This document shows positions 1 to 64,000 of a stretch of 64,000 bases of DNA, in pieces (position 1 is the first letter of the stretch; every line of letters starts with the position of its first letter). Made by a program: the position numbers and the translations under genes. Origin of the DNA: Desulfosudis oleivorans (lineage in GTDB: Bacteria > Desulfobacterota > Desulfobacteria > Desulfobacterales > SURF-7); contig DYJD01000001.1 in the NCBI GenBank assembly GCA_020723325.1, positions 310,001-374,000 of the forward strand. Reading direction: 5' to 3'. The notes under the pieces were generated by a model that was not told the origin of the DNA, made no database searches, and saw nothing but the letters and a program-made list of their open reading frames with translations.

Positions 1-231
1 AAGCGCCTTACAGAATGAATAGTTTTACCAACGACCCAAATTATTCACTAATGGTTTCAACTGAAACCAATCGAGGTTGATGATTTCGATTCAATTGTTC
101 CATGCTTATTGAAGGGCAGCATTTCGTGAACCTCTACTCTCACCCCCTGTTTTTCAACCGGCAATGCGCGATGTCCGATTAACGTTAGCAATCCTTTTTC
201 TAAGAACGCAGTTTTGATCAATCAAATTTCT
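1..231. other. Window edge, no gene recognised
   Basis: No convincing reading frame, RNA or repeat was seen here. It lies downstream of the minus-strand ORF that ends at 232, so it may be its 3' untranslated region or part of an older, decayed gene that continues out of the window. Confidence 0.5.
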
Positions 232-483
232 TCAATTGGCTAAATGGATTGAGCTATCGATATCAACCATAGCGCCCATGGCGCGCATATAGAACCTGTT
301 TCCATGCGTCCAGTTTTGCCACCTATTGGGGTTATAGCCCGCATCGCCTTCCATGGCATAATCGTACAGGTCCAAGGCGCCGTTTGTTCCGCCTTGATTC
401 CAACGGGAGATATCCCTGGGCAGTTGCAGGCCAATCCCGCCGTTGTTGGCAAATTCCAGATAAACGTACGGATGATCCGACAT
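232..483 (-). CDS. Hypothetical protein, possibly 5'-damaged
   Basis: An 83-residue product that I do not recognise. It is rich in Gly, Asn, Asp and aromatic residues (for example NNGGIGLQLPRD and YNPNRWQNWTHGNRFY), looks protein-like, and has no signal peptide or membrane segment. The start is doubtful. A good ribosome binding site (AGGAG at 508-512) sits ahead of an ATG at 500, but that ATG opens a different frame whose translation looks like shadow sequence. The protein-like frame has its only ATG at 483, about 24 bases from the binding site, and its in-frame upstream stop is at 511-513. Either translation starts at 483 without a well-placed binding site, or a one-base-class indel between 483 and 500 has separated the original start from the body. 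Confidence 0.4.
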   Translation of the reverse strand: MSDHPYVYLEFANNGGIGLQLPRDISRWNQGGTNGALDLYDYAMEGDAGYNPNRWQNWTHGNRFYMRAMGAMVDIDSSIHLAN

Positions 484-795
484 GTGAAGTTGGTGTTCAT
501 GGGCGGACTCCTAGCTGATTGTAAAAGTATTTATTTTCTATCCCCCGTTGAAAACGGGAGAATTGTAGTACAGTGGGCAAGGGCTTGCCAAGAAAGGAAA
601 CATCGATTCTTCCCTGCTGCTAAGATACTATTATCGCAGCAAATAGTCGAAACGAACGACTTTTTCCATGTTTTTTCATCACAACCGATTGATTTGGCGG
701 CGTAAATGAGCTAAATAGTATTTTTACCATACGGCGTCCTCTAACTATTACCAACCCCCACCTTAGCATGTCTATTTCAACAAGTAGGAGTGATC
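484..795. other. Intergenic region between divergent genes
   Basis: No gene is supported. It holds the putative ribosome binding site of the minus-strand ORF (508-512), a small 6-bp hairpin at 544-558 (CCCGTT, loop GAA, AACGGG) and the ribosome binding site AGGAG at 786-790 of the chemoreceptor gene. The plus-strand open frame across 304-705 is antisense to the neighbouring ORF and looks like a shadow. Confidence 0.4.
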
Positions 796-2286
796 ATGTT
801 TTCAATAATTCCCAGAGATGACAGAAAACAGGCATTTCGCGTGAAACGCCTGCTTATGGCCAATGCTTTTTTTTGCGTTTGCGCCATTGTAATCGTCGTT
901 GCCATGCAGGCAGGCTTGGTGGCCATGTCAACCCGTCAACGTGTTTTTTTCTTTGGGCTTCTTATTTCTGTTCAGTCCCTGTTTTTTATCATTATCCGGA
1001 GCGGTATAAACAGAGGATTTAAGGATCCCAGCCTTACAGCCTATCAAATTTCTGCGGGCCTTTTGTATATCAGTTATTTCATGTATTTTATTCAGGAAAT
1101 CCGTGGAGCTGTAATGGCCTTATACTTGTTGACGATTCTGTTTGGCGCTTTTCAACTCAACATGTCCGGCTTTATTTTTGTATCCCTGAATGCGGTAATC
1201 GGCTATGGGGTTGTGATTGTGCTGAACATCCTGTCGCCTCCCCCGAATTTCAATCTTAACCAGAATATTGTCCAATGGGTTATATGCACCCTGGGATTGG
1301 CGTGGCTTACTTATATCGGCACCTACATGAATGGGATTCAAAAAAAACTGAAGGGAAGGGAAACCGAGCTGACAGAGAGCAAATCCCAGTTGCAGGAGGC
1401 CATTCTGGAGATCCAAAAAAACGCCGAGATTTTAAATCAATTTGCTATTGGGTTATCCGATCTATCCGAGCAGATGACCGATGGAGCAGGTGAGATGTCA
1501 AGCATTTCCGAGAATGTTGTAGGATCTTACGAACAATTCAGCGGCAATACAAAAACCATCGCGACCTCCATGGAGCAGCTATCCGATAATGCGAACATGG
1601 TGGCCTCGTCAGTGGAACAGATGACCAGCGCGTTTAATGAAATAGCCGAAAATACGAATAGTACGCAGGAAGTGGCCTTAGATACCGTTTCCCAATCCAA
1701 GGCAATCTCCAAACTGGTTCGCAAGCTGGGTGCGACGGCTCAAGAGGTCGGCAAGATAACCGAAACCATCAAGGACATTTCCGAACAAACGAATCTGCTG
1801 GCTCTCAACGCAACAATTGAGGCTGCCCGGGCAGGGGAGGCGGGGAAGGGATTCTCTGTTGTTGCTAATGAAATAAAAGAGTTAGCAAGGCAGACCTCGA
1901 ATTCAACCCAGCAGATAAAACAGCAGATTGAAGACATGCAAAATGTCACCTCAGAAACCGTGGATAAAATTTCCAAAATATCTGAAGTGATCGATGAGTT
2001 GAATAATTTTGTGGTAATCATCTCCTCATCGGTGGAGGAGCAATCCGCAACCACACGGGAGATTGCCGGGAGTGTGACCCAGGCTACCCAGGGAATTACG
2101 GAAATCAATACCAGTATGATGCAAAATACCTCCGTCGCCCAAGAGATATCGAAAGATATTTCCAAGGCTAATGAGGCTGCCGGAAGCATGGCGGACAGGA
2201 GCGCCAAGGTGAATACAAGCGTTAAGGAACTGATGCAACTCGCCACTCAGCTAAACAACATGGTGAGGCGCTTTCGTGCGATTTGA
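796..2286 (+). CDS. Methyl-accepting chemotaxis protein, multi-TM sensor
   Basis: A chemoreceptor of about 496 residues. The first roughly 190 residues form about six hydrophobic segments joined by short loops, with no periplasmic sensor domain and no recognisable HAMP domain. The rest is the long cytoplasmic helical hairpin of the MCP signalling domain; its tip is clear ([20 protein letters not shown], then [15 protein letters not shown]), which is the CheA/CheW binding region. Ligand or stimulus is probably sensed within the membrane module. ATG at 796 is preferred over GTG at 790 because AGGAG at 786-790 is well spaced for 796. No che genes or methyltransferase are nearby, so it would signal to an array encoded elsewhere. 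Family certain, input unknown. Confidence 0.9.
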
Positions 2287-2430
2287 CCCTCCTTTGAAAC
2301 GGTGCTTTTGGAACTGGGGGTTTGGGATTTCGGCCTGGAAGAATTCGGTGTATTGGCCGTCGGGAATGATCGCGCCTTTACCGGAAATTCTAGTACAAAG
2401 TTGGAGTCATTGTGAATGGTGAAGGGAGAT

Positions 2431-2505
2431 TGGTGATCCCACCGGGATTCGAACCCGGGTTACCGGCGTGAGAGGCCGGCGTCCTAACCGCTAGACGATG
2501 GGACC
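2431..2505 (-). tRNA. tRNA-Glu (CTC)
   Basis: Read on the minus strand the sequence folds as a cloverleaf. The acceptor GGTCCCA pairs with TGGGATC, the anticodon stem is CCGGC/GCCGG around loop CTCTCAC with anticodon CTC, the T loop is GGTTCGAATCC, and A73 is followed by an encoded CCA. It is the first transcribed unit after the promoter-like element at 2525-2553. Confidence 0.97.
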
Positions 2506-2524
2506 TTACGGATTTGCGCTTACA

Positions 2525-2553
2525 CAAGTATAGAAAAGCGTGGGGATTGTCAA
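2525..2553 (-). promoter_or_regulatory. Sigma70-type promoter for tRNA-Glu
   Basis: On the minus strand a perfect -35 TTGACA (2548-2553) is followed by TATACT (2527-2532, 15-bp spacer) or TACTTG (2525-2530, 17-bp spacer). Transcription would start about 10-15 bases before the tRNA 5' end at 2505. Confidence 0.6.
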
Positions 2554-2572
2554 TACAATTTACGAGGTACGG

Positions 2573-2776
2573 TCAAACCGCCTGGGGCCGCTTGCCTTTG
2601 CGGAAACCGAACAGGAAATAGATCACCACACCGATGAAGGGAACAAAGGCGATGATGCCCCACATGGCCTTTTTGGCAATGGAGCCGAAATCCTTGCGGG
2701 CAATATCGATAAAGGCCAGGCAAGTGAAGGCGTAGAAGGTGGTCCCGATGATGATGATCAGTTGGGCTTTGCTCAT
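2573..2776 (-). CDS. PLDc_N-domain small membrane protein
   Basis: A 67-residue protein with two hydrophobic segments (about residues 5-25 and 37-58) around a short cytoplasmic loop. The second segment holds the PLDc_N signature: KKAMWGIIAFVPFIGVVIYF followed by a basic tail (FRKGKRPQAV). PLDc_N domains are the N-terminal anchors of cardiolipin synthases and also occur alone in small membrane proteins; with no catalytic HKD domain this one cannot be an enzyme. It starts 8 bases after the transglycosylase stop (2785) and is probably co-transcribed with it. Role unknown. Confidence 0.75.
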   Translation of the reverse strand: MSKAQLIIIIGTTFYAFTCLAFIDIARKDFGSIAKKAMWGIIAFVPFIGVVIYFLFGFRKGKRPQAV

Positions 2777-2784
2777 ATAACGAT

Positions 2785-3669
2785 TTACCCCTTTAAGCGC
2801 TCGTTCAGTTCAAGAATGGTATTAACGTAATAGCTGCTGTAATTGTAACGCATCAGCACCTTGAATTTGGCGTCCCGGTCGATGCCCGGTTTCCAGCCGA
2901 ACTGTTTCAGGTAATTGGCGATGCTGGCAATGGCGTCGGCATGGTTGAAAAGATCGATACGGCCGTCGCCATTGCCGTCCTTGGCATAGGCTATGATGTT
3001 GGAGGGCATGAATTGGGGGAAGCCCAGGGCGCCGGCATAAGACCCATTGAGCTCCATGGGATCGATATGATATTTCAGGGCATAGGTCAAAAAGGCCTTC
3101 AATTCCTGGTAGGCCCATTGGGATTTGCGGTCGGCCCAACTGTCGAAATCCTTGCGCTCGCGATTGCCTTTGACCGCCTCTTCCCAGATGTAGTTGCGCA
3201 CATCGCTTTCCGCCAGGACCGCCATGCTGGATAAGGTGTTCAGGATCGGCCGGCCGCCGGTGTAAGTTCCCAGGCGTGTTTCCACCAGCATCACGGCGGT
3301 GATGATTTCCTTTTCCACCCCAAAGTCCTTTTCCGCCCGGGTCAATTCCGCCAAGTATTCCTCGATATAGCGGCGGGCCTTGCGCACCATTTTGCGGGTC
3401 AGGTACTGCTCATAATTGATGGTGGCCTCCTGATGGCTGGAATACAGGGAGATTCCCCGAAGCTCCAGTTTTACCGATTCCCGCTGGTAGAGGGCCTGAA
3501 TGTATTTCTTGTCAAAACCGTCCTTGATCAGGCGTTCCTGAAGCTGATGAAAACCGGGCTCCTTGGTTTCCGCTTTCAGATGGAAAGGCATGAGCCCAAA
3601 AGCCATGAAGATGATAACAATACGAAGATAAAGCAAACAAGTTGCAGGCGATCCATAAAGCCGAGGCAT
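2785..3669 (-). CDS. Lytic murein transglycosylase, MltB family
   Basis: A 294-residue protein of the SLT_2/MltB family, which cleaves the MurNAc-GlcNAc bond of peptidoglycan with formation of a 1,6-anhydro end. An N-terminal hydrophobic segment (about residues 8-30) is a signal peptide or anchor; no clear lipobox Cys follows. The catalytic Glu lies in AVMLVETRLG, and the substrate-binding signatures ALGFPQFMPSN and DGNGDGRIDLF are well conserved. It lacks the C-terminal peptidoglycan-binding domain of larger family members. It precedes the PLDc_N gene in the same direction with an 8-base gap. Confident at family level. Confidence 0.9.
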   Translation of the reverse strand: MPRLYGSPATCLLYLRIVIIFMAFGLMPFHLKAETKEPGFHQLQERLIKDGFDKKYIQALYQRESVKLELRGISLYSSHQEATINYEQYLTRKMVRKARRYIEEYLAELTRAEKDFGVEKEIITAVMLVETRLGTYTGGRPILNTLSSMAVLAESDVRNYIWEEAVKGNRERKDFDSWADRKSQWAYQELKAFLTYALKYHIDPMELNGSYAGALGFPQFMPSNIIAYAKDGNGDGRIDLFNHADAIASIANYLKQFGWKPGIDRDAKFKVLMRYNYSSYYVNTILELNERLKG

Positions 3670-3911
3670 ATCGGCAACGTCTCCTCACCGGTAAGGATGG
3701 TGAAGCCCATCCGAAATTCGCTGGATGATAAAAAATCCAGAAGACAGAATGTGTTCTATATCGAACTTTGGATAATATTTCACTCATTTTTTTTCCGGGG
3801 GGATCAAGGGCGTGAAGTCCGGGCAAAAGAGGCGCTTGTCAAAATGAATAGGGCGGTATAAAGTCAGGGGCAAATTTTAAGATACTGGATTGAATTTTAA
3901 ATTAAACTGGA

Positions 3912-5297
3912 ATGATGAACTCCCTCAGCGGCCCGCTAAAAAAAAGAAAAACCGTTTTCACCTGCCAGTCCTGCGGCTATCAAACGCCCAAATGGCTGGG
4001 CAAATGTCCGGATTGCGGCCAGTGGCAAAGTTTTGCGGAAGAGGCCCAGGCCCCGGCGCCGCTCAAGACCTTCGGGTTGCCGGCCGATACGCCCCAAAAA
4101 CCGGTGCCCATCGACACAGTGGAACTGTCGGCCGAGGAACGGCTGACCACCGGTATGGCGGAATTTGATCGGGTGTTGGGGGGTGGATTGGTGCCCGGCA
4201 CCCTCATCCTCATCGGCGGTGATCCGGGCATCGGCAAGTCCACCCTCATGCTTCAGGCTCTGCACGGCCTGGCCAGCCAGGGCGCCAAGGTATTGTATGT
4301 ATCCGGCGAGGAATCGGTCAAGCAAATCAAGATCCGCAGCCAGCGTCTGGCAGCGATTTCCGCCTCCATGCTGGTGGTTTCCGAAATCAGTCTGGAGGCC
4401 ATCCTGGCCATGGTGGAATCTGAAAAACCGGATGTACTGGTGATCGATTCCATACAGACCATGTACAACGGTGACTTGTCTTCGGCACCCGGCAGCGTCA
4501 CCCAGGTGCGCGAATCCACCATGCAATTAATGATCATGGCCAAAAAAACCGGTATCCCCACTTTTTTGGTGGGCCATGTGACCAAAGACGGAGCCATTGC
4601 CGGGCCGCGCATCATGGAACACATGGTGGACACGGTCCTGTATTTTGAAGGGGATCGCAATCATGTTTTCCGCATCCTGCGGGCCGTGAAGAACCGTTTT
4701 GGGTCCACCAACGAAATCGGTGTGTTTGAGATGAAGGCGGCCGGGCTCATGGAAGTGGCCAATCCCTCGGCGGTGTTCCTGGCCGAGCGTCCGGAAAACT
4801 CGCCGGGGTCGGTGGTGACCGCCACCATGGAGGGCACTCGGCCGATTCTGATTGAATTGCAGGGACTGGCCGCCGGCACCAGCCTGGGAACCCCCCGCCG
4901 CACCATTCTGGGCCTGGATCAGAACCGGGTGGCCTTGCTGGTGGCGGTGATGGAAAAAAAACTCGGCCTGCAGCTCATGGGCCATGATATTTTCATGAAT
5001 GTGGCCGGTGGGGTCAAGGTGGTTGAACCGGCGGTGGACATGGGGATTGTTACGGCCATTGCCTCCAGTTTCCTGGATCGGCCTTTATCCGGCGGTACGG
5101 TGGTGCTGGGCGAAGTGGGGCTCACCGGCGAGGTGCGCGCCATCAGCCATGTGGATCTGCGGGTGATGGAAATAAAAAAAATGGGGTTCACCCGCTGTAT
5201 CGTGCCCTTAGGCAATCTGAAGCGCATGACCACCCGGGACGAACTGGAAGTGGTGGGGATCGGTACCGTGGCCGAGGCCATGGAGCTCCTGTTTTAG
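3912..5297 (+). CDS. radA: DNA repair protein RadA (Sms)
   Basis: A 461-residue RadA, a hexameric ATP-dependent helicase-like factor that processes recombination intermediates. All hallmarks are present: the N-terminal C4 zinc finger (C18, C21, C32, C35), Walker A GGDPGIGKST at residues 102-111, the RadA-specific KNRFGSTNEIGVF motif in the middle, and a C-terminal Lon-like P domain (GHDIFMNVAGGVKVVEPAVD). Length is typical. Two adjacent ATGs (3912 and 3915) could serve as start. It is followed 37 bases later by rlmE and then the YebC-family gene in the same direction, a plausible small operon of information-processing genes. Confidence 0.97.
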   Translation: MMNSLSGPLKKRKTVFTCQSCGYQTPKWLGKCPDCGQWQSFAEEAQAPAPLKTFGLPADTPQKPVPIDTVELSAEERLTTGMAEFDRVLGGGLVPGTLILIGGDPGIGKSTLMLQALHGLASQGAKVLYVSGEESVKQIKIRSQRLAAISASMLVVSEISLEAILAMVESEKPDVLVIDSIQTMYNGDLSSAPGSVTQVRESTMQLMIMAKKTGIPTFLVGHVTKDGAIAGPRIMEHMVDTVLYFEGDRNHVFRILRAVKNRFGSTNEIGVFEMKAAGLMEVANPSAVFLAERPENSPGSVVTATMEGTRPILIELQGLAAGTSLGTPRRTILGLDQNRVALLVAVMEKKLGLQLMGHDIFMNVAGGVKVVEPAVDMGIVTAIASSFLDRPLSGGTVVLGEVGLTGEVRAISHVDLRVMEIKKMGFTRCIVPLGNLKRMTTRDELEVVGIGTVAEAMELLF

Positions 5298-5334
5298 ACT
5301 GTTTGCCGGCTTGACTTGGAAGGTGTAGCATTAT

Positions 5335-5937
5335 ATGAATCAACGACAAAAATCAAAACCGAACCCATGGGAAGATCATTACACCCGCAAAGCCAGAAAG
5401 GAAAACAAACCGGCCCGATCAATATACAAACTGAAGGAAATACAAGAGAAGTTCCATCTGATACGCAAGGGTGATCGGGTCCTGGATCTGGGTTGCGCCC
5501 CCGGCTCCTGGCTGCTCTATGCCGCCGAGCAGGTGGGGGCTGGCGGCCGGGTGGTGGGCATTGATAAACAGCCGCTTACCATTCCTTTGCCTGCCCATGT
5601 GCAGGTGCTGACGGGCGATGCCCTGACCATGGCGAACGACTTGGCTGCCGAACTGGCCGGCGGCTTCCAGGTGGTGCTGAGCGATATGGCACCCGCCACC
5701 ACCGGCAACAGGATCGTGGATGGGGCCAGGTCTTTGGAACTGTGCCGGGCGGCCCTTACCATTGCCATGACCTGTTTGGTTCCGGAGGGATCATTTGTAT
5801 GCAAGATTTTTCAGGGGGAAGACTTTAAAGCCTTCTCCGATACGGTGCGGCAAAATTTTCGGACCCATAGGATCTTTAAACCCCAAAGCTGCCGCAAGGC
5901 CAGCAAGGAAATCTATATTATTGGAAAAGGCAAATAA
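5335..5937 (+). CDS. rlmE: 23S rRNA 2'-O-methyltransferase RlmE
   Basis: A 200-residue FtsJ/RrmJ-family enzyme that uses S-adenosylmethionine to 2'-O-methylate the A-loop uridine (U2552 in E. coli numbering) of 23S rRNA late in 50S assembly. The SAM site [11 protein letters not shown] and the catalytic K-D-K-E set are visible (K in [15 protein letters not shown] in [12 protein letters not shown] in [11 protein letters not shown] in [11 protein letters not shown]). It is in the usual size range. The next gene begins 11 bases after its stop, indicating co-transcription with the YebC-family gene. Confidence 0.95.
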
Positions 5938-5948
5938 CAGGAGGCGTT

Positions 5949-6686
5949 ATGTCAGGTCATAGCAAATGGTCCAGTATCAAACATAAAAAAGCGGCTGTGG
6001 ATGCCAAACGGGGGAAGATTTTCACCAAACTGATCAAGGAAATCACCGTGGCGGCGCGCATGGGCGGTGGCGATGCCAATGCCAACCCACGGCTGCGATC
6101 GGCGGTTCTGGCAGCGAAAAGCGAGAACCTGCCCAAAGACAAGCTGGAGCGGGCCATTAAAAAAGGCACCGGCGAAATCGAAGGCGTCAGCTATGAAGAA
6201 GTCGGCTATGAAGGCTATGGCCCGGGGGGCGCGGCCATATTGATTGAATCCCTGACCGATAACAAAAATCGGGCCGTGGCCGAGATCCGTCATATTTTCA
6301 ACAAATGCGGCGGCAATTTGGGCGAGAATGGTTGCGTGTCCTGGATGTTTCACAACAAAGGCTATATCGTGGTGAAAAAAAGCGCGGTGACCGAGGATCG
6401 GCTCATGGAAATCGCCATTGAAGCCGGCGCCGAGGATGTGCGCGACGACGGCGAGGATTTTGAAGTCATTACCGCGCCGGCCGATTTTGAGGCGGTCAAA
6501 GCTGCCATTGAAAAGGCCGCTATCCCCTTTGAGTCGGCGGAGGTCACCATGTTGCCCCAATCCTTCACCAATCTGCAAGGCAAGGAGGCGGAGCAGATGG
6601 TGCGGCTCATGGAAATGTTGGACGACTGCGACGATGTGCAAAAAGTCTATACCAATGCCGATATCCCCGATGAGCTGGTTCAATAG
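5949..6686 (+). CDS. YebC/PmpR family protein
   Basis: A 245-residue member of the YebC/TACO1 family ([20 protein letters not shown] at the N-terminus, then the typical three-domain body and [20 protein letters not shown] near the end). Family members are described as transcriptional regulators and more recently as translation factors that help ribosomes through difficult sequences. The ribosome binding site AGGAGG lies just before the ATG (5938-5944). Often sits beside ruvC in other genomes; here ruvC is not present and the gene closes the radA-rlmE cluster. It converges on glnE with only 6 bases between the stops. Confidence 0.95.
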
Positions 6687-6692
6687 GCCTTT

Positions 6693-9587
6693 TCAGGCAT
6701 AGGCGGCGGCAAAGGCGCTGATATGTTCCCGCCACAGGGCGCTGACCCGCTCTTTGTAATCCGCGACGCTGTCAAGGGCCACCAGGGCCGGTTTTTCCTG
6801 CAGATTCAGCTTGTGCACGGCGGCGCGGTAATGCAGAAAGGCGGCCTTTAAAAACAGGGCGGTTTCCGGGGCAATGATTGCCGTATCAGCCAGGGTTTCC
6901 AGCAGGCGCACATTATCGGTCCAGCGCGTCAACTGGGGATATTCATGGGCATGCAGCAATACCAGGTACTGCACCAGGAATTCAATATCCACAATGCCCC
7001 CCGGGCTCTGCTTCAGGTCATACATGCCGGCCGACGGAAGGGGCTGATTCGCGCGCATGCGGGTGCGCATGCTGTCGATTTCCTGGGCCAGGGGGACCTG
7101 GTTTCTTTTTTGGCATAAAATTTCCTTGCGGATGTCCTGGAACCGTTGGGCCAGGTCCGGATCACCACAGATCACCCTGGCCCGCACCAAGGCCTGGTGC
7201 TCCCAGGTCCAGGCATTTTCCATCTGATATTGCCGGAAGGCTTCCACCTGGCTCACCAACAGCCCGCCGCTGCCGCTGGGCCGCAGGCGCGTATCGATGT
7301 CATACAAGCTGCCGGCCCGGGTATGGGCCGTGAGAATGTGGATGATGCGTTGGCCCAGGCGGGTGAAAAACTGGACGTTCTCGGTGGGAGTCGGACCACC
7401 GGCGGTCTGCCCCGGCAAGGCGGCGTGCAGAAAGACAATGTCCAGATCCGAACCATAACCCAGTTCAAGGCCCCCCAGTTTACCATAGGCAGCCACGGCA
7501 AAGCCGGTTTTACAAGGCTTGCCGTTGATTTCCGCGCCGGGCCGGCCGTGTTTGGCCGACAAATGCTCCCAGGCCAGACAAAACACCTCGTTTACAACCA
7601 CTTCGGCAATGTCCGAGAGATGGTCGCTGACCCGCATCAAGGGGTAGGCAGCGGAAATATCCGCGGCAGCCACCCGCAAAATATTGAGCTGTTTGAAAAT
7701 GCACAGGGATTCCATTTGGAACTCCAGGTCCTGATCCGGCACCCGTTCCAGGCGCCGGGCCAGTTCCAATTCCAGCTCGGCCCGGGCTGGGGGCCGGTAA
7801 AGGGTGCGGGTGTCCAAGAGCTCGTCCAGCAGCACCGGATGGCGGGCAAGAAAGGAAATGATCCAGGGGCTGGCCTGGCCTAATTTTACGAGCTGGTCCA
7901 AGGTTTCCGGGGTCTCCAGCAAGAGGGCGATGTAGCAGGTGCGCCTTTCTATGGTTTTGACCAAATCAATGACCCGCTTGAAAAGGGTTTCCGGCTGATC
8001 GCAAGCCCCCACCCGCCGTAAGATAATGGGAATCAGCCGGTTCAGGCGTTTGCGGCCATCGGCGCTCAGGGCGCGGGTTTCCGGATCATTGCGCAGGAGA
8101 TCTATCAAGCGCAGGATTTCCATAGGGGCTCCGTAACCGATTTCCGCCAGCTTGGCCTTGGCCTTTTGAGTGTCCAGGAGATTCAGCCAGATGCCTTCCA
8201 GATTTTTTTCCAGGTCCTGGTCCGGCCGGCCGGTTTCTTCAATGGCCAGAATTTCATTAAAATGGCGGTTGACGTTTTGCATGTGCACGCCCAGCGTGGC
8301 CATGAAATCCTCTGAGAGGCCGAAGCCCATGGCGGCGGCCAGGCGCTGCTTTTCCTTGGACTGGGCCGGCAGGGTATGGGTCTGCAGGTCATCCACCATC
8401 TGCAGGCGATGTTCGGTATTGCGCAGAAAAACATAAGCAGCGGTCAGTTCATCACAAGCCTTTTGCTGGATATGACCTTTGTCCACCAGGAGTTGCAAGA
8501 CTTTCAGGATGGAAGATTCTTTCAGCTCCGGTTCCACACCGCCGCGAATGAGCTGAAACACCTGGCCGAAAAATTCGATCTCGCGGATACCTCCCGGCCC
8601 CAGCTTGATGTTGTCTTGCATGCCTTTGCGTTTCACTTCCAGGGCAATGCTTTCCTTCATGAGGCGCAAGGACTCGAAAGTGCCGTAATCAAAATAGCGC
8701 CGGTAGATGAAGGGGTCCAGCCGGGTCAGTAGTTCTTCACCGGCCGATCGGTCCCCGGCCACCACCCGGGCCTTGATCAGGGCATAGCGCTCCCATTCGC
8801 GACCTTGCATTTGATAATAGTCTTCCATGGCATTGAAGTTCATGACCAAGGGGCCGTTTTCGCCAAAAGGCCTGAGACGCAGATCAACCCGGAACAGGAG
8901 CCCCTCTTGGGAGGAAGCGCTGAAAAGTGCCAAGAAACGGCGGCAAAGCTGTAAAAAAAATTCCTCATTGCCGATGATCCGGGGGCCGGATTGGGTCTGG
9001 CCGGCCTGGGGAAAGGCAAAGACAAGGTCCACATCCGAGGAAAAATTGAGTTCCCGGGCCCCGAGTTTACCCAGGCCGAGCACCACCAAACCTTGGGGGA
9101 TGCCCTTTTCATCCGTGGGAACCCCATATTTTTGAATTTGCCAGCCGTGGATCATGGTCAGAGCGCCCTGGATACAGGCATCGGCCAGGGCGCTGAGGTC
9201 CTGCACGGTTTCATGCAAATCCGCCCGGCCGGCCAAATCGCGCAAAGCGATGCGGATCATTTCCCGGGTGCGGAAGCGGCGCAGGGCTGTTCCCAGACCA
9301 GGCTCATCCACAACACCTTGCAGGAGTTCTTCAATTTTATCATCGTATTCGCCCGCTCTATAAGAGCGCTCCAGCGCGCCGCTGTTCAGAAGCTCAAGCA
9401 GCAAGCGGGGCTTGCGGGTGAGTGTGCCGGCAATGAAATTGGAGCAGGCAAAGGCTTTTTTCAAGTCATTACAAAGGGGTTCCTGCATGAACCCGGTGTC
9501 GACCGCCTCAGCCCCGGCAGCTTCTAAATAACAACGCCATTTTTCTTCGGTTTCCCTGTTCAACTCTGCGGGGGGGGATGTCTCCAT
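6693..9587 (-). CDS. glnE: Glutamine synthetase adenylyltransferase/deadenylase
   Basis: A 964-residue bifunctional GlnE that adenylylates and deadenylylates glutamine synthetase in response to PII and glutamine. The protein has the expected duplicated arrangement: an N-terminal deadenylylase nucleotidyltransferase domain (GLGKLGARELNFSSDVDLVF), a helical GlnD/GlnE-type linker, a second nucleotidyltransferase domain (YGKLGGLELGYGSDLDIVFL) and a C-terminal helical domain. The metal-binding G-S-D-x-D/D-V-D motifs are intact in both halves, so both activities should be present. Length is normal. No other nitrogen-regulation gene is adjacent. The start (9587) is followed upstream by a hexanucleotide repeat at 9614-9649, which sits in its leader region. 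Confidence 0.96.
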   Translation of the reverse strand: METSPPAELNRETEEKWRCYLEAAGAEAVDTGFMQEPLCNDLKKAFACSNFIAGTLTRKPRLLLELLNSGALERSYRAGEYDDKIEELLQGVVDEPGLGTALRRFRTREMIRIALRDLAGRADLHETVQDLSALADACIQGALTMIHGWQIQKYGVPTDEKGIPQGLVVLGLGKLGARELNFSSDVDLVFAFPQAGQTQSGPRIIGNEEFFLQLCRRFLALFSASSQEGLLFRVDLRLRPFGENGPLVMNFNAMEDYYQMQGREWERYALIKARVVAGDRSAGEELLTRLDPFIYRRYFDYGTFESLRLMKESIALEVKRKGMQDNIKLGPGGIREIEFFGQVFQLIRGGVEPELKESSILKVLQLLVDKGHIQQKACDELTAAYVFLRNTEHRLQMVDDLQTHTLPAQSKEKQRLAAAMGFGLSEDFMATLGVHMQNVNRHFNEILAIEETGRPDQDLEKNLEGIWLNLLDTQKAKAKLAEIGYGAPMEILRLIDLLRNDPETRALSADGRKRLNRLIPIILRRVGACDQPETLFKRVIDLVKTIERRTCYIALLLETPETLDQLVKLGQASPWIISFLARHPVLLDELLDTRTLYRPPARAELELELARRLERVPDQDLEFQMESLCIFKQLNILRVAAADISAAYPLMRVSDHLSDIAEVVVNEVFCLAWEHLSAKHGRPGAEINGKPCKTGFAVAAYGKLGGLELGYGSDLDIVFLHAALPGQTAGGPTPTENVQFFTRLGQRIIHILTAHTRAGSLYDIDTRLRPSGSGGLLVSQVEAFRQYQMENAWTWEHQALVRARVICGDPDLAQRFQDIRKEILCQKRNQVPLAQEIDSMRTRMRANQPLPSAGMYDLKQSPGGIVDIEFLVQYLVLLHAHEYPQLTRWTDNVRLLETLADTAIIAPETALFLKAAFLHYRAAVHKLNLQEKPALVALDSVADYKERVSALWREHISAFAAAYA

Positions 9588-9613
9588 GGGTACGTTTTCT
9601 TCTTTCCTTCCTC

Positions 9614-9649
9614 TTGCTTTTGCTCTTACTCTTACTCTTACTCTTACTT
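9614..9649. repeat. Hexanucleotide microsatellite (TTACTC)n
   Basis: Tandem hexamers TTGCTC, TTACTC, TTACTC, TTACTC, TTACTT run from 9620 to 9649, preceded by related TTGC/TTTTGC units. On the minus strand this lies 30-60 bases upstream of the glnE start codon, that is in its promoter or leader. Read as protein it would give a Ser-Lys repeat, but the frame has no other support. Confidence 0.75.
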
Positions 9650-9699
9650 ATGATTAAAAGCACCGCTACGCCGAATCCGACCACGATGGGATTATTCAT

Positions 9700-10163
9700 T
9701 AAAAGGATACATTAAAACCAAAGCATTGCAAGGAGAACTTATAATTTACCTCATCAGAATCAGCCGTAGGTTAAAGGTTGTTTCGGCTCAGTGGAAATGG
9801 TTCCGGCCGGCAGGCCTTCGTTCAGATCAATGTCAAAATCGGCAAGGTTTGTTCTTTAAGACAACGGAGGGGGATAAGTTTGGGATGAGGCCACAGCGGT
9901 AAAAATTTTTTGTCAAGATAATTTTTCGTAGAAATGCTGCCGTTAATTTGTGAACTGATCCTCGCTTATTTTTAAAGGATTTTTTACATGCAATTACCCA
10001 GTATTTTTCTTGACCCAGCGGTTTTCCCATGCCAGAATTCCCTCAAATATTTTTTGCCTTCTGAAAACATCCATGAAAACAGCGGATCAGACCATGGGAC
10101 CTTGGCTTGTGTAATGCGGGTCAAGCCGCTTCCGCTTCAGCCCCTTGCTTCAGAGGAAGATTC
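9700..10163. other. Intergenic region with weak dapF-like promoter
   Basis: No gene is supported across about 460 bases between divergent glnE and the dapF-like gene. A possible plus-strand promoter is TTGACC at 10010-10015 and CAGAAT at 10033-10038 with a 17-bp spacer, about 125 bases upstream of the start. I saw no riboswitch fold. Confidence 0.35.
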
Positions 10164-11018
10164 ATGAAATTCCATAAATACCACGGCCTGGGAAATGATT
10201 ATATCGTCATGGATCCGGATGAAACCGGTCTGGATACGTTGACGGTTCCCCAGATCCGTTGTATCTGCCATCGTCATTACGGCCTGGGTTCGGACGGGAT
10301 TCTGCTCGGGCCTTTGCCCGGCAAGGATGGTTTTGCCTTGCGGATCTTTAATCCCGATGGCAGTGAGGCGGAAAAAAGCGGCAATGGTTTGCGCATTTTT
10401 TCACGCTATCTTTGGGATAAGAAGCTGGTGGGACGACAGCCTTTTACCATCGCCACCTTGGGAGGCCCGGTAACCGCCACGATCCTTGCCGAAGGCCGCT
10501 TGATCACGGTGGATATGGGCCGGGTCAGTTTTCAAAGCCGGGATATTCCGGTGAACGGACCGGAGCGGGAAGTGTTGAACGAGACCATTGCGGTCAAGGG
10601 GGTAAGCTTCACTTTCTGCGCTGCCGGCATCGGCAATCCCCATTGTGTGATTCTGCGGGACAAGGCCCTGGCTTCCGAGGCCCACAAGTTCGGGCCGGCC
10701 ATTGAGATCCACGGGCTTTTTCCCAATAAAACCAATGTGCAGTTCATGGAAGTGCTGGATCGCGCCAATATCCGCATTGAGATCTGGGAACGGGGGGCCG
10801 GCTATACCCTGGCTTCGGGCAGCAGCAGCAGCGCCGCCGGCGCCGTGGCCCGCCGTTTGGGGCTTTGTGATGATCACATTACGGTGCACATGCCCGGGGG
10901 AAAGATCAGCCTTGAGATTCAAGCTGATTTCAGCGTTTCCATGACCGGTCCGGTGGTCAAAATCGGTGAAGGCCGCCTGTGGGCGGAAATGTTCAGCGCG
11001 GCGGACAAGCTGGAATAA
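10164..11018 (+). CDS. DapF-like protein lacking catalytic cysteines
   Basis: A 284-residue protein with the complete two-domain diaminopimelate epimerase fold signatures: MKFHKYHGLGNDYIVMDPD at the start, NPDGSEAEKSGNGLR in the first domain and WERGAGYTLASGSSSSAAGA in the second. Classical DapF uses two cysteines, in GNGxRC and ETLACGTG. Here these positions are Ile78 and Ser218, and the substrate-contacting Glu before TLA is Tyr214. It is therefore unlikely to racemise diaminopimelate by the two-base mechanism. I recall a sequence subfamily with the same SGNGLRIF and YTLASGSS signatures that is usually annotated as DapF, so this looks like a conserved divergent subfamily rather than decay. 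ATG 10164 is chosen because GAGGAAG (10153-10159) is well spaced; a longer frame from 10107 is not supported. It is followed 24 bases later by the NfeD/SPFH pair. Confidence 0.85.
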   Translation: MKFHKYHGLGNDYIVMDPDETGLDTLTVPQIRCICHRHYGLGSDGILLGPLPGKDGFALRIFNPDGSEAEKSGNGLRIFSRYLWDKKLVGRQPFTIATLGGPVTATILAEGRLITVDMGRVSFQSRDIPVNGPEREVLNETIAVKGVSFTFCAAGIGNPHCVILRDKALASEAHKFGPAIEIHGLFPNKTNVQFMEVLDRANIRIEIWERGAGYTLASGSSSSAAGAVARRLGLCDDHITVHMPGGKISLEIQADFSVSMTGPVVKIGEGRLWAEMFSAADKLE

Positions 11019-11042
11019 TTATGGGTAAAAGAGGCAGCAGCA

Positions 11043-11513
11043 ATGGAATTTAATCTGTATTATTGGCATTGGCTGATTTTCGGCGCCGCATTAATCATTT
11101 GCGAAATATTCATCCCGAGTTTCACCATTTTTTGGTTCGGGCTGGCCGGTGTGCTGGTCAGTCTCTGTCTTTTTGTAATGCCGGGCATGGCGATCCAGTG
11201 GCAATTGCTGCTATGGGGTTTGTTCTCAACTTTTTTTGCAATTTTTTGGTTTCGATACATGAAACCGCGCATGACGGATAACACCAAGGCCGGCATTGCC
11301 CGGGAGGCGGTCATCGGTGAAAGCGGACTGGTGATCCGGGAGCCGCTGGCCGGCACGCGCGGCGCCGTGCGTTTTGCCACGCCGCTGTTCGGCGCCGAGG
11401 AATGGCCTTTTCTCTGCGATGAAGATGTTGCCGTGGGTGAGCGGGTCTTTGTGGCGGACATTTCCGGCAACACCTTGATTGTTTCGAAACGGAACGGGAC
11501 TTCCAAAACTTGA
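11043..11513 (+). CDS. NfeD-family membrane protein
   Basis: A 156-residue short-form NfeD protein. Residues about 8-75 hold three hydrophobic segments (HWLIFGAALIICEIFIPSF and following), and residues about 85-150 form the OB-fold domain with the typical IGESGLVIREPLAGTRGAVR and GERVFVADISGNTLIV stretches. NfeD proteins partner with SPFH/stomatin proteins in membrane microdomains, and the next gene (33 bases downstream) encodes exactly such a partner. The protease domain of long NfeD proteins is absent. Confidence 0.92.
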   Translation: MEFNLYYWHWLIFGAALIICEIFIPSFTIFWFGLAGVLVSLCLFVMPGMAIQWQLLLWGLFSTFFAIFWFRYMKPRMTDNTKAGIAREAVIGESGLVIREPLAGTRGAVRFATPLFGAEEWPFLCDEDVAVGERVFVADISGNTLIVSKRNGTSKT

Positions 11514-11545
11514 AACCGATTTAAACACGAAAACGGAGGCGATTT

Positions 11546-12400
11546 ATGCAAGGAATCATTGTTGTGCTGGTTTTTGTGGTTTTGGTGATCGTGACCATCT
11601 TCCTGGGCGTCCGCATCGTGCCCCAAGGCAACAAATACGTGGTTCAGCGTTTGGGGAAATTCCACAAAACCCTGGGGCCGGGTCTCAATATCATCATTCC
11701 CTATATGGATACGGTGGCGTACAAAGTGACCACCAAGGATATTGTGCTGGATATCCCCTCCCAGGAGGTCATTACCAAGGACAATGCGGTTATCATCGTC
11801 AATGCCGTGGCCTATATCAATCTGATTTCGCCGGAAAAGGCGGTTTACGGGGTCGAGGATTACCGGGTGGCTATTCAGAACCTGGTCCAGACCTCCCTGC
11901 GCTCCATTATCGGTGAAATGGATCTGGATGACGCCCTGTCTTCCCGGGATACCATTAAAGCCAAATTGAAAACCGCCATTTCCGATGATATCGCCGACTG
12001 GGGCATTACCATGAAAACCGTCGAGATTCAGGATATCAATCCTTCCCAGACCATGCAGCGCGCCATGGAGGAACAGGCTGCGGCGGAACGGGCCCGCCGG
12101 GCCACCGTTACCCGGGCCGAAGGTGAAAAATCGGCGGCGATTCTAGAGGCTGAAGGCCGGCTGGAGGCTTCCAAACGGGATGCCCAGGCCCAGGTAGTAT
12201 TGGCGGAAGCCAGCCAGCGGTCCATTCAAAAAGTGACGGATGCCATTCAAACCAATGAACTGCCGGTAATGTTTCTTTTGGGTGAACGTTATATAGAAGC
12301 CCTGAAAGAGATTTCCGGCGCGGCCAATGCCAAGGTGGTATTGCTGCCGGCGGATATTCCGGCGGCGGTCAGGGGGATCATGGGTGCCGGCGCCAAGTAA
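11546..12400 (+). CDS. SPFH/Band 7 stomatin-like protein (QmcA type)
   Basis: A 284-residue membrane-anchored SPFH protein. Residues 1-20 are a hydrophobic anchor, the Band 7 domain follows (RIVPQGNKYVVQRLGKFH onward, with TKDNAVIIVNAVAYINL), and a charged Ala/Glu-rich coiled coil (about residues 165-235) precedes a C-terminal AKVVLLPADIPAAVRGIMG tail. Such proteins form oligomeric cages that organise the inner membrane and modulate proteases such as FtsH. AGGCG-type binding site precedes ATG 11546. Pairing with NfeD upstream is the classical arrangement. Confidence 0.94.
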   Translation: MQGIIVVLVFVVLVIVTIFLGVRIVPQGNKYVVQRLGKFHKTLGPGLNIIIPYMDTVAYKVTTKDIVLDIPSQEVITKDNAVIIVNAVAYINLISPEKAVYGVEDYRVAIQNLVQTSLRSIIGEMDLDDALSSRDTIKAKLKTAISDDIADWGITMKTVEIQDINPSQTMQRAMEEQAAAERARRATVTRAEGEKSAAILEAEGRLEASKRDAQAQVVLAEASQRSIQKVTDAIQTNELPVMFLLGERYIEALKEISGAANAKVVLLPADIPAAVRGIMGAGAK

Positions 12401-12524
12401 TTGCAGCCGGCCTTGAGCATGGTTTCAGTCGTATCCCGGCCGGAAGCCCCGCTCCTGACAGGAGGACGACTGAAAAATCAGGCCGGGCCCCATGATCCGG
12501 GCCGGCCCACATCAGGTGACGACC

Positions 12525-13769
12525 ATGTTGAGTGAAACGGAAAAATTGGATGCCCTGACGATTTTGGGAATCGAGCTGAATCGGGTTCAGGATCTGGATA
12601 TCCTGATGCAGAAAATCCTTTCCGAGGCACGGCGTTTCACCAACGCCGATGCCGGCTCCATCTACATTCGGGAGGGGAACGAACTGCATTTCAACTACAC
12701 CCAGAACGATACCCTCCAGCAGCGGCTTTCGTCCGGGGAGAAGCTGATTTACTCCATCTTCAGCATTCCCATTGACGAAAAGAGCATCGCCGGCTACGTG
12801 GCCGCCACCGGCGCCCCCCTGAATCTCGAGGATGTCTATGCCATCGACCCCACCCGGCCTTATCATTTCAGCAGGAAATTCGACGATGCCTCCCATTACA
12901 CCACGCGCTCGGCCTTGACCCTGCCCCTGAAGAACGCCAAGGGCGTGGTTCTCGGCGTGCTGCAGGTGATCAATGCCCGGGATGAAACCGGCGGATTCAT
13001 CCCTTTTTCCGCCAAAGACGAAATAATGATGACCCATTTTGCCAGCGTGGCCTCGGTGGCCTTGCGACGGGCCCAGATGACCCGCTCCATGATCTTGCGT
13101 ATGATCCGCATGGCGGAAATGCGTGATCCCAAGGAGACCGGCGCCCATGTCAATCGCGTGGCCGGGTACGCCATTGAGATCTATGAAAAATGGGCCCAGA
13201 ACCACGGCCACGACATTCACGAGATTGAAAAGAATCGCGATATTTTCCGGATGGCGGCCATGCTCCATGACGTGGGCAAAATCGCCATATCCGATCAAAT
13301 TTTGAAAAAACCGGGCCGCTTCAACACCGAGGAATTTGAAATCATGAAGCAGCATACAATTTTCGGAGCCCAGTTGTTTCATGACCGCCAGTCGGATTTT
13401 GACGAAGTGGCGGCCCAGGTGGCCTTGACCCACCATGAATGGTGGAACGGTATGGGATATCCCGGGCATGTGGACCCCCTTACCAACACTCCTTTGGTTG
13501 AATACGGTCTTTGCAACGGAAAGCCCAAAGGCAAACAAGGCCATGAAATTCCCATTTTCGGCCGGGTGGTTTCCTTGGTGGATGTATACGACGCCCTTTG
13601 TTCGGCCAGGGTGTACAAGGAAGCCTGGGATGAATCAAAAGTATTGTCCATTATCAAAGAGGGGTCCGGTCTTCAATTTGATCCGGAGTTGGTTGAAATT
13701 TTTTTCGCTTCCATGGATATAATTCGTTCCATTCAAAGTCGATATCAGGATAAAAACAAGTATAGTTAG
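12525..13769 (+). CDS. GAF-HD-GYP cyclic-di-GMP phosphodiesterase
   Basis: About 414 residues. An N-terminal GAF domain (about 15-180, with NADAGSIYIREGNELHF) is fused to an HD-GYP domain (about 190-400). The catalytic motifs are complete: HDVGK at 248-252, HHE from residue 303 and GYP at 311-313. HD-GYP proteins hydrolyse cyclic-di-GMP or related dinucleotides at a bi- or trinuclear metal centre. ATG 12525 is preferred over ATG 12492 because AGGTG (12514-12518) is correctly spaced. The next small membrane-protein gene follows after 26 bases. It is cytoplasmic, with no membrane segments. Confidence 0.92.
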   Translation: MLSETEKLDALTILGIELNRVQDLDILMQKILSEARRFTNADAGSIYIREGNELHFNYTQNDTLQQRLSSGEKLIYSIFSIPIDEKSIAGYVAATGAPLNLEDVYAIDPTRPYHFSRKFDDASHYTTRSALTLPLKNAKGVVLGVLQVINARDETGGFIPFSAKDEIMMTHFASVASVALRRAQMTRSMILRMIRMAEMRDPKETGAHVNRVAGYAIEIYEKWAQNHGHDIHEIEKNRDIFRMAAMLHDVGKIAISDQILKKPGRFNTEEFEIMKQHTIFGAQLFHDRQSDFDEVAAQVALTHHEWWNGMGYPGHVDPLTNTPLVEYGLCNGKPKGKQGHEIPIFGRVVSLVDVYDALCSARVYKEAWDESKVLSIIKEGSGLQFDPELVEIFFASMDIIRSIQSRYQDKNKYS

Positions 13770-13795
13770 AGCTTAAAAGGGAAGGAGAAGAGATC

Positions 13796-14074
13796 ATGTC
13801 CAAGTTTGCTGGTGCCGGCGTGTTGAGCTGCCTGTTCGGTTTGTTGACCATTGGATATCAGGGCATCAAAAGCCTCATGGACGCCAAAACAGGCTACCAA
13901 GTGGTGCATATCATCGACTTGTTTGATGCGGATTTCATCGACCAAATGGACAGCGCTCGCTGGCATGGCTTTCAGAGCATGGCCGACTGGTTGCTGGACA
14001 AGCCGCTTTACGCTGCCTTTCTTGTAGTGGGCGGCATCCTGTTGCTTGTCAGCACTTTTTTCTGGAAACGGTGA
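13796..14074 (+). CDS. Small membrane protein of unknown function
   Basis: A 92-residue protein that I do not recognise. It has an N-terminal hydrophobic segment (GAGVLSCLFGLLTIGYQGI), a soluble middle with several Asp and aromatic residues, and a strong C-terminal membrane segment (AAFLVVGGILLLVSTFFW) ending in KR. The ribosome binding site GGAAGGAG is well placed. It follows the HD-GYP gene by 26 bases and converges with the radical SAM gene. Confidence 0.7.
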   Translation: MSKFAGAGVLSCLFGLLTIGYQGIKSLMDAKTGYQVVHIIDLFDADFIDQMDSARWHGFQSMADWLLDKPLYAAFLVVGGILLLVSTFFWKR

Positions 14075-14097
14075 TCCAAAGCCCCAGGGGCACGGGT

Positions 14098-15513
14098 CTA
14101 AAAATATTCCTGGAGCCCTTGGGGAATGAATTCATGGATCATCACTTCCCGCCATTTATCGGTTTTCAAAGCATCCGGGCCGGGGGGGCGGCCGGTTCCA
14201 AGCACCTGGCCCAACCACACGCATTCCTCCTTTGAAAGTTCCAGGGCCGCGGTTTTGCGTTTTTCCAGCACAATGCTTTTGGTCTTGTTCAGGCGGATTT
14301 CCTTGAAAAGGTGCCGGTAGGAAACTTGCGGCCGCAGGGCCGCCTCATAATAGGTCAGGGTGGCGGTGAATTGCGTAAAATCAACCAGCGGCCAGGCTGG
14401 GCGGCCCACAAAAAGCAGGGTTCCTTTTCCTTCCAGGGACCATACGGCCGGGTCCAGACCTTGGCGGCCGAAATTTTCAACCAGAAGCCCCAGGTTCTCA
14501 GAAGAACCCTTGAGACAAAGGGCGCGAATGAAGCCGTTTTCCGTGATGTCTTCATGGGCTTTTTTCAGCAGCCGGGCGTTTTTTTTGCGGGCGGCAGCAC
14601 CCTGGTGGCGGTGTTTATAGACAAAGGAGCAATAATTGATGGGCAGATCGATCTGCGCAAGCACCGTATGATGCAGCAGTCGCAGGGCCGCAAGTTCCGA
14701 GGCCAGGACCGTCACTTTTTCGCCATGCAGGTAGGTATAGTCCCGCGGGATCAATTTGGCGCTGTTATAGGGAGTCAGGCGCAGTTGATGCAGATTGAGG
14801 AAATTGACTCCCATGGCCTGCATTTCAAGCACTTTTTGTTTGAGCAGGTCATAGTCTTCCGGAATCATCGGTATCTCCACCGTCACCACCGGTATGATAC
14901 CGACGGCTCGGCCCAAAGGGGCAAGCTGGTAGTTGACGGCGCCGATGTCAAAGCGGATTTCATCCAGCCCCGCATCTGCAAGCAGTTTCAGTTTTTCCGT
15001 TGTAACCAGACTGCCGTTGGTATACAGCCAGACATGGCAAGCGGAGCCGAACCTGCCTTTGATGGCCTTCAAGTATTGCAGGGCGCGCTCAAAAACCAGG
15101 AAGGGTTCGCCGCCGCTTAGGCCCACCCCTTTATAGTTAAAGGCGGCAAGATAATCCGCATAGTCAACGGCCCGGGTAAAGGGCACAGTCTGGGTTACCG
15201 GCGGGCCGTCATCATCCTGGGCTGTGGGGCAATAGAAACAACCGCAGTTGCATCGGCCGGCGATGAACAAGCAGGACCAGTCGCCATTGCCGCAGTGGAT
15301 ACAGCCTGGTGAAAGCCGCCGGCAGTCCAGTTTGGTGTCGTGATATCCCAGGGAGATTTTGCCTGAAAGTTCCTGCAGCAGGGCCGACCGCTCCCTTTCA
15401 AAATTAAGGGCCTGTTCCGGCAGGAGCCATTGCAGGCGCTGGTAATCCGGGCCGTACTCCTCCTGATTGGCGTTGATGATCCGGTTGCGGGTTTGGGAAT
15501 CGGTATTCAGCAT
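14098..15513 (-). CDS. Radical SAM protein, PflA-like
   Basis: A 471-residue radical SAM enzyme. The cluster motif is CNCGCFYC (CX3CX2C) and the SAM-binding GGEP motif is in VGLSGGEPFLVFERA, followed by HVWLYTNGSL. Before the core there is an extra Cys-rich stretch (CRRLSPGCIHCGNGDWSC) that could hold a further cluster or zinc. The long C-terminal half is not a recognised SPASM domain. It is related to pyruvate-formate-lyase activating enzyme-like proteins, but no glycyl radical enzyme is nearby. It begins 11 bases after the stop of the LTA-synthase-like gene, so the two are probably translated from one mRNA. Substrate unknown. Confidence 0.85.
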   Translation of the reverse strand: MLNTDSQTRNRIINANQEEYGPDYQRLQWLLPEQALNFERERSALLQELSGKISLGYHDTKLDCRRLSPGCIHCGNGDWSCLFIAGRCNCGCFYCPTAQDDDGPPVTQTVPFTRAVDYADYLAAFNYKGVGLSGGEPFLVFERALQYLKAIKGRFGSACHVWLYTNGSLVTTEKLKLLADAGLDEIRFDIGAVNYQLAPLGRAVGIIPVVTVEIPMIPEDYDLLKQKVLEMQAMGVNFLNLHQLRLTPYNSAKLIPRDYTYLHGEKVTVLASELAALRLLHHTVLAQIDLPINYCSFVYKHRHQGAAARKKNARLLKKAHEDITENGFIRALCLKGSSENLGLLVENFGRQGLDPAVWSLEGKGTLLFVGRPAWPLVDFTQFTATLTYYEAALRPQVSYRHLFKEIRLNKTKSIVLEKRKTAALELSKEECVWLGQVLGTGRPPGPDALKTDKWREVMIHEFIPQGLQEYF

Positions 15514-15524
15514 GGAGGCCTTAT

Positions 15525-17498
15525 TCAGTTCGCTGCTTGTTGCCGGTGCAAGGCTGTTTGATTCCGGATCAGGGCCTGGTTGTAAATTTGAATGAATGAC
15601 TTCAAGCCTTCCTCCAATTCCGCTGAGATATCCGGCCGGCTGGGGATGAGATTGTCGGCCAAGTCCGGATCTTTTATATAATCATACAGGGCCATGCTTC
15701 TTTCCCCGGTAAAATGTAGGACAAGGTCGCCCTGGATGAGTTGGTAGACATCTTCCTGAAAGCTGAGGGCCTGGCCCGGCTGTTTTTCATCAAATATGCT
15801 CCGGCCGAATCCAAAAAAAGGACGGTCGTAATGCAGATAATCCAGCACACTGGGGAGGATATCGATCTGCTGGGCAACCCGGCGGTGGACACCTTGCAGT
15901 TGCGGATCACCAGGGCAGAAAAAAATAAGCGGAACAGCATAGCGTCCCACCCGGGATTGGTAAAAGGGCGTTCTGGCCTGGGCCGTGTGATCCGCCGTGA
16001 TGATGAACAAGGTGTTTGGATACCAATCCAAAGAGGCCGCTGTTTCAAAAAAATGCTGCAAGGACCGGTCCGCGTAGCGAATGGTGCGGTGAATGGGGTG
16101 GGCGCCCTCCGGGAATTGATCGGCGACTTCCGGCGGCAGCATGTAGGGGTGATGGGAGGAAAGCGAAAAGATCACTGCCAGAAACGGGCGGGGTTGCCCA
16201 TGGATTTTTTCCGCCACATACTGGAAAAAGGGATCATCGTGTACTCCCCAGAGGCCGGCCACCTGTTTCACAAAGGCCTTGTCATGTTCGCCCCAGCGGC
16301 CCTGATAACGATCATTCTGTACAAAATCGTCCAACCCCCAATAGGTTTCAAAGCCTGCGCCGGCGCTGAAGGCATCCAGGTCCAGGGAACCTCTTTTGGC
16401 GCCGTGGAAGAAAGCCGTATGATAGCCCTTGGCGGCCAGCAGCACTGCCAGGCCGTCCGTCCGGTTGGCCGAATAGGGCGAAGAGATAAAGGGGGTGGTC
16501 ATCAAGGAGGGGATGCCGGCCACCACCGCCGGAATGCCGGATATGGAATCCGTGCCATTGGCAAAGGCCCTGCTGCAAAAGAGCCCTTTGGCAGCCAGGG
16601 AGTCCAGGAAGGGCGTCAGGTTTTCTTCCCCATAGGGTGGGCCCATATACTCCCTGGAAAAGCTTTCCATGATAAAGACGACCACATTTTTCGGCTGAAA
16701 AGGCTCGGCCGATCGGGGAGTATGTTGATAAATGCGCATCTTCTCATTCAATTCGGTTTCGGAAAAATAGGATTTCAGTTCAAGATGATGATGGCCCAGG
16801 GTGCTGATGATGGAAAAAGGGGTATTGATAACCAGGGCCACATTGCGGGGGCCGGCCATTCCGGCGGCTGTTTTGAGGCTGATGGGGGTGTCTTGCAGCC
16901 CGCCCCGGATGGAAACGATGATGACCAGGATGCCCAAAATGAACACCAGGCTCTGGCCGGCATAATATGGAACCCCCGGCCTTTCAGGACAAGCCGGCAG
17001 GGATAAACGGCGGTAGCCCATGATCAATAGAAGGGTCAACAGTGCCCAACCTGCTGCAACATACCAATAGTCCCAGAGGAATCTGGGTAAGAGCCTGAGC
17101 ACGTCGTCGCCCATGCCGATGAAGGTGAACAAATGGCTGGTGGAGCGCTTGTTGATGAAACGGTAGTATTCAAAGTCAATGCAATTCAGCAGCAGGGGAA
17201 AGCAGTTGGTCAGAATGAAGAAGTAAAACAGGATGGTTTGGGCGCGCTTTTCGGATATTCGGCCCAGGGGAAAAAGAGAGATCAGGATAAAAGGGGCGTT
17301 GATAATGGCCAGGACAGCGAGGTCGAACCGCAATCCTAAAACCAGCAGCTTGATCAGCTCCCCCGAATCCACCCATGGAAAGAGCTGCTGGTTGAACATA
17401 AAAAAACCAATACGGCAAAGGGAATAAATCCCCAAAAGCAGAGCGATTCTTTTCAGCAAAAGCACTACGGTTGCCGCCATATATCGTCCAATACCCAA
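15525..17498 (-). CDS. LTA synthase-like sulfatase-fold phosphotransferase
   Basis: An inner-membrane protein with about five N-terminal membrane segments followed by a periplasmic alkaline-phosphatase/sulfatase-fold domain. It resembles LtaS, OpgB/MdoB and related phosphoglycerol transferases. Active-site signatures visible are the metal-binding VVVFIMESFSREYMG, the nucleophile Thr in ANGTDSISGIP, and LFIITADHTA. Substrate could be an osmoregulated glucan, O-antigen or lipid; not determinable here. The open frame extends to a TTG at 17618, but the only good ribosome binding site is AGGAGG at 17503-17508, 4-5 bases before TTG 17498; ATG 17480 is another candidate. It is followed by the radical SAM gene. 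Confidence 0.88.
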   Translation of the reverse strand: MGIGRYMAATVVLLLKRIALLLGIYSLCRIGFFMFNQQLFPWVDSGELIKLLVLGLRFDLAVLAIINAPFILISLFPLGRISEKRAQTILFYFFILTNCFPLLLNCIDFEYYRFINKRSTSHLFTFIGMGDDVLRLLPRFLWDYWYVAAGWALLTLLLIMGYRRLSLPACPERPGVPYYAGQSLVFILGILVIIVSIRGGLQDTPISLKTAAGMAGPRNVALVINTPFSIISTLGHHHLELKSYFSETELNEKMRIYQHTPRSAEPFQPKNVVVFIMESFSREYMGPPYGEENLTPFLDSLAAKGLFCSRAFANGTDSISGIPAVVAGIPSLMTTPFISSPYSANRTDGLAVLLAAKGYHTAFFHGAKRGSLDLDAFSAGAGFETYWGLDDFVQNDRYQGRWGEHDKAFVKQVAGLWGVHDDPFFQYVAEKIHGQPRPFLAVIFSLSSHHPYMLPPEVADQFPEGAHPIHRTIRYADRSLQHFFETAASLDWYPNTLFIITADHTAQARTPFYQSRVGRYAVPLIFFCPGDPQLQGVHRRVAQQIDILPSVLDYLHYDRPFFGFGRSIFDEKQPGQALSFQEDVYQLIQGDLVLHFTGERSMALYDYIKDPDLADNLIPSRPDISAELEEGLKSFIQIYNQALIRNQTALHRQQAAN

Positions 17499-17696
17499 AC
17501 ATCCTCCTGAAGGAAAAAATCCGAAATTCGAATATCGAAACAAATTCAAATCAGCGGATTTCCGTTTCGCAATTCCGGTTGAATTGATCTCATTAGCCTG
17601 ATCCGGTGTTGTTTTCAACCGATATTGAAGGAATGGATGAAGATTTCATTTGCATTGGACTTTACATCAGGCCTTTAATAAGTATCTGCCTGGGTT

Positions 17697-18725
17697 CTAT
17701 GGTTTAATCATGACCTTCATCTGATCCGGCAAGGGCGATGAGAGCTGCTGGAAGGTATTCTGGACCTCATCAAAACCAATGGTTTTGGTAACCAGGTCTT
17801 CCACTGCAAGGCGTTTTTCAGCAATGAATGTGAGGGCTGTGTCGAATTCATCCAGGTGATAGGCAAAGGCTCCGAGGATGCGGATTTCTTTGATCACCGC
17901 AAGGAGGGTGGGGATTTGTTGCGCGGCAAAGCTGATTCCTGCCAGAACCAGGGTCCCCCTGGGTTTCAGGGCTGCAAGGGCCGCATGGCAGCCCTGATCT
18001 TTTGCCGAAGTTTCAATGGCCATGTCAAAGCCGCTGCCGGAAAGCTTTTTCAGTTTGCAGACCAATTCCGGATCTTTGCCATTCAGAACCGCATCCACAT
18101 CCCCCCTGCTTTTGGCAAAAGCCCTTCGAAAAGCATCCACTTCCGATAAAACTACCAGGCCGGCGCCGGCAATTCTAGCCCAGGCTGCAACTAGAACACC
18201 GATGGGGCCGCCCCCCACAATGAGAACACGGTCGCCGACCTTGATTCCGGCCTGACGTACAGCGTGTAAGGCCACGGCAGCCGGTTCGATCAGCACGGCC
18301 TGCTTATCGGAGATTGAATCCGGCAGGGCGCGCACCATGTCGGGCCGCAGCAGCATGTATTCAGCGAAGGCTCCGGGGCTGTTGTTGCCGGGGATGGGCC
18401 GTTTCATGCCCTGAAGGCAGAGATGGCTTAAGCCGCCCGTGCAACTCTCGCAAAATCCGCAAGGATTCAGAGGCAGGGCCGTGATCCTGGCCTCTTTTGC
18501 AAGATCGCTGCGTGGGCCGGGATCATCCACTGTTCCGCAGAATTCATGGCCCAGGATCAAGCCCGGTTTTCCGTCCATACCCAGGCCGGATTGCCAGTAG
18601 TGAAGATCCGAACCGCAGATGCCGCAGGCGCAAACCCGCATGCGCACTTGCCGGCCGTCTGTTTCCGGCATGGGGACTTCCGCTAATTTCAATAAGCGCG
18701 GTCCTTCCAATCGGATTGCATGCAT
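17697..18725 (-). CDS. Zinc-dependent medium-chain alcohol dehydrogenase
   Basis: A 342-residue MDR-family dehydrogenase similar to sorbitol and threonine dehydrogenases. The catalytic zinc region is CGICGSDLHYW and GHEFCG, the structural zinc is held by four Cys in CGFCESCTGGLSHLC, and the Rossmann fold shows VLIVGGGPIGVLVAAW. It should oxidise a secondary alcohol or polyol with NAD(P). ATG 18725 has AGGAGG seven bases upstream and lies only 2 bases after the stop of the molybdopterin oxidoreductase, so the two genes are clearly coupled. The divergent GntR-type regulator is the likely controller. Confidence 0.92.
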   Translation of the reverse strand: MHAIRLEGPRLLKLAEVPMPETDGRQVRMRVCACGICGSDLHYWQSGLGMDGKPGLILGHEFCGTVDDPGPRSDLAKEARITALPLNPCGFCESCTGGLSHLCLQGMKRPIPGNNSPGAFAEYMLLRPDMVRALPDSISDKQAVLIEPAAVALHAVRQAGIKVGDRVLIVGGGPIGVLVAAWARIAGAGLVVLSEVDAFRRAFAKSRGDVDAVLNGKDPELVCKLKKLSGSGFDMAIETSAKDQGCHAALAALKPRGTLVLAGISFAAQQIPTLLAVIKEIRILGAFAYHLDEFDTALTFIAEKRLAVEDLVTKTIGFDEVQNTFQQLSSPLPDQMKVMIKP

Positions 18726-18727
18726 GT

Positions 18728-20824
18728 TCAAACCTCCTGTTTTTTTTCCACCCGGCACAGCAGGGCTTTAATGGGAACAGAAGCGGTTACAGGACAAAGG
18801 GGTTTGTCGGCGGTGATGATGTTGATGTTGAGTTTCTCCCAGCCGTCTTTTTCGCCGTACCAGTACCCGTGCGGGGCATGGACCACCTGGCGATGAATAT
18901 TAGGATCATGGAGGACTTTAATGTTCACCCGGCCCCTTGGGGACACCAGTTCCACCCATTCCCCGGCGCCCACCCCCAGGGCCTCGGCCGTGTCCGGATG
19001 GATCTGGAGCAGGGGATCCGGGGCTTGCTTTTTCAGGCAAGGGATATTGCGATGGGAAGAATGGTAGAACACGATGTTCCTTCCGCCGGTGGTGAGAATC
19101 AGGGGATAGTCCGTCAGCAGTTCAGGGCTACTCACCGGGCTTTCCGAAGGCTCGCGGAACACCGGCAGGGGCGAGATCCCCATTGATCTCAAGTAATCCG
19201 CATACAGCTCCACCTTGCCGGAAGGTGTTTTAAAACCGCCTTTTTTTTCATGGGTTTTATAGGTAAGAGGGGTGGCGTAAAATCCCATGTCCGCCAATTT
19301 TTGAAAAGTAAGGCCGGTTGGTTCAAGGCGGTGGTTCAGGGCCTCTACTACTGTTTTAAAATAGGAGTCTATGCCCATTTTTCGGGCCAGATCGATCATG
19401 ATCTGTTTTTCATCCCGGCAGTCCGGCATGGGCTCCACGCATTTGATCTGACAGAACACGTGGTTTTTCATGAGCAGGTCTTCCACATCGTCCCGCTCCG
19501 ACCAGTGGGCCGGCGGCAGGATGATATCCGCCAGATCCGTGGTGGGCGTGTGGAAATAATCCACGGCAAACAGAAAGTCCACGGCGGATAGAACCTTGTG
19601 CACACGCCGGGAATTGGGATAAGCACAGACACTGTTGTTGGCAAAAAGGCCCAGGGCTCTCACCGGATAGGGCTTGCCTTCTTCAATGGCCGGCCACACG
19701 CTTTGAGGAGCGCAGGGGATGGGGATGAACTCCAACAGGGGGTAGGTGTCAAGCCCCAGCTTTTTTTTGGCCACGACCGGCGGAAGATTTTTGGCCGGGC
19801 TGTAGTCCGTGCCGTAGCAACTCCTGCGCTTGGTGGGCGGATTGCAGTTAAGGTTTCCGCCTGCCACGTCCAGGTTCCCGGTAATGGCGGAGATGATGGT
19901 AAGGGCACGGGCCAGGTCAAATGCATCGTTGGCTTGGCAAACCCCGCCCATGCCGGGGCCGATACAGGCCGGAGCGTTCTCGGCAAAGCAGACCGCTGCC
20001 GCAATGATTTTTTCAGCAGGTATCCAGGTGATCTCGGCGCAACGTTCCGGGGTGAATACGGCTGCGTGCGCTTTCAATTGATCAAAACCGCTGGTCCAGC
20101 GTTCCACAAAGTCCTTGTTATAGAGGTTTTTTTCAATGATCACATGAATAAAACCAAGGGCCAGGGCCACGTCGGTCCCGGGTCTGATTTGGAGGAAGTG
20201 CCCGGCTTTTTCGGCAAAGCGTGTGCGCCGGGGGTCCACCACGATGAGCTTTGAACCTTTTTTCAAGCCGGTGTTGATGTCGTGGAGATAGAGTCCAGCC
20301 CAGGATTCGGCCGGGTTGTGAGCCCAGAGAAGCATGCAGCGGCTTTGGGCGTAATCCGGGTCTACCAGGGTGAATCCGCAGGTGGCGCCGCTTCCCACCA
20401 CAATAGGGCCGCCGCTCATGTTGGAGGGGGCCATGAAATTGGGTGAGCCGAACAAGGATAAAAAATGATTGAGGTAGGGCGCCATGCCCCGGGTTGTTCC
20501 GGAACCGAACACCACGGATTCCGGTCCCCAGCGTTCACGGCAATCCAGCAGTTTTTCGCTGATCCTTTCCAGGGCCTGGTCCCAGGAAATGCTTTCGATC
20601 CTGGCGCTTTTACTGCGTTTGTTCCTGGAAAGGGGTTGTCTGATCCGGTCCGGATGGTAAACGATTTCCATCACGGCCCGGCCTTTAGGACAGATGAAGC
20701 CGCGACTGAAGGGATGGTTTTTGTCCCCCGCAATTCCGGTGATTTTTCCATCCATCACATTTACAAGCACGCCGCAGCGGGAATGACATTCAAAACAGAT
20801 GGTCTTTATGGTTCCTGCACCCAT
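18728..20824 (-). CDS. Molybdopterin oxidoreductase, single-subunit type
   Basis: A 698-residue member of the DMSO-reductase/formate dehydrogenase superfamily with a bis-pterin Mo or W site. An N-terminal 4Fe-4S cluster is bound by C10, C13, C17 and C45. The body shows molybdopterin signatures (LLWAHNPAESW, GKPYPVRALGLFANNS, DIILPPAHWSERDDVED) and the C-terminal pterin-binding domain (HPDTAEALGVGAGEWVELVS). No Tat signal is present, so it is cytoplasmic, and no electron-transfer subunit is adjacent. Near the expected metal-ligand position (GSPNFMAPSNMSGGP) a Ser rather than Cys or Sec appears, residue about 137, though the alignment is by eye. Its partner gene is an alcohol dehydrogenase, which suggests a catabolic substrate. 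Function cannot be assigned more precisely. Confidence 0.88.
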   Translation of the reverse strand: MGAGTIKTICFECHSRCGVLVNVMDGKITGIAGDKNHPFSRGFICPKGRAVMEIVYHPDRIRQPLSRNKRSKSARIESISWDQALERISEKLLDCRERWGPESVVFGSGTTRGMAPYLNHFLSLFGSPNFMAPSNMSGGPIVVGSGATCGFTLVDPDYAQSRCMLLWAHNPAESWAGLYLHDINTGLKKGSKLIVVDPRRTRFAEKAGHFLQIRPGTDVALALGFIHVIIEKNLYNKDFVERWTSGFDQLKAHAAVFTPERCAEITWIPAEKIIAAAVCFAENAPACIGPGMGGVCQANDAFDLARALTIISAITGNLDVAGGNLNCNPPTKRRSCYGTDYSPAKNLPPVVAKKKLGLDTYPLLEFIPIPCAPQSVWPAIEEGKPYPVRALGLFANNSVCAYPNSRRVHKVLSAVDFLFAVDYFHTPTTDLADIILPPAHWSERDDVEDLLMKNHVFCQIKCVEPMPDCRDEKQIMIDLARKMGIDSYFKTVVEALNHRLEPTGLTFQKLADMGFYATPLTYKTHEKKGGFKTPSGKVELYADYLRSMGISPLPVFREPSESPVSSPELLTDYPLILTTGGRNIVFYHSSHRNIPCLKKQAPDPLLQIHPDTAEALGVGAGEWVELVSPRGRVNIKVLHDPNIHRQVVHAPHGYWYGEKDGWEKLNINIITADKPLCPVTASVPIKALLCRVEKKQEV

Positions 20825-20851
20825 GACACCCTCCAGGCCGGTATAGTCTAT

Positions 20852-20918
20852 TTTAGATTAATTTCTAAATCAATTGGTATAAATTGTTAAAACAATATTG
20901 ATTTATTGTTTAAACAAT
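20852..20918. promoter_or_regulatory. Operator-like inverted repeats between divergent genes
   Basis: The space between the oxidoreductase (minus) and gntR-type gene (plus) is AT-rich and packed with inverted repeats: TTTAGA...TCTAAA (20852-20869), TTGTT-AA-AACAA (20884-20895) and the perfect palindrome ATTGTTTAAACAAT (20905-20918). The last two are centred 22 bp apart, two helical turns, as expected for two regulator dimers on one DNA face. They are the likely binding sites of the divergently encoded FCD/GntR protein. Confidence 0.6.
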
Positions 20919-21019
20919 GTCAAGAAGAATTTGAGGTTGACTTGCCGGGTGCTTCACTGTTTAGTGCTTGGAGGGTTTATTTAAACAGCAGCGACAAACA
21001 TGGAGGGATAGGGCCTGCT

Positions 21020-21772
21020 ATGAATAAAGGCACCGCATCGGTACAGGATATCGTGGATCAACTGCTACAACAGATCTACATGAAAAAGCTCAAACCTGAC
21101 GAGAAACTACCGCCCTTCCGCACGCATGCAAGCGCCTTGGGGGTGGAGCCGTCTTTGCTCCGGGCCGCCTTGAAACAACTGGAAGCCATGAACCTACTGG
21201 ACATCCGGCGCAGTGATGGAACCTATGTCAAACCTTTTACCCAAAATGCCGGGCTTGATTTTCTATCCAGGCTTTTTTCCATCAAGGAATCAAAATCCGG
21301 TGACAGTGTTGTGGACGAATTTTTAAAGGACGAGGCCTTGGCCTTCTGGAACATGGTCTTTCCGGAAATAATGTACGCGGCCAGCCGTAACATGTCCCCC
21401 CTGGATGTGAAAGCTTTCATCGAAATCATCGACCGGCAGATGGCGGTAGTGGATAAAATTGAAAATCTGGTGGTCCTGGATATCGAATTGCAGGACCGCA
21501 TTGCGGAGCGGGCCAACAACATGGTGGTGACTTTGCTGTTCAATTCCTTGCGGCCCTTGCGTCACCGGCTCACGGATTTTCTTTACAGGAACCTGGACCG
21601 GGATACCCGCCTCAGCTTTCTGACCATGAAGCGAAAAGGCCTCTGCCGCCAAATGAGCGGCGACCTGGATCTAAAATGGTCGGCGGAAGAGCATCGCAAA
21701 ACCCTAGAATCCTACCGGACGGCTATTCGGCAGGCCATGCTGCAGAAAATGATCGGAGAAGATGCAGGTTAA
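21020..21772 (+). CDS. GntR-family (FadR/FCD-type) regulator
   Basis: About 250 residues. Residues 1-70 form a winged helix-turn-helix (PPFRTHASALGVEPSLLRAA then a wing with RRSDGTYV), and the rest is an all-helical FCD-like effector domain. Such regulators usually bind an organic acid and repress a divergent catabolic operon, here the oxidoreductase/alcohol dehydrogenase pair. ATG 21020 is preferred because the domain starts there and GGAGG-type sequence precedes it; the open frame continues up to 20906 but would cover the inverted repeats. The spacing between binding-site sequence and ATG is rather long, so the start is not certain. Confidence 0.87.
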   Translation: MNKGTASVQDIVDQLLQQIYMKKLKPDEKLPPFRTHASALGVEPSLLRAALKQLEAMNLLDIRRSDGTYVKPFTQNAGLDFLSRLFSIKESKSGDSVVDEFLKDEALAFWNMVFPEIMYAASRNMSPLDVKAFIEIIDRQMAVVDKIENLVVLDIELQDRIAERANNMVVTLLFNSLRPLRHRLTDFLYRNLDRDTRLSFLTMKRKGLCRQMSGDLDLKWSAEEHRKTLESYRTAIRQAMLQKMIGEDAG

Positions 21773-21837
21773 ACCTGTTTACTTTTTTATAATCACATGG
21801 GAAGATATGTTTTGAAACCGCGCAGGAGGAGAAGAAA

Positions 21838-22260
21838 ATGAAGAAAATCTGGTGGATTTTATTGGTCATGGTTTTTTATTCGCAAATGGGGGCGAGGATG
21901 GTTTCAGCCGAAGTGATCGCCATCGGCAACCAGTCGGTTCCAGTGGCTTCCCTCAGTCTTTCGGAAGTGCAAGACATTTTCTTGGGAAAGACCGTAAAAT
22001 GGCAGGATGGCAGCAAAATCAATTTTGCGGTATTAAAGGGAGACATTCACGCCGAGTTTTTAAAAGCCTTTATCAAACGGACGGACTCTCAGTTCACGGC
22101 CTATTGGAAGCAGATGCTGTTCACCGGCAAGGGCGGCCTGCCCAAGAACTTTGAGACGGAAAAGGAAATGGTGCAGTACGTTTCTGAAACACCGGGAGCG
22201 ATCGGCTACATCAACAAAACCACGGCGCCGGAAAAAACGAAAGTCATTTCCGTAAATTAA
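21838..22260 (+). CDS. Secreted PstS-like substrate-binding-fold protein
   Basis: A 140-residue protein with an N-terminal signal peptide (cleavage probably after VSA at about residue 24) and a half-size periplasmic-binding-protein fold. The signature LSLSEVQDIFLGKTVKWQDG is typical of small PstS-like proteins annotated as phosphate ABC transporter substrate-binding proteins. It is too short for a full PstS, and no ABC transporter genes are near. A strong AGGAGGAG site precedes the ATG. A porin-like gene begins 13 bases downstream, so the pair may act together at the outer membrane, for example in anion uptake; that is inference. Confidence 0.82.
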   Translation: MKKIWWILLVMVFYSQMGARMVSAEVIAIGNQSVPVASLSLSEVQDIFLGKTVKWQDGSKINFAVLKGDIHAEFLKAFIKRTDSQFTAYWKQMLFTGKGGLPKNFETEKEMVQYVSETPGAIGYINKTTAPEKTKVISVN

Positions 22261-22273
22261 GGAGGATGTTTCC

Positions 22274-23641
22274 ATGAGAAAATACATGTTGATGATATTG
22301 GTTGGCTGGATGGTATGCGCCGGCGGGGCCGGGGCCGTTGATTTGGGGGATGTGGCCATCCACGGGTTTATTTCACAGGGGTATCTGCAATCCGACAAGT
22401 ACAATTATTTGTCGGTACGCACCGATGAAGGTTCTTTTGAAACCAACGAAATGGGCTTGAATTTCACCAGCCAGTTGACGGATGACCTGCGGGTGGGGGC
22501 CCAGCTTTTTGCCATGGATATCGGCGAATACGGCAATGATGAAATTACAGTGGATTGGGCCTATGGCGATTACCGCTTGCACAATATGCTGGGTTTCCGG
22601 GCCGGGAAGTTTAAAATCGCCCATGGGCTGTATAACGAAACCAGGGATATCGATGCTGTACGGACCTATGTTTTTTTGCCGCGGGCGATCTATGATCCGT
22701 CCACCCGTGATACCTTTGCCGGTATGAAGGGCGTGAATCTTTACGGCGAACTGCCCTTGGGTTTTTCATATCATGCCAGCTACGGCATGGTGCCGCCGGA
22801 TAAAAAAGGCAAGATCTCAAAGGACCTGGCAGAGTATGCTGAATATGAAGTCCGGGATTCTATCGGTGTTGCGGTTCGGAATGTGGTCATTGCACAGACA
22901 ACAGCAGCATATATTGCTGCGGGTTTCCCGCCTGCTCAGGCAGCAGCGATGGCCGAGACCGCCGCCTCAATAACTGCGGCGGAATATGTGGGAAATACAA
23001 GCATTGTGACCGGTATTGAAGATATGCGCAGCAAGAATGGAAAAAACTTTGCTCTGCGCTGGAGTCCTCCTTTTCTGAACGGGCTGCGTTTGTCCACTAC
23101 TTACTTCGGCAGCGAAGTTGAACTGGATTTGAATCTGAACGTGGATCAGCCGGCCTTGCCTGGCAGGGCCGATCCGCCGGCGCAAACCATCCCGGTCAAG
23201 ATAAAACTGGATGAGGTTTCATCTTGGGTATATTCATTGGAATACACCTTTAGCAATTTGGTTTTATTCGGCGAGTATGACCGGATCAAAGTGGATACAC
23301 GGGATGCACCCACAATCGATATTGAAGGCTGGTCCGCGGGTGCTTCCTACCGCTTCAGCTATTGGTTTGAATTGGGCGGCTATTACTCCGACTATTGCAC
23401 GGATATCGATGACCGGGGCGGGGAGAAATTAAAGAAAAGGGGCGAGCCGGCAGCAGTGCGTTGGTTGCGGGATGCCTGTTTGAGCGCCCGTTTTGATGTC
23501 AACGACTACTGGTTGTTCAAGCTGGAAGGCCATGTGATGCGCGGGTTGGATGAAGTCGATTGGAAGGTGTCCACTCCGGCCGGAGAAACGCCGGATGAGG
23601 GTTGGTATTTGTTCGCTGCCAAAGTCACCTATAATTTCTAG
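22274..23641 (+). CDS. Porin-like outer-membrane beta-barrel protein
   Basis: A 455-residue secreted protein. A signal peptide covers about residues 1-21 (MLMILVGWMVCAGGAGA). The mature part starts with GFISQGYLQSD and shows alternating amphipathic strands, periodic tight turns and a C-terminal aromatic (VTYNF), the hallmarks of a trimeric-type outer-membrane barrel. An Ala-rich helical insert lies around residues 200-240. No selectivity can be predicted. It follows the PstS-like gene by 13 bases and ends before a bidirectional-looking terminator at 23663-23700. Confidence 0.82.
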   Translation: MRKYMLMILVGWMVCAGGAGAVDLGDVAIHGFISQGYLQSDKYNYLSVRTDEGSFETNEMGLNFTSQLTDDLRVGAQLFAMDIGEYGNDEITVDWAYGDYRLHNMLGFRAGKFKIAHGLYNETRDIDAVRTYVFLPRAIYDPSTRDTFAGMKGVNLYGELPLGFSYHASYGMVPPDKKGKISKDLAEYAEYEVRDSIGVAVRNVVIAQTTAAYIAAGFPPAQAAAMAETAASITAAEYVGNTSIVTGIEDMRSKNGKNFALRWSPPFLNGLRLSTTYFGSEVELDLNLNVDQPALPGRADPPAQTIPVKIKLDEVSSWVYSLEYTFSNLVLFGEYDRIKVDTRDAPTIDIEGWSAGASYRFSYWFELGGYYSDYCTDIDDRGGEKLKKRGEPAAVRWLRDACLSARFDVNDYWLFKLEGHVMRGLDEVDWKVSTPAGETPDEGWYLFAAKVTYNF

Positions 23642-23662
23642 ACATTATAATGAATATCATAG

Positions 23663-23700
23663 GCCGGAGCAAGGGTTTCCCCGACTCTTCTCCGGCTTTA
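23663..23700 (+). terminator. Rho-independent terminator after the barrel gene
   Basis: A hairpin with stem GCCGGAG (23663-23669) and CTCCGGC (23690-23696) is followed by a short T-rich run. It lies between the convergent barrel and response regulator genes. The 20-base loop is long, so efficiency is uncertain. Confidence 0.55.
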
Positions 23701-24429
23701 TCATTTTTGCTGCAACCGTTTCAAGGGTTTCAGCGGCATTTTCTTTTTCTTGACGGCCAGATCGCGCTCGTCTTTTAGACGCAAGCCTTCCATCAGTAAA
23801 TTCATGAGGGGCTGATCGATTTCTTTCTTCTTTTTCTTACAGACATTGTCGATCTGGATGATGACCCGCTCCCAGCACAACATTTCATAGGCAGCGGCAT
23901 CCTTGCTCAAATCCATGGCCTCTGCCGCCATCATCTCGCCTTTGAAAAAATAGAGCATCCCGCTTCTTTCGTTCATCCTTACAGTCAAGGTGCAGGTTTT
24001 ATTTTCCATCTCGATGAGCTGCAAAAAGGAAGTCAGGCTGATACCCTGCAGCCGTCCTTCAGCACTGGCGTTCAGTTCCTCTAGAATACACTCGGTGATG
24101 ATATCGATATTCAGTGGCTTTTCAAAATATTTAATGGAGCCGATGGCCTCGACCTTGCTCTTGACGTCCGTACCGCCGAAGGCTGTCATGACAAATACGG
24201 GAATTTCGGAATGGTATTGATTGATGAATGCCATCAAGGCGAATCCGTCCATTTCCGGCATTTGCAAATCCGTGATGATCAGATCGGTTTTTTTTTGCTG
24301 GATGACGGCAACGGCTTCTTTGCCGTCTTTGGCTGTGGTGACCTCGAAATAATCCGAATGGGCTTTCAGCACACGGGAAAGCAAGCCGCGTGTTACAGCA
24401 TCGTCATCGACGATGAGGACTTGTTTCAT
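23701..24429 (-). CDS. Response regulator with DUF4388/PATAN-like output
   Basis: A 242-residue protein. Residues 1-120 are a receiver domain with the phospho-acceptor Asp54 (LIITDLQMPEMDGF), acidic triad VDDD and conserved Lys in YFEKPL. Residues about 128-225 resemble the DUF4388/PATAN domain (LQGISLTSFLQLIEMENKT, then MLYFFKGEMMAAEA), found in regulators linked to motility, pili and phototaxis-like responses. The extreme C-terminus is very basic (KKKKMPLKPLKRLQQK). No histidine kinase is adjacent, so it is an orphan. Confidence 0.88.
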   Translation of the reverse strand: MKQVLIVDDDAVTRGLLSRVLKAHSDYFEVTTAKDGKEAVAVIQQKKTDLIITDLQMPEMDGFALMAFINQYHSEIPVFVMTAFGGTDVKSKVEAIGSIKYFEKPLNIDIITECILEELNASAEGRLQGISLTSFLQLIEMENKTCTLTVRMNERSGMLYFFKGEMMAAEAMDLSKDAAAYEMLCWERVIIQIDNVCKKKKKEIDQPLMNLLMEGLRLKDERDLAVKKKKMPLKPLKRLQQK

Positions 24430-24598
24430 ATGAATTTCCCCTTATGCAACCTGACCAAATGTTCCACTGTCCGGAATTCCCAGCCCATTTACAATGCTTT
24501 GTTTTACCGGAACTCATATCCGAATCCACTCATCAGCGCATACCATAGCTGCACAATAATCTCAAGTATCATGTTTTAAAGCAAAATCAATATGGATT

Positions 24599-24627
24599 TT
24601 GACATTTGGGCAAAATTCCTGTACCTA
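24599..24627 (+). promoter_or_regulatory. Possible promoter for cysQ-manC
   Basis: TTGACA at 24599-24604 and TACCTA at 24622-24627 are separated by 17 bp, about 70 bases upstream of the cysQ start. The -35 is perfect but the -10 is weak. The same TTGACATTTGGGC string occurs upstream of hisB at 36880. Confidence 0.4.
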
Positions 24628-24695
24628 GCGCCTATTTGCGGCCGATTTCACCTGGTCCAACATATACAATCAAAAGCAAGATTTTTGGAGAGGCA

Positions 24696-25535
24696 ATGCG
24701 GAACAAATTACTGCTCAAAGCTATTTACGCCGCTGTTTCAGCCGGCAGACAGATATTGGATGTGTACCATTCCGAATTTCATGTGGATTTTAAGGCGGAC
24801 AATTCCCCTTTGACCCTTGCGGACCGGCGCGCCCATAAGGCCATTGTGGAATGCCTGGGCACCGAAACGGATATTCCGATTTTGAGCGAAGAAGGCCGGG
24901 AAATCCCTTATGATGTGCGCAAGCAATGGTCGCGACTCTGGGTTGTGGATCCATTGGACGGCACCAAGGAATTCATCAAGCGCAACGATGAATTCACCGT
25001 CAACATCGCCCTGGTGGAAGTAGGTCGTCCGGTGTTGGGGGTTGTTTTTCTGCCGGTTCCGGATACCCTTTATTTTGCCGCCCAAGGCACTGGTGCCTAT
25101 AAATTATCCCCCAGCGCCCCGGCCATGGGCGAAGATGTGAGCCTATCGTTGCTGCTGAAGAGCGCCCAAAAATTGCCCATACCGGTCCCGCCGTCCCCAG
25201 GCGTGCTGACCATCGTGGGCAGTCGTTCCCATGCCACCCCTGAGCTCAATGCCTATGTTGAAAGCAAGCGCCGGGAATATCAGGAGGTTCGCTTTGTTTC
25301 GGCCGGCAGCTCCTTGAAATTCTGTCTGGTGGCGGAAGGGCAGGCCGATTTATACCCGCGCCTGGGGCCGACCATGGAATGGGATACGGCCGCCGGCCAG
25401 GCCGTTGCTGAAATCGCCGGGGCCGGCGTCCTTCAATGGGATATGCAATCCCCCCTTGAATATAACAAATGCAAACTAATCAATCCTGATTTTATTGTTT
25501 TTCGAAAAAAAGCAGAGAAAGAGGTGTCGGCATGA
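24696..25535 (+). CDS. cysQ: 3'(2'),5'-bisphosphate nucleotidase CysQ
   Basis: A 279-residue inositol-monophosphatase-superfamily enzyme that removes the 3' phosphate of PAP (and PAPS), the by-product of sulfation and sulfate assimilation. The metal-binding motifs are intact: the Glu of ILSEEGRE, DPLDGTKEF, and WDTAAGQAV near the C-terminus; the family-specific EFIKRNDEFTVNIAL stretch points to CysQ. ATG 24696 has GGAGAGG upstream; a longer frame to 24606 has no support. Its stop overlaps the manC start (ATGA), so the pair is translationally coupled. Confidence 0.92.
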   Translation: MRNKLLLKAIYAAVSAGRQILDVYHSEFHVDFKADNSPLTLADRRAHKAIVECLGTETDIPILSEEGREIPYDVRKQWSRLWVVDPLDGTKEFIKRNDEFTVNIALVEVGRPVLGVVFLPVPDTLYFAAQGTGAYKLSPSAPAMGEDVSLSLLLKSAQKLPIPVPPSPGVLTIVGSRSHATPELNAYVESKRREYQEVRFVSAGSSLKFCLVAEGQADLYPRLGPTMEWDTAAGQAVAEIAGAGVLQWDMQSPLEYNKCKLINPDFIVFRKKAEKEVSA

Positions 25536-26989
25536 TCATACCGGTTGTTCTGGCAGGCGGTTCTGGAACCAGACTATGGCCGCTTTCACGGCAATTGTTT
25601 CCCAAACAACTCATGAACCTGGTGGATGCGCAAACCATGCTGCAGAACACGCTCCTGCGGCTTAAAACCTTGCCGCAGGTAGGGAATCCCATGGTCATCT
25701 GCAATGAAAACCACCGCTTCATGGTTGCAGAACAGATTCGCGAAATCGGCATTTCTTCGGCGCTTATCCTGCTGGAACCGGTGGGCAGGAATACAGCTCC
25801 GGCAGTGGCCTTGGCAGCCCTGCAGGTGTCCGCCTCCGGCCGGGATTCGATCCTGCTGGTGCTGCCTGCGGATCATCATATCGCGGATACCAAGATTTTT
25901 GTCCAGGCCTTGACCACCGGCGCCCAGTTTGCCGAACAGGGCAGATTGATCACCTTCGGCATAGTGCCCAACGCTCCGGAAACCGGTTACGGCTACATCC
26001 GCAAAGGCGCGGCGGTTCAAGCCGGATCAACAAGCAAGGTCCAACATCAAGCAACGGATTTAGCCATGGTGGCCGCCATCCGGGAATTTGTGGAAAAACC
26101 GGACCGCGCCACCGCCGAAAAATATGTCGCTTCCGGTGAATATTTCTGGAACAGCGGTATTTTCATGTTCAAAGCCTCCCAGGTATTGGCGGAAATGAAA
26201 GCGCATGTTCCGGACATTGTAAGCGCCTGTGAAAAAGCACTTGCCAGGGGCAAAGCCGACCTGGATTTTTTCCGATTGGACCCCGAGGCCTTCAAGGCCT
26301 GCCCTAGTGATTCCATTGATTATGCGATCATGGAAAAAACCGCCAACGGCGCCATGGTGCCCCTGGAAGCAGGCTGGAACGACCTGGGCTCCTGGGAGGC
26401 CTTGTGGCAGGTGGGCCGGAAGGACGACCGGCAGAATGTGGTCAAGGGTGATGTGGTGATGGAAGACGTAAGCCATTCCTATCTGCATGCCACCGACCGG
26501 TTGATTGCGGCCGTGGGTCTTGAAAATCATATTGTGGTGGAGACCAGCGACGCCATTCTGATTTCACCACGGGAGCGGGTTCAGGATGTGAAGCGTCTGG
26601 TGGACCAACTCACCAAACAGAATCGTGTTGAGACCCGCTCCCACCGCAAAGACTACCGCCCATGGGGATATTCTGAAACCATTGCAGCGTCTGAACGCTT
26701 TCAGGTCAAACGGCTGACGGTCAAACCCGGCGCCAAACTCTCTCTTCAAAAGCATTTTCACCGGGCCGAGCATTGGATTGTGGTCAAAGGCAGCGCCCGG
26801 GTAACCAAGGATGGGGAGCAGTTCCTTTTGGGTGAGGATCAATCCGCCTATATCCCGGTGGGACAGCCCCATCGTCTGGAAAATCCCGGCAAAATCCCCC
26901 TGGAACTCATTGAGGTCCGTTCCGGCAGTTATCTGGGGGAAGATGATATTGTGCGCTTGGATGATGTCTACGGACGTTCGGATAAATAG
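25532..26989 (+). CDS. manC: Mannose-1-P guanylyltransferase/Man-6-P isomerase
   Basis: A 485-residue bifunctional type II enzyme that makes GDP-mannose from mannose-1-phosphate and GTP, and interconverts fructose-6-P and mannose-6-P. The nucleotidyltransferase domain opens with VLAGGSGTRLWPLSR; the pyrophosphorylase body contains FVEKPD and YFWNSGIFMF. The C-terminal cupin isomerase domain has KRLTVKPGAKLSLQKHFHRA and the metal-binding His residues. GDP-mannose would feed surface polysaccharide or O-antigen synthesis. It overlaps cysQ by 4 bases; no glycosyltransferases are adjacent. Confidence 0.95.
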   Translation: MIIPVVLAGGSGTRLWPLSRQLFPKQLMNLVDAQTMLQNTLLRLKTLPQVGNPMVICNENHRFMVAEQIREIGISSALILLEPVGRNTAPAVALAALQVSASGRDSILLVLPADHHIADTKIFVQALTTGAQFAEQGRLITFGIVPNAPETGYGYIRKGAAVQAGSTSKVQHQATDLAMVAAIREFVEKPDRATAEKYVASGEYFWNSGIFMFKASQVLAEMKAHVPDIVSACEKALARGKADLDFFRLDPEAFKACPSDSIDYAIMEKTANGAMVPLEAGWNDLGSWEALWQVGRKDDRQNVVKGDVVMEDVSHSYLHATDRLIAAVGLENHIVVETSDAILISPRERVQDVKRLVDQLTKQNRVETRSHRKDYRPWGYSETIAASERFQVKRLTVKPGAKLSLQKHFHRAEHWIVVKGSARVTKDGEQFLLGEDQSAYIPVGQPHRLENPGKIPLELIEVRSGSYLGEDDIVRLDDVYGRSDK

Positions 26990-27035
26990 GGGTAACACAC
27001 AGTCCAGTCACCTCTGCCAGGGCAATCGCGTGCAG

Positions 27036-27281
27036 TTTTTTTCGGGGTCGGGGTCGGTATCGGTATCGAAAAAATAATTTGGGGGACCCCGCCCCTGTAA
27101 AACCAGGGCGTTTTCCCTGCTAACCCCAAGACCCAACACGATGGCCTTTCCGTAGGGGCGGTTCGCGAACCGCCCCTGCACATCGGCAGGACGCCCCGTC
27201 CCATCCCGTTGGCGAATTGCCTTTGTGGGGGAAAAGAAAAAACTCGATACCGATTCCGATAGCGACCCCGACCCCGAGAGG
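27036..27281. repeat. Intergenic inverted-repeat element
   Basis: A left arm of tandem hexamer-like units (TCGGGGTCGGGGTCGGTATC and one more GGTATCG, 27042-27068) faces an inverted right arm at 27245-27281. The right arm is the exact reverse complement, over 37 bases, of the sequence at 62417-62453. The roughly 180 bases between the arms hold another palindrome (27155-27176) and no gene; the open frames here are probably shadows. The whole 26990-27454 intergenic region otherwise holds only the yqgE ribosome binding site. Confidence 0.75.
27155..27176. repeat. 22-bp perfect palindrome, REP-like
   Basis: GGGGCGGTTCGCGAACCGCCCC minus its outer bases reads the same on both strands; the full palindrome covers 27155-27176. 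GTAGGGGCGGTTCGCGAACC-type sequences are widespread intergenic repeats. Here it sits inside the larger inverted-repeat element. Confidence 0.7.
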
Positions 27282-27454
27282 CTGGACGGAAGAGACAAAA
27301 CCAAATCACTCACGAATCCCTTTGTTTTAGTGGGCGATAGTAATCGGGCGATCGCCCTGGCCTCCCTGGGCCTCCCTGCATCGGCCCCTTGACAAGCGCC
27401 ATTGATAAACGTAGGGTAAATGTATCCAGCCGAATGTCGATACAGGAGTATTTT

Positions 27455-28024
27455 ATGGGAGCCAATGACACGCCCTTTTTAAAAGGTCAGATGCTCATCG
27501 CCATGCCGACCCTTATGGACCCGAATTTCATTCGTTCCGTAACCTGCATATGCGAACACACCATGGCCGGAGCCGTCGGCATTGTGATTAATCACCATCA
27601 TCCCCTGCTCACTGCTGGTGAGATCTTTAAAGAGCTTAAAATAAACTGCATCGACCAAGCGGAAAGCATACCGGTTTTTTTGGGCGGGCCGGTCCATATA
27701 GGGGAAATATTTATCCTGCATGGTCCTCCCTTTCATTGGGAAGGATGTCTGCAGATTACGGCAAGCCTGGCTTTGAGCAATACCCGCGATATCCTGGAGG
27801 CCATTGCCCTGGGCCGGGCACCCCGTTCCTTCATCATCGCGCTGGGGTGTGCCGGATGGGGCAAGGGCCAATTGGAATCCGAAATTTTGGCCAATGTATG
27901 GCTGACCTGCCCGTTGACCGAAACACTGCTTTTTAATTCTCCGATCGAAACCCGCTGGGATGAAGCCATGAAAATGGTGGGGGTTGATCCCGCCTTTCTG
28001 TCCGGCACGGCCGGCAGCGCCTGA
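27455..28024 (+). CDS. YqgE/AlgH family protein (UPF0301)
   Basis: A 189-residue protein of the YqgE/AlgH family, starting KGQMLIAMPTLMDPNF and carrying EHTMAGAVGIVINH, VFLGGPV and FIIALGCAGWGKGQLESEI, all typical. Family function is not well defined; it has been linked to alginate regulation in Pseudomonas. ATG 27455 is chosen because AGGAG lies at 27444-27448; upstream in-frame starts at 27434 and 27389 lack a binding site. It stands alone on the plus strand. Confidence 0.92.
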   Translation: MGANDTPFLKGQMLIAMPTLMDPNFIRSVTCICEHTMAGAVGIVINHHHPLLTAGEIFKELKINCIDQAESIPVFLGGPVHIGEIFILHGPPFHWEGCLQITASLALSNTRDILEAIALGRAPRSFIIALGCAGWGKGQLESEILANVWLTCPLTETLLFNSPIETRWDEAMKMVGVDPAFLSGTAGSA

Positions 28025-28066
28025 TATGCAACCACAGCCGGGTACATCTGCGGCCGTCTTTCAGCT

Positions 28067-28255
28067 TCAGCTCTTTATACCGCATGGATGGACGGTGTTT
28101 TCTTCTTCCTCATCAGTTAATTTGGAGCCGGATTTGGGTTTTTTTTTCTTTAAGCAAACCTTGTCCTTGCGCACAAAGGCGCACAACTTCGGATTGTAAT
28201 ATTCTTTACAGTTTAAGGGATTATATAATGGACACTCGGGATTTTTTTCTGACAT
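28067..28255 (-). CDS. Small Cys-rich protein of unknown function
   Basis: A 62-residue protein with a regular cysteine pattern in its first half: ECPLYNPLNCKEYYNPKLC, then VC, and a further Cys near the end (HPCGIKS), separated by a basic KKKKPKSGSK stretch. This could bind zinc or an iron-sulfur cluster. AGGAACG lies about 8 bases upstream of ATG 28255. It is transcribed divergently from the dynamin-like GTPase with only about 80 bases between the starts, so the two may share control. Not recognised. Confidence 0.6.
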   Translation of the reverse strand: MSEKNPECPLYNPLNCKEYYNPKLCAFVRKDKVCLKKKKPKSGSKLTDEEEENTVHPCGIKS

Positions 28256-28334
28256 GTATTTCGTTCCTTTTTTTCTCCTTTTCAGGCAACGGTTCTTTTG
28301 ATATAGCATAAAACCATTAATTTTACAAGGTATT

Positions 28335-30623
28335 ATGTTGGCCGGCCAAAGCACCGATGAATTGGAACAGATTGTAATGACGGAATCATTTCATTCCCAG
28401 AAGCAAGTATTATTGGAAATCTGTGAAGCCTTGATGGATCAACTGAAAAGCATCATGGCCCTTCCGGATTTTACCGACAGGCATTTTGTCCAGTGGGAAG
28501 CCGCCTGCAAGAGCATCCGCCGCCAATTATCCGAGGAAATTCTGCGGATCGCGGTGGTGGGACCCATTAAATCCGGCAAAAGCACATTTGTAAACGCACT
28601 GCTCAAAGGGGATTATCTCAAGCGGGGCGCTGGTGTCGTCACTTCATTTGTAACCCGGGTACGGGAAGGGCAGGATTTAAAGGCTGTTCTGTGCTTTAAA
28701 ACCTGGGAAGAAATCAATGCGGATATTGCCCAGGCCCTGACGATTTTACCGGCTTGGCACCGGCCCATGGAATCAGAGCCCTTTGACATCCGCCGCAAAA
28801 AGGATCGCAGCGAGCTCGCCGAGGCCCTCAATTCCCTGCCGGTTGAAAAGCAGATCTCCCAGAATACCCGCAATTTGAACAGTGTCTTGCTGACTTCCTA
28901 TCTCAAGGGCTTTGAGCAGATCAAGGCCATGGAATTCCGCGAGAACATGACCATTGAATATGGAGCCGCCCGTTTCAATGAGCATCGGGCCTTTTCCGGC
29001 GATGAAATCCTGGCCGTGTATCTGAAGGACATTCAACTGGAAATCAATACGGACAATCGTCTGCAAAACATTGAACTGGCCGATTGCCAGGGCAGCGATT
29101 CACCCAATCCCCTGCACCTGGCTCTGATTCAGGACTATCTGCTCACGGCCCATCTTCTGATTTATGTCATCAGCAGCCGTACCGGTCTGCGTCAGGCCGA
29201 CATCCGCTTCCTTTCCATGATTAAAAAAATGGGGATCATGGACAATATCATGTTCATCGTCAACTGCGATTTTTCCGAACATGAAAACCTGGCCGGACTG
29301 GAGGTTCTAATTGGAAAGATCAAAGAAGAATTGGCGCTGATCAAGCCGGAACATGATTTGTTCGTGTTTTCTTCCCTTTTCAACCTGTTTTCCATCGGGC
29401 CGGACAAGCTTGCAAGAAAAGACCGACTGCGCTGGGAGCAATGGAAGGAGGAGCAAACCTTTGTGGCTTTTTCAGATCAGGAGACCGGGCGGTTTGTCAA
29501 GCGGCTCGAATCCAAATTGATTGGTGAGCGCTATACCCTGTTGCTGAAAAATCATTTGGAGCGCCTGCGCCGGATAACCTCAAACCTCAGCCACTGGTCG
29601 GCCATGCGCAAGGATATTCTCTCCGGTGATAAAAACCGTGCCGAAGGCATTCTGCAGAGCCTTAAGGCCCATCAGCAAAAAACCGATCAGCTGGCCGGGA
29701 TGATGAAAAAAACCTTGGATGGAGCAGCCCAGCAGATCAAAAACAATATTCGAAAAAATGTGGACCGGTATTTTGATACCCGGAACAGCCAGATTGTGGG
29801 TGATGTGAACCGCTTTATCCGCTCATTCCGGGCTGATTTCAGTGCGTATGAAGAAGACAAGACGCCGGCCGGCTTCAACCAGGCCCTGTATCTCGCATTT
29901 CAGGATTTCAAGCAGGCCCTGGACACCTATATGGCCCAAACCGTCAATCCCGGAATCATCGGTTTTTTGCGGGAGGAGGAAAAGAACATTCATGCGGCCT
30001 TTGAGGACGTTGGCCGGCCTTTTGCCGGCATGGTGGAAGACGCCTTGGTGCAGTATGAAAAGCTTGTCAGCGGTTTTGGTATTCCGGTTCAGCAAGCTGA
30101 CCGCAGCCGCTTTTGCATGGCGGATTTGGAAGCGGTCAAGGCCCTCGCCGGCTTGAAAGTGCCGCCGGCCACAGCCATGATGCGCTATTCGGCCAGAGTC
30201 AAGACCGAGGCGTTTGTGCGGCTGGGCTGCTACTCCCTGATCAATCTTTTCCGCAGAATACTGAAAAAGACCGGTCCCGGCCGCGGGCAGGATGCCCATC
30301 AGGCCCTGGAAGACGGCATCCGCAGGTTGAAAATGGAAACAGAACAGGCGGTGTTGTTCAATTTCAAAAACTACAAGGAGAATATCAAATTCCAGTACTT
30401 GTTCAAACTCGTGGACACCGCCGCCATAGCTCTTTTTCAGCAAATGACGGAAAGATTTGAGGCCTGTCTCATGGATCTTTCGGCCTTGACCGGGCTCCTT
30501 ACTGAAAAGCGCATTGACAAAGAGCGAATATATCGGTTACTGGAGGAAATCAGCCTCTCGGCCGAGGCTTTAAGTAAAAAAATCATTCACCTGGAGAGCA
30601 AGCTGACCCGCATGATGAATTAG
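28335..30623 (+). CDS. Bacterial dynamin-like GTPase
   Basis: A 762-residue large GTPase. The P-loop is GPIKSGKST (residues 76-84), followed by a G2 Thr in VVTSFVT, a G3 motif DCQG in LADCQGSDSP and a likely G4 region FIVNCDF. The Asn-Cys-Asp form at G4 departs from the usual T/N-K-x-D. Long helical regions flank the GTPase domain (about 400-620 and 640-760) as in bacterial dynamin-like proteins; no clear membrane segment is seen, but the helical tip could bind membrane. AAGG precedes the ATG. The next gene, 79 bases downstream, is a ParA-like ATPase. Confidence 0.8.
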   Translation: MLAGQSTDELEQIVMTESFHSQKQVLLEICEALMDQLKSIMALPDFTDRHFVQWEAACKSIRRQLSEEILRIAVVGPIKSGKSTFVNALLKGDYLKRGAGVVTSFVTRVREGQDLKAVLCFKTWEEINADIAQALTILPAWHRPMESEPFDIRRKKDRSELAEALNSLPVEKQISQNTRNLNSVLLTSYLKGFEQIKAMEFRENMTIEYGAARFNEHRAFSGDEILAVYLKDIQLEINTDNRLQNIELADCQGSDSPNPLHLALIQDYLLTAHLLIYVISSRTGLRQADIRFLSMIKKMGIMDNIMFIVNCDFSEHENLAGLEVLIGKIKEELALIKPEHDLFVFSSLFNLFSIGPDKLARKDRLRWEQWKEEQTFVAFSDQETGRFVKRLESKLIGERYTLLLKNHLERLRRITSNLSHWSAMRKDILSGDKNRAEGILQSLKAHQQKTDQLAGMMKKTLDGAAQQIKNNIRKNVDRYFDTRNSQIVGDVNRFIRSFRADFSAYEEDKTPAGFNQALYLAFQDFKQALDTYMAQTVNPGIIGFLREEEKNIHAAFEDVGRPFAGMVEDALVQYEKLVSGFGIPVQQADRSRFCMADLEAVKALAGLKVPPATAMMRYSARVKTEAFVRLGCYSLINLFRRILKKTGPGRGQDAHQALEDGIRRLKMETEQAVLFNFKNYKENIKFQYLFKLVDTAAIALFQQMTERFEACLMDLSALTGLLTEKRIDKERIYRLLEEISLSAEALSKKIIHLESKLTRMMN

Positions 30624-30702
30624 ATCCGTTTGTGAACGGCGCTTAACAATTTGCCTTCACATGACTATAAATTATTCTTTACATCAGCTCGGGGGGATTG
30701 AA

Positions 30703-31494
30703 ATGGGGAAGAGCAAAACGCGAATCATTGCTGTTGCCAATGAAAAGGGTGGCGTGGGAAAAACCGCCATGGTCATTAACCTGGGAGCGGCCTTGTCCCA
30801 AAAAGGGTATCAGACTCTGCTAGTGGATATGGATCCCCAACACAACACCACCAGCGGTTTGGGCGCAGAAGTGGATGATGCGGCCCTAAGTGTTTATCAT
30901 CTGATCAAAGCTGAACAAGATGGGCAGGCCGCTGCGGCCGTGCTGAAAACCAAATGGGAAAAACTCCATCTGATTCCCGCCCATATTGACCTGGCCGGTG
31001 CTGAAATCGAACTCATCGATGCAGAAGGCCGCGAGAACAAGCTGAAACAGGCCCTGATGCCGCTCGCGGATCAATATGACTTTATTCTGGTGGATACCCC
31101 GCCGAGCCTTTCCCTGTTGACGGTGAATGTTTTTGCCTTTGCCACGGAGCTGCTGGTGCCCTGCCAAACCCAGCCATATGCTTTCCGGGCGCTCACAGAC
31201 CTGTTCGATACCATTGACACGGTAAAGGAAGAGATCAATCCGGATTTGCGCATTACCGGAATTGTGGCCACTTTCTTTGACCAGCAGACCATCGTCAGCC
31301 GTGATATTTTGGAAAAGCTGAAAAGCGTTGCCCCCTACCGGGATTTGCTTTTCAAGACCGTGATCCGCAGCAATACCACCATCGCCGCCAGTTCGGCCGT
31401 ATGCAAGCCGGTGGTTTTCTACCGCCGGGGAAGCCATGGGGCTGTGGATTATACGGCATTGGCCGAGGAAATGCTGAACCGTCCGGCGCTGTGA
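30703..31494 (+). CDS. ParA/Soj-like Walker-type ATPase
   Basis: A 263-residue ParA-family ATPase. The deviant Walker A is KGGVGKT (residues 15-21), Walker A' is LLVDMDPQHNTTSGLG and Walker B is FILVDTPPSLS. Family members form ATP-dependent gradients on DNA or membranes to position chromosomes, plasmids or protein clusters. There is no ParB partner or parS-like array in the vicinity, so a role in positioning cellular cargo rather than chromosome segregation is likely. ATG 30703 follows GGGGGATTG; an upstream ATG at 30661 lacks a binding site. It follows the dynamin-like gene and converges with copA. Confidence 0.88.
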   Translation: MGKSKTRIIAVANEKGGVGKTAMVINLGAALSQKGYQTLLVDMDPQHNTTSGLGAEVDDAALSVYHLIKAEQDGQAAAAVLKTKWEKLHLIPAHIDLAGAEIELIDAEGRENKLKQALMPLADQYDFILVDTPPSLSLLTVNVFAFATELLVPCQTQPYAFRALTDLFDTIDTVKEEINPDLRITGIVATFFDQQTIVSRDILEKLKSVAPYRDLLFKTVIRSNTTIAASSAVCKPVVFYRRGSHGAVDYTALAEEMLNRPAL

Positions 31495-31502
31495 ACAGAA
31501 GT

Positions 31503-33800
31503 TCAGACAATCGGCGCGCGATATAGCCGCAGGCTGTTGCCCACCACGGATATACTGCTGAAAGCCATGGCCAAGGCCGCCAACATGGGATGAAGTTCGC
31601 GCAAGAAGATCGGTATGAACTCAAAGGGTGCCAAAACACCGGCAGCCACCGGCACCAGAATAAGGTTATAACAAAAGGCCCAAAACAGATTCTGGCGAAT
31701 GGTGCGCATGGTGGCGCGGCTGAGACTGATGGCCCGCTGTACCCCCCCCAGATGCCCGCTGGCAAGAATGATATCGGCGCTTTCGATGGCCACATCGGTT
31801 CCGGTTCCCAGGGCAAAGCCAACATCAGCTTGGGCCAGGGCCGGGGCGTCATTGAGCCCGTCCCCGACCATGGCGATACATTTTTGCTCCTGTTGCAGCG
31901 CTTTGATTTTCAAAGCCTTGTCTTGGGGCCGGACCTCGGCGATGACGTGTTGGATACCCACTTGATCGGCAATGAATCTTGCGGTTTGAAAATTGTCGCC
32001 GGTGAGCATTACCGTCATCAGATCCTGGGCCTGCAGTCTGCTCAGAACCTCGCCGGCTTCCGGTTTCACTGTATCGGCCAAGGCCACCACGGCGCTGATC
32101 TGTTGGTCCACGGCCATGGCAATCACGGTTTTTCCCTCTGCGCGCAGCCGTTCAATGTCAGCGCTCACCGGATCCATGGAGATGCCGGAGGCTTTCAGCC
32201 ATTCCGGTTTGCCCACCAGGACTTCTTTTCCATCCAAAAGGGCCCGCACACCAGCTCCGCCAAAAGCCTCGAAATGTTGAACAGGGGCGGGTTGTATGCC
32301 CTTATCCCGGGCAAAGGCCGTCACAGCCTTTCCCAAGGGATGCTCAGAGCCGTTTTCCACCGCCGCCAGCAGAAACAGCAGGTCCTCTGTTTTTTGGTAT
32401 AAAGGCGGGGACGGTAGAATATCCTTTACGGAAGGTTTTCCTTGGGTGAGTGTTCCGGTTTTATCAAATACGACCACCTCAAGTCCGGCAGCGGTCTCCA
32501 GGGCCGCGCTGTTTTTAAACAAGATTCCCTTTTCCGCGCCCTTTCCGGCTCCGGCCATGATGGCGGTGGGAGTGGCCAAACCCAAGGCGCATGGACAGGC
32601 AATCACGAGCACCGCCACAAATCGAATCATGGCCGGCACAAAATTTCCCCCCAGCCACCACCACAAGCCAAAGGTGAGCAGGGCGATGAGAATGATCAGC
32701 GGAACGAAAACAGCGGCCACGCGGTCCGCCAAGGCTTGAATCGGAGCGCGGCTGCCCTGGGTTTCCTGAACCAGGCGGATGATTTGGGCCAAAACGGTTT
32801 CTTTACCCACTTTGGCGGCTTGAATGATCATCAAGCCCATGCCGTTGATGGTTCCGGCCGTGACCGGATCTCCCGGTTTTTTATCAACCGGGATGGGCTC
32901 GCCGGTGAGCATGGCTTCATCCACGGCGGAATTGCCTTGAAGCACCACCCCGTCCACTGGAATGCTTTGACCGGGCCGGACCACCAGAATCTGCCCCACC
33001 TGAACAGAAGACAACGGCACTTCTTTTTCCATTTCCTCTTCCATGATAAAGGCGGTCTTGGGCCGCAGTCCCATCAATTTGCGAATGGCGCCGCCGGTCT
33101 TGCCCTTGGTGCGGGCCTCCAAAAGCTTGCCGAACTTGATCAGGGTTAAGATCACGGCCGCGGTTTCGAAATAGACATGTTCACCCAGGGACGGCAGCAG
33201 TAAAACCAGGAGGGAATAGAAATAGGCCACCGAAGCCCCCATGGCCACCAGCACATCCATATTGGCGCTTTTGTTCTTCAGGCTGTTGAAAGCGCCCCGG
33301 TAATAATCCCAACCGGTGTAAAATTGCACCGGCGTGGCCAATAGGAGAAACAGCAGATTCATTGAAGTGGAGTGCCGGGCCACGGCGATGAGGTTGAAAT
33401 CCCGGGCCATGCTCAATAGAAAAAGCGGCAGGGCAAAAACAACTCCCACCAGAAATTTTTTTCGTTGGGTTTGGATTTCGGCTTCCCGGGCCGCCTGTTC
33501 AGCATCTTGATCAGTGCCTTCATCTTCCACGGGCACGGCTGTAAAGCCCGCTGAATTCACTACTCCCGCAATATCTTGCAGGTCGGCAAGGGCCGGTGTA
33601 TATTCCACATAAAGCCGCTCTGCTGCAAAATTGACTGTGGCGGCAACAACGCCCGGCACTTTTTTTTGCACGATGCGTTCTATATTGCGGGCGCAATTGA
33701 CACAGGTCATACCGCGCAAGGCCAGTTCGGCTTTGCTGTGGGCCGGTTCGGGATCGGCCCCATGAAGCTTGGCGGCGTCGTTGTCAAGCAGACTGTTCAT
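31503..33800 (-). CDS. copA: Copper-exporting P1B-type ATPase
   Basis: A 765-residue heavy-metal P-type ATPase. It has one N-terminal HMA domain (GMTCVNC at about 30-36), membrane segments, the CPC metal-transport motif in [11 protein letters not shown], the phosphorylation site [19 protein letters not shown], and an HP motif (SEHPLG). CPC and the final-segment residues fit a Cu(I) exporter. The start ATG 33800 overlaps the stop of the CopZ-like gene (ATGA); a longer frame to 33866 would run across that gene. It converges with the ParA-like gene with an 8-base gap. Confidence 0.94.
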
Positions 33801-34000
33801 TCCGCCGGATAGTTCATTTCTTTCAGCATCATTCGAATCCGCTCCAGGGTGGCGGGCGCTTCCCATTCCACGGTGATTTCTTTTTTGCCCGGATCACCGG
33901 CCACATCCCGAACACCCTTGATGCCGCTTATTTCATCCTTGATGGAGGCCACACAATGTCTGCAACTGATTCTGGGAACGATAAATGTATGTTTTTCCAT
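33797..34000 (-). CDS. CopZ-like HMA-domain metallochaperone
   Basis: A 67-residue heavy-metal-associated domain protein with the ferredoxin-like fold and the metal site RISCRHC (CxxC with His between). It likely delivers Cu(I) to the CopA ATPase encoded next, with which it overlaps by 4 bases. ATG 34000 has AGGAG 7 bases upstream; an in-frame start at 34039 is not supported. Confidence 0.9.
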
Positions 34001-34119
34001 TTTATTTCTCCTTGGTGAAGGCTGCATGGTTTGGATCATCCTTGAAACGATAATACACCATCTCCGGGATCAAGTAAAAAACATTTGGCTTCGCAGCGCG
34101 GCCCTGACCTTTTTTTAGT

Positions 34120-35847
34120 CTATCCCCTTAACTTTGCCAGATTTTCCCTTGCAAACTCAATGGTCGGGTCCATTTCCAAAGCCATGGCATAATATTGCAT
34201 GGCCTTTTGCTTTTCCCCCAGGGCGCGATAATTGGAGCCGATATTGGCATAATCAATGGCTGAATTGGGATTCAATCCGAGGACTTTTTCAAAGCAGTGA
34301 ATGGCTTCTATATGCCGGCCCAGTTTGAAATTGCAAAATCCCATTAAATTGTAAATGTCGGTGCGTTCCTGGTCGAGTCTTTCACCCTGGGCCAGAACAT
34401 TCAAAGCCTCTTGATATGCGCCCATTTCTTTATAACAAACCCCCATGTAGGAATAGATGCTGGCCTGATCCTGTTCATTGGGCTCAAGGGTCAGGGCCTC
34501 CTGGAAGCGAGCAAGGGCCTGGTCCGGCTTTTCCATGGCGAGCAGGCAAGATCCTATGTAGAATTTCAGATAATATTTACCGGGCAGAATTTTTTCCATG
34601 GCCTGTAGTTTTGTAAGGGCCGCATCCGGCGGATTTTTTTCCGTTATGATCTTGGCGGAAAACATGCCCACGGAAGTGCCCAGGGCCCGCTCCCGAAAGT
34701 GGGCGCCGGGAATGATGGTGTAAAAAGCGGGGATTTCCAGACGCGGATGCATGGTATTGATGACCAGTACTTCCAGTTTGTTTTTGGCCAGGGCCCGTAA
34801 GCAATTTTCGATCTCGATTTTGATGTTGTTATGGGAAAGATCCGGCAGCTCGCTGATGGACTTATAAACAGAAGGCCTTGTTATATAATCGGCATCTTCG
34901 ATTCTGACGAATTTGGGCAGGCCGCTGGCCACATAGTTGGCGGCCGTGTTGAAATCCCCGGCCAGTTGCGCGACTTCGGTCAAGGCCCGGGAAAAGGCCT
35001 TTTGGGGATCGGGAGTGGTGCCGGCAGTCCAGACGATTTCACTCTTTGAAGGAAAAGTGGCAGGATCATAGGCCAGCACCCCCACAGTGGGTATGCCGGT
35101 GTCAAGGGTAAAGTCGGAAACGAACAGTTGAATGTTCTCTTTGCGGTATTTCCGGAGCATGTCCTTTACCATGGCATCCGTGGCGGAATCCGGGATGATT
35201 CCGGGAACAGGCAACTGCTGATGACTCACCAGAGCGGAAACGTGGCGCTCCACAATTTCGCAGATTCCCTGCAACAAGGCTTCCTCCACACAATTGCCGG
35301 CCGAGGGCCCGTTGAATTCATTGATGGTGAAGAACCAGTCAAAGGGGATCAATACCTTTTCATTTCTGGTAAGATTGAAGCCCCAAGTCCATTTCAACGG
35401 CAAATCTTCAAAAATCCCGCGGGCCGCCTCCAGCTCCGGGGATTCGTCATGAACCGAGCGGGCGATCATTTCAAAGGGCAGCGCATCCTTTTGAACATTG
35501 CGGAAAGTATCGGTGATAAAATTATTTGGATTGTTGCAGAATGAAAAAAAACTGAAGCGCTCGGCCAGCTCCATGACGGCGCTGGCTTCGGCTTGCCGGG
35601 GCGTGGCCCCTTTTCCCATCTGTTTTTTGGTTCCGGTGACTTTCAAGGCATCCCTTCCGCACAGGCTGAAATATACCGGAATATCGAGTCTGCCGTTATC
35701 GATCCGCACCGTCTTTTCAAGGATGTGCAGATCCTGTTGCTCCAACTTATGCTTGAAACGCGCCACGGTCTGTTCCGGTGACATGATTTTATCCTGATCA
35801 AGGGTGTAGCCTTTAAATGCGTCTTTAATATGGATGTGTGATTGCAT
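34120..35847 (-). CDS. YcaO-domain protein with C-terminal TPRs
   Basis: About 575 residues. The N-terminal two-thirds is a YcaO ATP-binding domain, with conserved acidic/Arg motifs in SAVMELAERF and GICEIVERHV and the FSLCGRDA and GATPRQAEA stretches. YcaO enzymes activate peptide amide backbones with ATP to make thiazolines, oxazolines or thioamides, or support RimO-type modification. The C-terminal third is at least four TPR units (for example MGFCNFKLGRHIEAIHCFEK), like E. coli YcaO. No precursor peptide or TfuA partner is visible. ATG 35847 has GGAGGAG upstream; longer starts up to 35952 are possible. It lies upstream of, and in the same direction as, the copper genes, with a 120-base gap. 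Confidence 0.88.
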   Translation of the reverse strand: MQSHIHIKDAFKGYTLDQDKIMSPEQTVARFKHKLEQQDLHILEKTVRIDNGRLDIPVYFSLCGRDALKVTGTKKQMGKGATPRQAEASAVMELAERFSFFSFCNNPNNFITDTFRNVQKDALPFEMIARSVHDESPELEAARGIFEDLPLKWTWGFNLTRNEKVLIPFDWFFTINEFNGPSAGNCVEEALLQGICEIVERHVSALVSHQQLPVPGIIPDSATDAMVKDMLRKYRKENIQLFVSDFTLDTGIPTVGVLAYDPATFPSKSEIVWTAGTTPDPQKAFSRALTEVAQLAGDFNTAANYVASGLPKFVRIEDADYITRPSVYKSISELPDLSHNNIKIEIENCLRALAKNKLEVLVINTMHPRLEIPAFYTIIPGAHFRERALGTSVGMFSAKIITEKNPPDAALTKLQAMEKILPGKYYLKFYIGSCLLAMEKPDQALARFQEALTLEPNEQDQASIYSYMGVCYKEMGAYQEALNVLAQGERLDQERTDIYNLMGFCNFKLGRHIEAIHCFEKVLGLNPNSAIDYANIGSNYRALGEKQKAMQYYAMALEMDPTIEFARENLAKLRG

Positions 35848-35934
35848 CTGCTCCTCCAGGGCCTGCTCTGGGCAGTATTGCACCGCCGGATGCGGCGCCT
35901 GTTTTGTTAAATACATCCGGTTGTAAGAATTAAA

Positions 35935-35963
35935 TTGACCGCCTTCCGGCAATCTGTTATGGT
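35935..35963 (+). promoter_or_regulatory. Promoter for tRNA-Ala
   Basis: TTGACC (35935-35940) and TATGGT (35958-35963) are separated by exactly 17 bp, ending 17 bases before the tRNA. Confidence 0.6.
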
Positions 35964-35980
35964 CACCGGACGAAATTGTT

Positions 35981-36056
35981 GGGGATGTAGCTCAGCTGGG
36001 AGAGCGCGGCGTTCGCAATGCCGAGGCCAGGGGTTCGATCCCCCTCATCTCCACCA
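35981..36056 (+). tRNA. tRNA-Ala (CGC)
   Basis: Cloverleaf with acceptor GGGGATG/CATCTCC, D arm AGCTCAGCTGGGAGAGC, anticodon loop TTCGCAA (anticodon CGC), T arm with GGTTCGATCC, discriminator A and encoded CCA. Promoter and terminator flank it closely, so it is a single-gene unit. Confidence 0.97.
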
Positions 36057-36068
36057 GCAAAAATTTTC

Positions 36069-36096
36069 ACCCGTTGATGGAAATCAGCGGGTTTTG
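36069..36096 (+). terminator. Terminator of tRNA-Ala
   Basis: Hairpin CCCG-T-TGAT, loop GGAA, ATCA-G-CGGG (36070-36091), followed by TTTTG, 13 bases after the tRNA end. Confidence 0.7.
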
Positions 36097-36119
36097 TATT
36101 TTCATAAAAAACGGCGCTG

Positions 36120-36161
36120 AAAAAAACAACCACTCACAAAGTTGTTCCCTTTGTGAGTGGT
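36120..36161 (-). terminator. Strong terminator of the histone-like gene
   Basis: A 13-bp perfect stem ACCACTCACAAAG (36129-36141) and CTTTGTGAGTGGT (36149-36161) is followed, on the minus strand, by a run of eight or so T residues. It lies 55 bases downstream of the histone-like stop and insulates it from tRNA-Ala. Confidence 0.85.
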
Positions 36162-36215
36162 CTTAATAAAAATCCTGGTTTCCCCAGGCTGGCTGCCGTT
36201 CAGTTGTTCAACGGA

Positions 36216-36644
36216 CTAGACTTTGGCATAAACCCCTTTGCGGACAGCCTTGATCATTCCTCGCTTTTTGGCTTTATAAATGATATTGGCAATCTTTTTG
36301 GCGTTGAAACCGGTGGTATTGATTAGGGTAGTGGTGTCCATGCCGTCTCTGCTCTTGCCGATCTCATCCATTACTAGGTTGAACGCGGTGGCATCGGCTG
36401 CGGCTGCGGCCTTTGGAGACGCCTTCTTGGCAGCGGCCGGTGCTTTGGCTTTTTTTACAGCGGCTTTGGCTTTTGGCTTGGCGGCCGGCGCTTTTGGCTT
36501 GGCCGCTGCTTTGGCCTTGGATTTTCCTTTGGCCGTTTCCTTCTTGGCTAAATCGTCCACTTTCTTTGACAGTGTATCGATCCTTTTGGCCAATGCTTTT
36601 AATCCGTCGGAAATGGTCTTCAAAAAATTTTCGATCTCTTTCAT
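36216..36644 (-). CDS. Histone H1-like Lys/Ala-rich DNA-binding protein
   Basis: About 142 residues in three parts: an N-terminal short helix with KTISDGLKALAKRID-like amphipathic pattern (1-35), a central low-complexity Lys/Ala/Pro region (36-80) similar to eukaryotic histone H1 tails and to bacterial AlgP/Hc1-type tails, and a C-terminal globular winged-helix-like domain (about 85-142) with DTTTLINTTGFNAKKIANII. It probably binds DNA non-specifically and compacts or organises it. AAGGAGGAG precedes ATG 36644. A strong terminator follows, and the low-complexity region means frame and length should be treated as reliable only to the visible sequence. A -10-like TATAAT is present on the minus strand at 36763-36768. 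Confidence 0.8.
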   Translation of the reverse strand: MKEIENFLKTISDGLKALAKRIDTLSKKVDDLAKKETAKGKSKAKAAAKPKAPAAKPKAKAAVKKAKAPAAAKKASPKAAAAADATAFNLVMDEIGKSRDGMDTTTLINTTGFNAKKIANIIYKAKKRGMIKAVRKGVYAKV

Positions 36645-37002
36645 CACATGCTCCTCCTTCCATTACTTGAATAAGCGGTTAACACGATCACTATATGCTT
36701 CCGACAACTATCTATTGCTTCATCGTGATGGGGTATCCTTATGTCATATATAACTTAGCATGATTATACGAAAACGTAAAATGTAAAAAATAAAAATTTG
36801 AAAAAAAATGAAACATAGTACAAAAAATCAAATCCGCGGACGCTTCTTATGGCTTACATTTGCGTTCATCGGGTTTGGCTTGACATTTGGGCTTCAATCG
36901 GTGTACTACAATGGAACAGCTATATAAAATCAGTGCGTTATGTTAATAGTTCTACCCATAGGAAACGGCTTGCCGGCCGATAATAGAAAGAAGGTTTGAT
37001 CC
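36645..37002. other. Divergent intergenic region, hisB promoter candidate
   Basis: No gene. TTGACA at 36880-36885 with a weaker -10 (TACTAC at 36904-36909, 18-bp spacer) could drive hisB about 95 bases downstream. The region towards 36800 is very A-rich and probably holds the histone-like gene's promoter. No leader peptide or his attenuator was recognised. Confidence 0.4.
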
Positions 37003-37593
37003 ATGGCAAAACGGATAGCTACTGTGGAGCGCCAGACAGCAGAGACCCAGATTCAAATCACCCTTCATCTGGACGGTAAGGGTGAAAATCAGATTACAAC
37101 CGGAATACCGTTTTTCGACCACATGCTGACGCTTTTCTGCGTGCATGGTTTTTTTGATTTGGATGTGAAAGCCAAGGGGGATCTAGAAGTGGATTTGCAC
37201 CATACTGTGGAAGATGTGGGGCTGGTATTGGGGGAAGTACTGAGCCGCGCCTTGGGTGATCGCAAAGGGATTCGCCGCTACGGCCATGCGGTCACTCCCA
37301 TGGACGAGACCTTGACCGCTGTGAGTATAGATCTTTCCAATCGTCCATTTTTGGTTTATCATGTTCCTGCTGATGTAAAAGCCTCCGGTGCTTTCAATTT
37401 ACCGTTAGCCGGCGAGTTTTTCCGGGCCTTTGCCAATAAAGGCGGCTTGAATCTGCACATCAATATCCAATACGGTGAAAATGAACATCACATGATCGAG
37501 TCTGTTTTTAAAGCCCTTGGCCGGGCATTGCAACAGGCGGTGACCGTGGATAACCGGGTGGCGGCTTATCGTTCATCAAAAGGAGTGCTTTGA
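37003..37593 (+). CDS. hisB: Imidazoleglycerol-phosphate dehydratase HisB
   Basis: A 196-residue monofunctional HisB catalysing dehydration of imidazoleglycerol phosphate to imidazole acetol phosphate in histidine synthesis. The metal-binding His clusters are complete: PFFDHMLTLF, DLHHTVEDVG, and ENEHHMIESVFKALG. There is no HisN phosphatase domain. Its stop overlaps the TTG start of the lipoprotein gene, and hisA follows that, so histidine genes are interrupted by one unrelated gene. Confidence 0.96.
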   Translation: MAKRIATVERQTAETQIQITLHLDGKGENQITTGIPFFDHMLTLFCVHGFFDLDVKAKGDLEVDLHHTVEDVGLVLGEVLSRALGDRKGIRRYGHAVTPMDETLTAVSIDLSNRPFLVYHVPADVKASGAFNLPLAGEFFRAFANKGGLNLHINIQYGENEHHMIESVFKALGRALQQAVTVDNRVAAYRSSKGVL

Positions 37594-38270
37594 TTATTCG
37601 TGATGATTTGCTTCTTTGGGCTGCGGCGGCCTTGCTCTTGCTTTTCGGAAGCTGGGGCTGCACGGCCATGGCCCCCCGGCCTCCGATTACAGCCGAAAAA
37701 TCCATCCGGAAAATAGTGGTTTTTCCGTTTCAACTTCCGCCGGATACGGCCGATAAAAATGCTTGCCTGCGGTGCCCCATCTGTGGTCGAGTATATCGAT
37801 CCGGTTTTGTGGCCCCCATCATCGGCCCCCAGTTGACCACCCAACTGGTGGAGCGCTTGCAACAGGTGAAGACCTTGACCGTTGTGGGGATCGAGGCCGG
37901 TGAAAAAGAGCGCTTAAAGGCCACGGTCTGCGATTTCGGAGCTGAAATGGATATACAGGCCCTGCTGCAGGCCGGCCAAAGCCGCAACGCCGACGGTGTT
38001 CTAATAGGATATATTTTCCGCTATGAAGATCGGCAAGGCTCGGATTATGCTGTTTCATCGCCGGCCTCGGTGGCATTTGATCTTCATCTGATCAGCGTAC
38101 CGACCGGTGAAGTTGTATGGCAGGCGGCTTTTGACCAGACCCAGGCGGCGCTGAGCGATAATTTGTTCAATATCGACACATTCATTCAAAGAAAGGGGAG
38201 ATGGGTGTCGGCCGATGAATTGGCAGCAGAAGGTCTTGCCGGTTTGTTGGACACCCATATGGAGCCATGA
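37590..38270 (+). CDS. Outer-membrane lipoprotein, CsgG/GNA1162-like
   Basis: About 226 residues with a lipoprotein signal: charged start, hydrophobic stretch and lipobox FGSWGC with Cys24. The mature protein contains a CLRCPIC cysteine cluster (about residues 49-55) and then KIVVFPFQ and ADGVLIGYIFRYEDR, VAFDLHLISVPTGEVVW, which resemble CsgG/TolB-N/GNA1162-type lipoproteins. The start is TTG 37590, overlapping the hisB stop, with AGGAG at 37581-37585. The end overlaps hisA (ATGA). Role unknown; its location inside a his operon is unusual. Confidence 0.78.
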   Translation: MIIRDDLLLWAAAALLLLFGSWGCTAMAPRPPITAEKSIRKIVVFPFQLPPDTADKNACLRCPICGRVYRSGFVAPIIGPQLTTQLVERLQQVKTLTVVGIEAGEKERLKATVCDFGAEMDIQALLQAGQSRNADGVLIGYIFRYEDRQGSDYAVSSPASVAFDLHLISVPTGEVVWQAAFDQTQAALSDNLFNIDTFIQRKGRWVSADELAAEGLAGLLDTHMEP

Positions 38271-38998
38271 TTGTCATACCGGCCATTGATCTTAAAAACG
38301 GTAAATGCGTTCGTTTGTTGCAGGGACGCATGGATGCGGAAACCATTTTTTCAGACGACCCTGCTGCCATGGCCCAGAAATGGGCTGATGAAGGCGCCCA
38401 ATTGATTCATTTGGTGGATCTGGACGGCGCCATAGATAAACAGCCGCGCAACCTTTCGGCCATTAAGGCCATCATGGCTGCTGTGCGTATTCCGGTTCAA
38501 GTGGGCGGCGGCATCCGCAACATGGATACCATCAAGATGTATCTGGATTCAGGGGTTGCCCGGGTAATCATCGGCACAGAAGCCATCCGCAACCCGGAAC
38601 TGGTGCATGGGGCCTGCAAAAAATATCCGCAAAAAATCATTGTGGGAATTGATGCCCGCAATGGGCGTGTGGCCATTGAAGGCTGGACTGAAACCACTAC
38701 CACCACAGCCGTGGAACTGGCCAAGCAGTTTGAAGATGCCGGTGTGGCCGCCATCAATTTTACTGATATCCACCGGGACGGGATGCATTCCGGTCCGAAC
38801 CTGGAGGCCACCAAACAGTTGGCCCAATCCGTATCCATCCCGGTAATTGCTTCCGGTGGTGTTTCCACCATCCAAGATATCCGGAATCTGTTGCCGCTTG
38901 CAGCCTTTGGGGTAACCGGTGTCATCACCGGCCGGGCGCTTTATGAGGGTACCCTGCGTTTAGGGGAGGCGCTTGAGTTGTGTGCTTCATCAATTTAA
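38267..38998 (+). CDS. hisA: HisA isomerase
   Basis: A 243-residue phosphoribosylformimino-5-aminoimidazole carboxamide ribotide isomerase, a TIM barrel. Catalytic Asp residues lie in VIPAIDLKNGKCVRL and INFTDIHRDGMHSG; phosphate-binding loops include VGGGIRN and ASGGVS. It catalyses the Amadori-type ring opening step of histidine synthesis. It overlaps the lipoprotein gene by 4 bases. No hisF or hisH lies directly downstream; transcription may stop before dnaG. Confidence 0.96.
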   Translation: MIVIPAIDLKNGKCVRLLQGRMDAETIFSDDPAAMAQKWADEGAQLIHLVDLDGAIDKQPRNLSAIKAIMAAVRIPVQVGGGIRNMDTIKMYLDSGVARVIIGTEAIRNPELVHGACKKYPQKIIVGIDARNGRVAIEGWTETTTTTAVELAKQFEDAGVAAINFTDIHRDGMHSGPNLEATKQLAQSVSIPVIASGGVSTIQDIRNLLPLAAFGVTGVITGRALYEGTLRLGEALELCASSI

Positions 38999-39000
38999 GC

Positions 39001-39029
39001 TTGACAAACATCCATTAAGAAAATATGTT
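39001..39029 (+). promoter_or_regulatory. Promoter of dnaG-rpoD
   Basis: Perfect -35 TTGACA (39001-39006) and TATGTT (39024-39029) with a 17-bp spacer, about 40 bases before the dnaG start. It lies 3 bases after the hisA stop. Confidence 0.7.
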
Positions 39030-39070
39030 TCAACATTTTCATCCCGAATCCGATGTGGAGGATACTCTCT

Positions 39071-40891
39071 TTGACGGGTTCCATTGCAGAAGAAAAAATT
39101 AATGCTATTCGGAACGTAGCCGATATAATTGATATCGTTTCGGAAACGGTTTTACTGAAAAAGGCCGGGGCAAATCATATCGGCCTTTGTCCATTTCATT
39201 CGGAGAAAACCCCCTCCTTCACAGTACGACATGATAAACAGATATTCCATTGTTTTGGCTGCGGCATAGGAGGGGATGTTTTCAGTTTTTTGATGAAAAA
39301 CGAGGGTATTTCCTTTCCAGAGGCGGCTCGAAAGCTTGCCCGCAGATATGGGATTGAGATACCGGATCGCTCTTTCTCGCCTGAACAAGACCGGCTTATT
39401 CGTGAACGGGAAGAGCTTTTGGCCGTGAATCAAATCGCCATGGAATATTATCATGGGATTTTGCTGGAGCAGACCGCCGGTAAAAAAGCCTTGGCCTATC
39501 TCACCGGCAGGGGGATCAGTACCGAAACAATCCAAAAATTTCGCCTGGGATATGCACCGGCAGGCTGGGATCAGCTTGTCAAGTTTCTTGGCGGAAAGCG
39601 CTTGTCATTAAAAAGCGCCGAGAACGCTGGGCTGATAACCGCCAAACAAAACGGTTACTATGATCGCTTCAGATCCCGGATCATGTTTCCGATTATGAAT
39701 ATCAGTAACCAGGTCATCGCCTTTGGCGGTCGGGTCATGGATGATGCGCTCCCCAAATATCTCAACTCACCGGAGACACCGATATTTCATAAAAGCCGTA
39801 CATTGTACGGCCTGCATCTTGCCAAAAAAAAATGCCGGGAATCGGATTCCATCTTTATCGTGGAAGGGTATATGGATTTTCTGGCTTTGTTCCAGGGTGG
39901 AATCGAAAATGCGGCAGCGACATTGGGAACAGCCATGACCTCCGAGCATATCCGCAGCCTTAAAGGCTTTGCAAGCAAAGCCATCCTGGTTTACGATTCG
40001 GATCAAGCCGGACTCAAGGCTGCCCAGCGCAGCATTGCGGTCATGAATAAAGATCTGAAGGAATCCCGCATCCTGGTGCTTCCGGCCGGCTATGATCCGG
40101 ATTCCTATATAAAGGAATTCGGCCCCCGGGAGTTCCAGCGTCACGCGGAAAAAGCCTTGGGGGTTTTTGAATTTTTAGTGGAATCCGCCGTCAAAAAGCA
40201 CGGTCTTTCCATAGAGGGCAAGCTGCGGGTGATTGCCGAGCTGGAAACCTATCTGGTTTCCGTAAAGGATTCCCTGGACCTGGCATTGTACAGCAAGGAG
40301 CTGGCCGAAAGAATCCAGGTGGATCAGCAAACAGTCCTGGATGCCATGCGGCGCAGGCTGCAATCAAAAGAAGGCCCGAGACCGGCGGCAATCCAGGCGG
40401 CGGATTCAAGAATGCCTGAAGGCGCGCTGCGCCAGGCCGTGCCCAGGAACCGGATGGAGCGTCGGATCATTGCCAAGATGATTCAGTTTCCGGAAAAAAC
40501 AATTCCTTTGATTGAATCGGAAAATGTCCTCAATTATTTTGAAGATCAAATTCTCAAGAGTATCGGCACCGGCATTATGACCTGCAATGGCAGCGGGGCA
40601 CGGAAAACGGCCCAGTTGCTCGGGGAAACGGCTAATCCTGAGCAACGCCGTTTGATCACCTCGCTGGCCATGGGAGAGGAGCCATTTCATGCCGAAGGCT
40701 GGTGTCGATTGATCAGGCAATTCATTGAGAGCCATAAAAAACATCTTGGAAAAGCATTGTCGAAAAAAATCAAAGAGGCGGAAGCAGCCCATGACCAGGA
40801 AGGCCTAATCCGACTCCTTACGGAAAAGCAACGCCAGATCAGCGAAAAACAGCTCAAACCGAAAGACGCGTCAGGAGGCAAACGTTTATGA
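39071..40891 (+). CDS. dnaG: DNA primase DnaG
   Basis: About 606 residues, the replicative primase. Zinc-binding domain: [11 protein letters not shown] and FHCFGCG (CHC2-type). The TOPRIM catalytic core shows EGYMDFLAL and [15 protein letters not shown] helical C-terminal domain for DnaB contact follows. Start: TTG 39071 fits best, because GGAGG lies 9 bases upstream and the N-terminus then aligns with E. coli DnaG ([14 protein letters not shown] versus MAGRIPRVFIND); ATG 39053 has no binding site. It overlaps rpoD by 4 bases, the macromolecular synthesis operon arrangement. Confidence 0.95.
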
Positions 40892-42687
40892 CCAAAAAAA
40901 CCGCCGAAAATCGAGAATCCTCCAGTCCAAAAACTGAAAATCAAATCAAGGCGGCACAAAAAAAGGCCCTGGAAAACCTGATCCAAAAAGGGAAGGATGA
41001 AGGGCAGTTGACCTATGATGAAATTTATGAGGCCCTGCCGGAAGACCTGATGTCTCCGGAAAAAATCGATGATACCCTCATGATATTTGATGATATGAAT
41101 ATCCAGATCATGGATAATAAAAAAAGGAATCTGACCAGCAAGGCCAAATCCGCCCACAGCAAAGCCTTTGTGAATGACGATGTGCTCAATGCCTCGGTTT
41201 CCGATTTCGGATCCGTGACCGATCCAGTAAAGATGTATTTGCGCGAAATGGGTCTTGTCACCCTGTTGAGCCGTGAAGGTGAAATCACCATTGCCAAGAA
41301 AATCGAGGAGGGTGAGCAGGATGTTTTAAAAGCCATGCTGGAAACCACCATCGGGGTTGAGAGCATCATGGCCCTGGAAGATAATATTGAAGTGGGCAAT
41401 CTGCGGGCCAAACATGTTTTGCGGGATGTGGACGAAGGCGATACCTATGTGGATGAAGTGGCTCAAATCGAAAATTTTTTGGAGACCATCCGCACCATCA
41501 AGACCTTGGACATGGAAAACCGTGAGCTGCGCAAAAAACTGTTCAACCTGAACCGGATGTCCGACGAACAGCGCAAAACCCGCCGGGCCATTACACGTCG
41601 AACCAACAAAATTTTCGATCTCCTGAAAGACTGGCGTTTTGAAAGCAATATAATTGATCGCATTGAAAACAAGATCAAGGCGAACATTGATTGGTTTGAC
41701 AACATGAATAAAATCATGACCAAGCATGCTGACTCGTTTAATACGCCCATCACCGAGTTCCGTGTTCAACTGAAATCCCAGACGAATTTTGTCAAATGGG
41801 GCGCACAGAACAGTAATCTAAAAAGAGATGAGCTCACCACCACATTTCATGAATGTGTAGATATTCAACAATGCATGCGCCAACGCACCCTTTCCCTAAA
41901 AGCCAATAGCCGTACCTTGAAGCGCATCATGACCAGTGTGGAGGACGGTCGGCACCGCGCCAAATTGGCCAAGAAGGAACTGATTCGCGCCAACCTTCGC
42001 TTGGTGGTCAGCATTGCCAAGAAATACACCAACCGGGGCTTGCAATTCCTGGATCTGATCCAGGAGGGCAATATCGGTTTGATGAAGGCGGTGGATAAAT
42101 TTGAATACCGCCGTGGATACAAATTCAGCACCTATGCCACCTGGTGGATCCGGCAGGCCATCACCCGGGCCATAGCCGACCAGGCCCGCACCATCCGGAT
42201 TCCGGTGCACATGATCGAAACCATCAATAAATTGATCCGAACCTCCCGTTATCTGGTTCAGGAATTGGGACGGGAGCCTTCCCCGGAAGAAATCGCCATG
42301 AAGATGGAAATCCCGCTGGACAAGGTCCGGCGGGTGTTGAAAATCGCCCGGGAGCCGATTTCCCTGGAAACACCCATCGGCGAGGAGGAAGATAGCCATT
42401 TGGGCGATTTTATCGAAGATAAAAAATTCATGTTGCCCTCGGATGCCGCGGTCAGTATGAACCTGGCCGAGCAAACGCGCAAAGTCCTGGCCACCCTCAC
42501 ACCCCGTGAGGAAAAAGTGCTGCGCATGCGCTTTGGGATCGGTGAAAAGGCCGATCATACCCTGGAAGAAGTCGGCAAGGATTTTGCCGTGACCAGGGAA
42601 AGGATCCGTCAAATCGAGGCCAAGGCCCTGCGCAAATTGCGACATCCCACCCGCAGCAAAAAGCTGAAGAGCTTTATTGATTCATAG
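40888..42687 (+). CDS. rpoD: Primary sigma factor RpoD (sigma70)
   Basis: A 599-residue housekeeping sigma factor. Regions are recognisable in order: 1.1 (residues about 25-75), 1.2 with [11 protein letters not shown], a non-conserved insert, 2.1-2.4 with [35 protein letters not shown] and [11 protein letters not shown], region 3, and 4.1-4.2 with [12 protein letters not shown] and [14 protein letters not shown]. It overlaps dnaG by 4 bases. The TTGACA-rich promoters throughout the window match what this sigma should recognise. Confidence 0.97.
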
Positions 42688-42690
42688 GGC

Positions 42691-42719
42691 TTGACAAAAA
42701 AGGGATATGCAGATAGGAA
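42691..42719 (+). promoter_or_regulatory. Possible promoter for tRNA(CAT)
   Basis: TTGACA (42691-42696) sits immediately after the rpoD stop, with a weak -10 TAGGAA (42714-42719) 17 bp on and the tRNA starting at 42745. Confidence 0.45.
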
Positions 42720-42744
42720 ACCAAGGTTCCATGATCAAAATGGC

Positions 42745-42818
42745 GGGCCCATAGCTCAGTTTGGTAGAGCCACCGGCTCATAACCGGTCGGTCCCTGGTT
42801 CGAGCCCAGGTGGGCCCA
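42745..42818 (+). tRNA. tRNA with CAT anticodon (Met or Ile2)
   Basis: A cloverleaf: acceptor GGGCCCA/TGGGCCC, D arm AGCTCAGTTTGGTAGAGC, anticodon stem ACCGG/CCGGT around CTCATAA (anticodon CAT), T arm CCTGG-TTCGAGC-CCAGG, A73. CCA is not encoded. The CAT anticodon fits elongator Met or a lysidine-modified Ile2; sequence alone does not settle it, and it is unlike initiator tRNA (the first pair is G-C). Confidence 0.93.
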
Positions 42819-42905
42819 CTTTTTATTGTAAAGAAAAGAAATGATGAAACCAGCGATCATAAGTCAAGGAGCCATCTGATATGGATGGCGCTGATAATCC
42901 ATCTG

Positions 42906-42939
42906 AAAAAGGCGTGGGGGCTTGCCCTCGCGCCTTTTT
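42906..42939 (+). terminator. Rho-independent terminator downstream of rpoD/tRNA
   Basis: AAAAAGGCG pairs with CGCCTTTTT around a GC-rich loop, and the T-run continues. It lies 46 bases before the Nif3-like start and could end the dnaG-rpoD-tRNA transcript. Confidence 0.8.
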
Positions 42940-42984
42940 GCTTTTGGGTTTTCCGGGCAGAGGCAGATTTTTAAGGAGGAAGCG

Positions 42985-44106
42985 ATGACCACCGCCAGGA
43001 TCAGGGATATCATGGCACTCATGAATACCATTGCCGCGCCTGCCCTGGCAGAGCAATGGGATAATGTGGGGCTTCAGGTCGGTCATCCGGATGGGGCCGT
43101 TCAATCCATATGGCTGGCCCTGGACCCTTCACCCCTGGTGGTGGAAGCAGCCTGCCAGGCCCATGTGGATCTGCTGATCACCCACCATCCTTTACTGTTG
43201 AAACCGATTCCAACCATTGATTTCAATTCCGTCACCGGCAAGATCATTTTTCAGGCCGCTCGGCATGACCTGGCCATATTCTCAGCCCATACCAATCTGG
43301 ACAGTGCGGTGGAAGGCATCAACCATGTCCTGGCGGAAATCATTGGATTGGAAAAGCCGGCGCCGATGGTTTCTGCTGCTGTTGAAGAAATCGTAAAACT
43401 GGTCCTGTTCGTTCCCCTTGATTTTGAAAGCCGGATTCTGGAAGCCCTTTTTCAAACCCCGGCCGGCAGGATCGGCGCATATTCCTGTTGCAGTTTTATC
43501 GGTAAAGGCGAAGGTACTTTTCTCCCTGGATCGCAAAGCAAACCATTTAGCGGCGAAGCCGGTCGACTGAGCCGTGCAGCGGAAGTCAGAATCGAAACCA
43601 TTGTGCCGGCCAAGGCCGTTGCCCAGGTTGTTGCCCATGTTAAAAAACATCATCCCTACGAGACCATGGCCTATGACATATATCCCCTTGCGCCTGTTTT
43701 GGAAGGCGCCGGCATGGGGCGCACAGGTAGTCTTGGACAGCCCATGGATCTTGCGACCTTGTCGTTATCTTTAAAAAAAAAATTACATCTGCCCACGGTT
43801 CGCATTGCCGGCCGGAAAGATTTGCCTGTCAAAACCGCGGCGGTATGTTCCGGTAGCGGTTCATCACTTGTCAATCGGTTTTTGTCTTTGCCGATTGATG
43901 TTTTCATCAGCGGGGATTTCCGTTATCACGATGCCAGGGCCATTGAAGAGGCCGGTCGCGGATTGATTGATATCGGCCATTTTGCGTCCGAGCATTTGAT
44001 TCTGAACCATTTGGCGGCCAGGCTCGGCCGGGAGGTCGCTGATAAGGATTTTTCCGTGCAGGTGGATGTTTGTCCCCTGGAAAAGGATCCTTTTCAGATC
44101 CTATAA
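42985..44106 (+). CDS. Nif3-like dinuclear metal-centre protein
   Basis: A 373-residue Nif3/YbgI-family protein with a PII/CutA-like insert in the middle, as in YqfO. The metal-site residues are visible: LLITHHPLLL, the Glu/Asp of FSAHTNLDSAVEG, and DIGHFASEHLI near the C-terminus; the insert carries AAEVRIETIVPAKAVAQV. These are hexameric metal-dependent hydrolase-like proteins, some implicated as GTP cyclohydrolase-like. Start ATG 42985 has AAGGAGG upstream; a longer frame from 42922 overlaps the terminator. Confidence 0.92.
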   Translation: MTTARIRDIMALMNTIAAPALAEQWDNVGLQVGHPDGAVQSIWLALDPSPLVVEAACQAHVDLLITHHPLLLKPIPTIDFNSVTGKIIFQAARHDLAIFSAHTNLDSAVEGINHVLAEIIGLEKPAPMVSAAVEEIVKLVLFVPLDFESRILEALFQTPAGRIGAYSCCSFIGKGEGTFLPGSQSKPFSGEAGRLSRAAEVRIETIVPAKAVAQVVAHVKKHHPYETMAYDIYPLAPVLEGAGMGRTGSLGQPMDLATLSLSLKKKLHLPTVRIAGRKDLPVKTAAVCSGSGSSLVNRFLSLPIDVFISGDFRYHDARAIEEAGRGLIDIGHFASEHLILNHLAARLGREVADKDFSVQVDVCPLEKDPFQIL

Positions 44107-44135
44107 ACCCAATTGAATACGAATGGATGGGAAAC

Positions 44136-44897
44136 ATGTTGACAGTAACCAAAAATCAAATTGAAACCTTGGTGCAACTCCAACAGATTGATGTTGAAAG
44201 CCGACAAATCCGTTCGAAACTGGACAGCCTTCCTGGAAAACAGGCCCAACTGGATTCCGAGCTTCGGGAATATGAAAGCAGAATCGCCGAAAGGATCACG
44301 GCCCTTGCTGAATTGAAGAAAAAATATCGGGCGCAAGAAGCCGATGCCAAAGTCAATCAAGCCCAAATCAAAAAGAGCAATGAAAAATTGCCGTCGGTGA
44401 AAACAAATAAGGAATATCAAGCCATCCTGAAGGAAATCGAGGACCTCCAGAAAAAAAATTCGGCCATTGAAGATGAAATGCTCATGAGCCTGGAGCTAAT
44501 GGAAAAGGAGGAACAGGCCCTTGCAAAGGAACAGGCCGCATCTGAAAAATTGAGAACGGAAATCCAAATGGAAAAAGCCGAGCTTGAGCAAGAGTTTCAA
44601 AAGGAATCGGCGCGGCTTGCCGGCTTGCTTGAAAATTGGGAAAAGGTATGCGGTCTGGTTCCGGAAAAATTGCTGGCCCGTTTTCATCAGGTTCGCAAAC
44701 AGTCCGCAGGTCTTGCCATTGTTGTGGTGCAGGACGGGGTTTGCAAGGGCTGCCACATGAATATACCGCCGCAGCTTTACAATGAATTGCAGCGTGCCAA
44801 TGCCTTGAAATTTTGTCCCTGGTGTCATAGAATGATTTATTGGAATGGGATTGCCCGGTCAGAGCCGTCCAGGCGATCGCCGGATCAGGTAAGCTGA
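44136..44897 (+). CDS. Coiled-coil C4 zinc-ribbon protein (CT398-like)
   Basis: About 253 residues. Residues 1-180 are an antiparallel coiled coil typical of the CT398/HP0958 family, followed by the zinc ribbon with C4 pattern VCKGCHMNIPP and FCPWCHRMIYW. HP0958 chaperones the flagellar sigma factor and binds flaA mRNA, though most homologues are uncharacterised. The domain normally ends shortly after HRMIYW; here about 16 further residues are read out of the start of the RNase P RNA gene. Start 44136 has a weak GGATGGG site; 44127 is an alternative. It follows Nif3 closely. Confidence 0.9.
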   Translation: MLTVTKNQIETLVQLQQIDVESRQIRSKLDSLPGKQAQLDSELREYESRIAERITALAELKKKYRAQEADAKVNQAQIKKSNEKLPSVKTNKEYQAILKEIEDLQKKNSAIEDEMLMSLELMEKEEQALAKEQAASEKLRTEIQMEKAELEQEFQKESARLAGLLENWEKVCGLVPEKLLARFHQVRKQSAGLAIVVVQDGVCKGCHMNIPPQLYNELQRANALKFCPWCHRMIYWNGIARSEPSRRSPDQVS

Positions 44898-45258
44898 GCC
44901 GGAGGAAAGTCCGAACACCGCAGAGCAGGGTGCTCCATAACGTGGAGTCACGGCGACGTGAAGGAAAGTGCAACAGAAAGCATACCGCCCGGGAAATGCC
45001 GAGGCTGCTGAAGCAGGGATTTCCAGGGTAAGGGTGAAAAGGTGCGGTAAGAGCGCACCAGTTCTCCGGGTGACCGGAGAAGCTTGGTAAACCCCACCCG
45101 GTGCAAGACCAAATAAGAAAGCGCTGGAGGGCTGCTCGTCCGAGCTTTCGGGTAGGTCGCAAGAGATGCCGGGCAACCGGTATCCAGAGATGAATGATCG
45201 CCGCCGGCTGCAGGGTAACCTGCAGCCGGAACAGGATTCGGCTTATGGACGGCTCCGG
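44858..45258 (+). ncRNA. rnpB: RNase P RNA, class A
   Basis: All conserved blocks are present in order: CR-I GGAGGAAAGTCCGAACACC, ACAGAAAGCATACCGCC, CAGGGTAAGGGTGAAAAGGT, GCGGTAAGAGCGCACC, GGTAAACCCC, AGAGATGAATGATCGCC and ACAGGATTCGGCTTATGG. P1 pairs AGCCGTCC (44863-44870) with GGACGGCT (45247-45254), so the boundaries are within a few bases. The RNA is the ribozyme that trims tRNA 5' leaders. The first about 40 bases overlap the C-terminal codons of the zinc-ribbon gene. A T-run after the helix forms the terminator (45261-45269). Confidence 0.96.
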
Positions 45259-45295
45259 CCGGTTTTTTTAAAACCTGAACAATAATGAGACCCTG

Positions 45296-46615
45296 ATGCC
45301 TAGCACGATGGTGAATATCAAAGCTTGTGATATAACTTTTGGAGAAAAAATTCGCATTTACTCCCACGATTATTTAAAAACTTGCGTTTATATTTCCTCC
45401 ATTGACTCCCCCCAATATGTTTTCACCAAAAAGCTGTATTCAAAACTGATCGCCTCTTCCCAATTACTGGAGGATTTTCTTGATTTTCATGGGGCCAAGA
45501 ATAATTCCAACTGGTATTTTTACCGCGAGTTGTCGGCGGCCGTGCGCCATTTATGCCTGGCCGGCTATTCCCAAAAACATATCGCCACCCGCTTGCTGTT
45601 CTATGATTTGCCGGATACCGAGACTTTTGCCATGGAAGGTGAAAAAACCCTGGCCTTTTTCACTAGTACCCTGACTAAACTGGCGCCGGTTATTTTGGAA
45701 GAGGCTGTCCGTCTCAACATTCCCTTGCCCCAGGATCAATACCGGGAGGAGGATTTTCCCAGTGTTTTAACCAGTGAAATGCTGGAGTATGACATTGATG
45801 ACGAAGACAAGGACCAGCAGAAAAAGAGCATTGTAAAAATTGCCAGTGAATTCCTAAGCATTGCCGGAAATTTCGATCAACTGGGCTTTTATGAACCCTA
45901 TGATTATGAAGCCATAAGGGAAATCGTCCCGGATAAAGTGAATGAAGTGGAAATCCGGCGCTTTGAAATGCTGGTTCATAATCTCCAGTCATCCTTTGAC
46001 ACCTATGTCATCCATGGCGGATATCGCTTCGGCAATCGCAAATTGAAACAGTTACGCGGCCATTTTTCGATTGTTTTTCATATCTTACAGATTATCGGGC
46101 GCTTGCTGCATTTTTATGAGCGCCATCTGCTGGAAAGGGGCTACAAGAATATCTACAAACAAGTTCGTGAACGTTTGTCCGGTTTGATCAACACCCAAAT
46201 GCTTTTGGATTGTACCATCAACTTCGGCCTTTTTTATGCCTGTCGCTTCTTGTCTGAAGGGAAAAAAATCGCCCGTGATATTTTGAATGAAAATATCGAG
46301 CGGGGTCGAATTGTGGTGGGAATTCCGGTCAAACTTGGTTTTCACAGCCGCCCCAGCCTGCTTGTGGCCAAAATCGTTCAACATTATGGCGGTCAGGTGG
46401 AACTATGCGTAGGCACCGACCGTTTTGATGCCAGCAGTGTATTGGATATCCAGTGGGCCGGGGGCAAGATACACAAGGAAGGGATTACCCAGGTTGTGTT
46501 TGAAGGCGACAACCGCGCCTTGAAAGATATTGAGATATTGGCCGGGGTGAATTATGGAGAAGATACCATGGGGAAGGGGCTGCAGCTTCCCAGGGAGCTG
46601 AATTATTTGCGCTGA
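45296..46615 (+). CDS. Protein with C-terminal HPr-like domain
   Basis: A 439-residue protein. The first about 335 residues are helical and not recognised, and contain an acidic linker with DDEDKDQQKK. Residues about 342-425 are an HPr-like domain: GIPVKLGFHSRPSLLVAK with the phospho-acceptor His350 next to Arg352-Pro353, and a later ASSVLDI where HPr has the Ser46 region (Ser381). It could accept phosphate from EI or be controlled by a Ser kinase. No PTS permease or ptsI is near. It lies between rnpB and ispD, 11 bases from the latter. The start lacks a strong binding site, and ATG 45308 is an alternative. Confidence 0.8.
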   Translation: MPSTMVNIKACDITFGEKIRIYSHDYLKTCVYISSIDSPQYVFTKKLYSKLIASSQLLEDFLDFHGAKNNSNWYFYRELSAAVRHLCLAGYSQKHIATRLLFYDLPDTETFAMEGEKTLAFFTSTLTKLAPVILEEAVRLNIPLPQDQYREEDFPSVLTSEMLEYDIDDEDKDQQKKSIVKIASEFLSIAGNFDQLGFYEPYDYEAIREIVPDKVNEVEIRRFEMLVHNLQSSFDTYVIHGGYRFGNRKLKQLRGHFSIVFHILQIIGRLLHFYERHLLERGYKNIYKQVRERLSGLINTQMLLDCTINFGLFYACRFLSEGKKIARDILNENIERGRIVVGIPVKLGFHSRPSLLVAKIVQHYGGQVELCVGTDRFDASSVLDIQWAGGKIHKEGITQVVFEGDNRALKDIEILAGVNYGEDTMGKGLQLPRELNYLR

Positions 46616-46625
46616 TGCTTCAAAT

Positions 46626-47333
46626 TTGTCGGCCGGCGCCGTGATTGTGGCCGGCGGGTCGGGAAAGCGCATGGGCTCCCAAACCCCTAAGCAATTTCTC
46701 AACCTGGACGGCCTGCCCATTGTAACCCATACCATCAGAGCCTTTCTGGCCTGTCCGGCCGTTGCGCGCATTATCCTCGTTGTTCCCGTCGCGGATTTCG
46801 AGTTTTGCCGAACCCACATCATACCGTTTTTCGGCTCTGCTGCAAAGATTGCCTTGGCCGCTGGCGGCCGTCAGCGTCGGGATTCGGTGTACGCCGGTTT
46901 AATGGCCCTTGAAGGCAGTCAGGGGCTGGTGGTCATCCATGACGCTGTCCGGCCCTTTGTCCGGCCGGAAATCATCACAGCCTGCATTGCCGGCGCGCAT
47001 CAATGGGGGGCCTGTATTGCGGGCCTTCCGATGCATGATACCCTGAAAAAGATTGAAAATGATTTCATTGCCGGCACCGTGGATCGAACAGATGTCTGGC
47101 TGGCCCAAACCCCCCAGGCATTTCACTATGATCTTATTCGAAAGGCCCACGAATTCGCCAAAGCAGAAGAAATTGACGCCACGGATGATGCCTCACTGGT
47201 GGAAAGATTGGGCCATCCGGTGAAAATGATCTTCGGCAATCGCACCAATATCAAAATCACCACCCCGGAAGATCTTGTTTTTGCCAACATCCTGATTTCC
47301 ATGTTGAAGTCAAATGCAAATGTAGTCAAATGA
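46626..47333 (+). CDS. ispD: IspD, MEP-pathway cytidylyltransferase
   Basis: A 235-residue 2-C-methyl-D-erythritol 4-phosphate cytidylyltransferase. Signatures: VIVAGGSGKRMGS nucleotide-binding loop, GRQRRDSVYAGL, VVIHDAVRPFVRPE, TDVWLAQTPQAF and TDDASLVERLG. It makes CDP-ME for isoprenoid synthesis. No ATG precedes the domain; TTG 46626 is the first reasonable start and leaves only four residues before the core, and the binding site is not obvious. IspF, often fused or adjacent, is absent. Confidence 0.94.
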   Translation: MSAGAVIVAGGSGKRMGSQTPKQFLNLDGLPIVTHTIRAFLACPAVARIILVVPVADFEFCRTHIIPFFGSAAKIALAAGGRQRRDSVYAGLMALEGSQGLVVIHDAVRPFVRPEIITACIAGAHQWGACIAGLPMHDTLKKIENDFIAGTVDRTDVWLAQTPQAFHYDLIRKAHEFAKAEEIDATDDASLVERLGHPVKMIFGNRTNIKITTPEDLVFANILISMLKSNANVVK

Positions 47334-47482
47334 GTTCACAAACCCCCCAGGGATCGTTTTCCGCTCTGACTTTGTTTTTTCACACGGAAAATTTTCCTTG
47401 GATATGGGCCTTGGAAATATAATATAATACATAATAAATTCATATTATTATTTTACTTTTGGCAGGGCCAAGGCAAGTTATT

Positions 47483-47505
47483 AAAAAAAAGCGTGAGCTT
47501 TTTTT
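47483..47505 (+). terminator. Terminator after ispD
   Basis: AAAAAAAAGC, loop GTGA, GCTTTTTTT: an AT-heavy hairpin with a T-run on both strands, 150 bases after the ispD stop. Confidence 0.65.
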
Positions 47506-47507
47506 AT

Positions 47508-47537
47508 TTGACAATATGAACGCCTCTCCCCTATAAA
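47508..47537 (+). promoter_or_regulatory. Promoter for the PilZ gene
   Basis: TTGACA (47508-47513) and TATAAA (47532-47537), 18-bp spacer, directly after the terminator and 125 bases upstream of the PilZ start. Confidence 0.6.
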
Positions 47538-47661
47538 AACAATGTTTACATAAGGTTTTTTTAAATAGGACAATGGCTGTCCGCAATGGGGCATGGGTAA
47601 ATACATTTTGGGGGATAAATGCAAACCTGAATACAGGTCGGCGCACTAGATTTTCCGCTAT

Positions 47662-48093
47662 ATGATGAACAAGACGATAAAATCAAAAAAAACAGAAAAG
47701 TGGGCGGAGCGCCGCAAACATAAGCGTTATAAGGTCCAAGAGGGAGTATTTGCAGTGCTGGGGCCGCATACCGCCAAAATGGGCAAAGTCATTGATATCA
47801 GCAGCGGCGGCATTGCTTTTTATCATAAGGACAGCAAGGCATCCATTGAAAAGGATCATGAAGTTTCCATTCTTTTTGACAACAATCAAACCAACGGCAA
47901 TTACGGTCCTTTGAAATTCCAGGCCACCATTATTTCCGAAAGACCTCTGGGCAGCGAGCGCATGCCCAACGCCACTTGTCGCTGCGGCCTGCAATTCAAG
48001 AATCTCACCTATTATCAAAGGGCTTGGCTCATGGAATGTATCCAAAAATACACCCTGGCTGAAAAAGGGGGGCCTTCTGGCAGACGGCGGTGA
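47662..48093 (+). CDS. PilZ-domain protein
   Basis: A 143-residue single-domain PilZ protein. The c-di-GMP binding signature is RRKHKRYKV followed by DISSGGIAF, a close match to RxxxR-D/NxSxxG. The rest folds as a small beta-barrel (FQATIISERPLG, CRCGLQFKNL). It may link c-di-GMP, which the HD-GYP protein at 12525 could degrade, to motility or surface traits. A leader with promoter lies upstream. It converges with the CULT-domain gene. Confidence 0.9.
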   Translation: MMNKTIKSKKTEKWAERRKHKRYKVQEGVFAVLGPHTAKMGKVIDISSGGIAFYHKDSKASIEKDHEVSILFDNNQTNGNYGPLKFQATIISERPLGSERMPNATCRCGLQFKNLTYYQRAWLMECIQKYTLAEKGGPSGRRR

Positions 48094-48102
48094 TCTTCCT
48101 TG

Positions 48103-48525
48103 TCAGGACGGTATGATCAGCCGATTGATGATCAGTCCGTTGAAGCTGAATTCAGAACTGGAGACAAACAGCCAGCCCAGTTGATGTCCGCATTTGCCGC
48201 AGGCCGCAAAACGCCAGCGAAATCCTCGAAACCAACTCCATTCAGAAGTGGGCACGCCGGAATACAGACAGCCTTTTGCTGTTTTATAACAAGCGATTTC
48301 AAAGATGATGCCCTGGGGATTGGCAAAGGCATGCTGATGGGCGCCTTGTATCGCCAGTTGCTCCGAAGCATTGGTAATCACCTGATAGCAGTTCCCGCAA
48401 AGAACGGCATCCTGTTCTTCCGCTTGTCGGCCGGGTCCGGATTGTTCGGCCAAGACCGGAGCAATCAGCGGTTGCTCTTTGGTTGATTTGGCCCTGATCG
48501 TAAAATCCAATGCTTGTGTCGGCAT
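48103..48525 (-). CDS. Cereblon-like CULT-domain protein
   Basis: A 140-residue protein that is essentially a CULT domain, the thalidomide-binding domain of human cereblon. All four zinc Cys are present (C43, C46, C109, C112), and the tri-Trp cage aligns residue by residue: W98, W104 and W118 have the same spacing as human Trp380, Trp386 and Trp400, and the Cys that follow are also at human spacing. The motif WSWFRGFRWRFAACGKCG is close to HSWFPGYAWTVAQCKIC. Short bacterial CULT proteins are known (e.g. from Magnetospirillum); their ligand is thought to be cyclic imide or uracil-like. It is the last gene after rnj-ftsK-methyltransferase on the minus strand. A GGGTGA site precedes ATG 48525. 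Confidence 0.9.
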   Translation of the reverse strand: MPTQALDFTIRAKSTKEQPLIAPVLAEQSGPGRQAEEQDAVLCGNCYQVITNASEQLAIQGAHQHAFANPQGIIFEIACYKTAKGCLYSGVPTSEWSWFRGFRWRFAACGKCGHQLGWLFVSSSEFSFNGLIINRLIIPS

Positions 48526-48558
48526 ATCACCCTATTTGACCGAACCGGGACAAGCGCT

Positions 48559-49209
48559 TCAGGCTTGGGGACCGGCGCTGATTTGTCCACAATTCAGGCG
48601 CTGCAAAACCCCCAGGGTTTTCACACGGGGTAATTCCTGAAAAAGCCCGGAGGCCAGGGCCAGTTGATAGACCTGAAAGGGCGCTTGCCCGCCTTGGGCA
48701 GGATTTTCAAAAATATCATGAATTAATAGATAGCCGCCCGGTACAATGTGCTGGGCCCAGCAGCTATAGTCAGTGAAAGCGGTTTCATAGGAATGGCCGC
48801 CGTCGATGAACACCAGGCCTAGGGGCGTGGCCCATGCGCGGGCCGCGATTTGGGACCGGGCGACAATAGGAACCACGGTGTTTTCCAGGCCCCAGGCAGA
48901 GATGGTCCGGCGGAAATGGTTCAAGGTGTCCACCTGAAACAGATCATAGTTGAAAAGACTCGGATCAAAATATTCTTCACCGGGTTGTTGCTCTTCCGAT
49001 CCGCAATGATGATCAATGGAAAATAAAATTCCTTGGTTTTCCAGGCAGGCGGATCCAAGATAAACAGCGGATTTGCCGCAATAGCTGCCGATCTCCAGGC
49101 AAGGCCCCAGGCGGCTGGCCTTTTTTGCTATCTCATAGAGCTGCATCCCCTCAACAGGGTCTAGAAATCCCTTCACCTGGCTGAGCAGCGCGGCTTCACA
49201 TTTCATCAT
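48559..49209 (-). CDS. Class I SAM-dependent methyltransferase
   Basis: A 216-residue member of the Methyltransf_24 family. The SAM site is CLEIGSYCGKSAVYLG, followed by ILFSIDHHCGSEE and LGLVFIDGGHSYETAF, as in small-molecule or sugar O-methyltransferases. The substrate is unknown. The start overlaps the end of ftsK by 14 bases (ATG 49209; 49206 is also possible), so the genes are translationally coupled. The CULT gene follows after 33 bases. Confidence 0.87.
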   Translation of the reverse strand: MMKCEAALLSQVKGFLDPVEGMQLYEIAKKASRLGPCLEIGSYCGKSAVYLGSACLENQGILFSIDHHCGSEEQQPGEEYFDPSLFNYDLFQVDTLNHFRRTISAWGLENTVVPIVARSQIAARAWATPLGLVFIDGGHSYETAFTDYSCWAQHIVPGGYLLIHDIFENPAQGGQAPFQVYQLALASGLFQELPRVKTLGVLQRLNCGQISAGPQA

Positions 49210-51346
49210 AATTCCTCACCAGCACTTCCCTTGGTTTGGCACCGTCGGATGGTCCCACGATGCCTTCAATCTCCATCATCTCAATGATACGCGCAGCCCG
49301 GTTGTAACCGATGCGCAAATGGCGCTGAACCATGGAAATGGAGGCCTGTCTGGTTTTGGTGACCAGGGCCACGGCTTCATCATAGCGCTCATCATGTTCT
49401 TCGCTTTCAAGGCCTTCCTCGACTTTTGCCGGGGCCTCGGTGACCGTCGCGTCATATTCCGGCGGTTTTTGGTTTTTCAGAAAATCGATCACCCGGGCGA
49501 TTTCATCTTCAGAAATATAGGCCCCGTGGATACGCTGCAATTTGGCCGTACCCGGCGGCAGATAGAGCATATCCCCGCTTCCAAGGAGATTTTCAGCGCC
49601 GTTGGAGTCAAGAATGGTGCGGGAATCGGTTTTTGAGGAAACCTGAAAAGAAAGCCGGGTGGGAAAATTGGCTTTGATCACGCCGGTCAAGACATCCACT
49701 GAAGGCCGCTGGGTGGCCAACACCAAATGGATGCCGGCGGCCCGCGCCATTTGGGCCAACCGGGTCAAGCCCACTTCCACATCCCGGGAAGAGACCATCA
49801 TGAGGTCGGCCAATTCGTCGATGATGATGACAATATAGGGCAGATGCTCGCCGGCCGCATCTTTGTTATCGGCTTGCTCTTTGTTGAATTTTTTATTGTA
49901 CTGGGAAATATTCCGGGTCTGTTTTTCGGAAAGCAGCTGATAGCGGCGTTCCATCTCCCGCACGGCCCAAAAAAGGGCATTGGTGGCCAGCTTCATGTCG
50001 GTCACCACCGGCGTGATCAAGTGGGGAATGCCGTCATATACGGAAAGCTCGATCCTTTTGGGATCCACCATGATCAATCTCACATCCTCGGGTGTGGCTT
50101 TATATAATAAGCTGGTGATCATGGCATTCAAGCCCACGCTTTTCCCCGCGCCCGTGGCACCGGCAATGAGCAGGTGCGGCATCTTGTCCAATTCCGCCAC
50201 CACCGGCTGGCCCACGATATCTTTGCCGAGACACAAGGTCAGCTTGGATTTGGATTTGTTGAAATCCTCGGAGGCGACGATTTCTTTAAAACTTACGGTT
50301 TCCCGGGTGGCATTGGGAATCTCGATTCCGATGGCGTCTTTGCCGGGTATGGGCGCCACGATGCGGATGCTGATGGCGCGCAGGGCCAGGGCCAAATCAT
50401 CTGTGAGATTTACGACCTTATTGATTTTAATACCCGGTGCCGGCTTGTATTCAAAGGTGGTGATGACCGGCCCGGGATAGACCGCCACCACCTTGCCGTG
50501 CACACCGAAATCCTCCAGTTTTTTCTCCACCAGCAAGGACTGTTTGCGCAGGTTTTCATCATCAATGGTGTCCGGCCGGGCGGGCGGATCATTCAGGAAT
50601 TTGATGGGCGGCAGGCTGAAGTCCCTGCTTGCGCGCATGAATGCAAATTCCTCTTGTTGGAGTTTGGGAATCTCTTTTACCGGTTTGGGCGGCGGCGGCT
50701 GTGGTTGAATCTTGATTTCGGGGATTTCTTTTGTTTCCCGCATGGACTGGGTTTTGATACGATTTTTTCTTTTTTCCTTGCGGGCCTTTATAATTTGTGC
50801 CAGGGCGATCAAACGCTCCACCAGTCTGTGCAGGATCCGATAGCAAACCACGGCAAAGCGGGTGGGTGAAAAACCAAAGGATAAATGCAGGCCGATGATG
50901 ATCCAGGCTGTCAGAATCAGAAAGGCGCCGGTGGCTTTGGTGTAAGCCCTGAGAAAATCCCGCAAGGCAAAGCCGATGCCGCCGCCGGCGCTGTACACGT
51001 CACCGAATAAGGCGTAATAATTCTGCCCCAAGGCAGCCAAGGCTCCGGTGCTGATTACAAGCAGCAGGCTTCCTGAAAGAAAGGGCAGGGTCGTGCGGTT
51101 GCTGGGCTGTTTGAATAAGGATAAGATGGACAAGGTCAACAGCACCGGCAGCCAAAACGCACCCAATCCGAACAGGCCGATCAACAAGCCGGAAAAATGG
51201 GCACCCAGTAGTCCGAACCCGTTTTGGATTGATCCCACCGCCTTGGCATGGTGCAAGGAGGGATCATCCGGACTATAGGTCAGAAGGCACACCAACGTAA
51301 ATAAAAGAAGAAAGAATAATAATATGCCGCGGAGTTCTTTGCGCAT
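49196..51346 (-). CDS. ftsK: DNA translocase FtsK
   Basis: A 716-residue FtsK/SpoIIIE-family pump that moves chromosome ends across the division septum and activates dif recombination. There are about four N-terminal membrane segments (about 5-160), a short Pro-rich linker (PQPPPPKPVKEI), the alpha/beta motor with Walker A GATGAGKS and Walker B IVIIIDELADLMM, and a C-terminal gamma winged-helix (SISMVQRHLRIGYNRAARII). It is 33 bases from rnj, and the methyltransferase gene overlaps its end. Confidence 0.96.
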   Translation of the reverse strand: MRKELRGILLFFLLLFTLVCLLTYSPDDPSLHHAKAVGSIQNGFGLLGAHFSGLLIGLFGLGAFWLPVLLTLSILSLFKQPSNRTTLPFLSGSLLLVISTGALAALGQNYYALFGDVYSAGGGIGFALRDFLRAYTKATGAFLILTAWIIIGLHLSFGFSPTRFAVVCYRILHRLVERLIALAQIIKARKEKRKNRIKTQSMRETKEIPEIKIQPQPPPPKPVKEIPKLQQEEFAFMRASRDFSLPPIKFLNDPPARPDTIDDENLRKQSLLVEKKLEDFGVHGKVVAVYPGPVITTFEYKPAPGIKINKVVNLTDDLALALRAISIRIVAPIPGKDAIGIEIPNATRETVSFKEIVASEDFNKSKSKLTLCLGKDIVGQPVVAELDKMPHLLIAGATGAGKSVGLNAMITSLLYKATPEDVRLIMVDPKRIELSVYDGIPHLITPVVTDMKLATNALFWAVREMERRYQLLSEKQTRNISQYNKKFNKEQADNKDAAGEHLPYIVIIIDELADLMMVSSRDVEVGLTRLAQMARAAGIHLVLATQRPSVDVLTGVIKANFPTRLSFQVSSKTDSRTILDSNGAENLLGSGDMLYLPPGTAKLQRIHGAYISEDEIARVIDFLKNQKPPEYDATVTEAPAKVEEGLESEEHDERYDEAVALVTKTRQASISMVQRHLRIGYNRAARIIEMMEIEGIVGPSDGAKPREVLVRNYDEM

Positions 51347-51378
51347 TTTTTTTGTTGCCGTTTTACCGCAGCCGCCGA

Positions 51379-53028
51379 TCAGAGTTCCAAAATAATTGGA
51401 ATGATAACCGGCCGTCTGCGGATGGTAAAGTAAAAATATTGCCGCAAGGCGGTCTGCAATTTTGTACGAATCACTTCCGCCCGGTTGGGCACTTCTGCTC
51501 CCACGTCCTCAACGATCTCCAAAATCACACATTGGGCATCCTCCAGGAGATGACCGGTCTCGGTCCAAAAAACAAAGCCCCGGGACATGATTTCCGGCCC
51601 ATAGCTCACGGTTCCGGTTTCTTCATCAAATACCAGGGTGACGATGACAAGGCCGTCTTCGGACAGGCTGCGCCTTTCCTTCAACACGCTGCGACCCACG
51701 TCACCGATGCCTTTACCGTCCACCAGCACCCGCCCGGTCATGACACTGTCGCCGATGCGCCCGCCGTTTTTCGTGAATTCAATGGTCTGGCCGTTTTCAG
51801 CCAACAGGATTCGCTCTTTGGGAATTCCGGATTGTTCAGCCAGGCGGGCATGGAGCAACAAATGGCGGTACTCGCCGTGTATGGGGATAAAGTAGTTCGG
51901 CTTTGTCAAACCGATCATGAGTTTTAATTCTTCCTGAAAAGCATGTCCGGATACATGGATATCGGAAATTTTTTCATACATGACATCAGCGCCGCGCCGA
52001 TACAAATTGTTGATGATGTTTGTAATCGCCTTTTCATTGCCGGGTATGAATTTGGAGGACAAAATCACGGTATCCCCCGGTTTGATTTGAATGTGCCGAT
52101 GGGTGTCCGTGGACATGCGGGCAAGGGCCGACATGGGTTCCCCCTGGCTGCCGGTGGTGATGATGACGATTTCCTTATCCGGGAACCGGCCGACCTGATC
52201 AATGGTGATTTCCATTTGTTCCGGCACATGCAGATAGCCGAGTTGCTTGGCGATATCAACGGTTAGTTCGATGCTGCGACCGCTGAATACGACCTTGCTG
52301 CCCCTGCGGGCGGCAATGTTGACCATTTCCTGGATGCGGGCAACATTGGAGGCAAAAAGCGCCACGATGATTCGGCCCTGGCTGCGGTTGGCGATTCGTT
52401 CCAAGGTTTCTCCGATGGTTTGATCGGAAATGGTATAGCCTTCTTTTTCCACATTGGTTGAATCCGACAGCAGGGCCAGCACGCCCTCTTCTCCATATCG
52501 GGCGAATTTATTCACATCCGTGCGGCGACCGTCGGCGGCATGGAGATTGATCTTAAAATCACCGGTATGAATAATCAGTCCCACCGGTGTTTTCACGGCT
52601 ATGCCCACACCATCCACCAGGCTGTGGCTGACATTGATAAAGGACAGTTCAAAGGGTCCTATTTTCAAAATTTCATTGGACGATATCTCATGCAATCTGG
52701 CTGCGGCCAACAATCCGTGCTCTTCCAGTTTATGGCGGACGATCCCCAATGTAAAGGGGGTCCCGAATACAGGGACATTAACTTCCCGCAACAAGTACGG
52801 CAGGGCACCGATATGGTCCTCATGGGCATGGGTGAGGACGACTCCGGACAGGCGCAGGCGGTTTTCCTTGATGTAGCTCATGTCCGGGATCACGATATCG
52901 ATCCCCAGCATGTAATCTTCCGGAAACATCAGACCAGCATCGATGACAAAGAGGGTATCATCGTATTCAAATACCATCATATTGAGGCCGATTTCTCCCA
53001 GGCCGCCGATGGGGATAATTTTCAGCAT
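51379..53028 (-). CDS. rnj: Ribonuclease J
   Basis: A 549-residue metallo-beta-lactamase/beta-CASP ribonuclease combining endo- and 5' exonuclease activity. The metal site is LTHAHEDHIG (H67, H69, D71, H72), the beta-CASP motifs include GSQGEPMSALARMS and VHVSGHAF-like HVSGHAFQEEL, and the C-terminal domain follows. Its presence instead of or beside RNase E fits Desulfobacterota. ATG 53028 is preferred over the upstream TTG, with GGAAGAA ahead. It heads the ftsK-methyltransferase-CULT group. Confidence 0.94.
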   Translation of the reverse strand: MLKIIPIGGLGEIGLNMMVFEYDDTLFVIDAGLMFPEDYMLGIDIVIPDMSYIKENRLRLSGVVLTHAHEDHIGALPYLLREVNVPVFGTPFTLGIVRHKLEEHGLLAAARLHEISSNEILKIGPFELSFINVSHSLVDGVGIAVKTPVGLIIHTGDFKINLHAADGRRTDVNKFARYGEEGVLALLSDSTNVEKEGYTISDQTIGETLERIANRSQGRIIVALFASNVARIQEMVNIAARRGSKVVFSGRSIELTVDIAKQLGYLHVPEQMEITIDQVGRFPDKEIVIITTGSQGEPMSALARMSTDTHRHIQIKPGDTVILSSKFIPGNEKAITNIINNLYRRGADVMYEKISDIHVSGHAFQEELKLMIGLTKPNYFIPIHGEYRHLLLHARLAEQSGIPKERILLAENGQTIEFTKNGGRIGDSVMTGRVLVDGKGIGDVGRSVLKERRSLSEDGLVIVTLVFDEETGTVSYGPEIMSRGFVFWTETGHLLEDAQCVILEIVEDVGAEVPNRAEVIRTKLQTALRQYFYFTIRRRPVIIPIILEL

Positions 53029-53072
53029 TTTTTCTTCCAAGGCTGGTAAAACCGTGACCGACGGCTTACTGT

Positions 53073-53405
53073 TCAGGTCTGCACACCAAGGTCGGCAAAC
53101 ATGGCATCGACCAACCGGATGAGCCAGTTGCGCTGTTCTTCAGAGGCATATTGAATGCAGTCGCAGCGTATTCTTTGGCGCGTGCGCACCAGCAGTTCAC
53201 AGGACAGCGCGCTTTCTTCCAAATCCACTGCGAAAAAAAAAGGCCGGCAATCAACATGCTCGGATTGCAATGGCAACAGGCATTCTTCAGCCACGGGTAT
53301 CCAATAAATGCCGCCGATTTCGGCCGGGCCGTACTTTTCATCCAAATGCGCTTTAATCGTACTGTAATCCTGGGGTCTGAGTTCATCGATTCGGTATTGT
53401 TTCAT
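53073..53405 (-). CDS. Conserved-looking small protein, unknown
   Basis: A 110-residue protein with no recognised domain: MKQYRIDELRPQDYSTIK at the start, an FFFAVDLEESALSCELLVRT strand-rich centre and a helical end RNWLIRLVDAMFADLG. It looks like a compact single-domain cytosolic protein. ATG 53405 is at the natural start; the open frame runs on to 53768 but upstream residues look random and lack a binding site. It lies immediately upstream of rnj (45 bases) and may be in its operon. Confidence 0.65.
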   Translation of the reverse strand: MKQYRIDELRPQDYSTIKAHLDEKYGPAEIGGIYWIPVAEECLLPLQSEHVDCRPFFFAVDLEESALSCELLVRTRQRIRCDCIQYASEEQRNWLIRLVDAMFADLGVQT

Positions 53406-53539
53406 GGGCCTGGAATTAGCATAGTTCCGCAAGGCATTCAAGATGTATGATCCACTAATACCCCCCCTTGTTTTTTCCCCGTATTTTCCCCCCAATATTC
53501 CCGTCTTGTCTTTCATTCCATATTGCGTATGTTGGCCGG

Positions 53540-54145
53540 ATGAAAAGAATGGTGCAGGGATTCGCCGTATTGATTTTTGTTTTGTTGCCGGAATACTGCC
53601 GGCCGGCCATGAATGCGTTGAGCAATACCGGTCTGGGTCAAGTGCAGGCAGATGCCGGAAGCCCGGGCATGTCGCCTGCAATGGAAACCGGACCGGCCGT
53701 AGGTGGGGCGCCGCTTTTGGATAATTCCAGTGCCCAGGCAGAGGCCGCTGGAAATGACATGGAATCAAAAATTAAAGCCTTTCGATCCAGCCCGGAATAC
53801 AGTCGTTTTATTCAAGGTTGCCGCCAGTTGGAAAAATTGGCCAAACGCGATGATTATCCCACCTGGGCCAAATCCAAAGGCTTTCAATTGTTCTGCTCAA
53901 GACTGGAAAAAATGTCCCGGCAATGCAATCAGAAACTGGCGGAATTAAAGCAACAGGCAGCAGAGCAGGCGCTTCATCCGTTTATTGCGCTGCAGGAGAA
54001 GATACTTCAGAAAATTGACCGCTTCACTGCCGATTTTAATGAATATTATAATGGCCAGGGCCTGCTGCCGGACATCAAAAAATTAATGGAAGATTTGCGG
54101 GCTGATTCTGCCGATCATCCAAGGGAAAATACCGCCTGCGATTGA
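53540..54145 (+). CDS. Secreted coiled-coil-like protein, unknown
   Basis: About 201 residues. ATG 53540 opens a signal peptide (MVQGFAVLIFVLLPEYC) followed by a low-complexity Pro/Gly/Ala region and then a helical, Gln/Lys-rich stretch (LEKMSRQCNQKLAELKQQ) with about four Cys in total. It could be periplasmic or a lipoprotein-like anchor; no lipobox was convincing. An earlier in-frame start at 53468 would add a Pro-rich, unlikely leader. No binding site is obvious. Unrecognised. Confidence 0.6.
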   Translation: MKRMVQGFAVLIFVLLPEYCRPAMNALSNTGLGQVQADAGSPGMSPAMETGPAVGGAPLLDNSSAQAEAAGNDMESKIKAFRSSPEYSRFIQGCRQLEKLAKRDDYPTWAKSKGFQLFCSRLEKMSRQCNQKLAELKQQAAEQALHPFIALQEKILQKIDRFTADFNEYYNGQGLLPDIKKLMEDLRADSADHPRENTACD

Positions 54146-54350
54146 GGTCCCGCCCTTGTCATTTCTAGGATTGACGCCTGATTCGAATGTTTTTTTTGCA
54201 TATTCAGCAATTCTCACCTCTTGATCTTTTTGCCGAATGAAGGCATAATTATCCCCGTTTAACCAATCCGATATCTATTCCGATTTGCGCCGACGGCAAT
54301 TTGTGTTGCAAGCGCCCTATAAGGCCATCTGTTTTCAGGAGAATATACTG

Positions 54351-55502
54351 ATGCTTGATATCCGCAACGCCACGATTCTCATTGTCGATGATATGGACCC
54401 CATGTGCAAATCCATTCGTGGGATGTTGAAAATACTGAATTTCGGCAAACATTTCCGGTATGGCAGCAACGGTGCCGAAGCCTGGAAAGTTCTCAATGAA
54501 GAGCCTGTTGATTTTGCCATTATAGACTGGAACATGCCCATCATGACCGGGGTGGAATTGCTGAGTCACATCCGGGAAGACCGAAAACTCAGGGATCTGC
54601 CGGTGGTCATGGTTACGGCTGAAGCTGAACGCAGTATTGTGGCGGAAGTGGCTGAGTCTGAAATCGATGCCTATCTGCTGAAACCTCTTACGGTTCGATC
54701 CCTGGAAGAGCGCATCATGAATGTGGTCAACAAGGTCAACAACCCGACTCCCATGATGATGTATCTAAAAAAAGCGCGTGAGCTTGAGGATGCCGGTGAT
54801 TTGGTGGCTGCAATCAATGCGGCCAAGGCAGCCATGAAGGAAGATACATCCTCCTCCCGGCCCATTCGCGAGCTTGGGATTTTATACTATAAAAATACGG
54901 ATTATGACTCTGCGGAGAAATGTTTTGCCAAAGCTGCCAGGATGAATAAACTGGATGTATTTGCTTTTCATTATCTGGGAGAAATTTGTCTGAAACGCAA
55001 TGACATCGAGCGGGCCTCGGAATTCTTCAGCAAGGCCATGCAGATCAGTCCGCGGCATGTGAACAGGGGCGTCAATTTCGGCAAAATATTAATCCAAAAG
55101 GGCATGGTGCGCAAGGCGGTGGCCGTCTTTGACAATGCCATTGAAATATCCAAAGATCCATTGAACCTGCGGGAAGAGATCGCGGAATTCTGTTTTAATC
55201 AATGTGCCTATAATTACTCCATTACTTTAATGGAATTTATTGTCCGACAGATACCGGATCGGAACGACCTATTGTTCAAGCTCGGCCTGGCCCATGAAAG
55301 CATCAATGAGACCAGCCAGGCTATTCGCTATTTCATGGAAGTTGAAAAAAAGGATCCCAAGAACATCGATGTCAAGATGCATTTGGCCAAGAATTTGATC
55401 GCGTCCGGTCAAGCCATTCGGGCGGACGGCATATTGCGGGCCCTGTTGAAATTGAATCCAGAAAACCAGGATGCCCAGGAACTGCTGAAAAAATGCGTTT
55501 GA
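54351..55502 (+). CDS. Response regulator with TPR output
   Basis: About 383 residues. A receiver domain (1-125) has acidic VDDMD, phospho-acceptor Asp59 in IIDWNMPIMTG, Thr and Lys in VTAEAE and LLKPLT. After it are several TPRs (about 130-380, e.g. VFAFHYLGEICLKRNDIERA), so output is probably by protein contact. ATG 54351 has AGGAG 10 bases upstream. The sensor kinase begins 30 bases after its stop, so they are a two-component pair. Confidence 0.88.
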   Translation: MLDIRNATILIVDDMDPMCKSIRGMLKILNFGKHFRYGSNGAEAWKVLNEEPVDFAIIDWNMPIMTGVELLSHIREDRKLRDLPVVMVTAEAERSIVAEVAESEIDAYLLKPLTVRSLEERIMNVVNKVNNPTPMMMYLKKARELEDAGDLVAAINAAKAAMKEDTSSSRPIRELGILYYKNTDYDSAEKCFAKAARMNKLDVFAFHYLGEICLKRNDIERASEFFSKAMQISPRHVNRGVNFGKILIQKGMVRKAVAVFDNAIEISKDPLNLREEIAEFCFNQCAYNYSITLMEFIVRQIPDRNDLLFKLGLAHESINETSQAIRYFMEVEKKDPKNIDVKMHLAKNLIASGQAIRADGILRALLKLNPENQDAQELLKKCV

Positions 55503-55532
55503 ACCCCCTATGTTAACAAAAAGGATGAGCCT

Positions 55533-56771
55533 ATGATCCAGGACCAACTTGCCCTCCAGGCCTTGATGACCATTAGTAGAATCTCCAACAATCCTGAACT
55601 CCGTTTTGATGAAAAATTACACGGCATCATCCAGGCGGTGGTAAAATTCATGCAGGTTGAAAAGGGTTCCATCATGTTGCTGAAAGGGCGGAAGAAACTG
55701 GAAGTGGTGGCGTCCACGAACACGGCCCTGATCGGCATGAAACAGAATGTCGATGCCGAATGCCCCTCTGCCTGGGTGGTAAAAAACAAGCAACCCTTGT
55801 GCATGGATGAAAACAACAAGGCGGGCCTGGTTTTTGGAAAGCAGGGTCATTACAAGAAGAACGCCTTTTTGCTGGCGCCGATTCTGCACAAGGGCAAGGC
55901 CTTGGGGGTTCTGAGTCTGACGGATAAAATCGGTGAAGACCGGTTTTCCAAGGAAGAGCAGGAAATGCTGCTGGAGATCGTCGGCAACCTCATCAGCTCC
56001 ATTGAGAACCAGCGCTTGAATGAGTCCCTGAAAAAAAACCAGCAAATCCTCCAGGAAAAAAACAAGCAACTGAAAAATCTTGAAAAGGTCAGAACCGAAT
56101 TGTTCAACATGCTCATCCATGATCTTAAGGGGCCTATTTCGGAGGTGATGGCCAATCTGGATATTTTATCCTACACCACCGATGCGGAAAACAAGGAATA
56201 TGTCATCGCCGCCCAAACCGGCTGCGATACGTTGTATCGGATGATCGTGGATCTGCTGGATATTGCCCGGCTGGAGGAGGGCTCCCTGAATGTAACCCTT
56301 GAAAAAATCATGGCGCCGGACTTCATTCAGGAAGCCGTGTCATTGGTACACGGCCAGGCAAACGCCAAGGAGATCAAGCTCGCGCCCCAATATCCCGGGA
56401 CCAATGACAAGGCCATCTTTTTCGGTGATCATACCTTGCTGTTGCGGGTGATGCAGAATCTATTGGTTAATGCCATTCAGCACTCCCCCCGGGGTGAAAC
56501 CATCATGATCGGCTTTACGCTTCATGATGACTGGATGCATCTCTTTGTTCAGGACAATGGCCCCGGCGTTGCTCCAGAATTTCAGGAGGCCATTTTCAAC
56601 AAATTTTTTCAAATCAATAAAAAGAAAGACGGGCGGCGCTATTCCACCGGTCTGGGTTTGACCTTTTGCAAAATGGCTGTTAATGCCCATGAAGGCAAGA
56701 TTTATGTGAACAGCGACGGAGTCAAAGGCAGCCGCTTTATCGTGGAACTGCCCACCGGAATAACAGATTAA
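55533..56771 (+). CDS. GAF-domain sensor histidine kinase
   Basis: A 412-residue cytosolic histidine kinase: GAF domain (about 15-165), coiled coil (LKKNQQILQEKNKQLKNL), H-box with His196 in IHDLKGPISE, N-box NLLVNAIQHSPRG, G-boxes DNGPGVAPEF and GLGLTFCKMAV. It probably phosphorylates the adjacent receiver-TPR protein. No transmembrane segment, so the cue is internal. A bidirectional terminator follows. Confidence 0.92.
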   Translation: MIQDQLALQALMTISRISNNPELRFDEKLHGIIQAVVKFMQVEKGSIMLLKGRKKLEVVASTNTALIGMKQNVDAECPSAWVVKNKQPLCMDENNKAGLVFGKQGHYKKNAFLLAPILHKGKALGVLSLTDKIGEDRFSKEEQEMLLEIVGNLISSIENQRLNESLKKNQQILQEKNKQLKNLEKVRTELFNMLIHDLKGPISEVMANLDILSYTTDAENKEYVIAAQTGCDTLYRMIVDLLDIARLEEGSLNVTLEKIMAPDFIQEAVSLVHGQANAKEIKLAPQYPGTNDKAIFFGDHTLLLRVMQNLLVNAIQHSPRGETIMIGFTLHDDWMHLFVQDNGPGVAPEFQEAIFNKFFQINKKKDGRRYSTGLGLTFCKMAVNAHEGKIYVNSDGVKGSRFIVELPTGITD

Positions 56772-56796
56772 CACCAATCCTTTCCGTTAAAAATAC

Positions 56797-56829
56797 AAAA
56801 AGCCGGCAGCATTACGCCGCCGGCTTTTT
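56797..56829. terminator. Bidirectional terminator
   Basis: AAAAAGCCGGC (56797-56807) pairs with GCCGGCTTTTT (56819-56829), loop of 11, T-runs on both strands. It separates the kinase gene from the convergent acyl-CoA dehydrogenase. Confidence 0.9.
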
Positions 56830-56856
56830 GAATTTTTATAATGACCGCATTTGCTT

Positions 56857-58638
56857 TCAGAAGGGATAGCGCTTTTTCTTGATCACGGAATCGGCGATCA
56901 AGCGTTTTAAAGCGATGGTGTCGGCCGGCAAATATTCCAAGATTTGATCCACCTTCATCAGTTTCGCCTTGCGACTGTCGTCGCCGGTCAGGTAGGCCAG
57001 GATCTTCTTGGCCCAGGCCCCGAATTTGGGCAGGGTGTCGGCTATATGGGACTTAACCACGGCAATATGCAATTCCGCCTTTTTTGCCCCGTTTTTAGCG
57101 GCAAATTTCGCTGCCCGCAGCAGCCCGCTTTCCATGATGTAGATTTGCATGATCATGTCCGCCATCAAGGCAACCACTTCCTGTTCCGCAGTCAAGCGCT
57201 GACCCAGTTTTTCACCTGCCGCGCCGGCGACTTGCAGTAAAAGTTTTTTACAGGCCCGCACGGATAATTCCTCGGCAGCCAAGTCGGCCGCCGTAACAGC
57301 GGGTGACGCTGACCCCGGATCAATTTGCTTCAGGGCCGCGCTGATGGCATCAAAGAGCGGCAGGCGGTTCTGCATGGCCTTTTTAAACAGATTGCCGGTG
57401 ATCACCATGCGGTTGATCTCATTGGTGCCCTCAAAAATACGGTTGATGCGGGCATCGCGGTAGTAGCGTTCCGCCGGGTATTCGGCAATATAACCGTTGC
57501 CGCCGTAAATCTGCACGGTTTCATCCACCACATCACGCTGGAATTCGCTGCAAGCCACTTTGACCATGGCGCATTCGATACTGTATTCTTCAATGGCCCG
57601 ACTGATTTCATCGCCGGATTTTTTCTGAGTTTCGTCCAGCAGCGACAGGCGATCCTCAATGGCTGCCGCCAGGCGGTAGGAAATGGTTTCCGACAAATAG
57701 ATCTGGATGGCCATTTCCGCCAGTTTGTTTTGAATCATGCCGAAGGAGCAGATCTTTCTGCCGAATTGTTCGCGTTCCCCGGCATATTGGGCTGCCGTGG
57801 CCAGGGCGGCCTTGGACATCCCGGTGGTGCTGGGTCCCAGCTTGTAGCGACCGATATTCAGGACGTTGAAGGCGATTTTATGCCCCTTGCCGACTTCATA
57901 CAACACGTTTTCCACCGGCACCTTGCAGTTGTTGAGAATCACCGGAACCGTGGAGGAACCCTTGATGCCCATTTTATGCTCTTCCGCTCCGGTTGAAAAA
58001 CCTTCAAAGCCTCTTTCCACGATAAAACCGGTGAAATGAGCCCCGTCCACCTTGGCGAAAACCGTGAACACATCGGCCCAGGCACCGTTGGTAATGAAGA
58101 TTTTTTCCCCGTTCAAAAGATAGTGCTTGCCGTCCGGGGAAAGGACGGCCGTGGTTTGGGCGTTCAAAGCGTCCGAACCGGCGCTGGATTCGGTCAGGCA
58201 ATAGGCGCCGATGAATTCACCGCTGGCGAGTTTGGGAAGATATTTCTTTTTTTGGGCTTCGGTACCATAGAGCAGAATGGGCAGGCTGCCGATTCCGGTT
58301 TGGCAGGTATGGGACACGGCAAAGGAATGGGCGCCGCCCAAGGCTTCCGAAACCAGGCAGGCGCTGATTTTGTCAAGACCTTCGCCGCCCAGTTCCTCTG
58401 GAACATCCGGCGCGTTCAAGCCCAGCTCTCCCGCGATTTTGAACCATGTGCGGACTTGGGCTTCGTTTTTTTCTTCGATCAGTTCCGCATTTTCCGCCAG
58501 CTCCTTTTTGACAAAATCAAAGGCGGCTTTGTAAACCATTTTGTGCTCGTTGGTGAACTCCTCCGGCGTAAAAATATCCTCCGGCCGGGTGTCCCCTGTT
58601 AGAAAAGCGCCGCCGGCAACAACTGCTCTTTCCGTCAT
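56857..58638 (-). CDS. Acyl-CoA dehydrogenase, long form
   Basis: A 593-residue FAD enzyme catalysing alpha,beta-dehydrogenation of acyl-CoA. The core carries GAYCLTESSAGSDA, FITNGAWADVFTVFAK and the C-terminal YIAEYPAERYYRDARINRIF followed by EGTNEI. A roughly 150-residue extra C-terminal domain (after GNLFKKAM) is as in very-long-chain type and related bacterial dehydrogenases. No EtfAB or thiolase genes are adjacent. GGGGGAG precedes ATG 58638, and a promoter lies at 58691-58718. Confidence 0.93.
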   Translation of the reverse strand: MTERAVVAGGAFLTGDTRPEDIFTPEEFTNEHKMVYKAAFDFVKKELAENAELIEEKNEAQVRTWFKIAGELGLNAPDVPEELGGEGLDKISACLVSEALGGAHSFAVSHTCQTGIGSLPILLYGTEAQKKKYLPKLASGEFIGAYCLTESSAGSDALNAQTTAVLSPDGKHYLLNGEKIFITNGAWADVFTVFAKVDGAHFTGFIVERGFEGFSTGAEEHKMGIKGSSTVPVILNNCKVPVENVLYEVGKGHKIAFNVLNIGRYKLGPSTTGMSKAALATAAQYAGEREQFGRKICSFGMIQNKLAEMAIQIYLSETISYRLAAAIEDRLSLLDETQKKSGDEISRAIEEYSIECAMVKVACSEFQRDVVDETVQIYGGNGYIAEYPAERYYRDARINRIFEGTNEINRMVITGNLFKKAMQNRLPLFDAISAALKQIDPGSASPAVTAADLAAEELSVRACKKLLLQVAGAAGEKLGQRLTAEQEVVALMADMIMQIYIMESGLLRAAKFAAKNGAKKAELHIAVVKSHIADTLPKFGAWAKKILAYLTGDDSRKAKLMKVDQILEYLPADTIALKRLIADSVIKKKRYPF

Positions 58639-59097
58639 GTTTCTCCCCCTGTTTTGCGCAATCGGTTATTTGTTTCTGGCTTCTGTTACAATTGTACGAA
58701 CCTTGCGGTTCCGCTCAAGTTGGAGCAACATATTATTTTGCATGTACATTCGTCAATGCAAAAAGAATCTTGATGGTGCTTGTACGCAAACTTTTTCAAT
58801 TTTTGTGAATTTGATATTTGACAGGCGCACAAAGTCCGTTTATACCCCTTGTCGCAACCGATTCCATTTCAGCAGGACTCCATCCGGGGCCGGCAGGTGT
58901 CCTTGCAAAGAGGACAGTTTTTCCTATTTTCCAGGACAAAGCACCAAAATTTCACACTCAGCGGTCCGATGAAATGGATGCTTTCTATTTTTATGCCTGA
59001 TATTATTATGAAAATTTTTAGGCTTTTTTCTGCTGAAATTGGCCTGTTTTTTGAATCATAATTTGTATTCGTAACGTGCAAATTATGGTGGGAGACA
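58639..59097. other. Divergent intergenic region
   Basis: About 460 bases without a supported gene. It contains the acyl-CoA dehydrogenase leader and promoter (58691-58718) and the GGGAG binding site at about 59090 of the next small gene. Small frames present look like shadows. Confidence 0.4.
58691..58718 (-). promoter_or_regulatory. Promoter of the acyl-CoA dehydrogenase gene
   Basis: On the minus strand TTGAGC (58713-58718) and TACAAT (58691-58696) with a 16-bp spacer, about 55 bases upstream of the ATG. The spacer contains the imperfect inverted repeat GCGG-AA-CCGC. Confidence 0.5.
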
Positions 59098-59319
59098 ATG
59101 CGCCGTATGCTGGCTAACGGAAAATCTTATATAAGCCCTTTTGACAACATCCATCCGATCAAACCCATCGGACGATATGATGTTAAAAATATAGGTTATT
59201 GGGTCGTATATGAGCAGGTCGGACCCTTTGAATGGCAGTGCGCCTATATGGCCAAGAACCGTGAAGACGGCGAACGTTGGATGCGTTTGCAGGTCCAGCC
59301 GTACTATCTTCGCCGTTAA
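59098..59319 (+). CDS. Small hypothetical protein
   Basis: A 73-residue protein rich in aromatics and charged residues (IGRYDVKNIGYWVVYEQVGP, ending QPYYLRR), with no membrane segment or motif that I recognise. GGGAG lies 4-8 bases before ATG 59098, and codon use looks ordinary. Likely real, cytosolic, function unknown. Confidence 0.6.
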   Translation: MRRMLANGKSYISPFDNIHPIKPIGRYDVKNIGYWVVYEQVGPFEWQCAYMAKNREDGERWMRLQVQPYYLRR

Positions 59320-59584
59320 AACCAATCGTAGTTTTCATGAAGACATTTCCGCTCCGTTGCTGCCCCCCGCACCAGGCTGCTTTTGACTCACCAGGAAAAA
59401 GCAGCAACCCCCAAGCCGTCCTTCAACATCGATTTTAAATCCGAATTGTCTATTAAATTATCCTTGCATCCGGCGAGACATGCATTTATAAATAAACACT
59501 TTTCACTAAAGTTTCGTAGGTTTGACAACCGCGGTGGTGAAAATTGAAACCATAACCATTGATTATTAAATAAAAAAGTTACGT

Positions 59585-60886
59585 ATGCGCAGAAACATTG
59601 AACATGTCGGCTGGAATCAGCTCAGTTATGAAATCCGGGAAATCGTGGCCGTGGGTCAGGCCCTGCAAAAACTGGGCGTGGAAATCACCTGGGAAAATAT
59701 CGGTGATCCTATTCAGAAAGGGGAGGTTGTTCCTGGCTGGATCAAGGAAATTATCGCCGAACTGGTGGCGGAAGATAAGACCTATGGCTATGTGGAGACC
59801 CAAGGAGTTCGGGAAACCCGCGAATTCCTGGCCCGAATGGTGAATCAGCGCAACGGTCATAAAATCACCGCTGACGAGATTCTGTTTTTCAACGGCCTGG
59901 GCGATGCTGTGGCCAAGATTTTCACCTATCTGAAAAGGGAAGCACGGGTGATCGGACCGTCACCAGCCTATTCCACCCATTCATCCGCCGAGGCGGCCCA
60001 CTCCGGCTACGATCACCTGACCTATGAATTGGATCCCAACCGCAACTGGATGCCGGATCTTGATGATATTGAAAACAAGGTGAAATATAACGATGCCATT
60101 GCCGGTTTACTGCTGATCAACCCGGACAATCCCACGGGCACGGTCTATTCCCGTGAGCTGCTGGAAGCCATGGTGGACATTGCCCGGCGCTATGATCTTT
60201 TTGTGATCTGCGATGAAATTTATGCCCATATCGTTTTCAACAATGCCAAGACCATCCATTTGAGCGAAGTGATCGGCGATGTGCCGGGCATGTCCCTGCG
60301 GGGGATTTCCAAGGAGTTTCCATGGCCGGGGGCCCGCTGCGGCTGGCTGGAAATTTTCAACCAAGATAAACAGCCCATTTTCAAACGCTATATTAAAAGT
60401 CTGCGGGACGCAAAAATGCTGGAGGTCTGTTCCACCAGTCTGCCCCAGTACGCCATTCCCAAGGTCATGGGTGATCCGCGATATCTCATCCATCTTGAAG
60501 AACGCAAAAAGATGTTTGAGCAACGGGCCAATGAGGCCTACGATTTCTTTTCAAAAGTTCCGGGCATTTTCGTGACTCGTCCCCACGGCGCCTTTTACAT
60601 GGCCGTGTTGTTCAAAGAGGGGGTGTTGAACGATCGGCAAACCCTGCCCATTGATAATCCCCAGGTAAAAGCCTTTGTGGAAGAAAAAACGGCCGGGGTA
60701 AAAGCGGATAAACGTTTTGTATATTATCTGCTGGGCGCCACCGGGATTTGCGTGGTTCCGTTGACGGGTTTCTGCTGCAAACGCGAGGGTTTCCGGATCA
60801 CTTTGCTGGAATGCGACGACCAGAAACGCATTTGGACCTGGCAGACCATATCCGACAGCATTCAGAGGTATCTTGCTTCTGTTTAG
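59585..60886 (+). CDS. PLP-dependent aminotransferase, class I/II
   Basis: A 433-residue fold type I aminotransferase. The PLP lysine is K243 in GISKEFPWPGARCGW, with INPDNPTGTVYSRELL and VICDEIYAHIVFNN upstream, and a C-terminal small domain. It belongs to the aspartate-aminotransferase group, but substrate is not evident; it has a longer N-terminus than classical AspC and an ISKEFPWPG context. No pathway neighbours. The start is ATG 59585 with weak binding site. Confidence 0.9.
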   Translation: MRRNIEHVGWNQLSYEIREIVAVGQALQKLGVEITWENIGDPIQKGEVVPGWIKEIIAELVAEDKTYGYVETQGVRETREFLARMVNQRNGHKITADEILFFNGLGDAVAKIFTYLKREARVIGPSPAYSTHSSAEAAHSGYDHLTYELDPNRNWMPDLDDIENKVKYNDAIAGLLLINPDNPTGTVYSRELLEAMVDIARRYDLFVICDEIYAHIVFNNAKTIHLSEVIGDVPGMSLRGISKEFPWPGARCGWLEIFNQDKQPIFKRYIKSLRDAKMLEVCSTSLPQYAIPKVMGDPRYLIHLEERKKMFEQRANEAYDFFSKVPGIFVTRPHGAFYMAVLFKEGVLNDRQTLPIDNPQVKAFVEEKTAGVKADKRFVYYLLGATGICVVPLTGFCCKREGFRITLLECDDQKRIWTWQTISDSIQRYLASV

Positions 60887-60930
60887 GAATTTAGGCCTTG
60901 ATCATCGTTGCGGCCCTCCTCCATTTAGTT

Positions 60931-60955
60931 GTGGGAGCGGCTTCCAGCCGCGATA
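60931..60955. repeat. REP-like palindrome
   Basis: GTGGGAGCGGCTTCCAGCCG, with stem GCGGCT (60937-60942), loop TCC and AGCCGC (60946-60951). This type of sequence is a common proteobacterial REP unit. It lies in the 300-base gap after the aminotransferase; the rest of 60887-61177 holds no gene. Confidence 0.6.
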
Positions 60956-61177
60956 AGCCCGAAACGAGGGCCAAGTCCGTTGTTTACGAACCGTCTTTGC
61001 ATTCACGGGCAATTCTGCTGCCATGCAGGCGCGGCTGTGTATGTGTGGCGAAATCGCGCGATAAATGAAAAACGACTGCTACCGGTATCATACCTTATCA
61101 TGGAATTGGTAGGGCGGCTCAGTTCAACCAATTTATATTTATCTTCCTTTGGGAGCCGCCTAGTGCGGACCCGCATG

Positions 61178-61825
61178 CTAATTGGTGTGGGGAGGGCGGG
61201 AGAGAGACCCGCCCTTACCCGATTGGGCTTGTTCGGGTGCCTTCGTAATCTCGGGCTCAATCGGCTCTGCCTGAATATTAGGTGCAGGTTTATATGGCTC
61301 CATTCTTTCAGCTACTTTCAAACTGTTTACCGAGTGCAGACTCGCGGCATATTGTTCAACCCAAGCCCGCTGTTCCTCAGTATCAGGCACAGACCTACCT
61401 CGAGCTTTTGCTATTGCTTGGAAGGCAAGATCAACTTTCATTCCACATGTAACCAATACCAACGCTACCATCACGGCTGATCTGCCTATGCCTTGACGGC
61501 AATGAACGACGATATTTGTACCGCTTTTAAGAAGTTTTGCCCATTGGAGAGCAAGCTCAGCCACATTTTTCCTGGTTGACGGTACACCTCGGTCCGGAAT
61601 TGGCACGGATTGATAATTCATTCCTTCTTTTTGGCATAATTCCTCTTCCATCTCCAACTGTAACTCATATGACTCTTCAGGTGTCAGCATAGAAATCAAC
61701 AAATTCGTTCCAGCATTATGAAGAAAAAGCATATCATCTTTCAACCACTCCCCTCCACGAGGCCGTGTGGCAATTCCTATACGTCCAGGTTCATCACATG
61801 GTATCCAAAATACATCGACACTCAT
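61178..61825 (-). CDS. Dual-specificity-like protein phosphatase
   Basis: A 215-residue Cys-based phosphatase. The P-loop HCRQGIGRS gives Cys109 and Arg115, and the general acid is likely Asp78 in PIPDRG. These are the features of DSP/PTP-like phosphatases, which in bacteria act on protein, RNA cap or small molecules. The C-terminal about 45 residues are low complexity, and the last about 13 are translated from a REP-like hairpin, suggesting an acquired tail. It overlaps the ParB-like gene by 4 bases (ATGA), so they form one unit. Confidence 0.82.
   Translation of the reverse strand: MSVDVFWIPCDEPGRIGIATRPRGGEWLKDDMLFLHNAGTNLLISMLTPEESYELQLEMEEELCQKEGMNYQSVPIPDRGVPSTRKNVAELALQWAKLLKSGTNIVVHCRQGIGRSAVMVALVLVTCGMKVDLAFQAIAKARGRSVPDTEEQRAWVEQYAASLHSVNSLKVAERMEPYKPAPNIQAEPIEPEITKAPEQAQSGKGGSLSRPPHTN
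61194..61214. repeat. REP-like hairpin overlapping a gene end
   Basis: GGGCGGG (61194-61200), loop AGAGAGA, CCCGCCC (61208-61214), the GGAGGGCGGG...CCCGCCC type. It lies within the last codons of the phosphatase gene and so encodes its tail. Confidence 0.6.
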
Positions 61826-62076
61826 GATTCATTTTCCTCGTTTTCCGTTTGAACATCCCGGGGTAATGCATCGACATCTACTCCGCGTTCGCGAAGGATA
61901 TAAATACGATGATGACCATCCATGATAGTACCGTTTGGTTGAACCTTTAGTGAACCTGGTTCGCCTGGTTTCAGAGAGTCAATAAGACCAGAAGTACCTA
62001 TCTTCCGGTATGCTTCCAGCTTTGCAATGCTCAAGGAGCTTTCAGGATGCAATAATTTCAAGGGTAACTGTTTCAA
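61822..62076 (-). CDS. ParB/sulfiredoxin-fold small protein
   Basis: An 84-residue ParB/Srx-like domain with the signature IMDGHHRIYILRERG (the GHHR catalytic or nucleotide-binding box) and SIAKLEAYRK upstream. Such domains bind or hydrolyse nucleotides, and stand-alone versions occur in plasmid partition, defence and unknown systems. No DNA-binding domain is present, so it is not a partition ParB. It overlaps the phosphatase gene; a 12-bp palindrome (62243-62254) lies upstream. Confidence 0.72.
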   Translation of the reverse strand: MKQLPLKLLHPESSLSIAKLEAYRKIGTSGLIDSLKPGEPGSLKVQPNGTIMDGHHRIYILRERGVDVDALPRDVQTENEENES

Positions 62077-62547
62077 CTATTGCTCCTCCAATGATTCGCA
62101 TTTGCATATAGGGCGGCATAGCTTGGTTTCGCCTTCACGGCCGGGCTCCGGTGGCTTGCTCCGGACATTTTTGAGTTTAAACGCCTCTGCTGGAAGCGCA
62201 TCCCCAGCAAGACCGTCGTAAGAGTTCTCGTCGAGAATTTTCTTACATATGTAACAGTTTTAATAGATTAATTCTATCATGTTTTCCTCGACAATCATAG
62301 AAAAAAACATGACAAAATCTCAAGAGCGGTGTTGTTCATGGTAATTACCAACAAATACTATTGCTCACCAAGATAAAGCGATTCGTGAGTGTTTGGGTTT
62401 TATCTCTGCCATCCAACCTCTCGGGGTCGGGGTCGCTATCGGAATCGGTATCGTCTTTTAATCTTTTTTAATTTTTTTCGATCCCGATACCGATAGCGAC
62501 CCCGACCCCGAAAAAACTACAGGCGATTACCCTTACCCGATTCGGCA
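62077..62547. other. Low-GC intergenic region with palindromes
   Basis: No gene. It holds TTCTCG-T-CGAGAA (62225-62237), the perfect palindrome TTACATATGTAA (62243-62254), and the dispersed repeat at 62417-62510. The first two could be regulatory sites for the ParB-like operon. Confidence 0.45.
62417..62510. repeat. Dispersed inverted repeat, copy 2
   Basis: Arm 62417-62453 (TCGGGGTCGGGGTCGCTATC and continuation) faces its imperfect inverse 62479-62510 with a short AT-rich loop, so the whole can form a long hairpin. The first arm equals the reverse complement of 27245-27281 over 37 bases. Confidence 0.75.
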
Positions 62548-63372
62548 TCAATCTCCGCCCGCTGAACCTGCTTGCTTGCCGGCAGTTGTGCCGCCGGGAT
62601 GCAGCAGGCCCTTGGTTGCAGGCATCGGCGTTGCCGACGCCGCCTGCCTCTCCCACTCCGCCCTGAGTCCGGCCATGCGACCGATTAGGATGTCCATGGC
62701 GCTGGCGGCGTTGCCCTCGAGAACTTTCCGCAACCGGTCGAGCCGTTGAAGCATATTGAGATCCCAGCCCAGAAATTCTCTATAATGCACAGGCTGTCTC
62801 ATGCTGACCATATTGACGCTCAGCAAATAGCAGGGGGTGACTGGTGTCTGTTCGAATGGCCCTTCCTGGGCATGGTCGAGGAAGCCCTCAGTAATGAGAT
62901 AAGCAATGATCGCTTTGGCCTGCTTCTCAGTAACCTGTACCTGCTGATAGAAAGGGTTGGACCTATCGTGGTCCGGCAATTGCGGAACACTCAGGAGGAG
63001 ATGATAGTAACGCTTCCCTTGCTCGTCGCTGTAGTCCAGCGAAACCGTGAAGGTTTTGACACTGGCTTGCAGTTTGTGTAAGCGTGATATGAATGTTTTT
63101 ACTTTTTTTTCATTTTCTTCTTTTGTTTTTTCGTATCCAAAACCGATCTCCTTTTCGACTCTTTCAATTAATTCCCGACCCTGAAGGCAAGCAATTTCAG
63201 GTTTCTTAATTATTTCGGAGAACAGACGGTCAATCAACATCGAACAACCTACACTATCGGGGTCATAATCCGAAATATATTTAAGCTCACAAATTTTATT
63301 TCTTAACTCGTCAAAAGTTTCTTCGCTCATCTCTGGAGGACGATCTCCTTTTTTTCCAATCAGAAACCTCAT
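62548..63372 (-). CDS. Unrecognised protein
   Basis: A 274-residue protein, mostly charged and helical. The N-terminus is MRFLIGKKGDRPPEMSEETF and the centre has KKVKTFISRLHKLQASVKTF; near the C-terminus is GWDLNMLQRLDRLRKVLEGN followed by an Ala/Gly-rich tail. No signal peptide or membrane segment. I do not recognise it. It stands in the accessory-looking end of the window, followed downstream by the dispersed repeat. Confidence 0.55.
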   Translation of the reverse strand: MRFLIGKKGDRPPEMSEETFDELRNKICELKYISDYDPDSVGCSMLIDRLFSEIIKKPEIACLQGRELIERVEKEIGFGYEKTKEENEKKVKTFISRLHKLQASVKTFTVSLDYSDEQGKRYYHLLLSVPQLPDHDRSNPFYQQVQVTEKQAKAIIAYLITEGFLDHAQEGPFEQTPVTPCYLLSVNMVSMRQPVHYREFLGWDLNMLQRLDRLRKVLEGNAASAMDILIGRMAGLRAEWERQAASATPMPATKGLLHPGGTTAGKQAGSAGGD

Positions 63373-63424
63373 GAATTCGATGCTCCTACTTTTTGAATGC
63401 GGTCCTCATCTATTCGTCCTCGGG

Positions 63425-63730
63425 CTAGTTCCATGATGTTTTTGTGACGATGGTTAACAAGATGAAGATCCCGTAAAGGAGTCCAGGGATCGCCAACCCC
63501 AGCAGGAGGATCATCCCCAACACGGGGTGCCCAAGCCTGTCCAAGCAAAGGCTTCCCCCAAGGAGCCCGGCTAACGTTGCCAAAATACCGATCCAGAGCC
63601 TGATGTTGAAGGAGGATACCGATCCGTCCACCAGGCCAAGAAAAAAGAACACCACGAAGACGGCGCCAATCACGGCATCAAGGCCCCATACTATCCAGAA
63701 TAGCCATACCTTCACGGTCACATCCTCCAC
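63425..63730 (-). CDS. Small multi-span membrane protein, unknown
   Basis: A 101-residue integral membrane protein with about three hydrophobic segments: LFWIVWGLDAVIGAVFVVFF, RLWIGILATLAGLLGG and VLGMILLLGLAIPGLLYGIF. It resembles generic small inner-membrane proteins and is not recognised. It lies 52 bases upstream of the 274-residue gene on the same strand. Confidence 0.55.
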   Translation of the reverse strand: MEDVTVKVWLFWIVWGLDAVIGAVFVVFFFLGLVDGSVSSFNIRLWIGILATLAGLLGGSLCLDRLGHPVLGMILLLGLAIPGLLYGIFILLTIVTKTSWN

Positions 63731-64000
63731 GATTCAGTTTCAGCCGGTGACAAATACGGGCCATTGGTGCACGTTAAGGGTGTAACTCCATCAATAACTA
63801 TTTTGATTTATTAGCATAAATATTAGCCAAAGGCAAGGCTGGAACCACGAAGGACCAGGGGAATTGCATATAAAAAATCATTCAAAAAAATTGTATTTGT
63901 TTTGCAATCAATCCGTAAATGGTTACGAAATGGGGTTTGTTTTGATATTGCGAAAAATCGATATGGATTATTCAATATCAATCTGCGATTGTCGAAATTT
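63731..64000. other. AT-rich end of window, no gene seen
   Basis: Sequence is AT-rich with no supported reading frame or RNA. It may contain the promoter of the 63425-63730 gene. Confidence 0.4.

Follow-up and report, generated by a model that had tools for sequence, protein, structure and literature searches.

The gene at positions 10164-11018 (+ strand) of the window, the whole 64,000-nucleotide stretch of Desulfosudis oleivorans DNA analysed here, encodes a 284-residue homologue of the DAP epimerase DapF (P0001) with serine in the places of both catalytic cysteines. DapF is the textbook example of a cofactor-free epimerase working with two thiols, and inhibitors directed at thiols target it; with both catalytic cysteines gone this classical mechanism is impossible for P0001. 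The Ser/Ser form is a clade spanning several phyla and not a lone decayed gene. Since its DAP site is retained, Cys-type DapF is displaced where it occurs and the DapF-bypassing enzyme Ddh is lacking, the best-supported reading is that P0001 functions as a DAP epimerase with a Ser/Ser pair, a variant of DapF, to which we give a probability of roughly 0.55.

The open reading frame is uninterrupted, as had been claimed in an earlier note on this DNA, and a GAGGAAG lies 4 nt before its ATG. The strong fold signatures described in the same note are confirmed by profile searches, TIGR00652 giving 229.7 bits, twice its cut-off of 114.65, and Pfam PF01678 giving 185.7 bits against a cut-off of 34.7; no proline racemase/hydroxyproline epimerase family matched P0001 in the Pfam or NCBIfam scans at 0.001. 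Modelled with AlphaFold2 at a mean pLDDT of 94.8, P0001 displays the two-domain DapF fold, with Ser72 and Ser218 predicted to stand directly ahead of helices 73-85 and 219-231, and its best fold matches in the PDB are DapFs and the O-ureidoserine racemase, with Z up to 37.

P0001 was aligned to solved DapFs. Ser72 (codon AGC, 10377-10379, +; motif KSGNG) stands where Anabaena DapF has Cys75, the first of the two catalytic Cys, and Ser218 (codon TCG, 10815-10817, +; motif LASGSS) takes the place of the second. The alignment therefore agrees with the earlier note on the loss of both catalytic cysteines and on Ser218, but Ile78 (10395-10397, +), which had been taken for the other replacement, aligns with the conserved non-catalytic Cys of RCF. 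Tyr214 had likewise been read as replacing the substrate Glu; the Glu in contact with DAP (Glu215 in Anabaena) is Glu209 here and is invariant, and position 214 in Cys-type DapFs is E in 42, V in 13 and I in 7 of 62 rows. P0001 and 108/108 aligned rows of its clade thus lack the two catalytic cysteines of DapF. Similarly, the PROSITE active-site signature for DapF, which contains Cys and is quoted in an excerpt of PMC8225329, matches 0/108 Ser rows versus 98/106 other rows; when its Cys is read as Ser, 106/108 Ser rows match.

The DAP site is retained. In Anabaena DapF (PMC12039745), Asn66, Asn164, Asn197, Glu215 and Arg216 grip DAP at its distal end, while Asn13 touches the amine at the proximal one. 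The equivalent residues of P0001, all with codons on the + strand, are present in 108/108 Ser rows: Asn11 for the proximal alpha-amine contact of Asn13 (10194-10196), Asn63 for the distal contact of Asn66 (10350-10352), Asn158 and Asn191 for the distal carboxylate contacts of Asn164 and Asn197 (10635-10637 and 10734-10736), and Glu209-Arg210 for the distal amine/carboxylate contacts of Glu215-Arg216 (10788-10793). The equivalent of Asn158 is Val in 28/62 Cys rows, yet it is invariant in the Ser rows. Furthermore, Tyr13, Ser43, Lys71, Ser72, Ile78, Cys161, Gln193, Tyr214, Ser218 and Ser221 are constant throughout the Ser class but seldom or never seen in the Cys class. The last of these (codon 10824-10826, +) is Gly in 62/62 Cys rows and, by analogy, may support Ser218. 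One Ser/Ser DapF outside the 108-row alignment (L295; genome G492, contig C84, ~17600-18436) has Asn at 214, and its genome also holds another DapF, which hints at relaxed or changed function where both coexist.

The joint alignment of 170 homologues comprises 108 Ser/Ser rows, 80 of them named GTDB records, and 62 Cys/Cys rows, with no intermediate. S72/I78/Y214/S218 occur together in 108/108 Ser-type rows and Cys is found at both catalytic places in 62/62 Cys-type rows; a further row with an insertion (L179), misaligned and Ser/Ser by hand reading, is kept outside the 108, and 44 further non-Ser rows all have Cys at the first place. When named GTDB genomes were scanned with a 17-row alignment, at least 578 confirmed relatives were returned, and the best 80 of these, which were kept, show S72/I78/Y214/S218 in 80/80; since the scan patterns, one of them covering the WERGAG motif, were drawn from Ser-type rows, these figures describe spread and not the proportions of Cys or mixed types, the unbiased family-wide searches being the order, Verrucomicrobiota, cyanobacterial and Desulfobacterota samples below. 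The titles of Ser-type records cover Verrucomicrobia, Desulfobacteraceae, Planctomycetes, Chloroflexi, Armatimonadota, cyanobacteria and others, labels which for MAGs may be wrong. The tree of homologues proposed in the earlier note was built by a quick method from 37 Ser and 35 Cys rows, and all Ser rows fall in one clade (SH-aLRT 100). Its stem, 1.23 changes per column with the trait columns kept in, would also fit a change of function. Two cyanobacterial Ser rows adjoin rows with verrucomicrobial titles (support 96), a placement which suggests that Ser DapF may have been transferred between phyla.

Across genomes, Ser/Ser DapF largely excludes Cys DapF. The order sample consists of 96 genomes of the window's order, mostly with one DapF. 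Ser DapF is present in 17 of them and is the sole DapF in 14, while Cys DapF accompanies it in 3 (G025, G027 and G032) and another DapF match was found in 71 of the 79 non-Ser genomes. The 68 of these 71 matches that were read have Cys at the first place, the one of G046 being truncated before the second, and those of G060, G078 and G086 fall outside the 68. The Cys DapF count also leaves out a partial DapF-like C-terminal half in the Ser genome G024 (L290, contig C83, 56894-57085, 36.9 bits), which carries the Cys motif ETLSCGTG with ERA for ERG and is perhaps a fragment or a racemase of another type. When 50 of the 80 GTDB genomes were chosen for their Ser DapF, 44 gave no other TIGR00652 match, five (G099, G107, G108, G122 and G137) held a second DapF read as Cys, and G129 held two adjacent extra DapF pieces outside the rows read.

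In Verrucomicrobiota, 41 of 193 genomes display a Ser-type score and 40 of these are without other DapF (G097, G105 and G114 as seen in the set of 50, the other 38 of the 41 checked separately), so that another match occurs in 1/41 Ser versus 137/152 non-Ser genomes; here 15/41 Ser-type and 27/137 other genomes were read and the rest assigned by score (at least 320.9 versus at most 227.2 bits). In the exception, G257, a divergent Cys-type DapF-like protein (L180, contig C156) with ELCGNGTACF, EFGVAETLACGTG, is encoded in addition to the Ser type. Ser DapF also occurs in cyanobacteria (3 of 116 genomes, G414 with Ser only and the other two with a second DapF) and in Desulfobacterota (4 of 197, one with another DapF), two samples in which the Ser copies and a few of the others were read. 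One-sided Fisher tests for exclusion, which ignore shared ancestry, give p = 7e-9 for the order, 1e-27 for Verrucomicrobiota and 9e-4 for Desulfobacterota, and a non-significant 0.12 for cyanobacteria; the samples overlap in a few genomes. The complete genome CP011265.1 (IMCC26134, titled Verrucomicrobia) holds the Ser type only. Given the coexistence of a second DapF in some genomes, the two types are not always interchangeable. In G089 (contig C9) and G078 (contig C109) DapF matches lie within long frames of 826 and 1214 aa, possible fusions. Selenocysteine was also considered through in-frame TGA codons in the Verrucomicrobiota search and rejected, the TGA at the frame end being the stop codon.

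DapL yields LL-DAP, bypassing DapD, DapC and DapE, and Ddh bypasses DapF, as stated in an excerpt of PMC4176475. The genome of the window (7.22 Mb, 99.5% complete, 113 contigs) encodes DapL (584 bits), MurE (495 bits, with a DNPRSE motif) and a LysA-like protein whose 285.7 bits lie just under the cut-off of 297.9 and whose best-matching family is lysA. No Ddh match and no further PF01678/TIGR00652 match were found in this genome, and a read-through of the ORF list of its LysA and DapL regions turned up no other epimerase candidate. The second, Cys-containing DapF that the earlier note had proposed to look for was thus not found, and the DapL offered as an alternative check, though encoded, makes LL-DAP upstream of the epimerase, which rules it out on pathway grounds as a bypass of DapF. 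The note had named the lack of a second DAP route as grounds against its own interpretation, which is weakened by this result. Its statement that P0001 cannot be a classical epimerase holds for the two-thiol mechanism; however, where it warned that DapF annotation would mislead, a genome with DapL, MurE and a LysA-like protein and without second DapF or Ddh implies that the annotation may be functionally right, even if the chemistry must differ from that of Cys DapF.

The same context recurs in other genomes with Ser DapF only. Ddh exceeds its cut-off in 3 of 80 (G163, G225 and G244), leaving 77 without it; any match at 0.001 was seen in 15 of 80, of which 12 are weak (141.5 bits against a cut-off of 180.6 in G067, under 25 bits in the others). 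A LysA match is present in 43 of 44 Ser-only genomes and is over the cut-off in 26 of the 44, G008 showing a fragment only. In the 30 Ser-only genomes searched for them, MurE was found in 27, with a DNPR motif in 20 of the 27 loci, and a TIGR03542-type DapL in 23. Within the window's order, the LysA-like decarboxylase of Ser-only genomes mostly scores around the lysA cut-off. By eye, its gene adjoins an AsnC/Lrp-like regulator in L204 (8622-9899), L206 and L209 and none in L211; in L214 the three genes form a row in which DapL separates an AsnC-like regulator from the LysA-like gene.

As the earlier note had it, the dapF homologue is co-directional with genes for an NfeD-like protein (11043-11513, +; PF01957, 33.1 bits, cut-off 29.1) and an SPFH/Band 7 protein (11546-12400, +; PF01145, 138.4 bits). 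This pair stands beside Ser dapF in 0/96 other Ser loci, many of which have short flanks, and no NfeD relative was detected at 1e-5 among their ORFs of at least 90 aa. Neighbour clustering over the 96 loci, from which L001 and L002 (the window's own gene) were left out, gave no consistent neighbour, DAP-related or other. A conserved operon was rejected, as clusters other than the gene itself and antisense frames span at most 22-24 of the 96 loci; these unannotated clusters are read as lineage-level synteny. Further along the window, a GAF + HD-domain signalling protein (12492-13769) and a radical SAM protein (14098-15513) are encoded near the P0001 gene.

Compared with known systems, P0001 is closest in fold to enzymes with two cysteines. 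The Cys/Cys DapFs of Anabaena (9mro), Arabidopsis (3ejx), P. aeruginosa (8qzy) and E. coli (4ijz) share its fold (VIA Z 32.7-36.7, 33-36% identity) and its side-chain DAP contacts, and P0001 departs from them by Ser for both catalytic Cys, Ile for the Cys of RCF and the clade-specific Lys71, Tyr214 and Ser221. The O-ureidoserine racemase 7vdy, a secondary-metabolite racemase of the two-Cys type, shares this fold as well, with a VIA Z of 37.0, an rmsd of 1.6 across 275 residues and 31% identity. The DapF mutants C73S (2q9h; Z 34.8) and C217S (2q9j; Z 34.4) each carry one change of the P0001 type; these are engineered single mutants, whereas P0001 is natural and combines both changes with co-varying residues. 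HisR of F. nucleatum and CntK of S. aureus, which an excerpt of PMC11602996 describes as cofactor-independent histidine racemases, have a DapF-like fold (Z ~23-26, 15-18% identity), but unlike P0001 they use two catalytic Cys and histidine as substrate; lacking the required cysteines, P0001 was rejected as a racemase of their type.

Serine as an acid/base, proposed here for both places of P0001, is found in the place of one Cys in the proline racemase superfamily. Part of PMC4113996 reports a Ser93/Cys pair with two-base epimerisation in 4-hydroxyproline 2-epimerase and Ser90/Thr256 in t3Hyp dehydratase, in which Asn93, three residues further along, positions the catalytic Ser90. These hydroxyproline epimerases and dehydratase have a fold related to that of P0001 (Z ~24-28, 14-16% identity), but combine one Ser with Cys or Thr and act on other substrates. 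Fold matches over the superfamily reach Z ~23-28 at 10-16% identity, well below those of DapFs, and membership of P0001 in it was rejected because its sequence and fold matches are well under those to DapFs. No paper on a Ser/Ser DapF was found in the open-licence PMC literature, nor a Ser/Ser epimerase of DapF fold in the searches made.

Taken as a Ser/Ser epimerase, P0001 would receive LL-DAP from DapL, grip its distal L-centre through Asn63, Asn158, Asn191, Glu209 and Arg210, and clamp the carboxylate of the proximal end where two helices begin, at their N-termini. The proximal alpha-carbon would then be inverted with one of Ser72 and Ser218 acting as base and the other as acid, and the product, meso-DAP, would pass to MurE and LysA. 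Substrate binding, activity and serine activation are predictions in this scheme. Candidate helpers of the serines are the clade-specific Lys71, which adjoins Ser72, Tyr214, and Ser221, three residues after Ser218, a spacing analogous to that of the dehydratase pair. The chief doubt concerns the chemistry, cysteine being a far stronger acid than serine. In addition, the PddB mutants C101S and C233S are described as losing activity almost completely and, in the excerpt of PMC11602996, the HisR mutants C67S and C209S as having greatly reduced activity; given such losses in relatives, a Ser/Ser enzyme is unlikely to work through a mere exchange of Cys for Ser. The main biological doubt is the coexistence of both DapF types in some genomes, and the long stem, the LysA-like score under the cut-off in the genome of the window, the little DAP in Opitutaceae and the lack of a consistent neighbour also count against the epimerase reading.

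The strongest competitor, which we consider improbable but still deserving of weight, is that the Ser/Ser protein acts on another substrate, or by elimination or isomerisation, and that Ser-only genomes draw their meso-DAP from an unrecognised epimerase. Indeed, a Fusobacterium protein predicted as DapF proved to be a histidine racemase (excerpt of PMC11602996), the sister superfamily includes a dehydratase with a Ser/Thr pair (PMC4113996, in part), and some genomes keep both DapF types. However, the side-chain DAP contacts are invariant in 108/108 Ser rows, a second, unrecognised enzyme would be needed in nearly every Ser-only genome, and the absence of Cys DapF mostly exactly where Ser DapF is present would go unexplained.

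It is less probable again that Ser-only lineages have no need of meso-DAP, their MurE and LysA using LL-DAP and the Ser/Ser protein being a relic or a DAP-binding regulator. Opitutaceae, a name that several Ser-only records carry as their title, lend this some credit, as in the strains of Rast et al. DL-DAP was not seen by TLC and DAP was low by GC/MS according to an excerpt of PMC5303756, which also lists a DapF, of Ser or Cys type, for them; moreover, LysA-like scores fall just under or over the lysA cut-off in most Ser-only genomes of the window's order. Yet LysA reaches 437-452 bits against 297.9 in five verrucomicrobial-titled Ser-only genomes (G097, G098, G101, G114 and G116), G127 giving only 290, and the MurE of the verrucomicrobium V. 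spinosum, which may or may not have the Ser type, takes LL-DAP at <1% of the meso rate (PMC3681970, in part). Nor would one expect the Ser/Ser pair and the DAP site of a relic to stay constant from phylum to phylum.

Slightly more doubtful still is a DapF that has lost catalysis and is retained for a role in protein-protein contacts, comparable to the stimulation of RppH by E. coli DapF. Both acid/base residues are altered, regulation of RppH by DapF is reported in part of PMC4227774, and RppH-DapF structures are among the fold matches; against this, the substrate-pocket residues are invariant across the Ser clade and the Ser type mostly replaces the Cys enzyme rather than accompanying it. Finally, the idea of an ordinary Cys DapF that was misread in sequencing or decayed into a pseudogene is refuted by the same changes in 108 rows, 80 of them from named GTDB records.

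Returning to the Ser/Ser epimerase, the chances are about even that it represents a widespread second chemical class of DAP epimerase, with Ser/Ser two-base proton transfer, which has repeatedly displaced the thiol enzyme in the Opitutae-type Verrucomicrobiota examined, in parts of Desulfobacterota, in Planctomycetes- and Chloroflexi-titled genomes and in at least one cyanobacterium. In most Ser-type genomes examined the Ser DapF is the only version found, so that either the serines suffice or another enzyme awaits discovery. A thiol-free clade which keeps the DAP site asks whether serine can perform the proton transfer of DapF, and either outcome would be new as far as the open-licence literature was searched. 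The Ser/Ser DapF also bears on an old report in which subdivision-4 Verrucomicrobia seem devoid of DAP, and the Opitutaceae belong to a group formerly believed to be DAP-free. Should serine be capable of this chemistry, one would expect the enzyme to withstand thiol-reactive inhibitors, and the known chemistry of the DapF class has to be broadened; otherwise, several bacterial groups either have an unrecognised source of meso-DAP or manage without any.
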